A stretch of 64,000 nucleotides of DNA from contig NC_090952.1 of the NCBI RefSeq assembly GCF_040807025.1, positions 3,984,001 through 4,048,000 on the forward strand, given 5' to 3'. A model generated the notes under the pieces. It was not told the origin of the DNA, ran no database searches, and saw only the letters and a list, made by a program, of their open reading frames with translations. The DNA comes from Struthio camelus (lineage: Eukaryota > Chordata > Aves > Struthioniformes > Struthionidae). Shown here piece by piece: positions 1 to 64,000 of this stretch. A program made the position numbers and the translations under genes. Within the stretch, counting starts at the first letter, position 1. Every line of letters begins with the position of its first letter.

Positions 1-3000
1 TTTTAAGAGCATGCAGTGGATTCCCATTCGGCTTATGCCGACCAGATCAGAAAGCAAGCCGATGAAGGGGCAACAGAAAGCCTCTTCCACAAGAACATGG
101 GACAGGAAGGGCGCTCAGGATCACAGAGGCTACATCTGCATCTACATCTGCATGTGCAAAGAGCACGGCTACGCACCTCAACCCAGCAGGGCAGCCCCAT
201 CAGCACTGCAGTCCACTGCAGCGTTGTAAACAGAAACGGTGCAGAGGACGAGATAACCACGCTATATTCATTTGGGAGGGGGTATTTTGGATCAGCTGCA
301 ATGTGGTTCCTTGGACTGCATATGCATTAGCAGTTGACGCACATTGCGTGCCCACCTTCTAGCTTACTTTCATGCAGGAGTAACCCAGTTTGCAAGCTGC
401 AAGCCCAGTCTGCAATCCCAAGCCTGGAGAGCGGGCTGGCTGTGCAGTTCATTTTCGCCTGAAACAAACGTCAGCATCTTGTGCCCTGATGCAAAGTCTC
501 TGGGGTCCCATTCTCTGCTGTGCCCTCTGGGTGTGCAGCTGCATTTGAGCATCAGCAGCTTCAAAGTGGAAGTCAAAATAAAAGCGAGCGTGTCAATGTC
601 ACATAAGCATTTTTTACCACTGTCTTTGGAAAAACATGTGTGTCTGGTGCCCTTTTCCTGAAGGCAAAGTCACTGAATATGCAGTTTATGGCCACCGTGG
701 CCAAGAAAAATTAAGTCAAATGCAGACACAGCTCACAGAGGAGCTATTTCAAATCCCAGCAATGATGGCTAGGCACGGTTTGGCTGCTCCGGATATTTGG
801 AAGCTCAAGGCTAATTTTTGTTGCTCTCCACGGCTCCTGGGGAACCCTACAAGTCTGTGGGAGATCGCGCCCTTGAGCGTGCAGCAGCAGGATTTGGGTC
901 TGAATTGTTTACTGCAGTGACGACGTAGATCATAGCTCATAGGAAGCATCTCTGCCTGGCCTGTCTCAGTGCACTGCACATGCTTGTCAGAGAAGGTCAG
1001 GCACTTTGCATCAATTTGCTGCTGAGCTAGAAAGGAGAGAGCCTGGGATAGATGACAGCAGGTTTTCCGCTCTGTACTGAAAGTGTAGGGGCTCACATGC
1101 TGGTGCAAACACAAAAGTGAGCCCACCTTTTCTCAGGGCTAAGGCCACCACGGCAGGAAGCTCACGCTGCACTAGCTGAAGCAGAATCTTTGCTGTGGTT
1201 TTGCTTGAGCTCCTGAAGGGCTGTGAAAGGGGACTATGTGACCATGTTTACCGGGGGCTGTTGCATCTCTTCTGTTCTGTCTCATTGCGAGAAATAGCTC
1301 CTGTTTATGATATTGGGTGCGCTTGTGTTGAATGATCTTTATATTGCCATGTCCTCCTTCTGCTGTTACGGCAAACGAACCTTTGCACGGGGAGATGTTA
1401 CATTATTTTACTCAGCTCAAGAAAACTACAATCTTTGCTTGATCCGAAAAATTGCCTAGCCAAATTCACCTCTCGGAGCTTGCAGTCTCACTGAGCTCCC
1501 AGAGTGAGAAATCCCCCCTGAAGAGTAGTACAGGGATAGAGTAGGAAAAGGAACAGGATTTGACCCATTTGTTTATTCCAGGCATTTCTGTTCAGACACG
1601 AAATCCCCCCATTTTTGGACACCTTTTTTATTACATGACACTGTCAAGTGCTTACGGAGAAATGACAACAATGATTTCATCGCCTGTCACTCAGATACCA
1701 AGACAATATGCAAACAACTAAATAATAACTGCATCTTGAATTTGTCACAGCCACAGCAGTTTCCATGTGTTTCTCGTAAAGCTCTGTTCGAATACAGCTG
1801 GACTCGAAGGGATAATGAATGGAAATCCCCCCTCAGAGCGAGGTCTAGAACAGACTCCACAAAGAGTTCATCAAAGTCCTTCTGTTGAAACATTGTTCAT
1901 GCAGAAATCTGAATTTTGAGGAGAAAAACATCTGTCAAGAGGCACATTTGCTCTGGTTTCTCCAAAAAGAAGATGCTGAGGGGGTTCACACAAATGGCCG
2001 ATTACTGTCTGCTCACCCTCTGCCTGCTTTCGTTCAGTTTAGAGGTTTGTATTAAAGTATTTCACTCGTGTGCATATTAAGGTAAAATCCAAGGTTCACA
2101 GAAGGTGACACTTCCATGCTTAAAGACATACTGGAAGAGGCAAAACTATTTCCTGAATAAGCTTAGGGAAGGGATAAGTGAGTAAATTTTGAAAGAAAGG
2201 ATGATATGTGTCCAGACTCTTGACAACTTCTAACTTAGCTCGTCTGGAAAAGCTAATGTGCTCCACCAGGAAGAGCTCTCTAACACAAACAACCTGAGGC
2301 CTATCTGCGGATAAGGTCAGTCTCTCCCAAGGCTCTGCCTTAGCAAGTTTGCAGCAAAGCAGCTGGAGAAAAGGAGGCACCCAAGCCCTTTCCTCTGACC
2401 TTCAAATGTAATCTTGATAATAAAAGATTTTGTACCAGATTTTCATTTTATTTCTTTATCTGTATCTTTTACTACTTTTTGTAACGGGGGGGGGGGGTCT
2501 GTCTTTTTGGATACTTGAAGCAACCACTTTAACTTGGCTCAAGGTGAAGATGGTTTGAATGCAATTACATCATAACAGCACAATCTACTCCCCCTGAGTC
2601 TGTGACGAATTGGACCACAGAAAAGGAGCCCGAGACGCTCTGTAGAGAGGGTAAAGCTAGTAGGAGGTCTTTCTGTGTACAGACTGAGGGGAGAGCAAAC
2701 AATGCAGGAGAAAAAACACGTGTTTCTGTGAGTAATGACAACTAGCTGGGCTCTCCATTACAAAGCAGGGAGGGGAGAATAGCCCTGAACCCTGAGTGCA
2801 AGCACGGAGCTCGGCACCCTGGCACGGGGGGGGAAATACATGTTGCTGCTTCTCTCTGGACACTACAAATGTGAGAACTATCTTTCACAAACGTGTTGTT
2901 AAATTTGACCAAACGTATCCCTTGGTTTCTAACGCAGGCTGCGCAACTAAGCACTAAAGGCTTAGCGTGCTAGAGAGAAAAGTAGGAAAATATTTTAGGG

Positions 3001-4426
3001 AGCACACTAGTTTAATGCTCTTGTGGTTCTCATTGCTCCTCTGCTCTTGTTTTCTGGAGAAAAGATGATGGTCCATGTGCTGTTACCTTTTACGGGCTCC
3101 CTGTGGTTTTGTATACTCAGGTGTTTTTTTTTTTAACCCCATAACCACGCTTCTTGGGGCAGTGGTGACTGCTCTTAGGAAGCAAAGACGAGAATACGCC
3201 TAATCCTCTTGCGGAATTAGAGCCCTCACTTTCCTGTAGCTAAAATAATGTAGTACTAGCACTGAATGAAACCGATGTATCAGCGATGTACTCTACTGAA
3301 TGTAACCCAAAAAGATCATGGATATGAAGCTTTAACAAAAGGCTGCGTCCTCTTTGATAAAAGCTATTAAATACTGGTTTGGGTGCATTGTTCAGTGGTG
3401 GATGTGACACCTGAGCTTATTCTGTTGTTTAGGGAGCGCTCACGTTTGGGAGGTGCGGGGATGTTGTGTTTGCACATCCAGTTAAGAAATAAGCACAGCT
3501 CGACAGGAGGTATAGCCCTTGGTTCAGATGCAAGAGTCACTAAACGCTAAAACAAGTCAATAGCAAAACTTGCCCCAGTGCTATATGAGGGCCGTGATGT
3601 ATGTCTTGGCTCTGTGACAGATAATAAGTTTCTCTGCGAACAGAGTACTGCTAAGGAACGCGTCTTCACTGGTTTTGCCCTACTGCTGTGCTGTGTTTAT
3701 GGAGGATGCTAACACTCGCTGCTGCAAGTTAATCTTCTCTTCTCAGTTCCTATTTTTTGCTTTAAAAGAAATGGTTTTGGAAAATCAAAAGCCCTCTACG
3801 TGTAGTCTGTGACCAAAAGCCATTTGATCTCTCAAAGGTCAGAGGAGACATGATTTCTGTGAGTCCTGGTGAAATCTCTCTGTCACTAGAGAGTACGCCG
3901 TACTTCAGCATCTGTTTGACCACACGACCGCAAGTAAGGTGGCTCTGGCAGTGAACTGACAAAACTGGAGGACTTGTGAAGAGTGCAGCATCAATCTGAA
4001 TTTAGCTGTGCAGTGAAAAATGTTTGCTGGCTGATGTCTACTGCTATTCCTGGGAGAAGCACAGAAGCAAAGACTTAGGCTGACACCACTTGCAAAGAGC
4101 GGTGCATTTCCAGTGATGTGACGGAGCTTAGCTGTAGTCCTAGTTCACAGCTTGCAAGCACATTTGGTGGGGAAGAGCCCACCCTAAGCCATACTAAGCA
4201 GCCAGGTAGCAAACAGCCATGAGCAAACTCTGCTCTTGCAGATGGCAAATCTAGCCTTAATGCCGAAAATCTCTGTGCTGAAGAGCCTCGGTGATCTAGG
4301 CATCCTTTAACTAATACTTGATTTCAGAACAGCTGCAATGAAGCACAACCTCTCATAAAAAACCTAAGCCCTGGTTCCTAATAAGGAGTATATGTGTCTA
4401 AATCTACACTCTCCTATTCTTTGCAG
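1..4426. other. Intergenic, no gene recognised
   Basis: I read both strands and found no exon pair with matching splice phases, no Ig-type motif and no CR1 tail. Open frames here are short and lack family features. The only simple-sequence feature is a run of twelve G at 2486-2497. Confidence 0.5.
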
Positions 4427-4540
4427 AGAAAGCAGAAGAATCTGCCCGAGTATGTTCATGTTGCTGATGTTAGTCTAAATATTAACTTGGACAATTTCCT
4501 GAGGTGTATCCCCAAGAAGAAAACATCAAAAAGTTCATGA
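4427..4540 (+). CDS. Candidate orphan terminal exon (cytoplasmic-tail-like)
   Basis: A strong acceptor (pyrimidine-rich tract ending TTCTTTGCAG) is followed by 37 open codons and TGA. The frame starts at phase 0, as do the last exons of the receptor genes downstream. The peptide begins RKQKNLPEYVHVADV and ends in a lysine-rich stretch; the single tyrosine sits in EYVHV, loosely like a phosphotyrosine motif but without the -2 hydrophobic residue. No leader, V or membrane exon was found upstream in the window, so this could be the end of a gene starting to the left, a relic, or chance. Confidence 0.25.
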   Translation, partial: RKQKNLPEYVHVADVSLNINLDNFLRCIPKKKTSKSS

Positions 4541-5851
4541 TCTAGCTATACACTGAGGTTATCCTGAATACAGGTATGCTACATACCGGTAGGGGGAAGC
4601 CTATAATAGAAATCCTCCCTATATAATTAATTCTTTAAAGAAAGAAAAAATACTACTGAAAGAGAAACCTACTTAAAAAGAGCAGTTAAAAGGATTAAAT
4701 ATGCGCATATACCACTGGGACAATTTAGTGGCTAAGAATAAACACGTACCAGCAACCATCAAGCATTTCCTCTTCTTGCAAACTATGCAGCATGTTACAT
4801 AAAGGAGACTATTGGAAAGAAAAAAGTGTCTTCAGCAAATAGATGATGCATCCAAACAAGTAAGAAAAAAGAATATGACCTTTTCCAATTACCTGTAAAG
4901 CCGTAACATTTTGGGCTAATAACATTTCAACCTGCATCAGAAGCAGGTAGCCATCTGATGAGGGCAATCACCCTGAGAAAACAGTTACCAGTGAAGATGA
5001 AGCCAAAAGCAAAAACCTGAATACGTGCTTTGCCTTGCTTTTCACTACACTAGGATTAGGTTGAGAGGTTTTCACAGTGCTAGTTCTACAGGATTTAATG
5101 AGGTTTTGGCCTGATGATGGGAAGGAGAGCTTGGACTGAGCTCTTTCAGTTGGTATTAGTGCCAAAACAAACTGCTTGACCTCGGAGCTGAAGGACTGTT
5201 CTCAATTTGAAATGTCAATAGGGAAAGGCTTAGAGAAGATGATAAAATGACGTTTATGGGGTTAGTTGGGATGTTATCTGCTTAAAGTCTTTAAGGAATT
5301 TAAATGTGAAGTGCTGCATGGCAAGTAACCTATTGACCTGTTATTTCACTACTCCCAGAGCACCCCAGGGAGTGCTAGCCAGAGGGGAACTGCTGTGTCC
5401 ATAACTAGATGATCCTAGCAAGGGAAAATGTGCCACCCTATCTTGAATGTGTTGGCCATTTCCAGGCTAAAAGCAGGAGGAGGAAGTTTACGCCTTCCAG
5501 CTTGTCCCACCCCAAAACTGAGCTTTTTCAGGTATCTTAAAATATGCGTCACAGCCATCTGACAGAAATATCCAGCCCTACTGCTGACGTGCTTGCTTGA
5601 GGAGGGGATACCCCAGTATGTACTCAGGGGATCAGCAGCTAAAGGAGCCTGTTCGGATGAGAAGCAAACCCTAAATTTTTCAGTTTGTAAGTGAAGACCT
5701 TTGAAGACCTTGAGCCCTTGAAATCATCAGCTACTTCCTTCCTGGGCTGGGGGCGTCACTTCAGATGCTTACTTGGATGATGAGCTCAGAAACCACAGAC
5801 TCTTCTGCTAAGCCATCTCTGCTGTGGCCACATCCCAGGCTCTGAGGAGAC
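4541..5851. other. Spacer upstream of receptor gene R1
   Basis: No gene seen. The stretch should contain the promoter and 5' UTR of R1, but I could not recognise a TATA box or other element with confidence. Confidence 0.4.
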
Positions 5852-8800
5852 ATGGGCTTTGCTGGGAGCTGCTGGACCCTTTGCTCCATCCTGCTGCTTC
5901 TCGGTGAGTCTGGGTGGGAGGACAGAGCTGAAGTCTCCTTGGGGCTATAAACAGCTGCCACCAAACATCTCTTCACCTCAACTGTGTCCTTTCAAACCAT
6001 GTTTTCCCCTTTGTACAAGGAAATGGAGTAGGGATGGTGGCCAGGTGGTGGGTTTTTTGGATGTAGCTGCAGCCTGTAAAACAATGACTCCCCTGTCAGT
6101 GTCATTTAAATTATTTCTGGAGAAACATCTTCAGTGTGGTGCACTGACCTTTTCTGCTACCTAAGAAGACCTTTTTGGTTGTTCTTCCACCACGCTCAGT
6201 GTCAGGACCTTGCCGTATTGAAGACTTGAGTGAATCCACAAGTGTATATATGCAGTGATCAAAAAGCATGTCTCTTCCTCACATTCACAGGGAAACGGGC
6301 TGTAAGAGATGTTAAATTCAACAACACAAAATGTTTTTGCAAAATGCTGCAGTCAGCTAGCAGTGCCCAGGAGGCACAGTGAATGAACTGGATTAGGAGG
6401 GGAACAATTCCTGTTCAGAGCTTTTTAATCACTTCAAAAGCATGTCTCTGAACGACTGGCTTCCGTTTCTTAGCTTTCGTCAGGGCTGCTACTACTCTCA
6501 GTACGCTGATACATTGAAAGTTTGCCATCTCAGCGAGTCCTAGGACAGTGTCCTTTGGGCCTGTTACTGGCAAAAACTGAAAAAGAGAGAGGACTGTTAG
6601 TATGAGATGTCTTTCGGGCAGTCCCAATATTTCAATCTCGGAGCAAAAATATTTATTTTAGTGAAGTGAGCGCTGCTCATAACAACACTAGATAGACTAT
6701 TTGCTTTGTGGGAAAGAGGAGAACAGTCGTGAAATGTTGGCGGGCATCTGCACAAGGGTACCTCACTGATTTGCCCCTTCCCATTCATTGCAGGAGGAAA
6801 CCTGGGTGTCCTCATCAAAGCCCCTCAGGATTCGGTCAATGGCACTGTGGGCCACTCCGTGCTCCTGCCCGTCTCCTACAAATTCACAAACTCCTCTTGC
6901 TTCCCACTGTCAATTCAGTGGACGTTCAGTAACCGCTCGGACGCGCTCATCACCTGCACGGTGCTGAACTGCTCCCTGAGCGCGGAGGGGGCTCCCAAGC
7001 ACTGCTTTGCAAAGCATTTCCCACACGCCGCGTACCGAGGTCGCGTTGTGCTTTTCCCTGAGAACGCGTCCCTGCTGCTCCGGGACCTGCAGCTCAGCGA
7101 CGGCGGGGTGTACAGCGTCACCTTCAAGCAGCAGATCCAAACCAGGCACATCACCTTAACTGTGTATGGGCATCATTTCACCTCTGAAGACGATAATACC
7201 TGTAAGTGGTAAGCTGAAGATATTCTCAGTTCGGACACTGGCTGAACTCCCCCAGGCCCAAATATAAGCGGGAACAAGAATGGAAATAAGACTGAATATT
7301 TATTTATTTATTCTGTAGAGAGTCAGGTGATTCAGAGGGCCCTGCTACACAAGGTTTTTTTTGTAGTAGGTGAATCCTAATCCTCTACTGTAGATTAAAC
7401 CCTAGACATGGAAGTTGTCTACACCACAAAAGCCATTTTGTTGTCTTCACCAGCCTCATATTTCCATAATATTTATCTATATTGTCCCTAGTTTGGCACT
7501 ACTCTTTATGTTACTATCGCTGTGTACTGCTTCTCTTCTCTGACTGTGCACGGCTCATCAGACTTGGTGATAAACACAAGCTTCTGAAAATTGTGAATTT
7601 GCAACTAGTTACTCTCTAACTGAAGCTTCTCATTTTAACCTCGTATCTTGGATTAAGGGTCTAGTTTTATTAGCATGACTATGATATTTCCATGCCTGTA
7701 ACAGATCCTACTAATGCTTGAAGATGTCTTTTTCCTGACTGTCTGCATCCATCTTTTTGGAAAACAAAGTGATGCAATCCAAATCACTACTGCAGGGTAT
7801 CAAAGTTACTTCATCTTTGGCCCAAGCAGCCACCGAAATGCAGATAAAGTCTAAGAACACTTTCTTCTTCAGTGAGTTGTGAGCAGGGTTAATGTACACC
7901 TTTCCCACCTTGATTTCAGTTGTTAATTGCTATTAACTGCACCGCTCTTTAGCTCCCACTGGCACTCATAGCTTTGTGCTAGGAAAAAGTAGGCTAGCGT
8001 TTGTGATGAAAGTAAATATTGCATACAGGATAGAAAGAGTTCAGTCATCATGCCCCAGAATTAAAACATCTTAAAGCTGACTTTTCTGAGCAGCAGAAAC
8101 TTTCCAAATCTGCTAAGAAGATCCTTAGGACATGTATCCTCCGGGGCAGCAGGGGGGGAGTTAGTTTTGTGGAATCCGGTGAGAACAAGGTTTGATTTTA
8201 CTGAGTTCTCTGCAAGGAAAGCCTCAGTGGGACATCCAGTCCTCCTGACAGCGTGAGCTGTGACTGTGCCCTGCGCTGAGTGCCCTCAGCTCTTGGCAAG
8301 GCTTGTGGCGACACCAGGGGTGCCTGTCCACAGGGTGCACAGAGCAGGAAGCCGAGGCTGCATGGCTGGCCTGAGAATGGGAGCCGTCTGCTACTTGTGC
8401 TGACTATCTAGCTTTTCATGTCGAAAGCTTCCCATGAACACTGAGAGCTCTTGGCTGAACGGTCACCTGCTAAACTCGTCCCCGATGGGAAGGACAATAC
8501 TGTTACATTCTTCATTAAAGGTGCTTCTTGGGATTTTAGCCATGACGATTATTGCTCTATACCATGCTCATGCAGAATCTTTCCACAACAGTACAAGACC
8601 TAAAAGCAATAACGGGATACATTGTTGGAGGCTGTCTCATCTTATTCCTTCTGTTTTTCCTTCTCTACTGCAAGTGGCATTTTGGTGAGTGGATCTGTTT
8701 AGTGTTCTGTGGCTGTAGCCTTAAAAGGAATATAACCAAAGACACCACGTCTTGCTGCTTATTTTCAGAATGACTCTTCCTGTAACAGCCTTTTCCAAAA

Positions 8801-10572
8801 TACGGCCCTCCAAGCCACTGGGCAAGACCTGAGGTAGAGGAGAACTCACTGAGTGTTTAAGGGATTTTTTGATCTAGCTTAATAAGAGGCACAGGGTGAC
8901 TTTTCTCAGCATTAAGATAGCCTATCTTTTTCCAATCACTAAGGCTTAGCAGGGGGGGAAAATGTAGGGAGATGCATGTTTCCCCAAAGCTTTATTCCTT
9001 ACAGGCTCCCTGCGATGGATCACTTACATTGATACGATGATTTTGAATCAATACTTTCTATTTGTGCTCTACGAAAATCTTACAGAAATGTTGACTTTAA
9101 AGACAGTGACAGTGACTTTAAAGACAGCCCATTGAAGTTACCTAAATCTCCCACTGATGTCTTAAAGAGATCATGTAAGCATTGTTAAGCAGAAACAAGA
9201 GGTTGCATTTGTCATGCAGACTATCTAACACTATCCAATATGGTTGTCAAATACTAATAAATACAAATAAATCCCTTACAGGTGCAATTTTTCAGAAGAC
9301 ATCTAGAGTTATAAAGCAGCAAGAGGTATGGTAAGAAATAAGAAAATGCTATGGGTCATGTGGATCACAATTAACTGACAGTTGCTATTAGAATCAACGG
9401 CTATAAGTTGATTTCTAAGTATTGAAATATAAAGTGACATTGCGCTGTCGGAAAACCACCAGCCACCAGGAATATTCTTTTTTTTTTTCTTTAGCATGAT
9501 GATTTATCAGCTAAACTTGTATTAGACTTCAGTTTCTTTGTACTATATCCTTTCAAAGATTTGGGATTTGATTCTCTTTTATTGCCTCAAAGAGAAAACT
9601 ATTGCAATACAAATCCAGGTACAGAATGCCACGTAGCCGGCCTGAGGCCAGCTGTCTGCTGCGGGAAGGCAAGTCCAGCTTTGCCCTTTTTGAGGGCTAA
9701 CCTTAGAAGATAAGGTTGTCCATTAAAATGTTGCTGTTGAAAACCATCATCCTGAGCAAAGCAGTGGGAGAGGACCAGGCAGGAAGAGATGAAGACAGGT
9801 CAGAGAACGGTTTAGACGGCTCTCACTGCAGCTTGTGTACATGAAGACACAGGGGCAAGTGTTTTCTGTGCAAAGTAATCTATTCAGGAGAATGCATCCA
9901 CGGCTATGAACAGTTTTCTGCATCAAAATACATGTGCATAGAGAAACCAGGACAGGAAAATGGGGAAAAGACTGGCTTTTTTGGCTAGATTTTGAAATAC
10001 TGTTGCTGAAACAAACTGTTCTGGCTTTGGCCTCAGAGCAAAGCCTGCAGGCCTCCCATCCCAATGGGATGCTCAGAAAGAGCCTAAAAGCTGAAGCCAG
10101 TCTTGCTGCTGAGATCACGTAGTGATACGGCAAATTTCAATGCTGGCTAGAGCGAGGAACCAGAACCAGAAAAGCAAAGAGGTGACAGTAAAGAGCAGGC
10201 ACTGCAGCATGAAGTCCTGACTTGCTCAGGACCATGGGCAGATTCTAAATTCACACTCTCGTTTTTACTATTTGTTTACCACTTATCCCACGGTGGTGTT
10301 AGAAACCAGCTGCTGTGCCCAAGGCATTGGGTGATGCATATCTGTACTTCTACTGCTGCTGTGGGTTCCAGTAGGGGACAAATTCTGCCTGTCCTTTTCC
10401 AATCTGCACTGACCCTTCTGGAGAAAACTTTCGTCTTTATTTTTTCCATTTATCTGTATTTATCTAGTCCTCCAGCCATGATGAGTCCCACATGGAGAAC
10501 AAGCTGAGAAGGGATATATGCACAGTTTACGCACTGATTGGTGATGACCAGACACAGCCCAGAATGATGTGA
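5852..10572 (+). CDS. Receptor R1: single-V HEPACAM/SLAM-like surface receptor with switch-motif tail
   Basis: Five exons: 5852-5903, 6794-7201, 8592-8684, 9282-9325 and 10468-10572; they sum to 702 nt, 233 residues. Exon 1 is a leader (MGFAGSCWTLCSILLLLG). Exon 2 (residues about 18-153) is one V domain with HEPACAM/CD2-type landmarks: NGTVGHSVLLPVSY at the B strand, RVVLFPENASLLLRDLQ, then GGVYSVTF at the F strand, with no canonical B-F cysteine pair and five N-glycosylation sequons. Exon 3 is an uncharged membrane span (YIVGGCLILFLLFFLLYC). Exon 4 is a small basic juxtamembrane piece. Exon 5 carries TVYALI (Tyr220), a full immunoreceptor tyrosine switch motif (TxYxxI), which in the SLAM family recruits SH2 adaptors such as SAP. 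The acceptor of exon 3 is the weak point: the position matching R2 and R3 (after 8575) would be out of phase and create a stop, so I used the AG at 8590-8591, which restores phase. Immune-cell expression is inferred. No polyA signal was seen soon after the stop. Confidence 0.7.
6823..7167 (+). repeat. Homogenised V-domain block, copy 1 of 3
   Basis: This 345-bp block within exon 2 of R1 differs from the R2 block (24961-25305) at about four positions and is similarly close to R3 (41872-42216). It is visibly GC- and CpG-rich next to AT-richer introns. Identity stops at both edges inside the exon. Confidence 0.85.
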
Positions 10573-11268
10573 AAAGTTGAATGCATGTCTGTAGCTGTCA
10601 GTTGACAGGAACACTGTCTAACCTAATGGACTGCCTGGGCTGTGATCATCTGCGGCAGGGACTGAGGGAGTGTCTACCATTAGGCCTCCATGACCTACCT
10701 GAGAAACAATCCTGCATGAAAGAAAAATTTGTAACATCGACCAGACATAGCTCCTGAGGTGAATAGGACACCTTCGCCTTTGACCTTGGCTCTGCTCCTG
10801 GGGATGCTGCATGTGCTCCTGTTTTGGCCTGGTGACTCTGCCCATGCCACGGGCAGGGAAAGTGGGATCTGGAGCTGCTGAGCGTAAGCCGGGTTGATGA
10901 ACTTGCACCACAGTTCCCTTTCTCTTTTTCACCTAAAACATCAGAGAGTCTACAGATGCCGGCCAGTGTGCGTGCAGGGCTGGGAACTCCTCCAGACCAG
11001 AGAGAAGGGAGTCTTATGGCAATCACAAATCGTTTGGGAAAGACACATCTATAGGATTTCTCGATGAGAAGGACTGAGAATACATGAAGCCAAATGCATG
11101 GCACCTTCACTGTGAAAACAGACTATTCAACAGACTGCTCGGACTGAAACACTGTCGTTTTCCCCATATCTCTTGACTGAGCCACGTGCCATTTCCCACA
11201 GTAATGGGCTGGTGATGACATCTGGGGTCCCTGAGCCTTATCAAGGGATCCCTGCTTCCTTTTTAAAG
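10573..11268. other. 3' flank of R1
   Basis: Holds the R1 3' UTR at least in part. I saw no AATAAA or ATTAAA here and no other gene. Confidence 0.4.
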
Positions 11269-11869
11269 ATGCTCAGCTTCATCCTGCTCTTCCACAGTAA
11301 GTCTGGGAGGGGCTGAGGTGCAGGGTTGTACCAAGTGGGACCAAATGCTGCCTGATTAAGACTAAGAGAAGGGGGATGTGGATAGTGGTGTATGGGGTGG
11401 TTCAATTGAGATGTGACCCACTGCAGCACTGTGACTCCATTGCTTGGGGTTTACTCCTGATGAATGCTGGGGGCTGTGAAAGTTGACATCTGCACTGGGG
11501 CTGTGGTAGGAAGAGACCTTTTCTGCTGCCTTTTCTTGAAACGAAGGACTTCATAGGCAGAAGAGGTACTGGAGAAGTGGGTGCTTTTCCTAAATTGGAG
11601 GATTAGCCTTCTGAATTTGGCTGTGATTTGATTTTCTCGGAGAATGTATCCCTGCTGCTCCAGAACATGCAGCTCAGCAACAGTGAGCAGCAGCATTGCT
11701 TTCAAGCAGCAGACCCAGAGTGCACACAGAGCTTTACCGTGTTCGGATGCTGTTCCTCCTCCGCTGATGCAGGCAGTGGTAACGGTATGTGGGGGGTGAT
11801 GCTGTGATCAGGAACGATGCCTTGACAGCCCCAGTCACGCACTTTTCTGCAGGCAGAAGGCCCCGGCCC

Positions 11870-13450
11870 AGCCCAGCAAGCGGCACTGAGGCCGGCAGCC
11901 CTGAGCCACAGCTTGTTTCGGAAAGCCCTTGCTGGCGGGGGCAGCAGGTGCTGGCCCTGCGCTCGCGCGCTCCCTCGCCCACGGTTCTCCTTGCCCCCAC
12001 AGCCATCACCACCCTCCCGGACACCCCGGCTCCCAGGCGACGGCCCTCGCTCCTCACCACAGTGCTTCGGGCTCTGCGCACAGCTTTCTTCTGCAGCTGT
12101 GTCACAGGGCAGCGAGACACACGCGGCCAGGATGCAAGTGCCGGGCGGCTCCCCTGACATCGCGCCTGGCCGTGAGCGTGCGCAGCGCAAACAAGCCGAG
12201 CAATACAGGCGCGCGCGATCGCACCGGAGGCGTCCAGCTTGCCCCCGAGCACGTCCTACTTGCTGCCCCAGCTCACGGCATGTAAGGAGGACCTGCCGCC
12301 TCAGGCGGGCAGCCAGAGCCACGCTCTCTCCTGGGGGCCACACAAATACTGCCCCAGAGCACAGCAAGCCTGCCACAGACGGGCACCTTCAAGCACAAAC
12401 ATCCCACGCACACCGACGTGCACACAAACAGTCGTCAGGCTACGGCCATTCCCTACTTGGAATAAACGCTTGGGAAGCCTTTTGCCCTCTGGTCCTTGCT
12501 GTCAGCGCCCTCCCAAGAGACAGACTAGCGAAGGCCCTGAAGGCAAAGCCAGGCAGAGCTGGAGAGAAAGCCGTTCGCTGGGCTCCAGAAAGACAGAGCC
12601 GCTGGGGCGCAAAGGGGCTTCTGGAGGGCTCTGCTCCGACCTCCTGCTGCCAGCTCAGCTTTCCCTGGGCCTGGCACCGTCAAAGTGGGCCTGTCCCCAC
12701 GCATGCATTCCCCCTGCACCCCGGGCCCCTGCTCCACTCTTGCACCACCCAGAGGCGTCCCACCCAGTGTCCTCCCACCTCGGATGGGAATTTCTCCGCG
12801 CGCAACTCGTGCCACTGCACCTCCCCCTGTCCCCGGGCACCTCTGCCAAGCCTCTGCCTCCATCCTCTCCCCACCCTCCCAGGCAGTGAGGCAGTTGCAG
12901 CCAGCAGCAACATCCCCCTGCGCCTTCTCTTCTCCGAGACCAACGCACCCAGCGCCCTTGGCCTCTCCTCCTACCTCCTGTGCTCCCGCTCCCGACCAGC
13001 GCGGGGGCCCCTGCTGCGCTCACGCCCGTGTGCCGAGCTGGGGAGCGACGAGCTACACAGCGCATCGGGGCATGCTTGACCCTCTGCCCTCCTGGAGGGA
13101 TGGGGAGCAAATACACTTGTTTCTCTAGACACGCACAATTTGCCAAGAGAGCTCTGCCTTTCAGACAAGAGCTTGTGACCCAAGGATTCCGCGTCCTCAT
13201 GTACCCACGCTCCTCAGAGCCCCTCTTGGGATTTTACCCACAGCACGACTCACAAGCAAGGCCTGCTTACGCTTGAGATTACCCCCAGCCTCCTCCGCTT
13301 CCTCAGCAGCTGCTCCTCAGAGAGATTTCAGCTTGCGCAGAACAAAGAGGGCTGCACCCAGCCTTCATCCCCCATAACGCCCCGAGGCACACGCGGGCTC
13401 CGGCTCCAAAACCCAGCGCACCTGCTGCCTGCCTCAGGGCAGCCCCCAGC
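11870..13450. other. GC- and CpG-rich block inside psi-1
   Basis: Base composition shifts sharply to C/G-rich with many CpG and CGCG runs near 11960 and 12210, unlike the AT-richer surroundings. It interrupts DNA that otherwise matches psi-2: similarity to about 21400-21560 ends near 11850 and similarity to about 22440-22560 resumes near 13600. Overlapping open frames on both strands reach several hundred codons, as expected from low stop frequency in GC-rich DNA, and none has a domain I recognise. It could be a CpG island, an inserted segment or GC-rich minisatellite-like DNA. Confidence 0.5.
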
Positions 13451-14733
13451 AAGAGCACATGCCGTCACACAGAGATAAATGAGCAAACTCTCTTTGCACT
13501 CTGATGGTGACAGCTCAAACCATTATATGTGTACCAACAGCGAATCTTAACACTTCAGGCCAAGGGAATCCCCCCAATACAGGCATTGCCATGCAGATGG
13601 CATGAAGAGCTCTTTGTTACCTGCCCTGCGTTGCTCACACCTCTGACGCACCACAAGAGCTCAGCTCTGGAGAAAAATCCACCTGCAGCTCCTTGCCATG
13701 TTCGGGACTGCTCATTGGTCTTATCCAGCAGATTGGTGTTTCTCAGGCAGCTCCTGTGTCACTCTGAGGCTGGTCTTGTAAAGGCTGAGAAAAGGCAGGC
13801 TAGCATTGTGGAGTCATGAGAGAAAGATAAACGTGTCCTGTAAACCACTTCCCGTATTTCTGCCAGTGATTAGGACGATATCTTTTACACTGGCTGCTAT
13901 GGGGCAGGAGAGGGGGAGAAGGGAGAAGGTAGGGATGTTTTAGGGTCTGGATGAAACCTTTAGCAATTACATATCTTGTTTCTGAGTTTTCAATAGATCT
14001 ATGGCGTGCCAAGTTTACATCTTGAGGAATGATATGGATGCTCTGCCAGCTTTATGGACCTGTATCTCACAGCATTTGCAGTGACAAATCATATCTCCCA
14101 AATAGCCTGTGCATGACAGCTTGCACACAGCACAGGAGCCCACAGAATGAAGCAAAGGTCTCATAGCTACCTGGACATGTAGTTTGGTAACATGGAAATA
14201 GATGTTCAAGCTTTTCTGATGAAGAGACTCCTTTTCAGTGGGTGTTAGATGTTGAGCACCTTCCTACGTTGCTTCCTGAAAGCACAGACAGGTGTGTGAG
14301 CAAAAGGGTCTTTTATGGAAAACTTACATATCTTTATAACTTTGTCTTTATAAATAACTGTGAAGCGATGGAGTCTGGGGAGGATGTTTCTTTCTAATGT
14401 CAACACTAGAAAAATAACAGAAGGGGATTTTCTGCCTCCCTGTGGAGGCTGCCGCAGGTGGCAGAGGTAAGGATGAGCTCATCTGCCATCCACTGCGGTT
14501 GCAAACTCTACTTCTGAAAGATTTTTTTATGAGAACATTGCTGGCCATGGCCAGTTGCAGAGAGGACCAAGACCTGCCCCTCAGTCCTAGCCATTCTCTC
14601 CAAAGTAGCCAGCCCTCAGATGTGCTAGACAACCCTATGCACAGGGCAGTGGATCCCTTGGGAAGGAGACTTGACATATACAAGAACTTCTGCAATGTGA
14701 CTATTACAGCCATCTTTCCAAAACAGGCTGACA

Positions 14734-15101
14734 GAAGAGAAGATTGAGAGGGGATCTCATCAACGTGTACAAGTATCTGAAGGGGGAGTGTCAAGAGGAT
14801 GAGGCCAGTCTCTTCTCCGTGGTGCCCAGCAACAGGACAAGAGGCAATGGGCACAAAATGAACCACAGGAAGCTCCATCTGAACCTGAGAAAAAACTTCT
14901 TCACTGTGAGGGTGACAGAGCATTGGAACAGGTTGCCCAGAGAGGTAGTGGAGTCTCCTTCGCTGGAGACATTCAAAACCGTCTGGATGTGATCCTGGGC
15001 AATATGCTCTAGGTGACCCTGCTTGAGCAGGGAGGTTGGACTAGATGATCTCCAGAGGTCCCATCCAACCTAAACGATTCTGTGATTCTGTGATTCTGTG
15101 A
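14734..15101 (+). mobile_element. CR1 LINE, 3' fragment (a)
   Basis: A severely 5'-truncated CR1 copy holding the ORF2 C-terminus ([17 protein letters not shown] onward), the 3' UTR motif GATGATCTCCAGAGGTCC and the terminal ATTCTGTG repeats. It closely matches the 3' end of the copy at 15905-17922. A one-base loss near its end shifts the last codons. Confidence 0.95.
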
Positions 15102-15812
15102 TAACGTGCACCTTTGAGTGTCATGCTCCGGACTGGGACGTTGCAACACTTCTGTAAAGCAAATACATTTTGTGATGCATCTCAAAGTTGAGACGGATCC
15201 TGTAAAAGTAAAGGAGTTGCTTCAGGATGTTTCAGTTAAAATGGAGGGAAAGAGGGTGAGACCTGAGAGAACCGTTGCAAAGCTTCCAGCTGTCGTATAT
15301 TTTAAATTACCAGCATAAAAGCTTTTTGGCCTAGATTTGATGGGAAACTGAGGCTGTTATAGTCAAATAAACAGTTTATATTTCTAAATCCAAGGCAATA
15401 TCCAAGGAAACTTCAAGACAAAGTCCACATCACTCAGATGCAAGTTATGAGGTTTTATCAGGCTTCAGAAAACATTGCATAACTCCTATTCTCCAGTGCT
15501 GAGAGATGGGGAGTATCTCTGTGCAGATCATTTACTATGACTGTCAAATACTAACACATTTTTTTTTAAATCTTTCAGAGGTGCAGTTACTCAAAGATGA
15601 CAAGAACCATGAAGTAAGAAGATGTGCTGTAAGAATAAGAGGTCACTTTGTCACAGGGACAGGTAGATAATGCCTTCCTGACCATTGGAATTAGGCTGAA
15701 TTAGCTGTTGAGAATATGTTCCCGAGTAGCAGATGTAAAATAAGAGTAGCTGCTCACAAACCTTGGCCTGCTCATGAATACACAAACACTAGAGGCTTTC
15801 TACCAGCATTCC

Positions 15813-15850
15813 TCCTGGGTTTATTCTCCATTCCTGGGTTTATTCTCCAT
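15813..15850. repeat. 19-bp direct tandem duplication
   Basis: TCCTGGGTTTATTCTCCAT occurs twice head-to-tail at 15813-15831 and 15832-15850, just 5' of the CR1 insertion. Confidence 0.9.
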
Positions 15851-15901
15851 AAACTTTCAAGCCAATAAATCCGGTCTTTGGCAGAAGTGGTTCAGATCAT
15901 C

Positions 15902-17833
15902 ATGAAGTTCAGCAAAGTGGGCAGGAGACCTGCATGGATGAGCAAGGAACTCCTGACAAAACTCCAGCAGAAGAAGGAAGTGTACAGAATGTGGAAAAGG
16001 GGACAGGCCACTTGGGAGGAATACAGGGACGTTGTCAGAGCGTGCAGGGATGCGACAAGGAAGGCTAAGGCCCAGTTGGAATTAAATCTGGCAAGGGATG
16101 TCAAGGACAACAAGAAGGCCTTCTTCAAATACATCAATAGCAAAAGGAAGACTAGGGAAAACGTGGGCCCGCTGCTGAATGGGGCGGGTGCCCTGGTGAC
16201 AAAGGATACAGAGAAGGCAGAGTTATTGAATGCCTTCTTTGCTTCTGTCTTCACTGCTAAGGCCAGTCCTGAGGAATTCCAGACCTTGGAGAAAAGAGAG
16301 GAAGGCTGGAGAAAGGAAGACTCTCCCTTGGTTGAGAAGGATCGGGTTAGAGATCTTTTGTCCAAACTTGACATCCACAAATCCACGGGCCCCGATGGGA
16401 TGCACCCACGAGTGCTGAGGGAGCTGGCAGATGTTATCGCTAGGCCTCTCTCCATCATCTTTGAAAGGTCCTGGAGATCAGGAGAGGTGCCTGAGGACTG
16501 GAAGAAAGCCAATGTCACGCCAGTCTTCAAAAAGGGCAAGAAGGAGGAGCCAGGAAACTACAGGCCTGTCAGCCTCACCTCCATCCCGGGAAAGGTGATG
16601 GAACAGCTCATCCTGGAGGTCATCACTAAGCATCTGGAGGACAAGAAGGTGATCAGGAGTAGTCAGCATGGATTCACCAAAGGGAAATCATGCTTGACCA
16701 ATCTGATAGCCTTCTATGACAGAATGACTGGCTGGGTAGATGAGGGCAGAGCAGTGGATGTTGTCTTTCTGGACTTCAGCAAGGCTTTTGACACTGTCTC
16801 CCATCACATCCTCCTAGGTAAGCTCAGGAAGTGTGGGCTAGATGAGTGGACGGTGAGGTGGCTTGAGAACTGGCTGGATGGCCGAGCTCAGAGGGTTGTG
16901 GTGAATGGCGCAGAGTCAAGTTGGAGGCCTGTGGCTAGTGGTGTCCCCCAGGGGTCAGTCCTGGGTCCAGTCTTGTTCAATATATTCATCAATGACCTGG
17001 AGGAAGGGACAGAGTGCACCCTCAGCAAGTTTGCTGATGATACTAAACTGGGGGGAGTGGCTGACACACCAGAAGACTGTGCTGCCATTCAGAGGGACCT
17101 GGACAGGCTGGAGAGGTGGGCGGAGAGGAACCTCCTGAAGTTCAACAAAGGCAAGTGCAAGGTCCTGCACCTAGGCAGGAATAATCCCATGCACCAGTAC
17201 AGGCTGGGGACTGACCTGTTGGAAAGTAGCTCTGCCGAGAAGGACCTGGGAGTGCTGGTGGACAACAAGTTAACCATGAGTCAGCAGTGTGCCCTTGTGG
17301 CCAAGAAGGCCAATGGGATCCTGGGGTGCATTAGGCAGAGTGTTGCCAGCAGGTCGAGGGAGGTGATCCTGCCCCTCTATTCAGCCCTGGTGAGGCCTCA
17401 CCTGGAGTACTGTGTCCACTTCTGGGCTCCCCAGTACAAGAGAGACATGGCACTCCTGGAGAGAGTCCAGCGGAGGGCTACCAAGAGGATTAGAGGGCTG
17501 GAGCATCTCTCCTATGAAGAAAGACTGCAAGAGCTGGGCCTGTTCAGCCTGGAGAAGAGAAGATTGAGAGGGGATCTCATCAACGTGTACAAGTATCTGA
17601 AGGGGGAGTGTCAAGAGGATGGGGCCAGCCTCTTCTCCGTGGTGCCCAGCAACAGGACAAGAGGCAATGGGCAGAAACTGAACCACAGGAAGTTCCATCT
17701 GAACCTGAGAAAAAACTTCTTCACTGTGAGGGTGACAGAGCATTGGAACAGGTTGCCCAGAGGGGTGGTGGAGTCTCCTTCGCTGGATATATTCAAAACC
17801 CGTCTGGATGTGATCCTGGGCAATATGCTCTAG
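15902..17833 (+). CDS. CR1 ORF2 remnant: reverse transcriptase and C-terminal region
   Basis: The frame is open from at least 15878 with no stop until 17833; the first ATG is at 15902, giving 643 residues. In order it shows the pre-RT segment, [71 protein letters not shown] and the catalytic FADD at 17030-17041, then the CR1 C-terminal region ending near VILGNML. These are the canonical RT blocks. Without endonuclease, ORF1 and promoter it is not autonomous. The intact frame suggests a fairly recent insertion. Confidence 0.9.
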
Positions 17834-17922
17834 AGGACCCTGCTTGAGCAGGGAGGTTGGACGAGATGATCTCCAGAGGTCCCTTCCAACCTAAACGATT
17901 CTGTGATTCTGTGATTCTGTGA
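15905..17922 (+). mobile_element. CR1 LINE (b), 5'-truncated with open RT frame
   Basis: CR1-family non-LTR retrotransposon lacking its 5' part: ORF1 and the endonuclease domain are absent, and homology starts near KVGRRPAW. It ends with the 3' UTR motif and ATTCTGTG octamers at about 17922. The left junction can be bracketed: host DNA up to about 15904 matches tail-exon DNA at about 29628-29655, so the element landed in a psi-1 tail relic. Confidence 0.95.
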
Positions 17923-20900
17923 TTTAGATTTTGTGGGCGGGACAGAATAAAGCAGGAAATATTGCCGCACCAGCCCAGAGCATGAGGTAGCACCTTGTTG
18001 AGGCAGAGCTGGCCTCCAGAGGTGGTAAAGGAGAGACAAAAGGAGGAGGGGGGGGAGTGGTTGGAGGGGCATAGTTTCATGTGGAGTGGGCTGGGGTGGC
18101 AGGCCTGTACTTGGGGTCACAAGGAGCTGGAGGGAGTCTCAAAAAAGAGAGCAACCTTGGGGGAAGGGGGAAAAACACTGGGTTACTTCCCCCCCCCACA
18201 CACACAATTTTCCTCTGTTCCCAAATCCTGTAGTTCTTTCTTGCTCTCCAGGAACCTTCGTTCTTCTGCTGACCTCCACTATCCTCTACAGCTCCCTGAT
18301 CTACCTCCTGGCTTCCTCCTGAAGTTTCACTGCTCCCATCCTTTTTACCTGTACTGCGTCCTTTGACACGAGGCCAACAGCCTCCTTTTTCCTCCTAGTT
18401 TCCCCACCAAAGAGCTCTCACATACTCTCACCCCTCCAGCACCCATCTGAGCCCTTCCCACCCTCTCTCACGCACACCAGCTGCGCTCTTCCTCCCCAGC
18501 ACTGAACATTACCTGTGCCACAGAGAAGTCTTCAGCTAGCTGTGACCAGGAGAAGTAGGTAAAAAATAGTGCTCTAATTTCTTAGCACTGAGTTGGACAG
18601 ATCTTCTATAAAGTTTATCTTGCAGAATCTAAACCTGTAATATGACTTTAGCCACTCAAAAGTTGTAACTGATAACTCCTAACCCAAGCAATGCAATGCC
18701 AGAGACAGAGACCAAGCTGGGCAATGGCAGCACAGCTGGACACATCACCTAGAGCACCTGAACCCACAGGGCTCTTGCACAGCACCCAAACCTGACGTGC
18801 AGGAGGAAATTCTGAAAATTGTGACAAATCTGCCCCATCGAAACCTGGTTCTCCTTACAGATGAGTGGCCCAACCAAACAGGGCCTAGAAAGCCAGAGCA
18901 TGGCCCAGCTCTGAAGCTCCAGCTGTCAGACAGGCTGAAGTGCTGCAGCTGCCCAAGAGAACCTGGAAACTGGAAAAGATGAGACATGAATCAGGTACTG
19001 TACAGCAGAGGAGGAATTAACTTTGGGGTCTGGCCAGGTATCTCAACCAGGAGGTCAGGGAGCCCTTTTACCATGCAGAGATGTATGTGTATATCCCTCC
19101 CTGCCCTGCTCACACCTCCCCTGTACAGGTGAGCATGGTCACCAGCAAAAGTTCTCCTGCTTTCCCCGAGACAAGCTGTTCCCACTAGTCTGTTTCCCCA
19201 TGGAAAAGAAAAAGCTCTGGGAAGCCAAGGTAAGACTGCTCTGCCGTCCAGCACTGGTTTCTCCTATCGGGGATACAGCAGCCAAGAAAATCTCATCAAG
19301 TGCTGTGAATTTTTCCACCTTCTTGGATGTCTCTGCATCTCCCTAGTCTGTCATCCAGGTTTAACTATGGAAGAAATCCATGGGGCAAAACACATGGAGA
19401 AGTAAGATGGCCTGTCTCCTGTGTCCTAGCCATTGGAGCCGTATAGTCAAGACCTGGAGCCAAACTCTCTTTCCTTTCCCAAGGGTCATTATTTCAGTCT
19501 TGATTAAATTTTCCCTTGTCTTCACCTCTGTACCACTTGGTAGTTTTGAAATGGAGCTGGTAGTTCAGGACCCACATCTTAGACCAAGCCGATCTTCTTG
19601 GAGAAGATTCTCATCTTTGGTGTTTTCCTCATAATTATTTACAACCTGACTTGTGACTTCCCTCACATGGAAAATATCTTGAAAAGGAACCTACTGACTG
19701 TTTAGGTCAGAGGTGGAATGGCTGAATGGCTCTGGGGACCAGCTGGTCCAGACCATTGGCACAAGTGGACGATGCATCCACAGACTAATGGTCACAAAGC
19801 TGTGATCTTCTCGTCTCCTCTTGGCTCCTGGAGGTAACGTGAGGGCTCTCTTGTCTGTAAGAGAAGGGTTTCTTCACAAGTGAGTGCACAAAAACATGCA
19901 TTTGCAAAATGGCATAGTGTACCACACTGCCTCCAGTATCCTGAGTCTGAAAATCAAAAGTTTAGAGGTTCTTTCATCACTCACAGTGGCACTGGTAGTG
20001 GGAACCACATGCTCCACTTGTTTGTTTGGCAGCTTGCTGCAAGCGGGTAATGGATAGGCTATGTAGAGTTTCTGACCCTAAGCCAGACTCAGAAAACAGA
20101 GCTGCCCTGATATAAAATCTGCCTTGGACTTTGGTCCTGGTGAGGACTGAATCGCCACTGCAAGGAGGGCAGTTTGTCATGGCAATTCTCTGTAAATTAT
20201 TCAGCCATGGGAAGCACATGTCTTTGAGCTCTCCTAAGCTGAGGGCTGCGTGGAAAACACCACAGATTTTTCCACATACCCTCAGCTTTCTATCATGAGA
20301 AAAGATTTAACTACATAAACAGACAGGAGAAAATTATTGCAGCCAAAATGTCAGCGGTTTATCCTGAGCCTCCTGACTGAAACAGATGCTGACTCCTATT
20401 GGCCATGGAACAAGCCTGGTGTTTTGGGCTGAGGTCCTAGCAACAGGACTGTATGTATTTACAGGGCTCCTCACCAATGCAATGAGTCACTAAGTCCTAA
20501 AAAGGTGATTTTTTTCACAGAAAACCAGAAGGTATGGAACTGAAACGGTCCAATTTGAGAGAAATGACCAAAAAAAAAAAAATTCTCCTTAGCACAGGTT
20601 TCTTCTCCTGTACTACTGCACCCCTGAGTGGTACGCAGCTGCTCTTTCAGGCTCCAGGGACAAGCCTATATTCTAAGAGGTGACAGGAAAGTAAAAAACA
20701 GCAATATATAGCAACACAGTCAAGGGGTACAGCGACTTGAACACAGCAAATGCACACATTTATCACAAAGACAGCAGTTAACATATGCATTGCAAAACTG
20801 CAATAAGGCCACTTCCGGAAAGGGCTTGTATTTCTCAGCCTTCATCAGGCCTGCTGCCCTCTGCACAAAGCAGACCCAGCATCCACACCCAGAGCTTGCC

Positions 20901-21108
20901 AAGACCTGACACTCTTGTCACAGTATTGCAACCAAGATAATATGGAAAAGTAAGGTATCTGGCATGACTGCTAGATGACCTGTATCTCTGATTTAAGCTA
21001 CACAAAAATGCCTTGCGGTGAAGTGAGCTGCAATGAAGGGAATTAGGAAATACAATTAGGGAATGCAATTGGGGAAAAGGGGAACTGCTGATCTGTCCTT
21101 TCTTGCAG
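17923..21108. other. Degraded receptor-unit DNA, no intact gene
   Basis: Apart from the psi-1 tail relic at about 19646-19700, the stretch at about 19330-19450 resembles the introns before the tail exons elsewhere (about 33230-33300 and 45415-45500), so this is old duplicated receptor-locus DNA. No complete exon was recognised. Confidence 0.45.
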
Positions 21109-21440
21109 GAGGACACCTGAGTGTCCCCACTGAAGCCCCTCAGAATTTGGTTAGTAGTACCATGGGCCAGTTCATGCTCCTCCCCATTTCCTACAAATTT
21201 GGTGGCTCTTCTTGTTTCCCGTTGTCATTCCACTGGACATCCTGTAACAGATCATCATCTGCACCTGCTCCCTGAGCACCAGAGGGGCTCCCAGCTACTG
21301 CTTGGACCAGCTTTACCTTCACACAACAAGCCAGGGCTGCTGCTTTTCCCTGAGAACCTGTCCCCGCTGCTCCAGGACCTGCAGACCAGTGACAGCGGGG
21401 TGTAGGTCACCTCCGTATGGCAGAGCTGCACAAGGCACAC
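21109..21440 (+). pseudogene. Decayed V exon (psi-2)
   Basis: An intact acceptor (TTTCTTGCAG) precedes a V exon that follows the family through the B strand (MGQFMLLPISYKF) and SSCFPLSFHW. A deletion removes the segment coding the usual ITCTVLNC region and breaks the frame, and the F-strand tyrosine codon is TAG. The 3' part (LFPENLSPLLQDLQ-like) persists in another frame. It is clearly more diverged from R1-R3 than they are from each other. No leader or membrane exon was assigned to it. Confidence 0.8.
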
Positions 21441-23592
21441 AGCCTGAGCTGTGCACAGAGATTGTTCCCCACTGCGATGCAGGCAGAGGTAGCCCTAAGT
21501 GAGGGTGACGCAGTGCTCAGGAGTGATGCCCTGACAGCCCTGGCCACACGCCAGACCGGAAGGAGGGAGCCAGGGCTTGGATATCTCTTGCTCACCTGTG
21601 GGTGATGGAGCTTTGACGTGAAGTCAGGCAGTTCGAGGGTGTCATGCAGACTGCTATAAATGGCTCTGCTGACTTCTGTGAGGTTAAAGCACTGCTGTGA
21701 GAGCTTCCGGCTAACAGGGAAAATGTTTTCTCTTCCTACTGAGAATTTTTGATTTGTGTATGTGGGTGCGCCCACAAAAGCTTTGTGTTATTTGCTGTTC
21801 GTTGCTGCATAAGGGTGAGAAAGGTCAAGGTTGCTTATGAGCCTCTTTGAGAGAACAGCACGTGAGTCTGTAGCTCAACAGGCTAAAGAGAGGTATGTCA
21901 AGTCCTTGTTGATTAAAAATTTCAGGTAAGATCAATAAAGGGGGAATTAGTCCGTCCAGCAGGGCAGTTGCGTTGCGCTGTCTAGTGTTGGCTTCCTGGC
22001 AGAGCAGGCTCCCGGAGTGCAGTGGGAGTCCTTTGATTGCACAATCGCATTTTGGCACTAAATCACAAAACCCCCTTTAATTCCTATTGTCTGTCTATTC
22101 TGCCTCATGCTTTCTTAAACTCCTTTAAGAAAGCTTGGTTGATGAATGTGAAAGGGGAGAGTTTTATACCCTTAATGTGCGTTTTAAAACGTACCAATTA
22201 GCATTCCCCTTTCACGGATTTTTGTTGCTACTGGCATTGATCACGGTAAACAGGCGATTCACTTTGCAGCTCTGCTGCCACCTGGCATAGAAAGGAAAAT
22301 GAAATGGTTCTCCTGGCTCTGGCCGAGTGACATAAACCTGCATTTGTAGCACCAAACTTGCCTCTGCATCCCCATATAACCCAAAAAAATGAATGAACCC
22401 TAAGTTTAGGAAGTAGCTACTCTGGGGGGAGCTGTGTGCAAGTTCAGAGAGCTCTACACATCCTGCCTTGCATTGCTCCCGGTTGCTAACGCAGCAGGAG
22501 CTCAGCTCTGGGGGCAAATTTGCTCACAAGTCCCTCGCCGCACTCAAGACTTTGCAGCACTCACCCTCATCTGCCAGGCTGAACTGCTCACGGGCTGAGC
22601 TAGTCACGGGCAGGCAGATTGGGAGAAAGTAGGCTAATAGCCAGTAGGGGAAAAAGTAGGGGTGTTAAGAGCTTGAAAATTTTACTTTTCTCATGTTAAA
22701 AGTATCTCCAAGCCCACCTTCGGAGCATCTCAATTTTAACAAACGCAGAAAGGGTAAAAATGCATCAGGACACTTGAGTTTTTTGTTGGGGAAAACACCT
22801 GAAGTGTGCTAATGGAAACATGATTTTTGACTTGCTTGTGTTGCAACTAGTGGAAAATAAATAATGTTGCCTCTGTGGAGGAGATGCACCACTGCCACAC
22901 CAGTGAGATCATCTGATAGTGCTGAGGAAACTTCCTATGCGTGAGTGGAGCTAATGAAGTATTTGGAAACAACTCTTGTCATATCTGTCCTTAGGAAAAC
23001 CTGTAGGACTCCAGGATTTGATCTTTGGAACCTCAGGCTTTATGTACCAGAGCTTTCCTGGACCAGATGCTCTCAGCAGGAGGGGTATTCACCTGCTTAA
23101 ATTGTCCTGGAGCATGAAAACGATCCTGCAAACAGCAAAAACCTGTCATTGAAAATGTTATGCAGAAATGTCTTTCTGTCAAAAACACCCTCGGCTGATA
23201 CCTCCCTGTCCCAGGCTTTCATCTCTCATGTCTGGCAAACCCAAACTCTTAAAAACAAAACAAAAAAACGCACCTACTTCACACTTCTGTTAAACAGAAT
23301 AGCGTGAAGACTTTTCACACCTCCATGCTTATAAATGAGCTGTACTGCACAAGCAAGATCTAGGGAAGATTTAGTAATTTCCTCCCTGAGCTGACATTTT
23401 ATTTCAGTAGCATTTGCTGGCCACCAGACAGTTTTCAGCAGATCAGGCATGAGTCTGTCAGCCCTTGAAAGCCCCTCATCCTGGAGGCACTAAATGACCA
23501 GACGACACCTGTGGATTGACTCAGGGCAAGGAGTGGTGCCAGCAGTGAAAGACGTGCTTCCTCAGGGCCTCTGGTCCAGCCGAGGAGATAAT
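21441..23592. other. Spacer between psi-2 and R2
   Basis: The parts at about 21500-21560 and 22440-22560 match DNA flanking the GC-rich block of psi-1, so this is duplicated intronic DNA. No exon recognised. Confidence 0.45.
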
Positions 23593-26500
23593 ATGGGCTC
23601 TACCTGGGGCTGCTGGACCCTCTGCTCCACCCTGCTGCTTGGTAAGTCTGGGAAGGAGAGTGCACTTGCTATCTGATATTAAACTGACCTCTGAAAGCAC
23701 AGGTGCAGTAGGGACCTTTTCTGCTGTTCACTCTGCAAAAGGCACTTTTCCTTCTTTACTCTCAGACTCTTTTCTTTTTTTTGCTCTCAGACATATGGGA
23801 TTTACCCCAGGCTGGGCATCACACTTCCACCCTGGAGCTCCGCTCGGGCAGCGGGCGCTGAGGTGTGACGTGTCTGTTCCCTGGAGGCTCCCAGTCTAGC
23901 TCTCTCCCTCAACTGCCTAGGCCAGGGGAGGAAGAGTGGCCCCAACCTTTCCACCCCCAGGGTATCCCTCATCGCTGGGGCAGTGCGTTGGCTTCTCTCC
24001 AACTTTTGCTGGGAAAGACCTCACACCAGCTGCTCCAGGTACCAGCCTCGGAAGTGTTTTGGGAGATGCCCAGGTCCCTGGGCAGCCTGTGCCACCTGCG
24101 AGGTGCCTGCTGCACTTGTGGGTTTGCAGCCTGTGTCCCACCTGTGCTGCATGGCTTGGCCTCAGCGTGCACGTGGCACGTTCGGGGACAGGCTGGGCAG
24201 CAGCAGCTGCTGGGGGCTGCAGCTGGCCCAGCTGCGCCCCTCGCTCAGAGGTTTATTGCAAATGAGATTTGCAATATTTTCAGCCCCCTAAAAGCCTAGC
24301 TACAGAGTTCAAAGCACTTTTTGTCTAGGGGGGCTCGGCAGGAGGACAAGGGGAAGGCAGGGACGCCTCTGGCTCTTTCCTGGAGCTGGGCTGGCCCCTT
24401 GCTGAGTCGTGCCACGGGGTTAATCGCTCCCAGCCATATCTGGGGTCAGCATTACCTTCATTGCTTTCACTCCTGCATCTGGGTTGGCCAGCAGCAGGAC
24501 TGTGCTCAGTGAGAGGCCACAGATTTATCTGTGCAAAAAAATACATTACAGTCAGGCCATGCACTAGGTCTGTGTGTGAGAGGGGGGAAAAAAATAAGAG
24601 TCGCATAAAGGGAAAACGATAGCAGATTACAACAGTATGAGATTTCCCCCCATCCATTTCAGAGCAAGATTCCTGTTTCTCAGCCTTGGGCAGTTAAATA
24701 TTTGCTGTCTGGACAACAGCCTCCCAGAGAGTCCTATACCAGAAGCAACCGTGATCGGGAAAGGTGTAAATACTTGGGACTGGCTGTTAGCGTGCCACTT
24801 CTATTATCTATTCTTATCTATATGAAAAAGGGACATTTGTAAATAAAATTAATTTGTAAATTAAAGGCAGGCTGCCCGAACTCTCTGTAAAAATGGTCTT
24901 GCTGATCTTTGCTTTTCACCTTTTATTGCAGGTCTCTCCCAGGCACTTGTCCTCAAAGCCCCTCAGGATTCGGTCAATGGCACTGTGGGCCACTCCGTGC
25001 TCCTGCCCGTCTCCTACAAATTCACAAACTCCTCTTGCTTCCCACTGTCGTTTCACTGGACGTTCAGTAACCGCTCGGACGCGCTCATCACCTGCACGGT
25101 GCTGAACTGCTCCCTGAGCGCGGAGGGGGCTCCCAAGCACTGCTTTGCAAAGCATTTCCCACACGCCGTGTACCGAGGTCGCGTTGTGCTTTTCCCTGAG
25201 AACGCGTCCCTGCTGCTCCGGGACCTGCAGCTCAGCGACGGCGGGGTGTACAGCGTCACCTTCAAGCAGCAGATCCAAACCAGGCACATCACCTTAACTG
25301 TGTACGGCAGGCATCATGGCACCCCCAGGGATGCAGGTGCTGGTAAGTGTGGCACTGGCCGTGCACTCTGATACGCCTGACCTACCCTGAGCAAACGCAT
25401 ACCAGGGCGGGGAACAGGCAACGCTGTTCAGATCTCTTTTAAGTTGCACAGATGTGGGGGGTCAGTCAGCTCCGAGGAAGCTGCTGAGGGGCTGTGAGTC
25501 TTTCCAGTAGCAGCTGGCTGGTTCCAACCTTTCCGCCAGATGAAATAACTCTCCTAAAAAGCACACGTCTGAACTTCCTCTGAATCACTGAGAGAGGTTT
25601 TGCAAAAGGAAGCTAGTTTTCACTGGCAAAGATGTGAATTATGGCTCAGAACAGCTTACACCTTCATATGAATCAAATGACAAACTTGAGTCTAGATGTC
25701 TACAAAAATACATAAATTTGTGGCTTGTGATATTTGCAAGTAAAAAAAAAAAGCCTAGAGGGTTCTTAGGAAACTAATTCATTACCTGTTAGACCTGGAT
25801 CATCAGACTCTTCTAGCAAAATGGCCCAGGTTGGAATATCTATTTTGGCTTTGCCATGTAATCTAGACTTTGCTTTGTCTCTGTTTCAAGTGGCATATGG
25901 GTTTAGCTGTGTAAACTTTCTGCCGCATTTCTGCAATGTGTCCAAACCTCCTCTCTGATCCGTGCGGCCCTTTAATATTTCTAACTTTACGTTAGGTTAA
26001 TTCCAACGAATGTTATTGCCTTATCTTTGTCTTTGAGATACACAAGACTCTATTCACAACAGTGACTGTCTTAACGCCCCTGTTGCGATCTGCTATAAAA
26101 GTCAAATAAATGAGATAATTCTGCCTGTATCATCTGAATGTGATATAATATGAATAATTTACATAAAAACTTCTGCATTTTGGCACAAAGTAATTCTGAG
26201 AGAACTGGCTCTTAGAAGAGAGGCATTTCCAGAGCTCAGTGAAAACTGAAACTCATGGGACGAGTTGCAGTCAATTAGAAAAGCCCACAGCCAACTTCAC
26301 CGCAAATAAAGAATTAGTTGAATTTTCTGCATTCCTCATGAGAACTAATCTGCCCTGCACTACATGTCACAACTGCAGTGCTCTCTGAGGGGGCTGAGCC
26401 CGGCCGGTGGCCGGTGACGGTGGCCTGTCTCCTCCCCAGGGCTGCTCAGAGCACCCGGAGCGCAGCCCGCTGGCATGGGGGGAGGCACGCTGCAGCCGGG

Positions 26501-28999
26501 GTGAGGTTACACGTCCCACCTGTGAGATGGCCGTGCCCTACCAACAAATTTCCTTTACACGGAGGGTAGTAGTGATCCGTCATTTCCTGTGTTGCAACCA
26601 GAGGGAGCCTTCCGTGCTAAATATATTTAAACAGTTATAATTAGCTCTTTATAAAATACTCATGGGAAACGTTTCCTTTCATATTTCAGACAATGACGCC
26701 AGAGGAGGGAGATTTGGACAGAAAATCCCTGTTATTATTGCTGGATGCTTCTGTTTCACCTTGCTAATTCTGCTGCTGTTCTGCTATGCATGGCACAGTG
26801 GTGAGTGGATCTAGTGCCATATTTCCCCTCTACACCCTCTTGCCCTGATTCCTCCTGAATATTTTTGCGGTCTGTAGTCCTGTAGATCCAGAAACGCAGA
26901 TGTCTTCTCCCTCACAAACAGTGACATGAAACATCCTGGATGCTGCAAGCCAGCAGTCCAGCTGAGCTCCAAGGCCCGATGTACAGTCACTGAATGTGTT
27001 TCCATGTTTGGAATTTGCAATTTAGTGTAAGGTATCTGATACCTTTAGTGTAAGGTATCAGATACAGCATGGGTGTACTGCATGAAGCTGGTTCCTACAA
27101 CATGCTGGTCTCTGAGTTCTGGAGCTCAAGCTCACTACACTGTGGGGAAAAAAAGATTGTTCCTGTAGAAAAGAGGAACAAATTAGTAATACATCTGCAT
27201 GCTAAAATCTTTGAAGTGGGTGACGTAAAATGATGAGGGGATATTTAGTGTGTTTCTGCTTGGAAACCCACAGATTCTCCAGATCTTACTAATTATATGT
27301 TTGAAAACCACATTCTTAAAGATTCCTTCAGCAGGATGAATGGTGCCATTATTTATAAGCAGCATTTCCTGTCTGTACTCTGAGGAAGATCTTTCAGAAA
27401 TCTGCAGCCTGTAGCAACATCCACATTGTATCATTGGTAGCTGGCTCAAAAGTCTTCGGAAAGACAATGCAGTGCTTGCTTCCTAGGCAGAAATGGCACC
27501 TTTGTTCATCAATGTGACTGTCAAATATCAATGCAAAAAAAATATTGAAGCAAAGAAATTTCTTGCAGGAGCAGTTCAACAGCTGATGAGATTCATAAAT
27601 CAACAGGTAAAGTAAGAAGAGAAAAAAAAAACAGCTCCAATATGGGAGATTCTGGATACACATTCACTTGAATCAGTCTGAGTTAGTTAATAGGAATCTC
27701 TTCATGAGGACTAAGATAGTAAGGCACTCAAGCACGTATAATACCACAAGCTGCCTGGCAATGTCCAGACCTTCTAAGAAGTGCATTGGCCCTATGGTCT
27801 GAATTTACTCCCTGTAGGTCATCAAACCAGGACAACTGCTCCTTTGTAGAAGGAGGTCCAGTCTTGCACCTTGCACCCTGTTTCTGTTCTCTTCTAAACA
27901 CAGGATCATGTCTGACCATGGTCTTGGTCCTGGTCCCTTCTCTCTCCTGTTGCCTTCCTCAGTTAGGGGAGAAGAGGTGGCCATCCTTGTTTGAGCAGAG
28001 GTAAATGTGTGTATAAAAGTGCTGTGTGACAACAGAAGATCTCTGGACCCTGGGAGGGTGCTGGCCTAGCAGTGGGTCAGCATCCTCCATCCCCTCTTGT
28101 ACTATCCCTGCAGTGTACAGGGAGTTTCTCCTCCAGTGCAGCTAATGGAGGCAGCCAACAGATGCATCAGTTTGCACAGAAGTTTCTAGCCTCTACTTAG
28201 ATCCCCTGACAACCTTACTGGAGGTTGTGGGGGATTTCTGGGAACCCTCTGAGGAAATAGAGGGTGCCTGCTGCTGCCAGCTGAGGAGAGCTAAGTAAGG
28301 ACAGCTACAGGAGGCCTTAACTTCTCCCAGGAAGCTCTAGCAAGGTCTAGCTGCTGCCAATGAGCTCTATAGGTTGCCCCTGCTCAGGGGGTGTTGGGGC
28401 CTGTATTCCTGCTGACCTTTGGTTAGGGAGGGTCAAGCAGCCTTTTAGCCAGTGCTAGGGAGAGGCCTAGAGCTCAGCTCCTTGGAGAAGCCAACAGCTG
28501 CAGCAGTTTGTGTAGCAGTGTGCAAAGAAGGGGTCTTTGTCTCTGTTCAGAGCAGCACTCACAACCTCAGGTATGGCTGTGACATACCTGAGCCCTGCCA
28601 GTCTCAAGGTGCAGGGAGTGCCAGGTTTCAGGTTTCATGGAGAGGTTAGGGCAAAATGCTTGGCGGAGGAAGCACAGCAGGTCCCTTGTGTCCCTGCTGC
28701 TTCCATGTTTTATGCCCTGGGATGTGGACTAGGATCTACCCCCTGTCTCATGTATTCCTCTATCAGACTCAGCTCCTATCTGGTCTGAAGCCAGAGGATG
28801 AAGCTGCAGCCCAAGGATGCCCTATATAAATAAGACTCACATGCTGATCTCTGAATCTGCCAGGCAAAGACTCTCATCTTTGATGTTTTCTGTATTTGTG
28901 TTTACCCAGGTCCAAAGTCCTAGTGAGCCCTGGGAAAAATGGTCAGAGGCAGATCCGGAAAGGATTTATACAAATGACATCTACTTTGGGAAGAGGTAG
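23593..28999 (+). CDS. Receptor R2: single-V HEPACAM/SLAM-like receptor with short motif-less tail
   Basis: Five exons: 23593-23641, 24932-25342, 26690-26800, 27569-27606 and 28910-28999; total 699 nt, 232 residues, phases 1-1-1-0. Leader MGSTWGCWTLCSTLLLG; V domain about residues 17-153, nearly identical to R1 and R3, with five sequons and no B-F disulphide; uncharged membrane span IIAGCFCFTLLILLLFCYAW; juxtamembrane piece AVQQLMRFINQQ; tail of 29 residues. The tail tyrosines (ERIYTND and DIYFGK) lack the hydrophobic +3 residue, so neither an ITIM nor a switch motif is present. The membrane span has no charged residue for pairing with an adaptor, so R2 looks like a non-signalling or decoy partner of R1; that role is inferred. 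All splice sites are canonical. Confidence 0.8.
24961..25305 (+). repeat. Homogenised V-domain block, copy 2 of 3
   Basis: 345-bp block in exon 2 of R2. Against R1 the changes cluster at one site (SFHW here, SIQW in R1) plus one Ala-Val change; against R3 about four single-base differences. Flanking codons in the same exon differ (VLKA here, LITEI in R3). Confidence 0.85.
27021..27065. repeat. Tandem duplication with internal palindrome
   Basis: A 23-bp unit beginning TTTAGTGTAAGGTATC is repeated head-to-tail; the first unit contains the near-palindrome GGTATCTGATACC. It lies in R2 intron 3. Confidence 0.85.
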
Positions 29000-29463
29000 C
29001 CAAAAAACTGTGGTGTGCTCACAGTATGTATGCAAATGGTAGCTCAAAGACAATGTACAAGAGCAGTTAACAAAGCTGTGGGATTTGTTCCAAGCTAGAA
29101 CTCCTCATCGGGAAAAAGAGATGCTTTTTAAAGGAATAATCACAGCACTGTTGAGATGGCTCCAGCTGGCAGGGAGCAGGACACTTTCCCAGAAGATGTC
29201 AGCTCTGTTGATGGGGTTAACGCCCAGAAACCGCGCCTGTACTCTGAGCATAGCCTTTTGGCTATAAGACCAAACAGTTTGGGCCATGGGCCCAAACTAA
29301 CCAGAGAAATAACATAGCACATCTCCTGAGTCCCTAACTGACTGGGTTAATTCTGTATTTATATAAACAGAGTTCCAGATCAGATGCTGCTACAGGTTAC
29401 CTTGTCCCTCATAACCTTTACGTCTGTTGTCTCTGTCAATGTATTGTATAGTTGTACTGGAGT

Positions 29464-29469
29464 AATAAA
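29464..29469 (+). terminator. Candidate polyA signal of R2
   Basis: AATAAA lies 465 bases after the R2 stop, in the string AGTAATAAAT that also occurs 3' of R3. Confidence 0.4.
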
Positions 29470-29550
29470 TAGCACTTGATCCACTCTCCACTCCAGGGAA
29501 ACCTGGAAGACATTGGTGCTTTGGTGATTTCTTAATTTATATTTACCAAG

Positions 29551-29685
29551 GTCCCAAATCTTGATCAATCTCTCATGGAATACACTTTGACAAGAGCCCT
29601 ATCAGTTGCTGCTAGAAGTAGATATGGTTTTGGGCAGAGGCGGTTCAGAGCAATGTCACAGACTGAATGTGTCCATAAACTTTGA
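29551..29685 (+). pseudogene. Spare tail exon downstream of R2
   Basis: An acceptor (TTTACCAAG) is followed by GTCCC and 44 open codons to TGA in phase 0, the layout and phase of the live tail exons. The peptide starts VPNLDQSLMEYTLTRAL and has no ITIM or switch motif. It could be an alternative last exon of R2 or a relic; the missing pyrimidine-rich tract favours relic. Confidence 0.35.
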
Positions 29686-30853
29686 ATATCAGCTCTAAGC
29701 CAGTGGACAGGGCTGGTGTGGGGCAAGATCCTCTCCTGTCACGACTGTGACATCTGTGAATGGTGAGAGCCCTCCTCTATGTAATCAAAATGAGTCTTTC
29801 CCATGGCAAATAGTCTAACAGTGTTCAGTAGGTTTCTGTCCCAGACTGAGTGGGACAGCTTCACTGCTTCGGGCTGCGTTCACAAACACTTCTCAGTGTT
29901 CCTGGGGTGCTCTGCCTTGCTTGTGATGAACAGAGGTTGAAGCATTCAAAGCTACTCAGTCTAACCCAGAATCAATTAATTAAACTGCCTTAATATAAAA
30001 TCCATGGAATTGGTGGGAATTTAGGAGTCATGCTTCTTATTTCTTCCCAAATATTACTCAAGAGCAAGCAGCATTGGCTAGATTGCAACATCACTGGAAA
30101 ATGCATACTTATGAGTTTGCAGTTGGAAGACCCCAGGGAAAACACCAGAGGTTTATCAAATGTGCAATAAAAATATCTGAATATTTTTAAAAATGATGAG
30201 AGGGCTGGTTGGGATAACGACGTGATAGTGCATCCAGCACCTCTAGTCTGATACATGTGTCACTTCTACTGTAACAGACCAGCTTTGATTTGAAGTCCTG
30301 GCTATAGGTTCCCAAGAACTGCCAGTATTTGTGGAATTTCTGAAAGAAAAATTTCCTGGCAGAATATATTTTTTTCACAGAGGTGAAACTGCACAATCTG
30401 CATAAAGTAAATCGAGTACAGTTTGTACGTCCAAACTGAGCAATGCAAGTGCCTGTTCTTCTCCCCGAGGGCTGACACCACACTTTGCTCTGAGATGCGC
30501 AGCTTGCATGTGAATTCCCCATTTTTTGAGATGTAAGTCCCAGGGACAGCCCATGCTCGCTTGCATGTTCGTGAGTTAAACCCTGTGCACAAAGAGGGCC
30601 GGTTAGCAGCTTCCTCTATCAGCTGTGGGGGCACTTCAGACATCTCCACTCACTCACAGTACAGTGGAAATGTTCGAAAGACAACTATCCTTCATTGCTG
30701 CTTATAAGCTGATAGTTGCCCTTCCTAGGCTGGCAACGGTGAAACAGCAGCAAGCCCGACCAGCTCCTTTTGGTGCACTCTGTGTGGTCAAAGACGAGCA
30801 GCTGGGCTTCTGCACAGTTTCTGCGGCAGCTGGATCCCAGGGTCCCAGGATAC

Positions 30854-33800
30854 ATGGGCCCTTCCAGGACCTGTACTCCATCCGGCTGCTCCTCAGTGAG
30901 CCTGGGAAGGGCAAGCTGTGGGGATGCAACAGCCTGGATCAAAGATACAGCTGGTGGCATCCAGGATGTTTCAGTTTGGATGCAACCTGCTGCAGTTCTG
31001 CGACTCCACTGCAATAGTATTGCTGAACTGACCAGTCCTAGCTCCTGAGAGGGGACTACCCACTATGACTGCAATGTGAAGAGATCTTTTCTGCTTGCTT
31101 CTGTATGTTGTTAATATTGGAAATGGAGTTAATACTGGAATGTTAATATTGGAAACTTCCCTCAGATGTTGTGTACAGGGGGTGTGCGTAGTTCTCGGGC
31201 TGGTGACTGTGAATTAAACTCAATGGTTGAGCTTGCAGCAGCTGCCCCAGATCTGTGGCTAGCCCTGACTGGGGGACTGCAGTTCAAGTCTCTTATGGTT
31301 GCTTTTTGGGGAGAGGGGCAGGAACAGTAGCTCTGCCATTTTCTCACATCACAGCATCCCTGGGGGCATTTAGAAGCAAGGTGCCATGAAGCTTGTCTCA
31401 GATCAACAGTACTCACCTGTAGAATAACTCTGAGGGTGGAAAACAGGACCCTGCCCAAGGCTGATAAATGCACTTGCTTGGTCTTCCTCACCTTTTGCAG
31501 TTGTTCTCTGTGAGACCACTGGCTATCAGAGGTATTTCTATCCTCACTGAAGATTGGAGTAGGTAAAATTTGCTTCCCTGGCATCCTGATGCTGTAAGAG
31601 CTGAGAACCCAGCCTTATAGGCTCCAAAGGGTGCTTAGAGGTGAATTGCAACAAGGTTAATAGCCACATGGGAGTAGCTGGAGAACTATTAGATGTCAGT
31701 GGACTTCATCACAGGTAAGGGAAATAATGCATTTTTTGGACAGCAGTAACAAGCGTCCGCATGAACTGCATAAAAATAGCCAAAATTTGCCCAGTAAATT
31801 GTTCATTCTGTTTTTTATGACTCTTTGCCAGTTTCAGTCCACCAATAGGCACTCCATGAGTTTGGTCTAAAATGTGTGTGGGAGAAGGAGAGAGCTTCCT
31901 AAAGTCTCACAAAATTTCTCGGTGCCTCACTCTTACCCTGTCCTGAATGATACCCCCTCTGAAACCTCCATTGCCCTCTGGTTAGCCTCCTCGTGCCTAG
32001 CAGCTCCCTGCTGAGCTCCCAGCCCCTCTTGGCAGCTCTTACCTTTGCAATCCCACCCAGTTCCTCTGACCCCCTCAGGAACCCACCCACTACCCTGCAG
32101 TTGTCCAAACCCTGGAAGACTCGGGCTTGAATCTTATCAAAACTAGTAACTGTGAAATTGAAATGCAGAGAAGGGCAGGAAGCCATCCTCTGCTCTAACT
32201 TCCTGGCCCCACCACCTTTTTCAGCACATCTGCAAAGGATAATGTGTGTGCTGTAGGGTCTAATCTCACTGCATGGGTTTGTCCATTAAAAAGAAGGCTC
32301 ACTGCATTGATTTTTTTTGTTTTCATAGACCCTATAATGACAATTATTAACTCTGGTAAAGCATGATAGGCAGGACTAGAGAGAAAAGCATCAACTAATG
32401 TACCTGGGACTTTGCAGGCAAGGATGGGCTTGCACCTGCGCAGAGCAGTTTGTGAATCAGCACAACTGGTAGTCTGGGGCAGTATCAAGCCTGGGAGGAT
32501 GCTATATCTGCCATGACCCATCTTACTCACCACATGTATGGTCAGAGCAACCGGGAACATGAAGATGTGGGAAGAAGACAGCGTGAGATTGCTAGCCATC
32601 AGCAAAGCACTGCTGTTGAAGCTGTGAGTTTGGGGGGCTTTGAAGTTCTTAACAATAATTTGCACAGCTCTCTCCTATCTCAGGCGTGGTTAGATGAGCC
32701 GGAAACCCCGAGCTCAGTGCTTGCTGCTGAGGTCTGCAGTGTCCCAGGCTGAACTGAAGCAGGAGGTAGAAAAACAAAGACAGTCATAGAGAATAGTACT
32801 GCAAAGTGGAGGAAGAATTAATCTGAGCATTGCTCAGATGCATTCTAGACTGCCTGAATTCTCGACTTACTTACACGATCCATGCTCAGAAACCAAAAGG
32901 TCCATCCCATCTGCCAGGCACTAGCTAGACCCACAGGGACATATGGCCCGATTATACTTCATGCTCTGCTCCTACTCACATTTTCCCTACAGGATTCATG
33001 GAGTTTTCCTGCCCTCTGCTGCCATAAGTGCTTCCCTTCTGGCTCTTGTACTATGACAAGGGCAAAGCCAGTCCCGTTAAAAATTTCTTGTTAAAAATAA
33101 AGGGATGGCTCTGCCTGTCTCTTCTGCCTGCAGGTTAGCAAATATGGAAAGCCCACAGAAAGCTTCTGCAGCCATCTCCACCTGTCTGGGCATCAATCAA
33201 CACCTGATTTTCCATCCATGCTGTGTTTTGAGATGGTTTCTGGTCTTTTGGAAAAGCTCCACGTGGCAAAACATACAGAGAGGTAACAGGGCATATCCCT
33301 TACATCCCGTTCAACTGAGCTGGTTTCAGGTTTTTACAGGTAGTTTTGGTCCAAGGCCTACTCCTCTTCCCATGGATCAGTGTATCAGTCTTGGCTTAAC
33401 ATTGCTCCTGCCTCTGCCAAGGTATTCTGAATCGCTGAGAGCTACAGTCAATAATTTGGATCGAGTCTCCCAGAGAAGAAAAGGGTGTTCCCAAGACCTT
33501 TTCCAAAGCACAGGCAGTGCTAACAGGGAGCCTGCTTACCATTGCTCAAGGAGTACTCCCTACCCATGTGGTGCACATATAGCATGTAGGATTAGGGCTA
33601 ACAAATGTGAGCAAGAACTGGACACAGTCTCAAGTAAAGATGATAATTTGCTTTGTATATTTCACAAAGCAGTTATTTATAGTTTTCATGTGTGAATATG
33701 ATAAAAATGGCTTGTCCAGGAAATTCATGCCTATTTTCATCAGCTCCAAAGCTGCTCCACGACCGAGCACCACGACACTGATTAAGCACATTCCAGACGG

Positions 33801-34957
33801 GTTTCTCCCCAATATCTACTCCTTTCTGAGAAACAGAGCAGATATGAGTTAGGGTTTTCTGCTGACATCCAAGGAGATGTTGTAGTACACAACAGGGCCG
33901 GGACTGGATGCTGGCCCAGACAAAGGTGACAGCTCCAGAGCAGGAAATGGTGAGGCCTCATCACTGCCTGGAAACGGGCTGGAAGCTCAGCTGCCTTTGC
34001 CTTCAGCTGAGGGAGGGGGGGAGGCAGAAAACAAATTCTCTTTTCCCTTCATCTGCCGTTACCATGATGGCACTGGGAAGCCCTGAACGCCAGGCCTCTC
34101 CTAAGCCCCTTGGGCAGTTCTTGTTGGCCCTGGTTTCTTCCTGCTCTTTCCTCCTCTCCTCAGCACCTAGTGAAGTGAGGAGGAGGAGGGGATGCTAGCA
34201 GTGGAGATAAGTAGTTGCTTGAGATCAAGGTGGCAATAGTAGAGGGCATGGGAGGTCTATGGCTCAAGGAGGGACCTGGGCTGAGGGTGACAGAGGGAAT
34301 GGAGATGAGCTTATGGAGCAGAAAGAGCCTTTTCCTCTGCCCTCACTTGTCCCTCATGTTCCCTCCAAACCTCTGTAGAAGTCTCCTGATGGCTCTCTGC
34401 CCTTTACATGTTTAGAGAGCACTGTGTGACTCCACAGGCTGCCAACCTCCTAACAGTGGGTGCCGAGGAAGTGCTGCCAAGGAGTGAGGATGAAGGACAG
34501 AGGGAACACAGCGCAGGCCTCCTGGGCTCTGACTCGCCCTCATGCACCTCTGGGTGGGGAGTACTACAAGTGTGTTTGGCGAAGCTTTCAAAGCCACAAA
34601 GCCCAGAGGTCCTCCTAGCCTCAGTTCCTGAGGTATAAACGTCTCATCTCTCTACTGGGTCTTGTTTAAATCTGTTAGTAACTGGAGTCAGTAGCTCTGA
34701 ACCCAATGTCCCTGCTAATGGATGTGGGATGAGCAGAACTAGGGTCTGTTGCACATGTTTGTCTGTGCTGCATAAAGACAAAATCACTACGTGTGTTTCA
34801 CTGCGTGTGGCTGCCTAGTGCAGCCTGTTCCTTACAGGAAAGGGCCTTTTGTTGTGTTTTTTTCTTTGGATCCACCTAGGTTCAATATCCTTGCAAGCTT
34901 TCCATGGAAAACATATTGGAAAGGAATTTGTCAGGAATTTACATCAGCCTTCAATAA
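30854..34957 (+). pseudogene. Broken receptor copy (psi-3)
   Basis: The leader-exon relic at 30854-30896 (starting ATGGGCCCTTCCAGG) aligns with R1 exon 1 and runs into a donor-like GTGAGCCTGGG; DNA after it matches the first introns of psi-1 and R3. Intron-like similarity recurs at about 33230-33300. A tail exon at 34880-34957 has a good acceptor (TCCACCTAG), phase 0 and 25 codons starting VQYPCKLSMENILER; its tyrosine sits in GIYISL, ITIM-like except for glycine at -2. No V or membrane exon was found, so it cannot make a complete receptor. Confidence 0.5.
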
Positions 34958-35889
34958 AGCTTTAAGTCCACACAACCAGGACAATGTGAGAGAAGGAAAA
35001 CATCATTTTCTGTAAATATCATCCCTGATTCAACTTCCAGGGCAGGTTTTGGACAGCAATATCTCTTGTAAACACTTTAGTGGCTGTCCTGAGCCACAGC
35101 TCCAGCAGGAATTAGAGGAATGATCCTGTCTAAAGGGGAAAAATGATGACATTATTTGGACAGCATTAACTCCAAGCTTCTCTGGACTGACCCATGTGCC
35201 GCATCCTGCGGGGATAGACCTGCCCTAGCTTTTTAGAGCTCACCCATAGGTGCAGATATTCAAGTTTGTGAAAGCCTGAATTCCTGACAGATTTCATCCT
35301 TCAGAGTGGATATTTCAAAGGAAGAAGAAACTACACAGACTTTGTATATCTTGTCTAAAAAGCAGCAGGAGAAGATCTGGGGTTACCCCTACAGTGCAAC
35401 CACACATTTCTGGAAAGACACATTTCTGTTTCCTAGAAAGGTGCATTTCTGGAGCGAGCTCTTTCAGAAGGATAAATTTTGACTCATGACTGGCTATAAA
35501 TTATTCCTTCTGCACAGTTCAGGTGCTGCAGGACAGAGGGCAGCTTCTGCCCCATGCTGAAGTGACAATTCGCTTATAACCAAACAGGTAGGATCCTGCA
35601 GTTTTGAATGGTGGTTAGGAAGCTGCTGGACAAGGGGACAGCAGGGCCACCTCGGAGCTCTAGTTCTCTCCTGGAGCAGGGCCAGCTCCTTGGTAAGTCA
35701 TGCCACAGAGTTATTCCCTACCCAGCCATGTCTGGGGTTAGCACTATCTTTCTTGCTTCAGCCACTCTTGTGGGGTGGGGGGGGGGAGAAAAGGACTGCA
35801 TTCAACAAGAGGCTAAAGATCTACTGGTGTCCATTAAAGAGTGTCAAATAAGGTAAAAACAAAAGCAGAGAACAGTTGTTCCTTGGCAG

Positions 35890-35939
35890 ATGTGGATTCC
35901 CTGATGATGTAGATTGTGGATTCCCTGATGATGTAGATG
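35890..35939. repeat. Tandem duplication of about 24 bp
   Basis: TGTGGATTCCCTGATGATGT and the following few bases occur twice head-to-tail. Confidence 0.85.
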
Positions 35940-37616
35940 TACCATCTTCCAGAATGCATGTTCTCCTGGCTTTTAACCTTCAGAGTGCCTACACAGATGC
36001 AATTCTTCAAAGCTCTTTAAGTTGTTTAACAAAATAGGTGTTATTGGGAAAATAAAAACCATAATCAACTGCAAGAATTTGTGTTCTCTTCTATTTTTCA
36101 GATTACATTGAAATTTTTTCAGGTGAGGTGGCTTATCTTTAAATCATTTCTACACTAATATCTCCTTGTGAAAAACTAATCTGGAATACCAAATGGTCTG
36201 ACAAATAATTCTCTGAGACCATTTTGGTCATCCCTCTGTTTTTCCATCCTGTCTAATGAATCATCAATGCAACCTAAAGTAGAAGCAGTTGTTTTTGTCT
36301 TGATCTGTGAATACCAAGCCTGTGTAGTTTTTACATGAATAGGATAAAAGTAGACATATTTTGTCCAGTGAATTATCCATTTTCCCCATCTCTAAAAGCA
36401 TATTTTGCACTGGCACTTAGGTCACATTCCATTGAGAGCTCTTCACTTTTGCATGGCTCACATCTCAACATCTGAGGTGGTTTGGGGGTTTGACTCTTCC
36501 AGTGGCACTGAAGAGGAAAAGATGCCCATGCCCGGGAGAGGGAACAGGTCTGTCCTACGCTGGTGTAGCGGGTTGGAGAGATGCGTATCTTTTCCTTAGA
36601 TTATCTTCTCTTCGTAGTTTCAGTTCTCCTTTCTCATTACTCAAGATTGGCACCAACCGGACTGCAAAGTCCTGGTTGCCAGTGTTCACCTTGCCTTTCT
36701 ACCTTGCTCCAGCCACATTTGTTCTCCCAGTTCTCCCACACAGCACAGGAAAGAGCCTGAAAGTGGTCTGGAGCTCAGCCTGTCCTTCTCCTTCTCTTCT
36801 TTAGCAGGTAGGAGGGTTAACAGTTCTTCCTGCATTTAGGGGAGCATCTGTGGAGTGGAATTGGTAGTGGGGTGTTGCACAGGAAAAGGAAGGTCTGTGA
36901 TTCCAGATGGAACAGATTTTTCATCCCAAGGTAGTGATGGAGAAGGAGCAGTTATGGTCAGGAATGTGGAACAGGGAGTAGGGAAAAGGGGGAGAAAAGG
37001 GGTGATTCTCAACCACCACGTCCTCAGATTGCCCCACAGCCCTTAAAAAGTCCCTCTACGGTTCTGCAGTCTTCCATGTGCATGCTGAATCTCTGCTCAT
37101 CTCCCCAGGTCCTTTGCCTACACAGACCCACCCCGCCTCCCCCTGCACCCTATCCAAAGCACATCTGTCCTCTCTAGTCTAGGCTAGCAGTTGTTGGCAG
37201 GCCAGTGGGAAGGATCTCAGAGAGCACCTCTGAGGTTACCCCTGTAGCACTGCAGAGGGATCACAGCAGGTCTCCTGTGTCTCTGCTGGCTTGGGCATAC
37301 GAAGGGTTTGTGGAGCTGAGGTTCCAGACCCAGACCCATCCCTTGCCCTGCATCACTGCATCACTGCATCACACATGGTGGCTGTAGATGTCAGTGTCAC
37401 CTGCCACCCCATCCCGAGGATACTGTCCTTTCACTGTGGAGCAGGCAGCAAGCCTTGTCCTGCTGTCCCAACCAAAGACAGAAGGTGGTGCTAGAAGAGC
37501 TGCAAGTTGTCTCTGCTGCCCAACTTCCCCCTGAAGAGAAGGCATTCACACTGTGATCCAGCTTTCTCAAGGAGAAAACCCTGTCTGGGATGTCTTCTCC
37601 ATTTGTGTTCATCTAG

Positions 37617-37685
37617 GTCTGCAATCTGGTGTCAGCTGTGGAGAGCACCTTGGCAGGAATGGAGGAAAATGGGTGTAGAGATTGA
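37617..37685 (+). pseudogene. Tail-exon relic
   Basis: An acceptor matching that of R3 (TCATCTAG before GTCT) precedes 22 open codons and a stop. The peptide VCNLVSAVESTLAGMEENG aligns with the start of the R3 tail (MESTMMRD) but ends before any tyrosine. Confidence 0.4.
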
Positions 37686-40600
37686 GAGAACAGGGATACA
37701 CCTTCAGTACACATCCAGGGTTTGCCCAGCTCACTGCTAAACCCTGACATGCTGGTCTGGGGCAGGATCATCTTGTCCTGCAATGTGTTGTGCAAGGGTT
37801 CTGCCTTACGTAACAGACACAATCCTTTTTAGTGAGAAAAAATGAGAACGCTGCCAGGATGTACAGGGTACATCCAGGGTTTGAGGGGGATGCCTTCCCT
37901 ATGAGCCCCTGCTCCAGTGGTCCTTCGCATGGATGTGACGTGCAGGTTGTTGCAGATTTGATGCCATCAACTGCAGTAACAGGGTTCCCTTTGGCTTGGG
38001 GGCCTACTGGAGATCATTAGATATTTTTAAAAACATGTCTTGAATTTTCCCTGTGAAAATATTCTTGATTATATTAACCAGATACACGATGGTAGAGACT
38101 ACATAGTTATCTTCTGATTTAAGCACCTTAACCTGGTCCATGTGAAATACCCTCCTGTGAAGGAACAGCCCCATCACAGGTAGTCAGTGCAACAGCTCTT
38201 TTTTTTTTCCTTCTTTGTAATGGAGCAATTGGTTGAGAAGTTTCTGGAAGAAAGGAGTACAGTTTCCTCACAGCAGAGCTGGTCTGTTGGGAGGGAAGTG
38301 ACGAGAATAAGTATGGAACATTTCTACGTTAAAAACTAGAGGGAAAAGCTCTCTTGGCAGAGGCTTAGTTCTTTAAGGCAGTGCACCACCTTTATTGGCT
38401 TATTTCAGGCCACAGTAACAAAACCTTGCTTCATGTGTTCTTTTAAGAGAAGGAAAGACTGCCGAGACACCTGCTTGCAGCCAGCAGCCAGACTCTAGCA
38501 GGACTATCTGGAGTGATTAAAAATCAACTGCTGTAATTCCTCCTCCAGTGATTTTCTGCACTTCTGCCCTGGCAGGCTCTGCCTGACAGTGGTGAGGAAC
38601 CTTCTCTTCAAATCCACGGTGTCTGCAGCCCATTTTCAATTCAAGCTAGCTACAAATCTCCATCCACCCACTCAATGCTAAGCCCAAATGATGTAAAACT
38701 CACATCACTTTGGAGCCTGTCTTGCGCCCTCACCTTCCCCGGCACCATCACTGACTTTTTGTGCTCTTCCCTTGCGCCTCACAGCTAGTCCAGCTCTTCA
38801 GTTCTCAGAAGGAATTGTCTTTCTCTCCCCACAGTCAAAAGGGAAGCAAATACATTTTGGAAAGGAAAGGTCTGTGGAAAAGTCCTGATCCTTCTCAGAT
38901 GACAGCTCATGTTTATAAACTTTCCATCCCAGTAAAGGTGCTCTGCCTATCCTCAGTCAAATAACTTTTTTTCCGGTCCAGTACCCTATACTCCTTTCTC
39001 TAACAACCTGTTTCTCCCAAACACATGGGGGTGGATCTGCAGTCACTTAGAGCTACTCCAGCAGCAAATCAAGAAGTGAAATAATTTTCCAGAGCTTCTG
39101 GCAAGCCCAAAATGTTAAAGGCTCTTCAGGATGGGCTTGTCAGAAAACACAGGCTGCTTTTTCATGCCTATTTACTGATTGTTCTCTGAGGGAGAAAGAG
39201 TAAAGTGGCTTGTGGTGGAAACGACAAATTGCCAAATGTTCTTGCATTGCTTCATCTTTGTGCTTCTGCCCTTTCTCTCTTGCTCCCCATCTCACTGTCC
39301 AGTAGCTCTGCTGCTCTGCTGTTCCCAAGAACCATGTCCAGTCTTCACCAAGCACAAAATCAGGACAACACAACAGTTTTCACTGAGACCTTCCTGATTT
39401 ACACTGGGTAAGAGCTGGTTTATTGTGAGCCCCAAAAGAAATACCTACCACAGCTCAATTGTAATAATTAGATGTAGGATTTTGATCTGGAAATGTTAAG
39501 TCTCAGGCAGGCTGCTATGCCCATGCACACCTTAGCACTTCAAAGCTTGTCTGTGTGCTACAAACTATTCGTAGTTTTCCCCTGAATGTGCCTGAAGGAG
39601 AGGAGGTGGGATTGATACGTGACTTGTGGTGACATCACAGCTGTGGCTTTCCAGCCCAGCAACCGGACAGGCTCCTACTGCAGCTGTGCTCCCCAAGCAC
39701 TGACACGAATCTCTCCTTCATGGCCACAAAGCTGTGGGTCAGCTCTGAACAAACGCAACCAACTCAAAGTTAAAATGGACAGACAGTGCCCCACTTCTGC
39801 CCTGTCATGCTTTTACAGAGGACTGGCCATGTGCGAGAGGCCTTGTTCCCACCCTTGCAAGTGCTGTACTTGGATTATTAACCAGGGGAACACCGTGCAG
39901 GGGTGAGAACTGGGTGCTGCAGGAGTGGGGCAGCTCCATGTTCACATGAGAGCGGTCTTGTGAGTGCAGGGAGCTGGTGGGTCTCTGTCAGGTCTGTCCT
40001 ATGGTACCTGAACTTGTAGTTCACGCTTATCCTTCCCGGGTTCAAGTCTCCATTTCTACAGCAACAGAGCACAGACGCTGGCTGGCAAGGGCCTGCCCCA
40101 GCACAGTGATGTCACATCTGCACTACCCCTTCAGGCCCCACACAGGGAGAAGCACTTCCCTCCAAGCAGCCTGAGAACCTCCTCTGATCTCTGTGCTGGC
40201 TCTACTTGTGCTTCACAGTCGAGACCTGGGAGCATCTCTGTCCACCTGCATGCCTGTCCCCCGGGAAGGAAAGAGGGTTGCATGTTTTCCCTTGTGCAGC
40301 CAGTGAGGACTTAGATGGCCCCGCTGTTCTGCAATGAACTTGACTTTTCTTGGATTACCAGTTCTGCAAGGGTGCTTTTGCAAACAGTTTCATCTGGCTG
40401 AATACCAGTAGAGAGCAGGCCGTGTCAGTGGGCTCACATGGAGACCGGACACCGCATTTCTCTGGGAGCTCACTGGCTGAGCAGGGCTGGTCTCTGGCAT
40501 GGGACACCATCCTCCCCAGGTCCACTATAGCTGTTTGAGCAGTTCAGCTGCTCAAAAGGTGCTATTGCAGAGCACAGGAAGAAAGCCTCAACTCTAGCAC

Positions 40601-40886
40601 ACTTACAAATAAAGCCTCCAGCACAGAGGGGAGACTGAGGAAGAGTCAGCGACTTCCTCCCAAACTGTGGCGACGTTTCAGAGTTGCTCACTTGCTGCCT
40701 CAGCAGAGACCTTGGCCAATGCTGCTGGAGTGATGGAGTAGTCACCACCTCTGATCTGGTGGTTTGTGACCCCGTGCCAGAGGCGTGGTAATCGGACAGC
40801 AAGAGCTTCCAGTCCCTCACAGTGTGAGCTGGGGCTCAGGCTTGTGCGAGCTCTTTAGCACCTGCATCTCCAGGGACCAGGAGCAA

Positions 40887-43800
40887 ATGTCCACTCACTG
40901 GCACTGCAGGAGCTTTGGCTCCATTCTTCTGCTCCTCGGTAAGTCTGGGACGGGCTGAGCTGAAAAATCCTGGGGGAATGTGGTGCACCACAGAGGATGC
41001 AACCCAGCAAACACTGCATTGTGCTGTGCATGGGCAATGGAGGCAGTGACACCAGATGCTTGTCTTTGCTTGGGTCAGAGTTACAGCTCACCGGAGGCTG
41101 AGGAGCCATCCAGGGGACTCACAGTACATGTTTGCCCTGAAGATCCGCTCTTTCCCACAGACCGCTCTTAGCTACTCCCCATCCTAGCATCCCACTCCTG
41201 GCTTGTGCCATCAGGAACCTGCAGTGGCATCAGTCACTGACAGGCTCTTGGTGGGATTTACTTGGCAGAGGCTGTTCCTCCAGGAGGTTGCTGCAGACCA
41301 GGAGGTGGAACGTGCCTTTACCTCCCCTTTCCCCAGCTGGAGGTGGGGAGGCATGAAAGCTGAGAGCACCTTCAACTGTAGACGTACAGAAAAGTGCATC
41401 TAGTTGTAAAATGGTGCAATGTGCTTAAGTGCCAGGGGACAAATAGTGCTGGGAGCTCCTGACCACGTTAAGCCCATCTCTGAGACCAATTGACTTGCGT
41501 TTTTCAGCTCTCACTGGGATTGCTGCCCCTGCTTATGGGCAGGCGCAACGCTCACAGCCCAAGTTGCTCTATACAAGCACCAGAGGGACGGAGCCCTCTT
41601 TACTGTGATAGCTCAGGTCTCCCTGTAAAATCCATAGGTGTGGATGTGGTGGCTGCATTTTGCTGAGAACTAGTTTCCATTGATGAAGCTGCAGAAAATG
41701 GTGGAGAATACCCATACGGTGTGTTGAGAATACCCATACGGGGCAGTGTTGGAGGAAGAGAGGAGGCAGTCACAGACAGCCTGTCTTCTCACGTATCAGG
41801 ATGAAGTGATGTTGCTAATTTGCCTCTTCTCATTCTCTACAGGAAAAAACCTGGCTCTTATCACTGAAATCCCTCAGGATTCGGTCAATGGCACTGTGGG
41901 CCACTCCGTGCTCCTGCCCGTCTCCTACAAATTCACAAACTCCTCTTGCTTCCCACTGTCGTTTCACTGGACGTTCAGTAACCGCTCGGACGCGCTCATC
42001 ACCTGCACGGTGCTGAACTGCTCCCTGAGCGCGGAGGGGGCTCCCAAGCACTGCTTTGCAAAGCATTTCCCACACGCCGCGTACCGAGGTCGCGTTGTGC
42101 TTTTCCCTGAGAACGCGTCCCTGCTGCTCCAGGACCTGCAGCTCAGCGACGGCGGGGTGTACAGCGTCACCTTCAAACAGCGGATCCAAACCAGGCACAT
42201 CACCTTAACTGTGTATAACCCTCATTTTAGCTCTAAAAATGCAGGTGAGTGTGAGTGTGAGAGCGTGCTCAGCACAGACATCATCTATAATACCACAGCG
42301 ATGCATACAGGAAGAAGAGGGGGTGCAGGTAGGATATTTGTTCCTACTTCCCCAAGGGATGTGTTGCTGCAGCGAAGACAGGATTTCAAGGGATGTCATA
42401 TGTGGTGTTGTAAGTAGCTCTTCTATTTATGGCAGGAAGCCCATTCTGTCCCCTATTGCTAGGTTAAATCAGAAACATAAGGGTTTCCTGTGTAGCTGGT
42501 TATCATTAAATAAGTAATAGTCTTTCACCAGTCTCATGTTTATCTAATATTAATCAATACAGTTGAGAGAGATGGACTGAGAATCCTAACCACTGCATCT
42601 GGGTCTTACACTGGAGGAAATCCAGTATTCACTGGGGAGAATAAAGGGCTCAGGAGTAAATCTGTGGCCAGATGGGCTAATAAAAGCATATCACATAATT
42701 GCTATTCATGTACACATAAAATGTAGATAGATAGCATCGTGGGGAAGTCAGTCAAGCTGGCAGCCTTGCTTCCTCTGACAGGATGGGCTCCTTCTGTAAC
42801 CTGGCTGAGTTTGCGATATTTATTCACAGTTGCCACCCAGTCTTGATGATACATATCAAACACATCTATCTTCCTGGTTTTGCTTGTTGCTTTATTCCCA
42901 TTTCTCCAGCTGTTCCCTGGTCTGGTTTACACTCTCCATGGTGAACACAGGGATTTTGACGTTTTGACTTTGCACGCAGTAATTTTCCAATACCCTTCCT
43001 TGGTTTTATCTGGATCACTGCCATCTGTCAAGGCATGAAACACAGCATGCTTCATTTGCACTGATGACTCTTCCAGAGCTCAGCTGCCATTTTGTGTACA
43101 AAGCAAATATTACAATCTGCATGGCAGTATTTGACCATGGTACAGTCCAAATCATTATAGACGTAGCATTAAACATCTTTGCATTCTGTGGGCAGAACTG
43201 GAGAATGCTTTCCCTGTTCCCCCCTGCAGTGCTGTGAGGAGTACATACACCTCACGCTTCCTTCAGGATGGAAGCATTTCTCAGCATATTTTCTTGAATA
43301 GTTCCAGGAAGGGAGAAGAGGGCTATGGTGTCTGATTCAGAGTTACAGTAACCCCTCATGGCACAGCATGCGCAGCCCACAAGGCACACACTGCCCAGAG
43401 TGGAGGCAACACAACTGCTTAGATGTGCAGTCAGTCAGCACAGGAAAAGAAACTCACAAATTGGCTGTAGATGTGGGTGGGTTTTTTTGCAGTGAAATAT
43501 TTCCTTTAATCTGTGTGTCCACAGTGCTGCTCTCCATCTGTTTATACTGCTTTCTGATCACAAGGAGAGTACTATAATCAGAAGGCATGTTCCCTGGAAA
43601 ATGTGTTGCAACCACTGCAACTGTTCCTTCAGAAAACACTCACACCACCTGTTTTCTTCCAAATGTCAGACCATAATGACACAAAAAAGGAAATTTCAAG
43701 CCAGATCACTGACTACATTATTGGAGTTTCTTCTTGTTTAATCTCCTTCCTTCTGCTGTTCCTGTTCTGCTGCTGCATATGGCACCCGGGTGAGTGGATC

Positions 43801-45990
43801 TGTTTCTGCATTTTATGCTTTGAGGTTGCTGCCTCCAGCTTCTCTAGACATATTCTAGGGGATAAAGGTAGTGGTAGGTTCTAGTGAGACCTGCATTCTG
43901 CTCTTCATACCAAAATTATTCCTTCCATTAGGGGTCCCCTGAAATGTGTTACCTCCTTCTATTCCGAGAGTCACTGAATGTGTTTAAAGTCTGTAATGCA
44001 GCTTAATGAAGTAGCTGCACGGCATGGGTCTGTTGCATCCCCAGTGACAACAGTTTTTTAGAGAACAAATACGTTTTGTTGCTAAGATTGGAACCAAAAT
44101 ACTGCAATATATCTATTCTATAAAATAAGTACATTTTCATGCACTCCAAAATGCATCCTAAAAGTGTGGTTATGACTACATTATTGTAGTTACTTTAAAA
44201 TTCCAGTTGGAGAGAATACCTGAGGATGTTTCCACTTTAAAATAAACCAGGAAGATACACATATCTCCACAGCTTCCATCAGTGATGTCTTCAAAACCTT
44301 CATCCCTGAGGATGCCTTCAGTTGGAACTTCTTTGGTTCCAAGTAGGTATTTTGCTTGTACTTAGAGAAAGTAGCTACAGAAACCTCCAACCTAAAGGCA
44401 AAATCCACATTACAACCCTGGAGAAAGTGTCAATAGAGTAATCCTAGTTCTCTAGCACTAGGAGATAGGAGGCTACAGACTATTAAAGTGCCTATCAAAT
44501 AATACAACATAGCTCTCCTTTTTCTAGGTGCAGTTCAGCAGAAGAAAAGGAGAACCATTACACAACAAGAGGTACAGGAAAAAATAAGACACCTCTTTGA
44601 CACAGGCTGCTGGGTAACGGCTAACTGCTGGCTTACTTAAGATGTACTGAGCTGTAAGAACCAGGTTGTGAATATAAAATTAGGAAGCTAATTCATTATT
44701 CCAAGGGAAGGCTAAAAATTTCCTGCCCCTTGTCCCAGCTGGACTCCAGCTGCTCACTTCCATTTCACTTCCCTCCCATTCAGATCCCAAACTTCAGACT
44801 TTGCCTGCATCAACCTGAATTTTACCTTCATGGCTGAGAAACCCTGAGCCAGTTTCAGCCAAGAGCAACAAGAGAAAAGACAGAATGATTAAACTGAGAG
44901 AAAAGAGCAGATAATCATCCTTCCTTGCTTCTTATCTTCATAAATTTATGCAACAGCACTTCTTTAGGTTTGGTGTGGGTGACCTAGGGACTCAACTCAA
45001 ACAGAGTTTTACCCATGAAAAAGTGCTGCTGACAGTTTATGACTTTGAATAAAACAGTGAGAAAGAGACAAAGAAACCTAAGGAGGAGACGTCAGTCAGA
45101 TGGCTCAAGTCACTTCTCTGTGCAACATGTAGCACTGGAGATCCACAGAAGGTGACACTGTGGGGCTGGCAGATGTCCCAGAAGTACTAAGGTACTCCAG
45201 AGAGTGTCTCTTGCAGAACCTACTAGCTTTCCCCTGTAGTAATTTCCATACAAAGAAGGCAAAAAAGACTTTGCGATTTTTCCAGTAAAAATAGCTAGGG
45301 TGGAGGGTAAGTTCCCCACTCTGTGCTATCTGTTTTAGGAGCTACGACAAAACATCAGCAAAGGCTTATATGCCTGTTTTGAGTGTTCATAGATCTCTCT
45401 AGTCTGCTGTCCAAGCTGTGTTTGAGGCAGGACCTGGTCTTATCTGAGAGATACTTGGGCAAAATACATAGGAGGAGTAGCGTGGCACCTGTCATGTGCA
45501 CTTGATAGGTTTCACCAGTTCTGCATTCATACAGACTGAGCTGGGACCAAGCATTCCTCATCCCTCTCACAAATCTGTGTACCCACGCATGTAGCGTATC
45601 TGTCTGTAAAGCCATCTTGGCTTTACACAACTCCTGCTGCTATCAACTTCTCCTTGTCTACTGTGAGTCAGTAGCTCTGTACCCTGCCTGGTCCCGACAG
45701 AGCCTCTGGAGAAGGGTCTCACCTTTGATATTTTCTTTGCACTTATCTAGGTCTCACATGCTGAGGAGTCTCCCATGGAAAGCACCATGATGAGAGATAC
45801 AGCAAATATTTATGCCAGAGTTGGAGACAGCTTTGAACAGCCACAGCCAAGAGCAACGCCAGAGGTTGTTTACATGTCTGCAACCTTCTCTAACCCACCA
45901 GGATCGGATTGGGCACTGTCGGCTTGTGCAGCAACTGTGGAGCTGCCTCAAGTGGGAGCCTTAAACTTTGCTAAAGATAGTCCTGTTTAA
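40887..45990 (+). CDS. Receptor R3: single-V HEPACAM/SLAM-like receptor with long two-tyrosine tail
   Basis: Five exons: 40887-40938, 41843-42244, 43670-43789, 44528-44571 and 45751-45990; total 858 nt, 285 residues, phases 1-1-1-0. Leader MSTHWHCRSFGSILLLLG; V domain about residues 18-151; uncharged span YIIGVSSCLISFLLLFLFCC; basic juxtamembrane piece AVQQKKRRTITQQE; tail of 79 residues. Tail Tyr227 lies in NIYARV at exactly the same distance from the exon start as the R1 switch tyrosine, with Asn replacing the switch-motif Thr. Tyr247 lies in VVYMSA, close to an ITIM but with Ala at +3. The tail is more than twice as long as in R1 or R2. Every splice site is canonical and phases close exactly, so this is the best supported of the three. 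Confidence 0.82.
41704..41741. repeat. Short duplication
   Basis: GAGAATACCCATACGG at 41704-41719 recurs at 41726-41741, in R3 intron 1. Confidence 0.85.
41872..42216 (+). repeat. Homogenised V-domain block, copy 3 of 3
   Basis: 345-bp block in exon 2 of R3, equal in length to the R1 and R2 blocks with no gaps. Distinguishing changes are LLQDLQ for LLRDLQ and QRIQT for QQIQT. Confidence 0.85.
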
Positions 45991-46975
45991 AAATGAAGAG
46001 GATGTTTTTGTCACTGTCTCTGCTGATGTGACCCTCAGTGTTTCTACTCCGGCAGCTCTTAGTCTGCACACTGAGCACAGGTTGTAAAGGATTTGGAGCT
46101 ACTGAGTACAGAAATGCCTTAGTTTGCCTCAATCTGCAGTCTCTGTTGAACTTGAGAAGTGAGCTGGTTTTAGTTTCTTCTTGACATTTCCTGAGACTAC
46201 AAAGACACATAGCATAAGAGAAAGATTCATAAGGCAAAGGCAAATCAGCAGTTTGGTAAATGGGGACCTTACTTCCATAGACTAACCCTAACTAGAGGTG
46301 TAATGGAGAACATTAAATGGATCTTAATCATGTGACCCAGGTTCACTGCCAAAGGTCTTGGCATATTAAAAGAACATATCAAGATCATTTGGACTGAAAA
46401 GTTGTTGTTATTTTTAGGACTGTTCCAAATAATTGTTGTGCATATTCTTCCTACGATAAGATTAGCTTGACCTTGGGATCCTAGGGCAATAGCTTTCTCC
46501 ACTGTTGTTTTGAAATGTCCCTGTGAAGTGCAAGGAGATGGGGCTTTCTGTACAATGGATTTCCTGACACATAATGTCATTTCCAAAAAACTGTGGAAGA
46601 AAGTAGAGCTGTGTAGTTTAAAGTCAAAACATTTGCATTTCAGGCTCCTTCAAAATGCTGTGAGCGCATAAATTAGTTTTCCTTTCCCTCTGGGTGTCAT
46701 GGTAAACCAGATAGTATGCACCAGAACATTATGCGCCATTAGTAATAAATGGATACAAGAAAAGGATGAAAAATCTTGATATTTCCCAACCACAGCCCCT
46801 TTCAGAGTGTGCAGTGACAGCCAGGCTGCAGGGCAGGAGTCTTTTGAAGAGAGTGTAGAAACCATTGCTGTTGCCTTCTCCTCTCCCTATTTGGGGGTTC
46901 CCCCTCTTTAGCAAGGGAAGAAATGTTTTCTACAACAAGAAACACAGGGGCAAACATAGCTTTCTCTGCCTCTCA
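45991..46975. other. 3' flank of R3 with candidate polyA signal
   Basis: No exon found. AATAAA at 46744-46749, in the same AGTAATAAAT context as downstream of R2, could end the R3 transcript. Confidence 0.4.
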
Positions 46976-47692
46976 CCTGCACCAGTACAGGTTGAGGGCT
47001 GACCTGCTGGAAAGCAGCTCTGCAGAGAAGGACCTGGGAGTCCTGGTGGACAACAAGTTAACCATGAGGCAGCAATGTGGCCTTGTGGCCAAGAAGGCCC
47101 ATGGTATGCTGGGGTGCATGAGGCAGAGTGTTGCCAGCAGGTGGAGGGAGGTGATCCTGCCCCTCTCCTCAGCCCTGGGGAGGCCTCTCCTGGAGTCCTG
47201 TTTCCAGTTCTGGGCTCCCCAGTACAAGAGAAACATGGAGCTCCTGGAGCAAGTCCAGCGCAGGGCTATGAAGATGATGAGGGGACTGGAGCATCTCTCC
47301 TCTGAAGAAAGGCTGCGAGAGCTGGGCCTCTTCAGCCGGGAGAAAAGACGACTGAGGGGGGATCTGACTAATGTACATAAGTATCTAAAGGGAGAGTATC
47401 AAGAGGATGGGGCCAGACTTTTCTCAGTGATGCCTAACGATAGGACAAGAGGCAGCGGGCACAAACTGAACCACAGGAAGTTCCATCTGAACATGAGGAA
47501 AAACTTCTTTCCTGTGAGGGTGAACAGGTTGCCCGAGGAGACTGTGGAGTCTCCATCCTTGGAGACATTCAAAAGCCATCTGGACACAACCCTGTGCGAT
47601 GGGTTCTAGAGAACCCTGCTTGACCAGGGAGGTTGGACTAGATGATCTCCAGAGGTCCTTTCCAACCTCAGCCCTTCTGCGATTCTGTGATC
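46976..47692 (+). mobile_element. CR1 LINE, 3' fragment (c)
   Basis: 5'-truncated copy starting near [19 protein letters not shown] and running through the ORF2 C-terminus to the 3' UTR. The frame is still open to 47609, but compared with copy b it has many substitutions, an internal loss near FFPVRVNRLPEE and a different terminal sequence, so it belongs to another subfamily or is older. Confidence 0.93.
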
Positions 47693-50312
47693 TCCAGATG
47701 AACATCCTATAACTAGTGCAGCAGCCCCTCTCCTGGCCCAGGGTGAAACACCTATTGCATTGCCTGGCTGCTCAGCTCTTGTAAAGCCCTGCTGGTGTTC
47801 ATGGCAGCAGAGCTTTGCTCCAGAAAACAGAAATATTTTGTGGTTTAATAAAACCACATATGCAGAAAACTTGCCTTAGGTAAGAACAGAGCCATTGCTG
47901 TGGTTAGTGTAAGACCTTAAATACTAAATAGAGGAAAGTACTAAAAAAGTGAAGAGCAAGCAAATAAACATATAGGAAATATGGCTGGCAGTCCTCAGGC
48001 TTAAGCATGTAGCATCACTGCCTTACTAACTGTCTCTGCCCCAGTACTGAAGGCCTCTGAAGATGGCATCCCTCAGGAATGTGGAAGCACATGGAACGAC
48101 TTCTCAGGAAGCAGATCGGGTCCTCCATAACTATGCACTGCCATGGAGCCCATCTTCAGTTTTGCAGAGCTGACAGAATAACTGTTTGGTCTCTCCTATG
48201 CCTGGTAAGTCACAAAATAGCCTCAGCACTGTAGCAATATTAAGACTTTTATAGAATGAACTCATCAATCTTTTAGGAACACAACCGCCAGGTCTCACAG
48301 AATGACCTCTCCCTCCTGGAGAAAAAGGTATCTAGATAGAGAAAAACAGGGACTGTGCTACAGAAACATCCCAGGCTGAACTGCTGCTTTTCGGAAGATA
48401 GTACCAAGACACAGGAGCAGCCCTAGCCATCTGTAGATTTGTGCCTCTATGCAGTAATGCTTTTTGCAGGGTGTAGCTATTTCAGTGCATGTACAGGCCT
48501 TCCCTTATTTCCTTTGCCCTGTAGTGTCCTCTTCTTTCTGCCCTGTGCAGCAGTACCTAGGTTGTACTTCTGATTATTTTGGAGTATTTGTTCACACGGA
48601 GCATGTCTGTGCCATGCTGAATGCCTACAGAGGGATAGCAAAATAGATAACAGTCATTGCCTTGAAGTTGCACACACTGTGAGTTGCGGATTTGTTTTGG
48701 ATGTCTGCAGTAAGGACGTGCAATTCAGATGTGATTAAATCCTCCCTTTGCAACTTGCTTCTTGTAGAAGCTGCCTGGTGCCTGTAGGGAGCCTTTTCAA
48801 GAGGTGAAGTGCTATTACACCTACATACAACCAGTGCGTGGGTAATGGAAATATCCAGACCATTCTGTGAGCTGACCACATTTGTTCTGCGATGCTCTTC
48901 ATGCTTCCCTGTTTCTGTCTTCTTCTCCACCTCTCCTGGGGACCTGCTCTCCTGCTAACCCTGTGCTGCCAGCATGCAAGGGATTGCTTCTCTTCCTAAC
49001 CTGTCCCTCCAGTGCCTGCATCTAATCCACGCTACAGCTTTGCGGACTGCTGCTGCTTTCTCATTTCCTTCACCAGGTAGCTTCTTCGCAAGGTTCTGCC
49101 TCTCAGGCCCTTCTTTGCTAGCTCTTTAAAGCTGTTAAAGGTCAGTGTGGTTTTCCTTGTGGCTGCAAAGGATTCAGTTCTTGCAGATCTCTTTCTGAGG
49201 TGCTCTGCTGTGTGCTGGCCATGTCTCAGAACACACTTCTTCCTACTGCATACAGGCAGCCCTTTATTTTAAAGACTTCAAGTAGTTGATCTCCAGTAGA
49301 TGATCTCCAGAGGTCCCTTCCAACCTAAACCATTCTGTAGTTCACCAGTCCTCTCAACAGCATTGCTGCTCTTCACAGTTGATTTTTCTGCATCTCAACC
49401 CATCCCAGGCCCATCAGGTTGAATATCATTCTCTGAGACACTATTTGCTTAGAGGGAAAAACACTGTCAGTTGTCCCTTGTGTAGTGTAGGGGTCTCTCA
49501 CACCCTATAGAGTGCCTCTCATAGCATCCAGAGATAATTTCGGGTGATAAACAGCACAGTCAAGGTTACCGTGGCCCACCAAGTCTTCAAGCCACAGCTC
49601 GCTCTCTCTCTCTGTAAACAGACTAGAAGAGCCTGTAGTCCCTAAGTTTTCCAGAGCGGGGACTCCAGACAACATCTTTTTCACTAGGATTGATCCAGTG
49701 AAATCTCCTCTCCACTGATTTTTTTTTTCTCTCTCTCTTTTAACCATAGGCAGAGAATTTAGGGGAACCCCATAAGCAAAGTTCTCTGCAGACAGCTCAG
49801 CGGACACCTACATGGATATCAGGGGGTCCTCCAAAAGCCATTTGCAACTGGAGGACTGGATTTCCAGAGATCAACTAGAAAATTTCATCACATTACTGTT
49901 TCATCCAAACACTTTTGATTTCTAACAGAAATATATGATCATCACTTTGTGACTGTTCAGGCTGCAGCAGCATGGGAGTGGGAAGAGAGAGGGAACTGAG
50001 GCTGTACTTTGAGGAGGAGTCTATGGCATGAGTTTCATCTTTGCTGATGGTCAGCCACTATTCTTATCTCTCTGCCACCACAATAAGCTGCACTGGCCTG
50101 AAGAAACATGCATGCAAACTCTTCTTCATGGCCTGAGTCTCTTGCCAATAATTACATATTTTCCGTGCTGAGTTTGCTTTTTGGTCTTTGCCCGCCCCTC
50201 AAAAGGTGCTAGGTGCAATGCAAGTGCCAGGAAAGCTTTTAAAATGCTTGTGAAAGGAGTTAGGCACCAACAGAAATGTGCTTTGTTTTGCATTTAGGTT
50301 ATCTAAGATTAA
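47693..50312. other. Spacer with a small CR1 tail
   Basis: Contains a CR1 3' UTR scrap at about 49297-49339 (TAGATGATCTCCAGAGG followed by the ATTCTGTA end). Nothing else recognised. Confidence 0.55.
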
Positions 50313-51516
50313 GTGGATGTTGTCTCCCTGGACTTCAGCAAGGCTTTTGACACTGTCTCCCATCACATCCTCCTAGGTAAACTCAGGAAGTGTGGGCTAG
50401 ATGAGTGGCCGGTGAGGTGGATTGAGAACTGGCTGGATGGCCAAGCTCAGAGGGTTGTGGTGAATGGCGCAGAGTCAAGTTGGAGGCCTGTAGCTAGCGA
50501 TGTCCCCCAGGGGTCAGTTCTGGGTTCAGTTTTGTTCAATGTATTCATCAATGACCTGGATGAAGGGACAGAGTGCACCCTCAGCAAGTTTGCTGATGAT
50601 ACTAAAGTGGAAGGAGTGGCTGACACACCAGAAGACTGTACTGCCATTCAGAGGGACCTGGACAGGCTGGAGAGGTGGGTGGAGAGGAACCTCCTAAGGT
50701 TCAACAAAGGCAAGTGCAGGGTCCTGCACCTAGGCAGGAATGACCCAGGCACCAGTACAGGCTGGGGGCTGACCTGCTGGAAAGCAGCTCTGCAGAGAAG
50801 GACCTGGGAGTGCTGGTGGACAACAAGTTAACCATGAGGCAGCAATGTGGCCAAGAAGGCCTAGGGGATCCTGGGGTGGGTGCGTTAGGCAGAGTGTTGC
50901 CAGCAGGTGGAGGGAGGTGATCCTGCCCCTCTCCTCAGCCCTGGGGAGGCCTCCCCTGGAGTCCTGTGTCCAATTCTGGGCTCCCCGGTACAAGAGAGAC
51001 ATGGCACTACTGGAGAGAGTCCAGCGGAGGGCTACAAAGAGGATGAGGGGACTGGAGCATCTCTCCTCTGCAGAAAGGCTGTGAGAGCTGGGCCTGTTCA
51101 TCCTGGAGAAGAGAAGACTGAGAGGCGATCTCATCAACGTGTACAAGTATGTGAAGGGAGGGTGTCTAGAGGATGGGGCCAGACTCTTTTCCATGGTGTC
51201 CAGCGACAGGACAAGAGGCAACGGGCATAAACTGAACCACAGGAAGCTCCATCTGAACCTGAGGAAAAACTTCTTGACTGTGAGGGTGACTGAGCATTGG
51301 AACAGGTTGCCCAGAGAGGTAGTGGAGTCTCCTTCGCTGGAGATATTCAAAACCCGTCTGGATGTGATCCTGGGCAATGTGCTCTAGAGGACCCTGCTGG
51401 AGCAGGGCGGTGGGACTAGATGATCTCCAGAGGTCCCTTCCAACCTTGGCCATTCTGTGATTCTGTGATTCTCTGATTCTGTGATTCTGTGTTGCTGTGT
51501 TGCTGTGATTCTGTGA
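50313..51516 (+). mobile_element. CR1 LINE, 3' fragment (d)
   Basis: 5'-truncated within RT: starts at the [15 protein letters not shown] block, keeps FADD at 50589-50600, and continues to the 3' UTR. The frame is broken near 50745 and again downstream, with small deletions compared with copy b. The terminal octamer array is longer and includes a GTTGCTGT variant before 51516. Confidence 0.95.
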
Positions 51517-54392
51517 AGTGGAGAATATGCCTTTAAACTTCCCTTCCGAAAACCTGTGAAAGGAGTAATGTGGACAGAGTGGCCTGACTGATAAAAATGA
51601 ATCTGTGGAGTAGTTAAATGAAGAGATGGGTATGGATGATAGGTATGTGGTGGGAATGGTGGGTTGGTGATACTCCTCTCTGGCAGTTCATCTTTCCCGG
51701 AAACAAATGGAATATCTGTCTGGAGAACAAAAGCTTCATTTTGTAACATTTTTCCAAAGAAGCCATAGGTTGAACTGTCACCCCAGTTTTCACTGTTCAC
51801 ATCCATTGCAACTACCATGAGATACCTAAGAGATGTGCTACTTTTAGGAGGGAATGTCCGTTGGAATCTCATAGGAACAGACAGAGCTGTTGTTCCTTAT
51901 GATGCAAGCATTTTCCTGCTTACATTTTGTAAGTGTCTTTACACTTCTTTCTATTGCTTTTAGTTTTTCATTTACGCCAAATTCAAGTAAAGTGTACACA
52001 GAATGCAGCAGAACTGAATTGTTATGACAAAACGTTAACTGATATATGATATGACCCAACAAATACCTTGCATTGCACTGAAGAACTGAGTAGATGGGAA
52101 CAGAGAACTTGCATTTTGCTAGGCCTAGGGAAAAGGAGAAGTTAAATTAAAAATGAAAATGCAGAATTGGCAACAAAACAATGTGAAAGGCAGAATCTGA
52201 CTGGGAGCAGGCTCTTCCTTAAAAGAGCCAAAACCCCAAACACATTTTACTTGGCGTATGGCTTTTACTGAGTTAGTTATAAGCTGCCTTGTGGATGGGC
52301 TTAAAGGTCATTGTCCTTCCTGTTTGAAAATTCCTGTCCTGCCCGCTAGGTAGGGCTGCAAGTAAATGACACAGTTCAGACTAAGGATTTTGGCCTAAGG
52401 CTAAGCAGCCAAAACAGGATGTGGAAGACTACAGAACATGACATGAGAAATTGCCAGATGTAACAGATAACAACTTGAGATGTGTCAAAAGTTACAGCTA
52501 GTGCTGTGAGGGGTGGCTGAGTTTCACGAGTGGTTAGCGGGGAGTGATGTGAAAAACAGCCAACTTCACAAATAACTGGAGGGGAGCATTGAGGGCCTTT
52601 TGAGAGACAGTCCTGCAGGACTACCAGTGCCTACGCAACCGATTCAGTAATACCAGGTGAGGCTGAGATTGCCTGCATAGTGGTGTCAGAAATGTTAAAT
52701 TCAGGTGTGGAAGTAGCAAAACTGGGACCAGTGGACGAAAAGTAATTACAGATAGATTGTTTGCTTGGAAGGAGATTAGGGCAGAGAAAAGAAAGGTCAG
52801 GAAATGGGAAAAGAGATAGTAAGGCATGCAAGCCTAACTCAGGATAATAACGGGCTGTGCTGAGCACAGCATGTGGGTTGGACCTGCTTTGGCAGACAGG
52901 AGGCCCGGGGCCGGAGTGCTTTTCCTGGCTAGCAGGGGAACGGGCAGACAAGGCTGATGGAACAGCGTGGTACTACCACGTCAGGGCCCAGTCCAGGCCT
53001 GATGACATCAGCATCCACCCATTGCTTCCTAACACTGGGCACACAGCTGCCCGGTCCCAGCAGCCATCTCTATCTTCGCTGGTGTAGCGGGGTCGGACAG
53101 CACTGTAGGCCAGCTGTGCTCGGCAAGGCAGGAGAGTTTCCCATGGTGCTCCAAGGTGATAGAGCTCAAACCTTCATGAATGTCTCATTTCTCTGTTCCT
53201 CAGTCCTGCTCTAGAGCATAAAACTTGGTCCCTGGGCGCTTCTTTTCCCCTTTCAATGCCAGGAATGCCATTCTTCTAAACTGAAATTCCTTTTGCAGAA
53301 AGTTTGAGGGATGTGGATGACCCCAGTCTGAATCTGCTGTGGTGGAGGAAAAAAGCCACTAGCAGAGAGACAAATGTTTCAGAGTCCCTCTGATTCCCTG
53401 GCCACTGCTAGAAACAGGCCAAAGCATGAAGTCACCTTCTGTTCTGATTCAAGACGGCAGTCCATCTGCATGCCACTTCGGTCCCCATCTTCCACCCCCT
53501 GCCCCCAGTGCCCTAACAAAGGTGATTTCTTCATGCCAGTGTGCAGCCAGGGAACTGGGATCTTCCTTCCAGGAGACAGGACACAGGTTCTTGAGGTCTG
53601 AGAAAGGGAGGAGGATAAATCTTACAGCCTTTAGAGCATGTAAATAATCTGGGACATCACCTACTATTTATATTGCTGCAAGATCAGAAATAAGAGATAA
53701 GAACAGGAATTGGATTGATTCTCCCCTCATTTTGGCCTAGCAGTCAAGCTTGGCATTTCTTGTGATGGGGTCATTTCTGGGATACCCTGCGGTTCTGCCC
53801 ATGCTGCTCCCACGGGGCTGCAATATATGCTGTACAAGGGCTGATAATGCCCCTCTCAGGATCTGTCTCTGCCTTGCCCTGCAGATACTGGCAAAATAGA
53901 GGTGAAGAAAGGCCCTCCTGGGTCTGAGCACCAGGGAACTGCTGTTCACTCCCACAATGCAGGGAACCATCAGGCAGCTCTGCCCTCCAGTGCTCCCAGC
54001 CCACAGCGCTGGTGAGCTGCCAGCTTCTGCTTGTGTTGCTGTCAGGATCAGAGAGCACTCCAGGCGAGCACGTGAAGCTGCTGCCTGTGACCAGAAAGCC
54101 TCCAGAAAGGATTTCCCGGCAGAGTGGCAGGAGAGGAGGCAGCAAGAAAGGAGAGGAACAACTGGGAGGAAAACAGTGAGTCTGGGCTTGAGGCAAGCAG
54201 GGGCTGGGGCCTGCAGCAGATCTAGTCTGGGACTGTCCAAGGCGCTGCCCTAATGAGCATCAGAAATCCAGACCTTAAGACTGTGAAAACTCTTCATACT
54301 ATCCAAACTGATTCGTTTATTCTTGCTATAGTGTGGACCTTTAAGGGGCTATTTTAAAACGACAGCAAGTTTTGAACTGTTTTCCTTAACAG
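51517..54392. other. Spacer between CR1 (d) and the five-span Ig gene
   Basis: No gene recognised. The promoter and any 5' non-coding exon of the next gene should lie here; the ATG at 54393 follows directly on an AACAG that could be an acceptor for such an exon. Confidence 0.4.
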
Positions 54393-56253
54393 ATGCTGAT
54401 CTGCCAACCGTCGGAGCTGCCGGGGACCAGCTGGGTGCTCCTCGCAGGTAAACTGTCCCTGAGCTGGGCTAGGTGCTGATGCTGTCTAGTGGGCTCTGAG
54501 CCAGATCCTCACCTGGGGTGAACCTGTGCCTGTGACTTCAGCAGAGTTTTGCAATTGTACGTGGGCAAACATCCATACAGGCTATGTACACTGGGCAACT
54601 TTTCCTCTGAAAAGCTGAAAACAAAAGCAAGAGCATCTCTGCTTCACTGTCCGAAGACAGAGGAGCTAGAAGCACCAGAAGAGTTACTCACGGTGCCAAG
54701 CCTAGAAGTCTTCTGTGACTAAAATTATACTGTGATTCCTGTAAGTAATAACTCATAATTTATCACAAGCAGATGTGAATAATCTCATTGCAGTCTTTAT
54801 ATATGCACTGGGGTGGCTTGAAGCACCAATATTTTCAGGATCAGCATCTAAAGGAGAAAGGAAACCCCTTACGGTGCGTCCAGTTTTCCAAATGTTGTGT
54901 TGCTAGTGAGCTCTGTTTGAGTGTCTACAAGATGAACTTTGGCTACCCTTGTAAAAAGCCAAGTACAATTAAGTACCTTCTCTTATCTTGTACTAACGGT
55001 ACTGCTACTGTTCGTTATGTGTATAGCACACTGTATAGTGTTCTTCTAGAGCAAAGTGGTTTTCAGTTTTAAAATTGTTTCTCCTTCCTGCACACATCTC
55101 TCACAGGTTGGGGGACATCAGGGCACATAAGGTAAAACTGAGAGCTCTTTTTCAAGGTTACTAGCCTGAGAAATGAAAATGATCAAATGGACTTGATTTA
55201 TTCAGATTTTTATGCCTGTTTTCTTTCCCCTCTTCCCCGCAAAATTACAAAGAGAGAGAAGTAACCAGTTAAAGCAGAAGAGACAAATTCCTAATCATTT
55301 TCATGAACAGCAGGAGGCAGTGTAAATGCATGCTTATCCGGACTAGAACTGAAACATAGGGAGCGGATAGAGTAAATTCAGTCTGCGCAGCTAGCGGGTT
55401 TGCGCTGGTCTGAACCAGCTGCCCTGGGGCGGAGGTGACGCACGGCTCCTGTGCTCCTGAGCATTTCCCCAGTGTTTTGCTGCAAATGGCTGAGTAGCTG
55501 GGCCCTGGGTGCTAGAAATATGCTTTCATGATGTCGCCTTTGTTGGGAAATGTGGCTATGATTGTTTGGTGTTGATTGTCTCAGCAGAGGCTGGGATTGC
55601 TGCTGCCAGTCCCCGTCTCGTCTTCAATAAAGCTCAGTTGCAACGCTCCTGCACAAGGGTCATACTAAAAACCTGGAGGTGGAGAAGATGGCCTTCAGCA
55701 AAAATCCCAGCATCTCCTTCAGAGCAGCCTCTGGGAGTCACAGGAACCTTTGTCACACCAGGATTGCCACAGACAAATTAATTGGATCTCTGATCTGTTA
55801 GTTCATAGATGAATGTCCTTTCTTCCATTTCATCTGCATAAGGCTGGATCCCTGCTTTGAACTCTTTGATCGCAATTTTTTTTTTTTTGAGAATCCACTT
55901 TACAAGCAAGGACTCTAGTAGTTATTTCTGCCTGGCTTTCCTAGAAAGTCGTGCAGACTGAGAGGTGCCATGGCAGCTCTTCATTCCGTCTGCTGGTCAG
56001 ACGGCCTGAGCCTCCTCAGGAGTCCTTCCACCCACAACTGCTCATTTTGAAGTCCACAGAGCCTCAGTTATGGCCTGAGTTGCAGAAAATGCAGAAACTG
56101 CCTTGTGTGCTGGAGAAACAGTTCCATCCCAGCGGGCTGGGAGTGGATGGAGGCTTTCAGCCCCAAACAACACCAGGAGTTTGGACTGAGCCATGGAAAT
56201 TAGGTTGGGATTGGAAAGTCCCTTCTGCACACAGGCTAGGAAATGACACCCAA

Positions 56254-56289
<36 letters not shown>

Positions 56290-59200
56290 GCACGCACACA
56301 CACGCATGCACAAATGAGAATTAGCCAGTGGCTCACTGAGGAACGTGGGCTGAGTCTACAGCACTGCAGGCAAATTTCTCTGAGCATCTTGTGCTACTAT
56401 ATTTAGGCACTTCCATCAGTTCTGACTGGGATGTCTCACTGCCTGGCAGCATGGCACGCAGCAGTGGCAAGGGCCTTGTGAGAGGTTACGACCTTGTGCC
56501 CTGATGGTCCAAGTACCACTTGGCCCAAGGAGTATCATAGCCAGTTTCTCTTGAGCCTTGCTGACTTGCTCTGTCTTCTCAGTTTGTCTTCTCTTGCTCT
56601 TCCATCTAGGGCTGTTAGTGCCCTTGCAATGGGCTGCAGAAGCAGGAGGACCTCTGGAAAGAAAAGCTGCCACTGTGGGATCTTCGGTACTGCTTCCTGT
56701 GCCAGAGAACGTCACACATATATACTCAGTGCAGTGGGAGTACCTCAACGGCACCAGGTCCCACTCCATCCTGCAGCACTACAAGGGCTCACACACCCCA
56801 GCTATCCATGCACCCTACACAGGTCGAGCCATTTTCCATCCATCCAATGGATCTCTCTTGTTGGAAGATGTGCAGGAAACCGACAGCGGGATCTACAAAG
56901 TGACCATCAACCTAGTAGAAAGGGAGAGCCTCAAAATCCAGCTGGAAGTCCTCAGTAAGTGCTGGGTATGGGAGGGAAGAGCAAGGTGATGGATACAAGC
57001 AGAGCAGTGGTATTTTTTGAATATGTATGGACCATTGGCCAGGCAAAGAGTTTTGGTGAAGGGATTTGAGCTAAGTCTAGGGTACTGACCATGTGGCGTT
57101 TACTTGTTGCAATCTGCCATGCACCAGGGAGAGTTAGTGAAGAGTCTCCCGAACCTTTGCCAGGGAGGAAACTCTGTGGTTCTGCCCTGAGAGACCTTCT
57201 GGGGCCTGTAAATGTGACAGAGGGCAGGACTCCATCCTGGAAAGGCCCATTTGCTCTCTTTTTGTCTACTTCCAGTGCAGGGGGCTGAAGCACTGGCAAG
57301 ATGGGTGTGTGTCTGCTGCCTCACACTGGCCACCTGCAGAGCATACCTCAGGCATCCTTTGCAAGGGGGACTTGGCAGAGCTGATGGAGCTATGTGTAGG
57401 CTTTGTGGAGAAGTCACAAAAAAATCTCCCCCTCTGACCATACTGGCATCTGAGCCCCCAGGCTCACTGATGGGCTGTTTCCTATTCACAGGTGCCGGCC
57501 ACTGTCACGGAGATAAAAGCACATTTTAAATAACACAGAGGTTCCTCGATAACATCACTGTTGGCAGTTCACTTTGCAAGTTAATTTGCTCTGATGTTTT
57601 CCTTTCTTTGCACTTGCTGCCATAATACTCTCGCCACCTTTCACCGCTCATGTCTCCATTTCACTGCTCAGAAATCTGACTGGGGACTGCATCCTTTTCC
57701 TCTTTTGTCTTGTCTCCTGAGAATAAGAATGCCCTGTGTTAACCTAGATGCAACAAAAATTGCGATTCAGCCCTACCACTTCTGGGAAAAAAACAAACAA
57801 ACAGAAAGCAGAGCAGCCCTGTATGATGCTGTATCTGTGCTAGACACCCACCTGCAGGACTGCCCATGGAAAGGTACCTGGGTTTGCACTGTTACAGACT
57901 CAAACATGCTGCAGAGAGAGTTGTGCCCCTGATCTCCACCAGCTCCCCATTGCAGATGCTCCAGGTCCTATGTGATAGAAGCGTTGGTGTTTCTGTCCCT
58001 TTTCCAGAGCCCGTGTCTCACCCTCAGCTCCGGAGCAGCGCCCTAATGGCACAGTCCACTGTCGAGGTGCTCTGTGATGTGGCTGAGGGCAGAGTGGACA
58101 CCATCGCCTGGAAGAAGGATGGGCAGCTCCTTCCCCCAGACAGAGGTTTCTATCTCTCCAGCAGCATCAATGTTTTGTACCTGAGGAAGGTGAAGAAGTC
58201 GGACTGTGGTTCCTACTCTTGCAATGCCAGCAATGGGATAAGCTGGCAGGAAGCTTCCCTGAATGTGACCATTGCAGGTAATCACTGCTCAGTGTTAGCT
58301 CCTGACCTGGGGTTTGTGGTGTGACCTGCATGGCTAAAACTGCCATCAGAAAACTGCTGCTTCCCACAAACCACCCAGGGAGAGACAAGGAGACCCTGCT
58401 CTCCCACTCCCTCTGCTCTTGCTGCTCTCTATCCCCCCCCAGGATTCAATGGGTGTTTTGACCCCATCCCTCTGCCTCTGTCCCCCAAGGCTTGGCCGGC
58501 CCTCCCATGACGTTGTGGCCCTTGTGTGAGCTCTAAACTGTTGACAGGAGTTCCCATGCTGTTGTAAGATGACTGGCAGCAATTCCCAGCCTTTTCTCAA
58601 GGGTGCAGCCTTACAGTGGCTGCCTGGCACAGCGCTGCCAGCAAGGCAGCCTGCTTGTCTGGGATCTTCTTTCTGGCCTCCACTGTCCCATATAACATCT
58701 TCTCGTCTCCCACCAGCAACATTTCCCTATCTCCCACCACTTCTGCCTGGCTGCAGGGTGCAGTCCGGCCTAGGCAGGATGGGCAGTGGGAGGCTGGCTG
58801 TTCCCTCTTGAAGAAGGTCCTGAGGCCTAGCCGGACTATCACTGCACCCATGGCCAGGGCAGTGGTGGGTAGGATGTGTCCCAGGAGATAGTGGCCAAGG
58901 TACATGTGGCACCACCTGTCCCAGCTTGGACATTTCATGGACCAGAGCCTGCAGCAGCAAGTGCTAATTTGGCCACCAGGTGTCAAATAAAGCAACTCTT
59001 TCCTTTTCACAGAGAAGCTCCATGGCCCACTATGCTGGCCCTGCTGATGGCCTGAGTCTTGGTTCCTCTGGATTTTTTCCAGGTCTCTCCCCTCCCTTAC
59101 AAGATGCACTGAGGATTGCAGTGGTTGCTGTGGTCTTTGCTGCCGTCTCGGGATGGGGCTTAATTTTTCCTGTCTGCCAATCAGAAAAGCAAAGAATAAG

Positions 59201-61697
59201 TGAGTCTGCAAGGGAAGGCACTGAAAATGTTTCCCTTGTGAGGGAGGGGGGGAGGAGCATTCCCATGGGAAGAACTGAGAGTCATCCGAGTCAGCTGAGA
59301 GTCAGCTGTCTAAGCAACTTGCCTCCTTCTCGTATATCAGATCTGTATAAGAGTAAGACTAACTTTCCTGGGCTAATTTTTTAACAGAGAAAACTCTCTG
59401 GTGTTAGTCTAGACATCTCTGTGAAAAAGTTGAGATGACTGACATTTTTGTAGAAAAAGAAGTTTCTCAGGAGTATTGTTATTACAACGCTCCATTTTAA
59501 TACACCTGAGGAATAATAGGAGTAAGGGGAGAAACAGTGATATAGGCATATGTGCTAAAACCAGTCGAAATAAGTACATATTTCATCAGTCCCTGCTTGT
59601 CAGATGGATTCATCTCCTGTCAGACCCACATCGCATCTGCCAGTCCCCAGCAAACATCTCAGATACCCCACGGCATCTGGGGAGATGGGCTTCATACCAC
59701 CATGGGCAGTGGGGGGCTGGCACGGGACGTCACACGTGTCACAGATGTCACTCCAGCACTGCTCTGTGTGTTTAGGAGGGGAGCTGTGGCGATGGCTCAG
59801 TGCCTACACCTGCGGGCTGGTGTGCATCTCCTCTGTCCTGGCAAGCACCGCCGGGATCATCTGGATGCGAGAGGAAGGTAGGATGTGGGCTGGGGGCAGT
59901 TGTATTGCGGTGCTCTACAGACCCCAGCCCTGACTCCTTTCTCCCCTGCAGGGTGCAGCATGCAGAAGCAATCCCTGCTGTAAAAAAGCGTATGGGGTAA
60001 AGGCCTCCTGGGAGAATTAGAGCCTCATGGGTGTCAGAATGGAAGGTAGTGCCCAAGAGAGGAGAGGTCCCACAATTAAACATGCAGAATGGAGCTGCAT
60101 GCTGCCCAGCCCAGGGCAACACGCACCTCCCCCAGCCACGTATGGCTGATCTCAGCTTGTAGCAGGGGCTTGGACCGCATTGGGTACATACCCATCTGTG
60201 CAATTAATACAGTTATCCCCCTTTATAGATGGGGCACATCGGTCTTTCCTAGGTACCTGAAGGTGGTAAATAGGGCAAATGCAGAACTGGTATTGACCCT
60301 TATGCTGTTTTCCTTCAGGCCCATCTATTGCCTTCATATTGCCTGAGATCCTCCTTACGTATGTGGTTGTGGTAACATTCCTGGTTTCTGCCACCGTGAC
60401 GTTCCAGCCTTCAAAACTCGTCCATCTCAAAAGCAAAACAGGTGAGCTGTTCTACAGAGGGTGGCAGGGATGAAGTTAAAACTGGCTGATGGGGTTTTCA
60501 TTTTGCCAAAAATCCCATCCTTAATTTTTTTAACGAAAACTTTATTTTTTTATTCCGCTGTAATTCATCCTGTCCTGAAGTTCTGTCAAATTACTACACA
60601 GTGCCCAAAACACAGTCTCATTGACAGCTTTACGTTACGAAAAGCATAGCTGAGCTTTGGAGCAGTGAAAAAATCTGCTGTAAATCACAGGCTGGTATAT
60701 CTCCCCCTGGACCATGGGTCAGGCCAGCTCTACATCTGCTGTATGTGCCTAGTAACATACAGTAACACCTCTTTGCCTTCTTTCACTCATCAGTACAGCG
60801 CACGATGGGCTACGCTGCTCCCGGAGGGGTGCTTTCAGTGGTGCTGACTACCAGCTTCCTCATAAAGAACATCTACCATCGTCACGGTGAGAAGAGATTA
60901 TCTAGGGGCCTGCATTTAGGCCACCAAAGTCTGGCAAGCCCTGAAGGATTTGTCATACTGAGGCTAAAACCCGTCCGTGATATACACACTCCCTACGTCT
61001 CTTTGAATCTACCATTCAGAATTAGATCTGCTCCCCACAAAAAAAATCTCCCAGGTTGGGGCTGTCACGGAAAATTCCCCGTTTGTCATATGTTCCTTTG
61101 AGACCTTTGCAAAAGGCAATCTGGTTTTGATCACCTTTCTTTTTTTTTTTTTAACAAGTGTGTTCATGCACTTTTTGACACAGACAGTTCAGCTTTCTAT
61201 TTCTCTCTTTCTGGTTTGGGTTGAGTTTTGTGCCGTCATTTTGTCCGTTTGAATGACAGAACAAGGTTGCACAGAGTTTGTGGATGTGACCACCCTCGCA
61301 GTTAGCACAGCTGTGGTGTCTGCCCTCCCAGTCCTCGCAATCTTCCTGCGCTGTAAGTGTCCCTGCTCCTTAATTTCCCTGAGCCTCTGAGTGCCTTGTG
61401 TTTAGCAAGGTACTATCCCTCTCTCCCCCCATAATCAAGTAGCAACGTGAATTATTTAAAACTTTTTGGTTCGGCCTTTCTTAAGACCTCAGGACCCAAA
61501 GGTCTCTCCAGTTACCGTTTCCTTTCCCCAGTGAGCTTCAGATACCACCCCCCAATACAACCTCCTATACTGTGCGCTTGCTGCCTAGCATACACTTTTC
61601 TGATGCCTGGGAACAGACTTGTTTTTTTGCAGATCATACAACTCAGGGATGTCAGAAAGAGGAACACAGCTCCAGTTGGGTGGACAAGCACAGGTGA
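54393..61697 (+). CDS. HEPACAM-like V plus C2 immunoglobulin protein with five predicted membrane spans
   Basis: Nine exons: 54393-54447, 56610-56954, 58008-58277, 59083-59199, 59776-59877, 60319-60441, 60794-60886, 61260-61352 and 61633-61697; total 1263 nt, 420 residues. All eight introns are phase 1. Exons 1-2 give a leader (WVLLAGLLVPLQWAAEAG), then a V domain (to about 133) with SSVLLPVPENVTHIY, NGSLLLEDVQ and SGIYKVTI and no canonical cysteine pair. Exon 3 is a C2 domain (134-223) with VEVLCDV, IAWKKDG and SYSCNAS, so its disulphide is intact; PVSHPQ at its start is very like HEPACAM. Exons 4-8 each carry one hydrophobic segment: RIAVVAVVFAAVSGWGLIF, YTCGLVCISSVLASTAGIIW, LLTYVVVVTFLVSATVTF, APGGVLSVVLTTSFLI and TTLAVSTAVVSALPVLAIFL. 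Exon 9 is a short polar end (SSSWVDKHR, stop TGA); a donor-like GTGAAT overlaps that stop, so further exons are possible. The topology recalls CD47 but the sequence does not. Span four is the weakest. Confidence 0.7.
56255..56309. repeat. CA/CG-interrupted dinucleotide microsatellite
   Basis: A perfect CA run passes into CGCGCACG and further CACACACG units. It lies in intron 1 of the five-span gene. Confidence 0.97.
59952..59983 (+). other. Possible alternative last exon of the five-span gene
   Basis: A strong acceptor (TTTCTCCCCTGCAG) opens a segment which, joined in phase 1 to exon 5, adds GCSMQKQSLL and a TAA. Use of it would end the protein after two membrane spans. It could also be a chance acceptor. 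Confidence 0.3.
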
Positions 61698-63780
61698 ATC
61701 TCTTATTGTCTTGTTCTGCCTAAATTCAGACCGTCTTGAAGTGAAAATAGTGGGGTATGTGACCTAGTCTGTGCCTTGTTTTAAGTCATAGACCCAAAGA
61801 AAGATGCGGTCCAGCTCTGCCTTCCCAGCACCTCATTTCACCTTCAGCTTGAGGGGCTGGTTTTGGCAGAAGATCCTCATTCAGCAAAGGCACCTGAGCA
61901 CCCGCTCAAGTCTCTCCACAAAGCTCTTGCTCAAGGGTTAAGCATTAATCCTTTTAAGCCCTAATTCCTGCTGACTTTTTCCAAGCCCTTCGGATTTCTG
62001 TGGTGCTGCGAATGAGTTCAAGCTTAAGCCAATGTGCGAACATCATGGGAGAGCCCCAGGGCACATCCCGCTCTTGTCCCAGCCTCACCAACAGCGCCTC
62101 AGTCAGCTGCCCTTTGCCACAGCCAAAACAGCCTTGGGCAAAGATAACTGAAGAGGAACAAGTATCAGAGCTATGGCCATTTCTAGCGTCTCTATTTGGC
62201 TGTGGGCCATGCAATGGGTGGCCACAGAGAGAGGCCACTGCACCCCTCATCTTGGCTCTGCCTGATGCAGGAGGTGTTCAGCACTGTGCCTTTACACCCC
62301 TTTCCCTCGACACAGCAGGTACGGCGGTACAGCTCTGCGGCACCCAGCTCTCCGGTGTTATCCAACACGCCATCACCAGCATGTATTTGGCTGGTCATAC
62401 ATGTAGCTCAGGGGCTCTGAGAGATGAAGCCAGAGGAGAGCTATGAGGCTGCCAGAGGGCAAAGTGCTCTCATTTAAGGACTGGACTGCAATCTGGCTCC
62501 CTGGTTTTGTGTGAGATGTGGCAGTGGCTCAGTCAGTGTCTTCATGCCTATTTATGAGCCAAAACTCATGTCAGGTGGAATGGAGTGACCCTGACAAGAC
62601 GAAGAGCTTGGGGTCTTTGGCTAACATGTGGGGTCTGGGGAGGCTGATTGCTGCAGGGCGTTGTGACATACAACTAGGAGTTGCAGACTTTTAGCAGGCT
62701 ATCTTATCAAAATAACAGGACTGTTAGGAGCTGGCCAAAGGCCAGCTCCCTTGCCCTGGGCAGATTTGAATGAGTGGTGGTAGAGCCAGCCGGATACCTC
62801 CAGGAACAGGATGAGCCCAGGCTCAGCCCCACACAGAGCTGCCAATGCATGACTCCAGTGATGTTCAACATATCCCACCTTCTCTTCCTTCCAGGCTCTT
62901 TCAAATGTCTCCACCCATCATCAAGGATCCTGTTTGCACTCATTAGAGGCTGGAGGTATTTCTCATCTGTCTGAGTCTCTCCAATCACCCTCCCAGGTTG
63001 ATGCTTAGTGAGTCTGTGGCTATCTGAGTGTCACCAGGTTGGGCCTCTTACATACCAGTAATAAATGGCAATGAAATAAATCCACTCCTGCCTTTCTTTT
63101 TTGACACTGAGGGTTCAGTTTCCCATTTTCTACTTCTGTCACTCTAAAGCCAAGCATTAGGGTAGCAAACTGCATTTAAAAATAAAGAAGTAGTTGAAAT
63201 ACTCTTTCATTAGTTTCTTGCAATAATAAGGCTGCATCTTTTTTTGAACGTATGTGGGTAACCGAATGTGCTCACCTTGCCCCTGCCAGATAAGGCTATA
63301 CCCACCTGCTTGCTACCTGGTGCACAGATGATTTCAGTGCATGTTGCGTCAGGCTTTCTACCCCCCCTAATCTTTATGTCTATGTGCTGGTTGTTCCCCC
63401 TTAACCCACCTCCAACAAACCCCCTGAAGCCCAGCCCTTGCTGCCTGTCCCGGACCTGGCCAATTAAAGAGGATCATACTATTTTGCTACCCTAAATGGG
63501 GCATTTTCTCCCCTCCTCCGTACCGACTCACCGCCTGGATAACACCCCCTTTGCAAATGGAGCAATGTCCCTGGAGGCCAGAGGACCACTGTCCTCCCTC
63601 AGAGCTTGGGGCAGGCGGCCAGCAGTACCATCCACATCCAGCTCTCTTCCGCTGACGACTCCGCTTCCAAGGACATGACGTGATGTTAGCACGTTCTTTA
63701 ATCTACTTGATTAAATGTAAATCTCTCTATTCAAGCAGTGATCCTGTGTTCGGGAGTGTTGACAGCTGCTCCAAGGCTTC
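61698..63780. other. 3' flank of the five-span gene with polyA signals
   Basis: AATAAA occurs at 63060-63065, 63075-63080 and 63181-63186, any of which could end the transcript. On the minus strand, an ATTAAA near 63700 could serve the exon at 63781-63860. No further coding exon was convincing. Confidence 0.4.
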
Positions 63781-63860
63781 CTACTTGGGTTTCTTGCCCT
63801 TGCATCGCTGGAAGGCATTTGCTGCTTCCTCCTCTGGGAAGCGGCGCCAGGGCCCCAGCT
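63781..63860 (-). CDS. Candidate terminal exon of an unidentified minus-strand gene
   Basis: Read on the minus strand, an acceptor (AAACCCACCAG) opens an 80-nt exon, phase 1, that ends in TAG: LGPWRRFPEEEAANAFQRC followed by a lysine-rich end. An ATTAAA follows about 80 bases further on. Its charged composition is unlike the receptor genes. I do not recognise the protein, and the rest of the gene would lie beyond the window. Confidence 0.35.
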
Positions 63861-64000
63861 CTGGTGGGTTTAAAGTAGACAACTGCTTTATTCCTCAGTT
63901 TTCCTTTGGGGAGGCCAGGATATGGACGTTATGTATGCAGAGACTGTCTTCCTGCCTGCAATTTGGGGAAGTACTGGCTCTGGGAAGGGGAAGTCCTACC

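Follow-up and report, generated by a model that had tools for sequence, protein, structure and literature searches.

A three-gene family in Struthio camelus encoding two-Ig proteins with a predicted five-span membrane base, probably CD47-like in working

The gene at positions 54393 to 61697 of the window (the whole 64,000-nucleotide stretch analysed, 3984001-4048000 of contig C11) most likely is a functional gene for a cell-surface protein that has extracellular V and C2 immunoglobulin (Ig) domains, five membrane spans and a short cytoplasmic tail, belongs to an old family of three members in one cluster, and works like CD47. By analogy, these genes probably represent a second five-span Ig family, unrelated to CD47 in sequence and CD47-like in working. 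The abstract of PMC8410850 presents CD47, the integrin-associated or 'don't eat me' protein, as the only immune receptor with five spans. We consider it fairly likely that CD47 is not the sole five-span receptor of immune type, and that there is a second, two-Ig family with its own conserved putative clamp and at least three copies, the plan having evolved twice or being shared within a hidden superfamily. No two-Ig five-span protein was described in the literature that we searched (titles and abstract openings among the open-licence PMC articles listed), and public bird annotation may carry a gene label for these genes.

A second family would provide a comparison for the CD47 plan, that is, for the question whether the clamp between ectodomain and helix bundle is the point of having five spans. 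It also bears on one versus two origins of the plan, and on a self or adhesion signal. As our sequence tests suggest, CD47-based searches would miss the three-gene family.

Exon structure and two flanking paralogues

The nine exons of the gene are real, and all lie on the plus strand. Exon 1 (54393..54447), placed by its frame and donor, carries the start codon and the N-terminal half of the signal peptide. The remainder of the signal peptide, which is split by a phase-1 intron, is in exon 2 (56610..56954), followed by a V-set domain without cysteine (Pfam V-set, 1.8e-11). Exon 3 (58008..58277) encodes a C2/I-set domain (Ig_3, 5.5e-14) with the pair C156-C205 and a lone cysteine, C200, in the motif DCGSYSC. 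The membrane region is comprised of five exons, all of phase 1-1: exon 4 (59083..59199) with span 1, exon 5 (59776..59877) with inner loop 1 and span 2, exon 6 (60319..60441) with outer loop 1 and span 3, exon 7 (60794..60886) with inner loop 2 and span 4, the weakest, and exon 8 (61260..61352) with outer loop 2, the lone C372 and span 5. Exon 9 (61633..61697) encodes the short cytoplasmic tail of 22 residues and the stop codon. The earlier note had claimed that the nine exons join without a frame conflict through phase-1 introns only, and this was borne out: all eight introns are GT-AG and of phase 1, and the joined exons form a single frame of 420 residues, with cysteines at positions 4, 156, 200, 205, 255, 275, 279, 372 and 406. 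The membrane part of the protein has no credible Pfam family, and the tail sequence contains no ITIM/ITSM-like motif.

The domain order V, C2 and five spans, one per exon, stood as well, with the spans as a prediction. Kyte-Doolittle peaks above 1.3 (9 rows) all fall within exons 4-8, at least one per exon, yielding five hydrophobic segments each confined to its own exon, and the two paralogues described below are alike in this. Lysines and arginines are more numerous in inner loops 1 and 2 than in the linker and outer loops in all three proteins (8:3 in the window protein, 6:4 in PARB and 6:5 in PARA, the bias being slight in the latter two). Since both the charge pattern and the hydrophobicity fit, we predict five spans with the N-terminus outside and the C-terminus inside for all three. 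The insertion energy of span 4 in the window protein is unfavourable, at 1.9 on a simplified biological scale and 2.5 with a fixed 21-residue window; for the same span, the paralogues yield -0.4 and 0.3, CD47 of this genome 1.4, and human CD47 -3.6.

A search of the 1.45-Gb genome with V and C2 of the window gene yielded 86 matches with E values of 10 or less. The best of them, at or below 1e-13, are the V and C2 exons of three genes, the window gene and one on each side of it, PARA and PARB, both of which carry five span exons in the flanking DNA outside the window. PARB is on the plus strand, with V at 4057359-4057700, C2 at 4059227-4059496, and spans 1-5 at 4059868-4059984, 4061895-4061996, 4062923-4063042, 4063274-4063369 and 4063701-4063790; its tail is short and, by its sequence, free of ITSM-like motifs. 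PARA is on the minus strand, with V at 3975785-3976129, C2 at 3974994-3975266, and spans 1-5 at 3974545-3974661, 3973713-3973814, 3972897-3973016, 3972420-3972515 and 3971872-3971964. The comparison of the three genes covers exons 2-8, and tails were read for the window gene and PARB.

All 21 exons compared (seven per gene) are open and divisible by three, the lengths of all seven corresponding exons differ by multiples of three alone, and the V, C2 and span exons of both paralogues are of phase 1-1, as in the window gene. Over exons 2-8, identity to the window protein is 45% for PARB and 36% for PARA. When spans were paired between the proteins in all 120 possible ways, the pairing of 1 with 1, 2 with 2 and so on was the best in all three family comparisons. 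For the membrane region, dN/dS was 0.48/1.46 between the window gene and PARB, 0.68/2.4 between the window gene and PARA, and 0.59/2.1 between PARB and PARA, values that are rough, dS being close to saturated and varying from exon to exon; span 1 in the PARB-PARA pair (dN 0.65, dS 0.76) shows hardly any constraint. Similarity at the DNA level passing 1e-3 is located at exons, namely V, C2 and spans 1-3 between the window gene and PARB, and V and C2 alone in the other two pairs.

Thus, as seen in this one genome, related genes have kept their span exons open. Judging from the sequences, the five-span base is an old, conserved feature and not an accident of exon joining, because both PARA and PARB repeat the V exon, the C2 exon and five open span exons at an overall dS above 1.

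Comparison with CD47

CD47 of the same genome was located on another contig (C1). Its five span exons are 90, 102, 93, 96 and 93 nt long and all of phase 1-1, and its membrane part matches PF04549, the Pfam model of the CD47 transmembrane region, at 3.2e-42, which served as the positive control. The architecture of the three new proteins resembles that of CD47 in having an Ig ectodomain outside, five spans and a short tail (the topology being predicted here), in having one exon per span with phase 1-1 throughout, and in carrying one lone cysteine in the Ig part and another in the span 4-5 loop. By contrast, CD47 has just one V domain, seated immediately on the base, whereas the new proteins have V plus C2, and the V domain of the window gene lacks cysteines, unlike that of CD47. 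The linker of CD47 has the motif SWF, while the linkers of the three proteins start with GLSPPLQDA, GLSPPLRHA or GLKPFLKQA and have no SWF; the GLG at the top of span 3 of CD47 is also absent from all three.

The three genes are not CD47 by any sequence test that we made, because, in addition to the missing SWF and GLG, PF04549 matched none of the window gene, PARA and PARB up to E 10 (the HMMER filters drop most matches above 0.1), and because neither pairwise test recovered a relationship. Scored span by span against human CD47 and CD47 of this genome, the true order ranked 86 out of 120, below the mean (exon borders of human CD47 were assigned manually for this test). Aligned to CD47 with hhalign, the base obtained a probability of 0.1%, and 41 of 60 shuffles as well as the reversed control scored equally well or better. 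A motif common to span 1, FA(x)4WG, had been spotted by eye as a possible sign of homology of the base to CD47; it found no support in the pairing rank or in hhalign. Section 10 of PMC8410850 reports no sequence or structural relative of the CD47 membrane part.

The alignment of the three proteins has exactly four invariant cysteine columns: C156 and C205, which form the C2 pair, C200 and C372. C200 occupies the x position of the D-x-G-x-Y-x-C motif of C2, which we take to place it in the turn between strands E and F, at the end of the Ig domain that faces the membrane. A model of the C2 exon by itself was poor (pLDDT 58) and agrees no further than in putting C200 just before strand F. This cysteine is peculiar to the family among the loci compared: at 11 other Ig loci of the same genome (part of the 86 genome matches) we found 15 D-x-[GA]-x-Y-x-C motifs, 13 of them distinct, and none has a cysteine at x. 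Moreover, the exact DNA pattern for D-C-G-S-Y-S-C-N-[AV], derived from these three genes, has three matches in 1.45 Gb, one per gene, and its reversed control has none. C372 falls between spans 4 and 5, in a loop that a five-span protein would have on the outside. In PARA, C2 contains an additional cysteine for which no partner is apparent. The fact that C372, behind four spans, is conserved suggests that selection keeps the full five-span form.

In CD47, C15 and C245 (C33 and C263 when the signal peptide is included) tie the Ig domain to the span 4-5 loop, and breaking this long-range disulfide reduces SIRP-alpha binding and signalling, according to passages of PMC8410850 and PMC10902115. The arrangement of C200 and C372 mirrors this Ig-to-loop disulfide, and by analogy a bond between them may be expected. 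With two paralogues, the same one-exon-per-span, phase-1 structure in CD47 of this genome and conserved lone cysteines placed like its inter-domain disulfide, the analogy to CD47 drawn in the earlier note gains ground, and its reading of a two-Ig, five-span protein is supported, the spans being predicted.

A mechanism along the lines of CD47 would be as follows. The tip of the V domain would bind a partner on the opposing cell. C200, in the E-F turn of C2, and C372, in the last outer loop, would be joined by a disulfide, a clamp between ectodomain and helix bundle like that formed by C15-C245 in CD47. It would then be the helix bundle, and not a tail with tyrosine motifs, that couples binding to other membrane proteins. 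The protein would act as a displayed ligand and a lateral organiser like CD47, while standing outside the CD47 family by sequence.

Relatives of the ectodomain and origin of the base

The earlier note called the two-Ig ectodomain HEPACAM-like, which is a conjecture. A V profile of the three genes was compared with solved structures. Among the best 60 of 228 matches were JAML (3.1e-15), CD48 (1.5e-8), carcinoembryonic antigen (1.7e-7) and SLAM family member 6 (1e-4). One of the three proteins, PARA, passed the cut-off of Pfam Receptor_2B4 (27.1 bits, cut-off 21). Members of the CD2/SLAM family, such as CD48, CD244/2B4 and NTB-A, have a V domain without the usual disulfide followed by C2, one span or a GPI anchor, and an ITSM in some tails; V domains without the cysteine pair are found in both CD2/SLAM and CEACAM proteins, which can be compared with the cysteine-free V of the window gene. 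Similar to CD2/SLAM proteins, the window gene combines such a V with a canonical C2 pair. However, all three genes have five span exons in place of a single span or GPI anchor, and the window and PARB tails have no ITSM-like motif. JAML and the CEACAMs are adhesion proteins that have one span or are GPI-anchored; JAML and CEACAM N domains are, with CD48, the best relatives of the V profile among the solved structures listed, and the five spans set the new genes apart from them.

Searches with the base returned no matches among solved structures up to E 10, and neither NCBIfam (exons 2-8) nor PHROGs (base) was informative. With the window and PARA bases as queries, no match was found elsewhere in the genome at E up to 0.001. 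This search is insensitive, and more distant copies of the base are possible, as neither query recovered the bases of the other two genes at that threshold.

As for the origin of the base, we lean slightly towards convergence over hidden homology. Tentatively, and with somewhat less than an even chance, the base arose independently when a one-span Ig gene duplicated its 1-1 membrane exon several times over, the likeness to CD47 being convergent. Three V genes of the cluster have one 1-1 membrane exon each, PARB has a recent partial second copy of its own span 1 exon (also among the DNA matches passing 1e-3), and the base has no similarity to CD47. On the other hand, the five spans within a gene are not markedly alike (mean z at most 1.6), nor do they markedly resemble the spans of the neighbouring single-span genes (mean z at most 2.6), so that no trace of such duplications remains. 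It is somewhat less likely that the five-span module is instead a true, very diverged homologue of the CD47 base, derived from a common ancestor or by phase-1 exon shuffling and placed behind another ectodomain. CD47 of this genome does likewise spread its spans over five 1-1 exons, the boundaries falling at the same loops, and in each gene a cysteine comes two to four residues into the last span exon; the span 2 exon measures 102 nt in all four genes, and that of span 5 measures 93 nt in all but PARB, where it has 90 nt. Section 10 of PMC8410850 reports on viral CD47-like receptors in which just seven residues are still those of human CD47, both cysteines of the pair included. Still, PF04549 matched none of the three proteins, the span order and hhalign tests performed no better than their controls, and the SWF linker and span 3 GLG are missing.

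The remaining alternatives concern whether the gene makes a five-span protein at all. The chief product might have one or three spans, with exons 5-8 skipped or used in another transcript. Skipping would keep the frame because the span exons are all 1-1, and the proposal of the earlier note that exon skipping could change topology is possible as far as phase is concerned. As the main form, however, a shortened product is unlikely: the five span exons are open in three genes diverged at an overall dS above 1, and C372, behind four spans, is invariant together with C200. That the gene is a pseudogene, or a false join of Ig and span exons from different genes, is very improbable. The acceptor of exon 8 is weak (in the top 17% of AGs), but V, C2 and five spans occur in the same order and orientation three times, on both strands, the intron between C2 and span 1 of PARA is only 332 nt long, and none of the 21 exons has a stop or a length that is not a multiple of three.

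Scan for membrane exons and neighbouring V genes

We scanned both strands of the window for open phase 1-1 exons of 75-150 nt containing a hydrophobic stretch, with splice-score thresholds taken from the five span exons of the window gene and hence biased in their favour. The plus strand yielded nine rows, comprising the five span exons, one alternative acceptor of the first of these, and three others; the minus strand yielded two, and the chance expectation was a mean of 0.5 row per strand (six order-3 Markov simulations). A wider scan of 244 kb at slightly lower thresholds gave 41 rows, 16 in the three five-span genes, three in single-span genes and 22 others, among which we discerned no comparable series of five. 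The scan itself recovered 14 of the 15 span exons of the three genes. The exception was span 4 of PARA, whose exon has a weak donor (GTCAGG) and was picked out by hand, guided by its homologues.

The three other plus-strand rows in the window, at 8592, 26690 and 43670, are the single-span exons of neighbouring V genes. The V exons of these genes, at 6794, 24932 and 41843, each lie upstream of one such membrane exon. They share with the five-span genes the cluster and the combination of a V exon with a 1-1 membrane exon, and differ in having a single span and, by tblastn, no C2 exon. Over the matched part, they are 32-37% identical to the V domain of the window gene.

Exon duplication and possible gene conversion within the gene group

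PARB, the forward-strand paralogue on C11 (NC_090952.1), carries a second, partial copy of its span 1 exon (C11:4062143-4062237) between the exons for spans 2 and 3. The exon and its partial copy are identical at 79 of the final 80 bases, and the copy has both an acceptor and a donor. With its length of 95 nt, the frame would be lost. This shows that duplication of span exons does occur in this gene group.

The V-domain exons of the three neighbouring single-span genes (window 6766-7167, 24939-25304, and 41815-42216), compared by DNA alignment, are 94.5-98.6% identical over 355-403 bases, and the flanking sequence does not align outside this stretch. Such identity with non-aligning flanks points to recent, exon-sized gene conversion or duplication.

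Other genes and repeats at the locus

Another V+C2 gene lies on the reverse strand at C11:4079275-4081885; its C2 turn is an ordinary DSG, without the lone cysteine. The flanking genes are represented by a piece at C11:3945819-3953000 with a weak TauD match (0.024), presumably TMLHE, and by an amidase at C11:4123869-4123988 (PF01425, 2.7e-14), which we assume to be FAAH-like. As flanking markers, the TMLHE-like piece and the amidase help to locate the same locus in other species.

The window also contains a reverse-transcriptase-like open frame of 654 residues (15869-17830), which we take to be a CR1-type LINE, and further partial copies of this element (14733-15102, 46978-47694, and 50312-51478) that are 80-96% identical.
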